From Mesorhizobium sp. (GTDB taxonomy: Bacteria; Pseudomonadota; Alphaproteobacteria; Rhizobiales; Rhizobiaceae), in contig JAUYMV010000674.1 in NCBI GenBank assembly GCA_030698645.1, forward strand, positions 1-10,795: a stretch of 10,795 nt of DNA. The letters run 5' to 3'. Shown in pieces: positions 1-10,795 of this stretch. Within the stretch, counting starts at the first letter, position 1. Every line of letters starts with the position of its first letter. A program made the translations under genes and the position numbers. The notes beneath the pieces are model-generated. The model was not told the origin of the DNA. It searched no databases and saw nothing but the letters and a program-made list of their open reading frames with translations.

Positions 1-314
1 TGTATCTGAGCGAAATCCTCGAGGACATGGGACACACGATCTGCGCGACCGCCAGCACCGAGGCCGGCGCGGTGGCTGCCGCCCTCGAGACACGGCCCGA
101 CCTCATGATCGTCGATGCGCGGCTCGGTGAGGGCAGCGGCATTGCCGCGGTCGCCCGCATTATCGGCAAGGGCTTCGTGCCGCATATCTTCGTGACCGGC
201 GACAGCATGCGCGACCGGCCGCTCCATCCCCGTTCCATCGTGGTTCAGAAACCGTTCCTCAACGCCGACATTGCGCGCGCCGTCGATCGCGCGCTCGGCG
301 CCGGTGTCGCCTGA
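1..314 (+). CDS. Response regulator receiver-domain protein, 3' part (5' end outside window)
   Basis: This is the C-terminal part of a CheY-like receiver domain. The reading frame is open to the left edge (first whole codon at base 3), so the true start lies outside the window; the ATG at 27 falls inside the domain and is not the start. Counting from that internal Met, the phospho-acceptor Asp is residue 30 in MIVDARLG (bases 114-116), the switch Thr is residue 57 in FVTGDS, and the conserved Lys is residue 75 in VVQKPF, which together form the receiver active site. The protein ends about 20 residues after the Lys-Pro motif, so no output domain follows. It is therefore a single-domain regulator or has its output domain upstream. 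It is separated from the nuo genes by 424 bases and a hairpin, so it is probably a separate transcription unit. Its partner kinase is not visible. Confidence 0.85.
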   Translation, partial: YLSEILEDMGHTICATASTEAGAVAAALETRPDLMIVDARLGEGSGIAAVARIIGKGFVPHIFVTGDSMRDRPLHPRSIVVQKPFLNADIARAVDRALGAGVA

Positions 315-329
315 GTCCATGCGAACCCC

Positions 330-352
330 GGCGCGCGGTCCCGCCGCGCGCC
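330..352 (+). terminator. GC-rich hairpin after the response regulator
   Basis: A perfect 9-bp inverted repeat (GGCGCGCGG at 330-338, CCGCGCGCC at 344-352) with a 5-base loop starts 15 bases after the regulator stop codon. The position suits a transcription end or mRNA 3' stabiliser. There is no T-run after it, so it is not a canonical intrinsic terminator. Calling it a terminator is inference from position and stem strength. Confidence 0.4.
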
Positions 353-376
353 TGGAGATCTGAAAAGGGTCCTGCG

Positions 377-463
377 ATGGCGGTTCTCTTCCTGGATGCA
401 GCCACGCTCACCGTCATGAGCGCGCTGCTCGTCACCTTCGCCGCCTGGATCGGCCGGCTCTGA
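377..463 (+). CDS. Possible 28-aa single-pass membrane peptide
   Basis: A short open frame of 28 codons begins with ATG at 377, preceded by an A/G-rich stretch (GAAAAGGG, 362-369) at suitable distance for a ribosome binding site. The peptide starts MAVLFLDAATLT and is hydrophobic for most of its length, with only one Asp near the start and one Arg next to last, which would suit a single membrane-spanning helix. I recognise no family. It sits alone between the regulator hairpin and the nuo leader, and other frames in this GC-rich sequence are also open, so chance is a real alternative. Conservation of the peptide in relatives would decide. Confidence 0.3.
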   Translation: MAVLFLDAATLTVMSALLVTFAAWIGRL

Positions 464-738
464 GTCGTCGTCGTCCGCGTCGATTCCAGACGGCAACCGC
501 GTCGCGCGAGCAGGGCGCTGCAAACGCCCAATTCGAAGGCGCGGGCGTCACACCGAAAACACCCCCATCACGTTGCGAAGTCCCGGCAAGGTTAGGCTTG
601 CTTCGCTGAACGGCGTGGGATAACCCTCGCCGCATTGCAGCATGCGTTTCGGCCCCGCGACGGGCCAATCTGTCGCGGTTTCGGACTGCGGTGCGATGTT
701 AGGATGGCGTGTGTGGGGACCAATCCGGAAAGAGCGCA
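464..738 (+). promoter_or_regulatory. nuo operon leader; promoter probably here
   Basis: No convincing gene lies in this stretch, which must contain or transmit the nuo promoter. A weak sigma-70-like pair can be drawn (TTGCTT at 598-603 and TAACCC at 621-626, 17-base spacer), but the -10 match is poor and I give it little weight. Other visible structure: a TCG-rich run at 465-480; a small hairpin with GGGCG at 513-517 and CGCCC at 525-529; and the overlapping inverted repeats at 651-678, listed separately. The ribosome binding site of nuoA is GGAAAGAG at 727-734, four bases before the ATG. Confidence 0.4.
651..678 (+). promoter_or_regulatory. Overlapping inverted repeats upstream of nuoA
   Basis: Two alternative stems share sequence. 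GGCCC (651-655) pairs with GGGCC (662-666), and CCGCGAC (655-661) pairs perfectly with GTCGCGG (672-678) across 10 bases. Both cannot form completely at once. The second repeat spans 24 bases with half-sites 17 bases apart, which would also suit a dimeric DNA-binding protein. A direct repeat GTTTCGG (646-652 and 678-684, 32 bases apart) flanks it. A regulatory role is inference; chance is possible in GC-rich DNA. Confidence 0.25.
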
Positions 739-1104
739 ATGGACACACTGTTGAGTTCCTATCTGCCGATCGTGATTTTCATCGCCGTCGCGCTGGTGAT
801 CGGTTTGGCGCTGATGGCGGCGCCCTTCCTCATCGCCTACCGCAACCCCGATCCGGAAAAGCTCTCGGCCTATGAATGCGGCTTCAATGCCTTCGACGAC
901 GCGCGCATGAAGTTCGACATCCGCTTCTACCTGGTGTCCATCCTGTTCATCATCTTCGATCTCGAAGTCGCCTTCCTGTTTCCCTGGGCGGTCTCGTTCG
1001 GCGAGATCGGCATGCTCGGCTTCTGGTCGATGATGGTGTTCCTCGGCGTGCTGACCATCGGCTTCATCTACGAATGGAAGAAGGGAGCCCTCGAATGGGA
1101 TTGA
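739..1104 (+). CDS. nuoA: NADH-quinone oxidoreductase subunit A
   Basis: NuoA (ND3 homologue) is a small membrane subunit at the junction of the hydrophilic and membrane arms of complex I, next to the quinone channel. The product is 121 residues, the usual length in rhizobia. Three hydrophobic helices are visible at about residues 8-34, 62-84 and 92-112. The loop between the first two carries the conserved YECGF motif (45-49), whose Cys47 corresponds to the conserved loop cysteine of ND3. The start at 739 is chosen over the in-frame ATG at 709 because GGAAAGAG (727-734) lies just upstream and the sequence [10 protein letters not shown] matches the family N-terminus. It is the first gene of the operon and overlaps nuoB by 10 bases. 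Confidence 0.97.
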
Positions 1105-1676
1105 ACGACGCTTCCGCGACGCTCATCGCGCCGCGCCCCAGGGGCATCATCGATCCGTCGACCGGCAAGCCGATCGGCGCCGACGACGCCTATTTCGGCG
1201 GGCTCAACGAGGAACTCTCCGACAAGGGCTTCCTCGTCACCTCTTCCGAGGCGCTGATCACCTGGGCGCGCACCGGCTCGCTGATGTGGATGACCTTCGG
1301 GCTTGCCTGCTGCGCCGTCGAGATGATGCACATCTCGATGCCGCGCTATGACGCCGAGCGTTTCGGCATCGCGCCGCGCGCCTCCCCGCGCCAGTCCGAC
1401 GTCATGATCGTCGCCGGCACGCTCACCAACAAGATGGCGCCGGCGCTGCGCAAGGTCTACGACCAGATGCCGGAGCCCCGCTACGTCATCTCGATGGGCT
1501 CCTGCGCCAATGGCGGCGGCTACTATCACTATTCCTATTCGGTGGTGCGCGGCTGCGACCGCGTCGTCCCGGTCGACATCTACGTTCCGGGTTGCCCGCC
1601 GACCGCCGAAGCGCTGCTCTACGGCATTCTTCTCCTGCAGAAGAAGATCCGCCGCACCGGCACGATCGAGCGGTAG
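1095..1676 (+). CDS. nuoB: NADH-quinone oxidoreductase subunit B (cluster N2)
   Basis: NuoB (PSST/20-kDa subunit) holds the terminal [4Fe-4S] cluster N2, which reduces quinone, in the connecting module beside NuoD. The product is 193 residues. The cluster ligands are visible: adjacent Cys72-Cys73 in LACCAVEMM, Cys137 in MGSCANGGG and Cys167 in [11 protein letters not shown]. The frame is open far upstream inside nuoA, but the start at 1095 is preferred: AAGGGAG (1081-1087) is a good ribosome binding site 7 bases away, and the first 30 residues resemble alphaproteobacterial NuoB. The 10-base overlap with nuoA suggests translational coupling. Confidence 0.97.
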
Positions 1677-1685
1677 GGCAGGGCG

Positions 1686-2288
1686 ATGAGTGACGTTTTG
1701 AACGATCTCGCCGGCTACCTCCGCGAAAAGCTCGGGCCCCAGGTCGAATCCGCGTCTCTCGCCTATGGTGAGCTGACGCTGCAGGTCGCCGCGGCCGACA
1801 TCGTCGAGGTCATGACCTTCCTCAGGGACGATCCGCGCAGCCGGTTCGTCTCGATCATCGACATCTGCGGCGCCGACTATCCGGCCCGCGCGATGCGTTT
1901 CGACGTCGTCTACCACCTGCTCTCGCCGACGCAGAACACCCGCATCCGCGTCAAGCTGCGCACCGACGAGGACACGCCGGTGCCGTCGATCACCTCCGTC
2001 TTCCCGGGCGCCGACTGGTTCGAGCGCGAGGCCTACGATCTCTACGGCATCCTGTTCACCGGCCACCCGGATCTGCGCCGCCTGCTCACCGACTACGGCT
2101 TCGAAGGCCATCCGCTGCGCAAGGATTTTCCGCTCACCGGCTTCGTCGAGGTCCGCTACGACGACGAGGTCAAGCGCGTCGTCTACGAACCGGTGGAACT
2201 GAAGCAGGAATTCCGCAATTTTGATTTCCTCTCGCCTTGGGAAGGGACGGAATACGTCCTGCCCGGCGACGAGAAGGCGAAACAGTGA
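1686..2288 (+). CDS. nuoC: NADH-quinone oxidoreductase subunit C
   Basis: NuoC (30-kDa subunit) is a structural part of the connecting module and has no cofactor. The product is 200 residues, normal for a separate (not NuoCD-fused) alphaproteobacterial NuoC. The family signature is clear at residues 113-150: EREAYDLYG, then [28 protein letters not shown] sequence with the conserved Arg and Asp residues. The C-terminus ([17 protein letters not shown]) is typical of rhizobial NuoC. It lies 9 bases after nuoB. In most relatives nuoD follows directly, whereas here the four-helix-bundle cassette begins six bases after the stop codon. Confidence 0.97.
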
Positions 2289-2293
2289 ATGGT

Positions 2294-2321
2294 GGCAATC
2301 GGCAGTCGGCAGTAGGCAGTC
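2294..2321 (+). repeat. Left heptanucleotide array (4 units)
   Basis: Four consecutive 7-base units at 2294, 2301, 2308 and 2315, consensus GGCAGTC. Unit 1 has A at its fifth base and unit 3 ends in A; the other two are exact. The array begins 6 bases after the nuoC stop and ends 4 bases before the start codon of the four-helix-bundle gene, so it occupies the place where a ribosome binding site would be expected. Confidence 0.9.
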
Positions 2322-2325
2322 GGAA

Positions 2326-2712
2326 ATGGCGGACGACGACAGCATTCGATCGTATCGTGATTTGAGAGTTTGGAATGAGGCGATGGAACTGGCAGCGGAG
2401 TGTTATCAGGTGACGAAGGCATTTCCGCGCGAGGAAATGTTCGGCATGACGTCGCAGATACGTCGGGCCGGGGCGTCGGTGCCGGCGAACATTGCGGAAG
2501 GCTATGGGCGGGAAAGCTCGGGTAGTTACGTGCATTTCCTGAAGAATGCCCAAGGATCGCTCAAGGAAGTCGAGACTCACGTTCTTCTGGCAGTCAAGGT
2601 GGAGTTGATCTCGTCGGAGACAGCGATGCCCGTGCTCGACCGGGCGGAAACGGTCGGCAAGATGCTGCGGGGACTCATTCGGTCCATTCCGCAGGGGGGA
2701 GCCGCATCATGA
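2326..2712 (+). CDS. Four-helix-bundle protein (S23/TIGR02436 family)
   Basis: The product is 128 residues, mostly helical, and matches the four-helix-bundle family once called 'S23 ribosomal protein' (TIGR02436/PF05635). Family hallmarks are SYRDLRVW (9-16), [17 protein letters not shown] (33-49) running into [14 protein letters not shown] (51-64), and [15 protein letters not shown] (71-85). Known members sit in 23S rRNA intervening sequences, and the fold is shared with Avd of diversity-generating retroelements. The biochemical role is unknown; nucleic-acid binding is suspected for the family. The frame is open further upstream in nuoC, but the start at 2326 fits the family N-terminus. No proper ribosome binding site precedes it. 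GC is lower than in the flanking nuo genes, suggesting separate origin. There is no reason to think it is a complex I subunit. Confidence 0.9.
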
Positions 2713-2715
2713 CCC

Positions 2716-2743
2716 CACTGCCGACTGCCGACTGCCGACTGCC
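2716..2743 (-). repeat. Right heptanucleotide array (4 units, inverted)
   Basis: Four consecutive 7-base units at 2716, 2723, 2730 and 2737. The last three are exactly GACTGCC and the first begins with C instead of G. This is the reverse complement of the left array with three mismatches over 28 bases. It starts 4 bases after the stop of the four-helix-bundle gene (last base 2712), mirroring the 4-base spacing at the left side, and ends 15 bases before nuoD. Confidence 0.9.
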
Positions 2744-2758
2744 CAAGGGCTTCGCCGA

Positions 2759-3949
2759 ATGACCGAGCACTCCGTCCGCAACTTCAACATCAACTTCGGG
2801 CCGCAGCATCCGGCCGCGCACGGCGTGCTGCGTCTGGTGCTGGAGCTTGACGGCGAAGTCGTCGACCGCGTCGATCCGCATATCGGCCTCCTGCACCGCG
2901 GCACCGAGAAGCTGATCGAGCAGAAGACCTATCTGCAGGCGATCCCCTATTTCGATCGGCTCGACTACGTCGCGCCTATGAACCAGGAACATGCCTTCGC
3001 GCTCGCCGTCGAACGCCTGCTCGGCATCGACGTGCCGCGCCGCGGCCAGATCATCCGCGTGCTCTATTGCGAGATCGGCCGCATCCTGTCGCATCTCCTC
3101 AACATCACCACCCAGGCGCTCGACGTCGGCGCGCTGACGCCGCCGCTGTGGGGCTTCGAGGAGCGCGAGAAGCTGATGGTGTTCTACGAGCGGGCTTGCG
3201 GCGCGCGCATGCATGCGGCCTATTTCCGGCCGGGCGGCGTGCACCAGGACCTGCCCGACCGCCTCGTCGAGGACATCGGCAAGTGGATCGACCCGTTCCT
3301 GCAGACGGTGAAGAACCTCGACGACCTTCTGACCGGCAACCGCATCTTCAAGCAGCGCAACGTCGACATCGGCGTCGTCTCGCTGGACGACGCCTGGGCC
3401 TGGGGCTTTTCCGGCGTCATGGTGCGCGGCTCGGGCGCGGCGTGGGATCTGCGCAAGTCGCAGCCCTATGAAGTCTATCCCGAGATGGAATTCGACATTC
3501 CGATCGGCAAGAACGGCGACTGCTACGACCGCTATCTGATCCGCATGGAAGAGATGCGCCAGTCGGCCCGCATCATGCGCCAGTGCGTCGACCTGCTGCT
3601 CGGCAAGGATCGCGTCGGCCCGGTGTCGAACATGGACGGCAAGGTCGTGCCGCCCAAGCGCCAGGCGATGAAGCAGTCGATGGAAGCGCTGATCCATCAT
3701 TTCAAGCTCTACACCGAGGGCTATCGCGTGCCGGCCGGCGAGGTCTATGCCGCCGTCGAGGCGCCGAAGGGCGAGTTCGGCGTCTATCTCGTCTCCGACG
3801 GCACCAACAAGCCCTACCGCTGCAAGCTCCGGGCGCCGGGCTTCGCGCATCTCCAGGCCATGGATTTCATGTGCCGCGGCCACATGCTGGCCGACGTCTC
3901 CGCCATCCTGGGGTCCCTCGACATCGTGTTTGGTGAGGTCGATCGTTAA
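2759..3949 (+). CDS. nuoD: NADH-quinone oxidoreductase subunit D (quinone-site subunit)
   Basis: NuoD (49-kDa subunit) forms the quinone-reduction pocket together with NuoB. The product is 396 residues, the standard rhizobial length. N-terminal motifs [13 protein letters not shown] (13-25) and [11 protein letters not shown] (44-54) are diagnostic. His21 and Tyr70 (in LDYVAPM) correspond to the residues that contact the quinone head group in characterised complexes. The C-terminus ends in the usual [16 protein letters not shown]. The start at 2759 gives the expected [15 protein letters not shown], with AAGGG at 2745-2749 as ribosome binding site. That site lies just outside the inserted repeat array, so nuoD keeps its own initiation signal. 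The stop codon is directly followed by the nuoE start. Confidence 0.97.
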
Positions 3950-4948
3950 ATGTCCGTCCGCCGTCTCGCAGAGCCAGCCGTCCAGCCAGCCGCCTTCGCC
4001 TTCAACCGGGCGAAGTCCGCCGAGGTGAAGACCTGGATCAAAAAGTATCCCAAGGGCCGCGAACAGTCGGCCGTCATTCCGCTCCTGATGCTGGCGCAGG
4101 AGCAGGACGGCTGGGTCACCAAGGCGGCGATCGAGCATGTCGCCGACATGCTCGGCATGCCCTATATCCGCGCCCTTGAGGTCGCCACCTTCTACACGCA
4201 GTTCCAGCTGAAGCCGGTTGGCACGCGTGCGCATATCCAGGTCTGCGGCACGACGCCCTGCATGCTGCGCGGCTCGGAAGCGCTGATGGATGTCTGCCGG
4301 GCAAAGATCCACCACGACCAGTTCCACACCAATGAAGACGGCACGCTGTCCTGGGAAGAGGTCGAGTGCCTCGGCGCCTGCGTCAACGCGCCGATGGTGA
4401 TGGTGTTCAAGGACACCTACGAGGATTTGACGCCGGAGCGCCTGGCCGAGATCATCGACGCCTTCGCCGCCGGAAAGCCGCCGCAGCCTGGCCCGCAGAT
4501 CGGCCGCGTCTATGCCGCGCCTGAAACCGGCCTGACCTCGCTGCGCGACGAAAAGACCGTGCTCAAGTCGACCCGCGACAGGGAAGCCAAGGCCGCCGCC
4601 CGCGCCGCCAAGGCGGGCGCGGAGGCGCCGGTTGCGCCCTCCAACGCCGCCAAGCCGAAGACGGACGCCGCCGAAACCAACCCGACCCTGAAGTCACCCT
4701 CCGCCAGGAAGGCTGCGCCGGGCGGCGAGCAGGCCGCGAGCGTCGCGCCGAAGATCGACAAGGCGGCCGCCAATGCCGCCGAGCCGAGCGTCGAGAAGTC
4801 GGCCAGGCAGCGCACCGGACCTCTGAAGAAGCCCGGCCCGGATGCCGCCTACAAGGCGCCGGAGAAGCTCGACGGTGCGCCGATCGGCCCGTCCGGCCAG
4901 ACGGACAAGCCGGCATCCGCCATGCGCAAACCCAAGAAACCGGTCTGA
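3950..4948 (+). CDS. nuoE: NADH-quinone oxidoreductase subunit E with long C-terminal tail
   Basis: NuoE (24-kDa subunit) is a thioredoxin-fold [2Fe-2S] protein (cluster N1a) in the NADH-oxidising module with NuoF. The core occupies about residues 14-175, with ligands Cys99 and Cys104 ([11 protein letters not shown]) and Cys140 and Cys144 ([11 protein letters not shown]). The product is 332 residues, roughly twice the bacterial core. From about residue 200 the tail is rich in Ala, Lys and Pro, without a recognisable domain, and very basic at the end (MRKPKKPV). Such tails are known in rhizobial NuoE, where I recall some ending in a helix-hairpin-helix module; here that module is encoded separately after nuoF. 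The start codon abuts the nuoD stop, suggesting coupled translation. Confidence 0.95.
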
Positions 4949-4958
4949 GGACGACACC

Positions 4959-6266
4959 ATGCTTCAGGACAGGGACCGCATCTTCACCAATATCTACGGC
5001 CGCTTCGACCGCTCGCTGAAGGGCGCGATGGCGCGTGGGGCGTGGGACGATACGGCCGGCATCATCGCCAAGGGGCGCGACTGGATCGTCAACGAGATGA
5101 AGGCGTCCGGCCTGCGCGGCCGCGGCGGCGCCGGCTTCCCGACCGGGCTCAAGTGGTCCTTCATGCCCAAGCAGAGCACCGACGGCCGCCCGTCCTATCT
5201 GGTGGTCAATGCCGACGAATCCGAGCCCGGCACCTGCAAGGACCGCGAGATCCTGCGCCACGATCCGCATACGCGGGTCGAGGGCTGCCTGATCGCCGGC
5301 TTCGCCATGGGCGCGGTCGCCGCCTACATCTATGTGCGCGGCGAGTTCATCCGCGAGCGCGAGGCGCTGCAGCGCGCCATCGACGAGGCCTATGACGCCG
5401 GCTTCCTCGGCCGCAACAACAAGAACGGCTACGATTTCGAGATCTACGTCCACCACGGGGCAGGGGCCTATATCTGCGGCGAGGAGACGGCGCTGCTGGA
5501 AAGCCTGGAAGGCAAGAAGGGCCAGCCGCGCCTGAAGCCGCCGTTCCCGGCCAATGTCGGCCTCTATGGCTGCCCGACGACGGTCAACAATGTCGAGTCG
5601 ATCGCCGTCGCGCCGACCATCCTGCGTCGCGGCGCGGCGTGGTTCTCGTCTTTCGGCCGCCAGAACAATGTCGGCACCAAGCTTTTCTGCATCTCCGGCC
5701 ACGTCAACACGCCGTGCACGGTTGAAGAGGCCATGTCGATCTCGTTCCGCGAACTGATCGAGACGCATTGCGGCGGCATTCGCGGCGGCTGGGACAATCT
5801 GCTGGCGGTCATTCCGGGCGGCGCCTCGGTGCCGCTGGTGCCGGCCGAGCAGATCATCGACACGCCGATGGATTTCGACGCGCTGCGCGACCTGAAGTCC
5901 GGTCTCGGCACCGCCGCCGTCATCGTCATGGACAAGTCGACCGACGTCGTGAAGGCGATCGCCAGGCTCTCCTATTTCTACAAGCACGAGAGCTGCGGCC
6001 AGTGCACACCGTGCCGCGAGGGCACCGGCTGGATGTGGCGCGTGATGGAGCGCCTCGTCGTCGGCCAGGCGCAGAAGCGCGAGATCGACATGCTGCTCGA
6101 CGTCACCAAGCAGGTCGAGGGTCACACGATCTGCGCGCTCGGCGACGCGGCGGCCTGGCCGATCCAGGGCCTGATCCGGCATTTCCGCCCCGAGATCGAG
6201 CGGCGCATCGACGAATTCACCCGCAACGCCCACCAGGCACAGCCGATGCTGGTGGCGGCGGAGTAG
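4959..6266 (+). CDS. nuoF: NADH-quinone oxidoreductase subunit F (NADH/FMN site)
   Basis: NuoF (51-kDa subunit) binds NADH, FMN and [4Fe-4S] cluster N3 and is the electron entry point of complex I. The product is 435 residues, a normal length. The FMN/NADH-binding glycine-rich stretch [16 protein letters not shown] is at 51-66 and a second, [19 protein letters not shown], at 167-185. The N3 ligands are Cys346, Cys349 and Cys352 in [12 protein letters not shown], plus Cys392 in HTICALGD. The frame extends upstream, but the start at 4959 gives the family N-terminus [14 protein letters not shown] and has GAGGA at 4947-4951, 7 bases before. It lies 10 bases after nuoE. The next gene is 83 bases on, the largest gap within the operon. 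Confidence 0.97.
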
Positions 6267-6281
6267 CGACATACGAAAGTG

Positions 6282-6296
6282 CGGGCCGAAGGCCCG
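6282..6296 (+). other. Small hairpin in the gap after nuoF
   Basis: CGGGCC (6282-6287) and GGCCCG (6291-6296) form a perfect 6-bp stem with a GAA loop, beginning 16 bases after the nuoF stop. No T-run follows. It could act as a processing or stability element that separates expression of the accessory genes from nuoF, or it could be chance. Confidence 0.3.
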
Positions 6297-6349
6297 ATGA
6301 TTGGAAGCGTATCGAGGGGCAGAAATTCGAACAGCAATGGGAGCGACCA

Positions 6350-7114
6350 ATGTCGATGTCCACGCCTGACGGAATGAAGCCTGATGTGACGAAGAAGCCA
6401 GCGAACCCGATGACCTCGTTGATGCCCAGGGATTTTGCCGAAACCGCCGACATGATGGCGCGTCCGCTTGCCGGCGCCGCCGCCATGTCGGCGCTTGGCC
6501 TCGGCCTCGCCAGCCATGCCTTCGGCCTGTGGTTCGGCGCGGTGGCCGGATCGATGGATGCGGCGCGGCGTCTGTTCGACCTCGACATGCCGCATCCCGG
6601 CGCTGCGCCGCGCCTGGAGGACGGGCCGGATTTTGCCAGCAAGCGCAATTCGCCCGCGGTAAGCGCCCGCGCGGCGGTCGAAACGCTGCTCGCCGATGCG
6701 GGCGCCGCGGCCGAGCGCGCCACCTCGACGACCCCTGAAGAAAGGGCGCGGCTGGCGCCGCCGGTTGCAAAGCCGCTCCGCCCGGTCGCAAGACCCGCCG
6801 CCATGCCCTCGCCGGCCGCCGCGGTTGCCCCGGTCGAGGCGAAGCAGGCGGCGGCGCTGATGCCTGAGGATTTCGTCAAGCCGGCGGCAATCGAAAAGCC
6901 CGCGGTGCCGGACGATTTGAAGGCGATTTCGGGCGTCGGACCGAAACTGGAGCAGGTTCTGAACGGACTTGGCATTTGGACGCTCGGGCAGATCGCCGCC
7001 TGGTCGCCGGCCGAGATCGCCTGGGTCGACGACTATCTCGGCTTCAAGGGTCGCATCGGCCGCGACGGCTGGATAGAGCAGGCCAAATCGCTGATGGGCG
7101 GAGGTTCGGCATGA
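6350..7114 (+). CDS. Membrane-segment and helix-hairpin-helix protein of the nuo operon
   Basis: The product is 254 residues in three parts. First, a hydrophobic Ala/Gly-rich helix at about 38-68 (around MSALGLGLASHAFGLWFGAV) could be a membrane anchor. Second, a Pro/Ala-rich linker covers about 80-185. Third, a C-terminal module at about 188-250 has the helix-hairpin-helix signature ISGVGPKLEQVLNGLG, then QIAAWSPAEIAWVD and FKGRIGRDGWIEQAKSL. From memory, the same module ends some rhizobial NuoE and L21 ribosomal proteins, and database entries sometimes call such proteins 'NADH-ubiquinone dehydrogenase'. No redox motif is present, so a catalytic role is unlikely; a role in assembly or in anchoring the peripheral arm is a guess. 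The start at 6350 is supported by GGGAG at 6339-6343; Met at residue 3 is an alternative. Confidence 0.8.
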   Translation: MSMSTPDGMKPDVTKKPANPMTSLMPRDFAETADMMARPLAGAAAMSALGLGLASHAFGLWFGAVAGSMDAARRLFDLDMPHPGAAPRLEDGPDFASKRNSPAVSARAAVETLLADAGAAAERATSTTPEERARLAPPVAKPLRPVARPAAMPSPAAAVAPVEAKQAAALMPEDFVKPAAIEKPAVPDDLKAISGVGPKLEQVLNGLGIWTLGQIAAWSPAEIAWVDDYLGFKGRIGRDGWIEQAKSLMGGGSA

Positions 7115-7398
7115 ACCTCACCCGCGCGAGCGAACCGCTGAAAGTGCTGGACAGAAATCTGGCGGGGTCCGTTTTCAGCGACGTCAACCTTGCGGGCGGG
7201 GTCTACACCGACGCCAATATGTCGGGCGCCGTGTTCGATGACGTCAATCTGACCGGCGTCCGTTTCCACAACGTCAAGCTGCAGGACGCGTCGATCGAGG
7301 AATCCTGCATTGCCGGACTTCGGGTCGACGGAATCCTGGTGACCGAACTCCTCGAGACCTACAGGGCGGCGAAGAACGCGGGGGGCGGAACGCCATGA
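7111..7398 (+). CDS. Small pentapeptide-repeat-like protein
   Basis: The product is 95 residues. Residues about 14-78 show five-residue periodicity with Leu, Phe or Met at the centre of each unit (for example NLAGSVFSDVNLAGGVYTD, then NMSGAVFDDVNLTGVRF), as in the right-handed beta-helix of pentapeptide-repeat proteins. The helix would have about three coils. The last 17 residues form a short charged tail. There is no signal peptide or membrane segment, so it should be cytoplasmic. The ATG overlaps the previous stop codon (ATGA), with GGAGG at 7100-7104, so translation is coupled. The family has no single function. Placement in the nuo operon hints at a partner in complex I biogenesis, but that is inference. 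Confidence 0.75.
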   Translation: MNLTRASEPLKVLDRNLAGSVFSDVNLAGGVYTDANMSGAVFDDVNLTGVRFHNVKLQDASIEESCIAGLRVDGILVTELLETYRAAKNAGGGTP

Positions 7399-7856
7399 AC
7401 CTCGCCGAACTCAACATCGGACGCTTCCGCTATCCGGCCGACGATCCGCGCATGGCCGGATTCATGGACAATCTCGACCGCGTCAACGCGGTGGCGGAGC
7501 GTTCCGACGGCTTCATCTGGCGACTGAAGGATGAGAGCGGCAATGCGACGGCGATTCGTCCGTTCCCGGACCCGAACATGGCGGTGAACCTCAGCGTCTG
7601 GCGGGATGCGCAAAGCCTCAAGCACTACGTGTGGAACACCGTCCACAAGCAGTTCTACGCCAGGCGCAACGACTGGTTCGAGTTGATGGAATCGCACCAC
7701 TTCGTCATGTGGTGGATCGACGAGGGCCATCTGCCGACGCCGGAGGAGGCGAAGGAGCGGCTCGATCATCTGCATCAAAATGGCGACAGCGACTTCGCGT
7801 TCGGCTGGTCGCATTTGCCTCACATCAAACTATGGCAGCAGGCGCGCTGCGCCTGA
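7395..7856 (+). CDS. DUF3291 family protein
   Basis: The product is 153 residues and resembles DUF3291 proteins, which are thought to have a dimeric ferredoxin-like (ABM-like) alpha/beta barrel fold. Visible family features are the N-terminal [12 protein letters not shown], the central [18 protein letters not shown] (63-80), and the conserved tail [24 protein letters not shown] (103-126), followed by AFGW. Several His and Trp residues (His77, His101, His102, Trp106, Trp107) could line a pocket. No enzyme activity is established for the family that I know of. The start overlaps the pentapeptide gene stop (ATGA), and nuoG follows after 14 bases, so it is within the operon. Whether it acts with complex I is unknown. 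Confidence 0.8.
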
Positions 7857-7870
7857 TCGGGAAGACGAAT

Positions 7871-9952
7871 ATGGCGAAACTCAAAGTCGACGGCCGCGAG
7901 ATCGAAGTTCCCGATCACTACACGCTGTTGCAGGCGGCCGAAGCGGCCGGCGCGGAAGTGCCGCGCTTCTGCTTTCACGAGCGGCTGTCGATCGCCGGCA
8001 ATTGCCGCATGTGCCTGGTCGAGGTGAAGGGCGGCCCGCCGAAGCCGACCGCGTCCTGCGCCATGGGCGTGCGCGATCTCCGCCCCGGCCCGAACGGCGA
8101 GCCGCCGGAAATGTTCACCAATACCCCGATGGTCAAGAAGGCCCGCGAGGGCGTGATGGAGTTCCTGCTCATCAACCATCCGCTCGATTGCCCGATCTGC
8201 GACCAGGGCGGCGAGTGCGACCTGCAGGACCAGGCGATGGCCTTCGGCGTCGATTCCTCGCGCTACCACGAGAACAAGCGGGCGGTTGAGGACAAATATA
8301 TCGGCCCGCTCGTCAAGACGATCATGAACCGCTGCATTCACTGCACGCGCTGCGTGAGGTTCACGACGGAAGTGGCTGGAATCTCGGAGCTTGGGCTGAT
8401 CGGCCGTGGCGAGGATGCCGAGATCACCACCTATCTCGAAAGCGCCATGACCTCGGAGCTCCAGGGCAACGTCATCGACCTCTGCCCGGTCGGCGCGCTG
8501 ACCTCGAAGCCCTATGCGTTCCAGGCGCGGCCGTGGGAACTGACCAAGACCGAATCCATCGACGTCATGGACGCGGTCGGCTCGGCCATCCGCGTCGACT
8601 CGAGAGGTCGCGAGGTGATGCGCATCATGCCGCGCGTCAACGAGCAGGTGAACGAGGAGTGGATCTCCGACAAGACGCGCTTCATCTGGGACGGGCTGCG
8701 CACGCAGCGCCTCGACCGCCCCTATATCCGCAGCAACGGCCGTCTCGTTCCGGCGAGCTGGGCGGAAGCCTTCGCCGCCATCCGCGACAAGGTGGCGGCG
8801 GCAAAGCCCGGGCGCATCGGTGCGATTGCCGGCGATCTCGCCGCCGTCGAGGATATGTATGCGCTGAAAAGCCTGATGACGGCGCTCGGCTCGACCAACA
8901 TCGACTGCCGCCAGGACGGCGCGGCGCTCGATCCGTCTTTCGGTCGCGCATCCTACATCTTCAATCCGACCATCGAAGGCATCGAGAACGCCGACGCGCT
9001 GCTCATCATCGGCGCCAATCCGCGCTACGAGGCCTCGGTGCTCAACGCCCGCATCCGCAAGCGCTGGCGGGTGGGCAATTTCCCGGTCGGCATCGTCGGC
9101 GATGTCGGCGACACGCGCTACGACTACGAGCGCCTCGGCGCCGGGCCTGAGAGCCTGAAGGAATTGGCCTCCGGCCGCGGCAAGTTCATGGCCGCCTTCA
9201 GGAAGGCCGAGCGGCCGATGATCATCGTCGGGCAGGGCGCACTGACGGGCGAGGGTGGCGCGGCCGTGCTCGGCCTCGCGGCGGGCATCGCGGCATCCGT
9301 CAAGGCCGTGCGCGCCGACTGGAACGGCTTCGGCGTGCTGCACACGGCGGCCGCCCGTGTCGGCGGCCTTGATCTTGGCTTCGTGCCGGGCGAGGGGGGC
9401 AAGAATGCCGCCGCCATGATGGGCGCGCTCGACGTGCTCTTCCTGCTCGGCGCCGACGAGTTTGATATGAGCCGCATCGGCAAGGCCTTCACGGTCTATA
9501 TCGGCACGCATGGCGACGCCGGCGCGCATCGCGCCGACGTCATCCTGCCGGCCGCCGCCTACACCGAGAAATCCGGCACCTACATCAATACCGAGGGCCG
9601 CGTGCAGATGGCCAACCGCGCGACCTTCGCGCCGGGCGAGGCGAAGGAAGACTGGGCCATCCTGCGCGCGCTGTCGGACGTGCTGGGCAAGAAGCTGCCC
9701 TTCGATTCGCTGCCGCAGCTGCGCGCGGCGCTCTATGCGGAGTTCCCGCATTTCGCGCGGATCGACGAGATCGCGCCGGGCGACCTCGGCGGACTGGCTC
9801 GGCTGGCGAAAGCGGGCGGGGAAATCGGCCACGCGCCGTTTGCGTCCGCGGTCAAAGACTTCTATCTGACGAACCCGATCGCCCGCGCATCGGCGGTCAT
9901 GGCGGAATGCTCGGCGCTGGCGCGGGGCGGCTTCAAGCAGGCGGCGGAATAG
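7871..9952 (+). CDS. nuoG: NADH-quinone oxidoreductase subunit G
   Basis: NuoG (75-kDa subunit) is the largest subunit of the NADH-oxidising module and conducts electrons through three clusters. The product is 693 residues, the usual rhizobial length. [2Fe-2S] N1b ligands are Cys34, Cys45, Cys48 and Cys63. The N5 site has His103, Cys107, Cys110 and Cys116 ([15 protein letters not shown]). N4 has Cys155, Cys158, Cys161 ([12 protein letters not shown]) and Cys205. From about residue 218 on, the protein is a molybdopterin-oxidoreductase-like domain without a molybdenum cofactor role, starting with [15 protein letters not shown] and [12 protein letters not shown]. The extra N7 cluster ligands seen in E. 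coli and Thermus were not found at about 220-280. The start at 7871 is chosen over ATG 7832 because it gives [14 protein letters not shown], with GGGAAGA at 7859-7865 upstream. Confidence 0.96.
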
Positions 9953-10795
9953 ATGGACAGCTTTTTCACATTCTACGTGCTGCCCGGCCTCATCATCCTG
10001 TTGAAGTCGGTGGTGCTGCTCGTCGTCCTGCTGATCTTCGTCGCCTACATCCTCTACGCCGACCGCAAGATCTGGGCCGCCGTGCAGTTGCGCCGCGGCC
10101 CGAACGTCGTCGGCCCGTGGGGCCTGCTGCAGTCCTTCGCCGATCTCCTGAAATTCGTCTTCAAGGAGCCGGTCATCCCGTCGGGCGCCAACAAGGGCGT
10201 CTTCCTGCTCGCGCCGCTGGTCTCCGCCGTGCTGGCACTCGCCACCTGGGCGGTCATCCCGGTCAGCGAAGGCTGGGCGATCGCCAACATCAATGTCGGC
10301 ATCCTCTACATCTTCGCCATCTCCTCGCTCGAGGTCTATGGCGTGATCATGGGCGGCTGGGCGTCGAACTCGAAATATCCCTTCCTCGGCGCGCTCCGCT
10401 CGGCGGCGCAGATGGTCTCCTACGAGGTCTCGATCGGCTTCGTCATCGTCACCGTGCTGCTCTGCGTCGGTTCGCTGAACCTCACCGACATCGTGCTGGC
10501 GCAGAGCGACGGCATCGGCACCATGGCCGGTCTGCCCAACACCTTCCTCGACTGGCACTGGCTGGCGCTCTTCCCGATGTTCGTCATCTTCTTCATCTCG
10601 GCGCTGGCCGAGACGAACCGGCCGCCCTTCGATCTGGTCGAGGCCGAGTCGGAACTCGTCGCCGGCCACATGATCGAGTATTCGTCGACGCCGTTCCTGC
10701 TGTTCTTCCTCGGCGAATATGTCGCCATCGTCATGATGTGTGCGCTGACGACGATCCTGTTCCTCGGCGGCTGGCTACCGCCCTTCGACTTCGCG
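9953..10795 (+). CDS. nuoH: NADH-quinone oxidoreductase subunit H, 3' end outside window
   Basis: NuoH (ND1 homologue) is the membrane subunit that closes the quinone channel against NuoB and NuoD. The window holds 281 codons of an expected total near 345-350, with no stop reached. Motifs: [19 protein letters not shown] (36-54) at the end of the first helix; [11 protein letters not shown] (71-81); [19 protein letters not shown] (135-153) with the following MVSYEVS; and [17 protein letters not shown] (220-236) with conserved acidic residues. Several hydrophobic helices are evident (for example 10-35, 83-104, 160-182, 202-219, 248-273). The ATG at 9953 directly follows the nuoG stop (TAG, 9950-9952), so translation is probably coupled. 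Confidence 0.97.

What the first reader, a model, noticed from the sequence alone, without database searches (positions are those of the whole stretch)
2294..2743. Four-helix-bundle gene with symmetrical heptanucleotide-array ends inserted in a respiratory operon
A 450-base cassette sits between nuoC and nuoD, genes usually adjacent or even fused. Seen directly: four 7-base repeats at each end in opposite orientation, 4-base spacing from array to gene on both sides, and lower GC than nuoD. Known: the protein belongs to the S23/TIGR02436 family, found in 23S rRNA intervening sequences and related in fold to Avd of diversity-generating retroelements. Inference: the repeats and gene form one transmissible unit of a poorly described class whose movement must depend on a factor elsewhere, or on the protein itself. 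The close fit of repeats to gene suggests the whole unit, not just the ORF, is what inserts.
Basis: partly seen in the sequence, partly recalled or inferred. Interest (0 to 1): 0.8.

Follow-up and report, generated by a model that had tools for sequence, protein, structure and literature searches.

The report
S23 gene with matching repeat arrays
A small gene sits between two respiration genes, bracketed by mirror-image runs of a seven-letter repeat; genes of the same kind in other bacteria are bracketed by their own, different repeat, and protein and repeat seem to match like key and lock, which suggests an undescribed family of small mobile elements.

Summary
An S23/TIGR02436 gene (2326-2712) lies between nuoC and nuoD, bracketed by four GGCAGTC-type heptads per side in inverted orientation. 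The plan is general: of 123 S23 loci in the host's family and order, 111 (left) and 116 (right) carry 7- or 8-mer arrays, against 4 of 123 control windows. The unit differs between elements, but the two ends of one element match, and the unit follows the S23 protein, not the insertion site. Residues 60, 65 and 68, all in one loop, are the ones most associated with the variable bases; residue 68 predicts base 6 in 16 of 16 held-out Rhizobiales loci (10 clusters), more weakly elsewhere. The host genome also has ORF-less mini-elements (paired inverted arrays), mostly of its two S23 genes' repeat types. Genomes with a given S23 type are enriched for arrays of that type. At nuoC-nuoD, Rhizobium hosts with 91-97% identical flanks have no element, a remnant, or one of two very different elements. 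Best reading: a RAYT/REPIN-like system whose gene partner is a four-helix-bundle protein, not a known transposase. Binding and mobility are inferred; no movement was seen. Ten literature searches showed no S23-heptad link.

The parts
1686..2288 (+). nuoC, host gene upstream of the element
   Evidence: NF004733 E 2.8e-106
2294..2323 (+). left heptad array: GGCAATC, GGCAGTC, GGCAGTA, GGCAGTC, then GG
   Evidence: 0 of 20000 shuffles
2326..2712 (+). S23 / 23S_rRNA_IVP / TIGR02436 gene, 128 aa, four-helix bundle
   Evidence: PF05635 E 3.6e-37; TIGR02436; AlphaFold2 pLDDT 89, helices 4-30, 35-59, 65-91, 97-120; fold matches 2GSC and, weakly by E-value, Avd
2503..2529 (+). codons of residues 60-68 (Y60, S65, Y68): loop between helices 2 and 3 and start of helix 3, proposed repeat-reading loop
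   Evidence: top three columns associated with repeat class; tables and tree test; held-out test of residue 68
2714..2743 (-). right heptad array, inverted; four units at 2716-2743 (GGCAGTG and GGCAGTC x3 on the - strand)
   Evidence: 0 of 20000 shuffles
2759..3949 (+). nuoD, host gene downstream of the element
   Evidence: NF004739 E 4.9e-191

Best explanation
The 450-base stretch is one genetic element: an S23-family gene whose protein recognises the repeat unit that forms its own two inverted terminal arrays. It is the gene-bearing member of a family that also includes short ORF-less elements (paired inverted arrays of the same kind of unit) scattered through the genome. It works like a RAYT/REPIN system, in which one gene near inverted repeats supports a population of hairpin-forming non-autonomous elements. 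SHOWN: both ends match within an element; the unit goes with the S23 protein and not with the site; genomes with an S23 of one unit are enriched for arrays of that unit; gene and both arrays differ as one block between closely related hosts at one site; the 8-mer S23 lineage occurs at several sites. INFERRED: S23 binds the array (as DNA or RNA) through the loop at residues 60-68, perhaps as a pentamer along a run of about four units; binding leads to copying or insertion at ends of genes inside operons; the strand-joining chemistry comes from host replication, repair or another enzyme, because I know of no catalytic motif in S23. In the nuo mRNA the arrays can pair and close the element as a stem-loop, as in 23S rRNA intervening sequences, which may make the insertion harmless.
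For: Arrays at 111 (left) and 116 (right) of 123 S23 loci against 4 of 123 controls. Within-element end matching 0.69 versus 0.15 between elements, 0 of 5000 permutations. Repeat similarity follows S23 identity (Spearman 0.44, 0 of 300 permutations) and not site (0.008). Residues: base 6 C with H60 23 of 25 versus 3 of 91; T with R65+F68 31 of 33 versus 1 of 83; G with Y68 49 of 54 versus 5 of 62. Held-out Rhizobiales: Y68 with G 11 of 11, F68 with another base 5 of 5, 5 and 5 clusters at 85% identity. Seven further loci: all Y68 and G. Mini-elements; genome association GTGAATG 11 of 11 vs 11 of 69, GGCAGTC 10 of 11 vs 6 of 69, GCGAATA 11 of 21 vs 11 of 59. Block difference and empty or remnant sites. 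Similar plan on plasmids of Cyanobacteriota, Gemmatimonadota, Bacteroidota and Azospirillum. Arrays pair in the RNA fold: window, 24 of 31 sampled elements. Fold relation to Avd.
Against: No movement, target duplication or clean single-event empty site was seen; the empty spacers differ in sequence from the flanks of filled sites. Phylogenetically independent contrasts for the residues are few (3:1, 4:0, 3:0) and not significant. H60 fails in three held-out loci (L225, L230, L246 have H60 with G). Outside Rhizobiales the residue-68 rule is only a trend (Y68 6 of 10, F68 17 of 21, p 0.04), and H60+F68 fails in L194. Some genomes have arrays without a cognate S23: G006 and G014 have no S23 hit at all, and my guess that the second S23 of G053 and G175 would be of the GTGAATG kind failed. 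In the phylum-wide sample only 14 of 39 loci have clearly matching ends; of 14 plasmid loci L199 is mainly direct, L200 has both orientations, L197 and L204 match weakly by the score. The S23 tree is clustered by site (13 changes, 52 in shuffles), so much inheritance is vertical. All four block-difference pairs involve one strain, R. croatiense.
Confidence: 0.6

Rival explanations
1. S23 is a sequence-specific RNA- or DNA-binding regulator that autoregulates its own transcript, and the arrays elsewhere are its target sites at ends of genes; the arrays grow by slippage and selection and are not mobile.
For: The same recognition evidence. Arrays are strongly structured in RNA. Some mini-elements occupy the same site in related genera, and Rehm et al. 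report 83% of X. [quoted passage not shown]
Against: At a shared site the interiors are unrelated and the unit differs (L037 vs L351). The 8-mer S23 lineage lies at several sites. Gene plus arrays differ or are absent between hosts with 91-97% identical flanks. Rehm et al. found repeat-neighbouring genes spread over functional classes (section 16).
Confidence: 0.23
2. The arrays are simple slippage-prone repeats, or G-quadruplex sites, that have nothing to do with the S23 protein; the S23 gene just happens to lie among them.
For: Arrays expand strongly in some genomes (about 29 units in G034); heptads in Xanthomonas and Nostoc form quadruplexes in vitro (PMC4692102 abstract).
Against: Four units is the commonest count for 7-mers without GGG or CCC: 27 of 52 left, 45 of 74 right, so quadruplex formation cannot be the general reason for it. 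123 loci against controls and the protein-repeat correlation speak against coincidence.
Confidence: 0.04
3. A mobile unit as proposed, but S23 is only a passenger, and an unknown enzyme elsewhere in the genome reads the arrays.
For: I know of no catalytic residues in S23; array-bearing genomes without an S23 hit exist (G006, G014).
Against: A passenger would not be expected to have loop residues that track the repeat base, nor would the unit follow S23 identity across sites.
Confidence: 0.1

Closest known systems
RAYT / REPIN (REP-associated tyrosine transposase and REP doublets)
   Same: A gene linked with inverted repeats and a genome-wide population of inverted doublets with variable spacers that can form hairpins (REPIN features from passages of PMC3116915; single-copy RAYT bracketed by REPs recalled).
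   Different: The protein is a four-helix bundle of the S23/Avd fold, not a Y1 transposase; the repeats are tandem 7/8-mer arrays, not single REP palindromes.
23S rRNA intervening sequence with S23 ORF (Coxiella, Leptospira)
   Same: Same protein family, similar size (428 nt vs 450), terminal inverted repeats forming a 28-bp stem around the ORF (PMC4990558 passages).
   Different: Here the element is between protein genes, its arms are tandem heptad arrays, and ORF-less elements of the same unit exist in the genome; cutting by RNase III is untested here.
GGGAATC heptad repeats of Xanthomonas and GGGGAYT repeats of Nostoc; cyanobacterial STRR heptamers (STRR recalled)
   Same: Tandem heptads, four-unit preference, 70 convergent pairs in X. 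campestris, mostly intergenic (PMC4692102 abstract and sections 10, 16).
   Different: That paper stresses quadruplexes and has no occurrence of S23, four helix or XCC0516. L321, whose S23 is 64% identical to the X. campestris protein XCC0516, is flanked by GGGATTC arrays. The XCC0516 locus itself was not examined.
Avd of diversity-generating retroelements
   Same: Same fold by Foldseek (prob 1.00 to 4DWL and to chains of DGR ribonucleoprotein entries, E 0.03-0.2); Pfam bAvd match below its cut-off (25.8 vs 40); PF05635-Avd homology also stated in PMC10053308 (passage).
   Different: NCBIfam Avd score is far under its cut-off (23 vs 80). A reverse transcriptase or template/variable repeat was not sought.
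TAACTGA heptad repeats of Beggiatoaceae
   Same: Heptad repeats in intergenic regions; [quoted passage not shown]
   Different: Nearly all direct repeats, one inverted case; no occurrence of S23 or four helix.

Membership tests
S23 / 23S_rRNA_IVP family (PF05635, TIGR02436) | profile score above curated cut-off | tested here: met
   PF05635 127.3 bits vs 33.8; TIGR02436 121.2 vs 24
S23 / 23S_rRNA_IVP family (PF05635, TIGR02436) | four-helix bundle like 2GSC | tested here: met
   AlphaFold2 model; Foldseek to 2GSC TM 0.77-0.82 by query length
23S rRNA intervening sequence | location inside a 23S rRNA gene | tested here: not met
   between nuoC and nuoD
23S rRNA intervening sequence | terminal inverted repeats forming a stem around the S23 ORF | tested here: met
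   30-nt arms 90% complementary; arms pair in the predicted RNA fold
23S rRNA intervening sequence | excision from RNA by RNase III | not testable with these tools
   needs RNA work
RAYT/REPIN | tyrosine (Y1) transposase gene | tested here: not met
   the ORF matches only S23- and Avd-type families in Pfam and NCBIfam
RAYT/REPIN | non-autonomous inverted doublets of the gene's own repeat in the genome | tested here: met
   association across genomes
RAYT/REPIN | transposition or excision observed | not testable with these tools
   needs population sequencing
Diversity-generating retroelement | Avd model above cut-off | tested here: not met
   23.3 bits vs cut-off 80
Diversity-generating retroelement | reverse transcriptase and template/variable repeats nearby | not tested
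   ORFs of the window were listed but not searched for an RT
G-quadruplex heptad repeats (Rehm et al.) | G-tract of three or more in each unit | tested here: not met
   GGCAGTC has none

The most novel reading that the evidence does not exclude
S23 proteins are sequence-reading heads of a cross-phylum family of mobile elements without a classical transposase. A short loop (residues 60/65/68) sets which heptad is recognised, and when a genome acquires an S23 of new specificity its repeat population turns over to match. The long-puzzling heptad repeats of cyanobacteria and Xanthomonas would be the hairpin elements of this family, and 23S rRNA intervening sequences its ribosomal branch.
Probability: 0.3. 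Interest if true: 0.95.

Novelty: categorically new. Interest (0 to 1): 0.87.

Why it matters
S23 proteins and heptad repeats of cyanobacteria and Xanthomonas have each been known for years without an agreed function. This links the two with a testable protein-repeat correspondence. If S23 mobilises its arrays, it would be a mobile-element system built on a small four-helix bundle of the Avd fold and not on a recognised transposase; if not, it would still give a function (sequence-specific binding) for a large orphan family (5018 homologues of the window protein at E 1e-5).

Tried and rejected
Other cargo: GxxExxY (TIGR04256) was sought in 121 genomes and found in 0. Rfam: no family at gathering score in the window or in six own-genome loci with arrays. 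Phage records: no S23 match at E 0.001. Quadruplexes as the general reason for the four-unit preference: rejected. Chance: rejected. Independent-pairs test of the residues: too few contrasts to be significant. Guess that the extra S23 genes of G053 and G175 would match their GTGAATG arrays: failed, both are bracketed by 8-mers. A script paired arrays in 18 of 25 array loci; it left 7 unpaired (L034, L336, L337, L339-L342), although one search has hits on both strands at L336 and L337. The left and control windows are 190 bases, the right ones longer (60 bases of the match, the end of the ORF and 170 bases).

Full report
WHAT IS THERE. Between nuoC (1686-2288) and nuoD (2759-3949) lies an S23-family gene (2326-2712, 128 aa). 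Left of it are four heptads of the GGCAGTC type (2294-2323), right of it four of the same unit in inverted orientation (2714-2743). The period-7 score is not reached in 20000 mononucleotide shuffles on either side.

THE SAME PLAN ELSEWHERE IN THIS GENOME. The genome has a second S23 hit (contig C525), downstream of an ATP-grasp-like gene (my reading of the translation), bracketed by inverted arrays of another unit, GCGAATA/GCGAGTA. A search for three GSSARTN units gave 67 hits and 0 for the reversed pattern; two units of GGCAGTC with up to 2 mismatches gave 36 against 10. The 67 hits lie on 19 contigs. Two are the S23 loci; of the other 17, 10 show a plus-strand array followed within about 100 bases by a minus-strand array with no S23 between (one of them, C48): ORF-less mini-elements. 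Seven have arrays on one strand only. Their units are mostly of the two kinds that flank the two S23 genes, with some GGGAGTA, within what the pattern allows; two 3-unit GTGAATG hits also exist. Over 25 array loci from this and other genomes a script paired 18, interiors 17-96 bases, total median 128.

THE NUOC-NUOD SITE IN RELATIVES. Of 30 relatives' junctions read, 8 carry an S23 gene with arrays (window included), 4 carry a gene that looks like a GFA-type zinc protein (motif recalled, not searched) without arrays, and 18 are spacers of -1 to 77 bases. In the host's genus, four of the five junctions read are filled, with GGCAGTC, GGTCGTC and (twice) GTGAATG units, and one is empty. Of 80 named junctions (loci), 24 have S23, 29 are shorter than 60 bases and 27 are other: 20 spacers of 65-78 bases, three GFA-like genes, R. 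johnstonii 3841 and R. hidalgonense with a right array only, R. sullae with a truncated S23, and L263 with a mini-element.

WHOLE-UNIT DIFFERENCE. Flanks of R. ecuadorense (L238) and R. croatiense (L259) are 93.8% identical, yet their S23 proteins are 54% identical and the units differ (AGTAGTG vs AGTAGGC); three more pairs show the same, all with R. croatiense. R. leguminosarum Tri-43 (filled) and R. ruizarguesonis (S23-free spacer) share 94% and 97% of the flanks. So gene and both arrays go together. Within a repeat class, S23 identity and host identity run in parallel, so ordinary inheritance also occurs; the S23 tree needs 13 site changes against 52 in shuffles.

GENERALITY. TIGR02436 is found in 114 of 394 genomes of the host's family and 60 of 398 in a phylum sample. 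For 123 loci (from; three are from other families of the order), a 7-, 8- or 14-periodic array of score 8 or more lies left in 111 and right in 116; the control window has 4 (16 with any period). Sites: nuoC-nuoD 66, an ATP-grasp/alpha-E junction 25, a glutamine-synthetase-like/FAD-oxidoreductase junction 21 (20 of them 8-mer arrays), upstream of mmsB 5, others 6; no host gene at the 118 assigned sites is on the other strand (gene names other than nuo are my reading of translations). Of 35 plasmid records with S23 I fetched 14: 11 cyanobacterial, Azospirillum, Gemmatirosa, Riemerella. Periodic arrays lie left in 13 and right in 14. Inverted matching ends are clear in 10; L199 is mainly direct, L200 has both orientations, L197 and L204 are weak. 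Three are inside CRISPR operons, cas6-S23-cas4 and cmr2-S23-cmr3. In 39 phylum-sample loci, 24 left and 27 right arrays of period 7 or 14 were found against 2 controls, but only 14 have clearly matching ends.

THE REPEAT GOES WITH THE PROTEIN. Left arrays share six-mers with the reverse complement of the right array of the same element at 0.69 on average, of other elements at 0.15; 0 of 5000 permutations reach this. Repeat similarity correlates with S23 identity (Spearman 0.44; 0 of 300 permutations) and not with being at the same site (0.008). Heptads share a circular ARTNG core in 84 of 97, against 17% after shuffling letters, with two variable bases, or three in 8-mers (the rotation was chosen by fit to this core). 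Orientation is fixed: of 110 loci, 102 left arrays contain ARTNG and 2 its complement; 99 right arrays contain the complement and 3 ARTNG.

A LOOP THAT TRACKS THE UNIT. Ranking the S23 columns by association with repeat class (8-mer, or the last two bases of the 7-mer), the top three are residues 65, 60 and 68. In the model they lie in the loop between helices 2 and 3 and at the start of helix 3. Base 6 is C with H60 in 23 of 25 (3 of 91 otherwise), T with R65 and F68 in 31 of 33 (1 of 83), G with Y68 in 49 of 54 (5 of 62). Base 6 changes 18 times on a tree built without these columns, but independent contrasts on supported branches are few (3:1, 4:0, 3:0) and not significant. On Rhizobiales loci below 97% identity to the training set, Y68 goes with G in 11 of 11 and F68 with another base in 5 of 5 (p 0.0002); these form 10 clusters at 85% identity, five and five. 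H60 is less reliable: three of the eleven have H60 with G. In the remaining phylum and plasmid loci with Y or F the trend is weak (6 of 10 and 17 of 21, p 0.04). Seven loci fetched later all have Y68 and G. In L154, whose left array mixes two units, those next to the gene are the ones expected from its H60/F68.

ARRAYS ACROSS GENOMES. In 80 genomes (66 with S23, 14 without), exact three-unit arrays outside the fetched S23 loci go with a resident S23 of the same unit: GTGAATG 11 of 11 versus 11 of 69 other genomes; GGCAGTC 10 of 11 versus 6 of 69; GCGAATA 11 of 21 versus 11 of 59 (reversed-pattern controls 0). Twelve of the 14 S23-less genomes have none of the three. Against the reading, G006 and G014 have arrays without S23, and the extra S23 genes of G053 and G175, which I expected to be of the GTGAATG kind, are not. 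Some mini-elements recur at the same sites in other genera: L036 (GGCAGTC) lies where other genera have full S23 elements with GGCAGTA or 8-mer units, and L037 and L351 share a site with different units and unrelated interiors.

UNIT NUMBER. For 7-mers without GGG or CCC four units is the commonest count (27 of 52 left, 45 of 74 right); with GGG or CCC it is four to five. Rehm et al. (PMC4692102; abstract and sections 10 and 16 read) found four-unit preference for GGGAATC in Xanthomonas and related it to quadruplexes; that cannot hold for GGCAGTC. They also describe 70 convergent pairs in X. campestris. XCC0516 of that species is an S23 protein of known structure (2GSC); L321, 64% identical to it, is flanked by GGGATTC arrays. 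The XCC0516 locus was not available to me.

HOW IT MAY WORK. S23 has the fold of Avd, which sits in a DGR reverse-transcriptase ribonucleoprotein (title of entry 8UB7; which chains are Avd is my inference). 2GSC and 2RLD have five chains per entry, as a pentamer would. I propose that an S23 oligomer reads about four units of its own array, and that this, with host enzymes, copies or moves array-bounded hairpins to ends of genes. In mRNA the two arrays can pair, as in 23S intervening sequences (PMC4990558 passages). Binding, oligomer geometry and movement are inferred.

LITERATURE. Ten searches of an open-access library showed, in listings and in the passages I opened, no paper that links S23 proteins with heptad arrays. 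PMC10053308 (passages) notes PF05635-Avd homology; PMC10910872 (one legend passage) names the domain in a figure on rare CRISPR systems.

Noticed in passing
L049, L054, L059, L069, L271, L276, L285 (nuoC-nuoD junction): A gene that looks like a GFA-type zinc protein (motif recalled) sits between nuoC and nuoD in these relatives, without heptad arrays; the junction seems to accept different inserts.
   Followed up: partly
L194, L199, L202: S23 genes with arrays inside CRISPR operons of cyanobacterial plasmids: cas6-S23-cas4 (two) and cmr2-S23-cmr3.
   Followed up: partly
G034:C6:539690-539891: A GGCAGTC array of about 29 units, one of several long expansions in this genome.
   Followed up: no
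G014: A genome with no S23 hit but many GTGAATG arrays and one GCGAATA array locus; the S23 may be lost or missing from the assembly.
   Followed up: no
G005:C1:4749260-4749857: nuoC matches in two overlapping pieces, of 64% and 91% identity to the window's nuoC.
   Followed up: no
L233, L243: R. johnstonii 3841 and R. hidalgonense keep only a right heptad array at nuoC-nuoD, apparently a remnant of a lost element.
   Followed up: yes
L154: Left array has outer GGCAGTC units and inner GCGAATA units; may be a nested insertion or layered history.
   Followed up: partly
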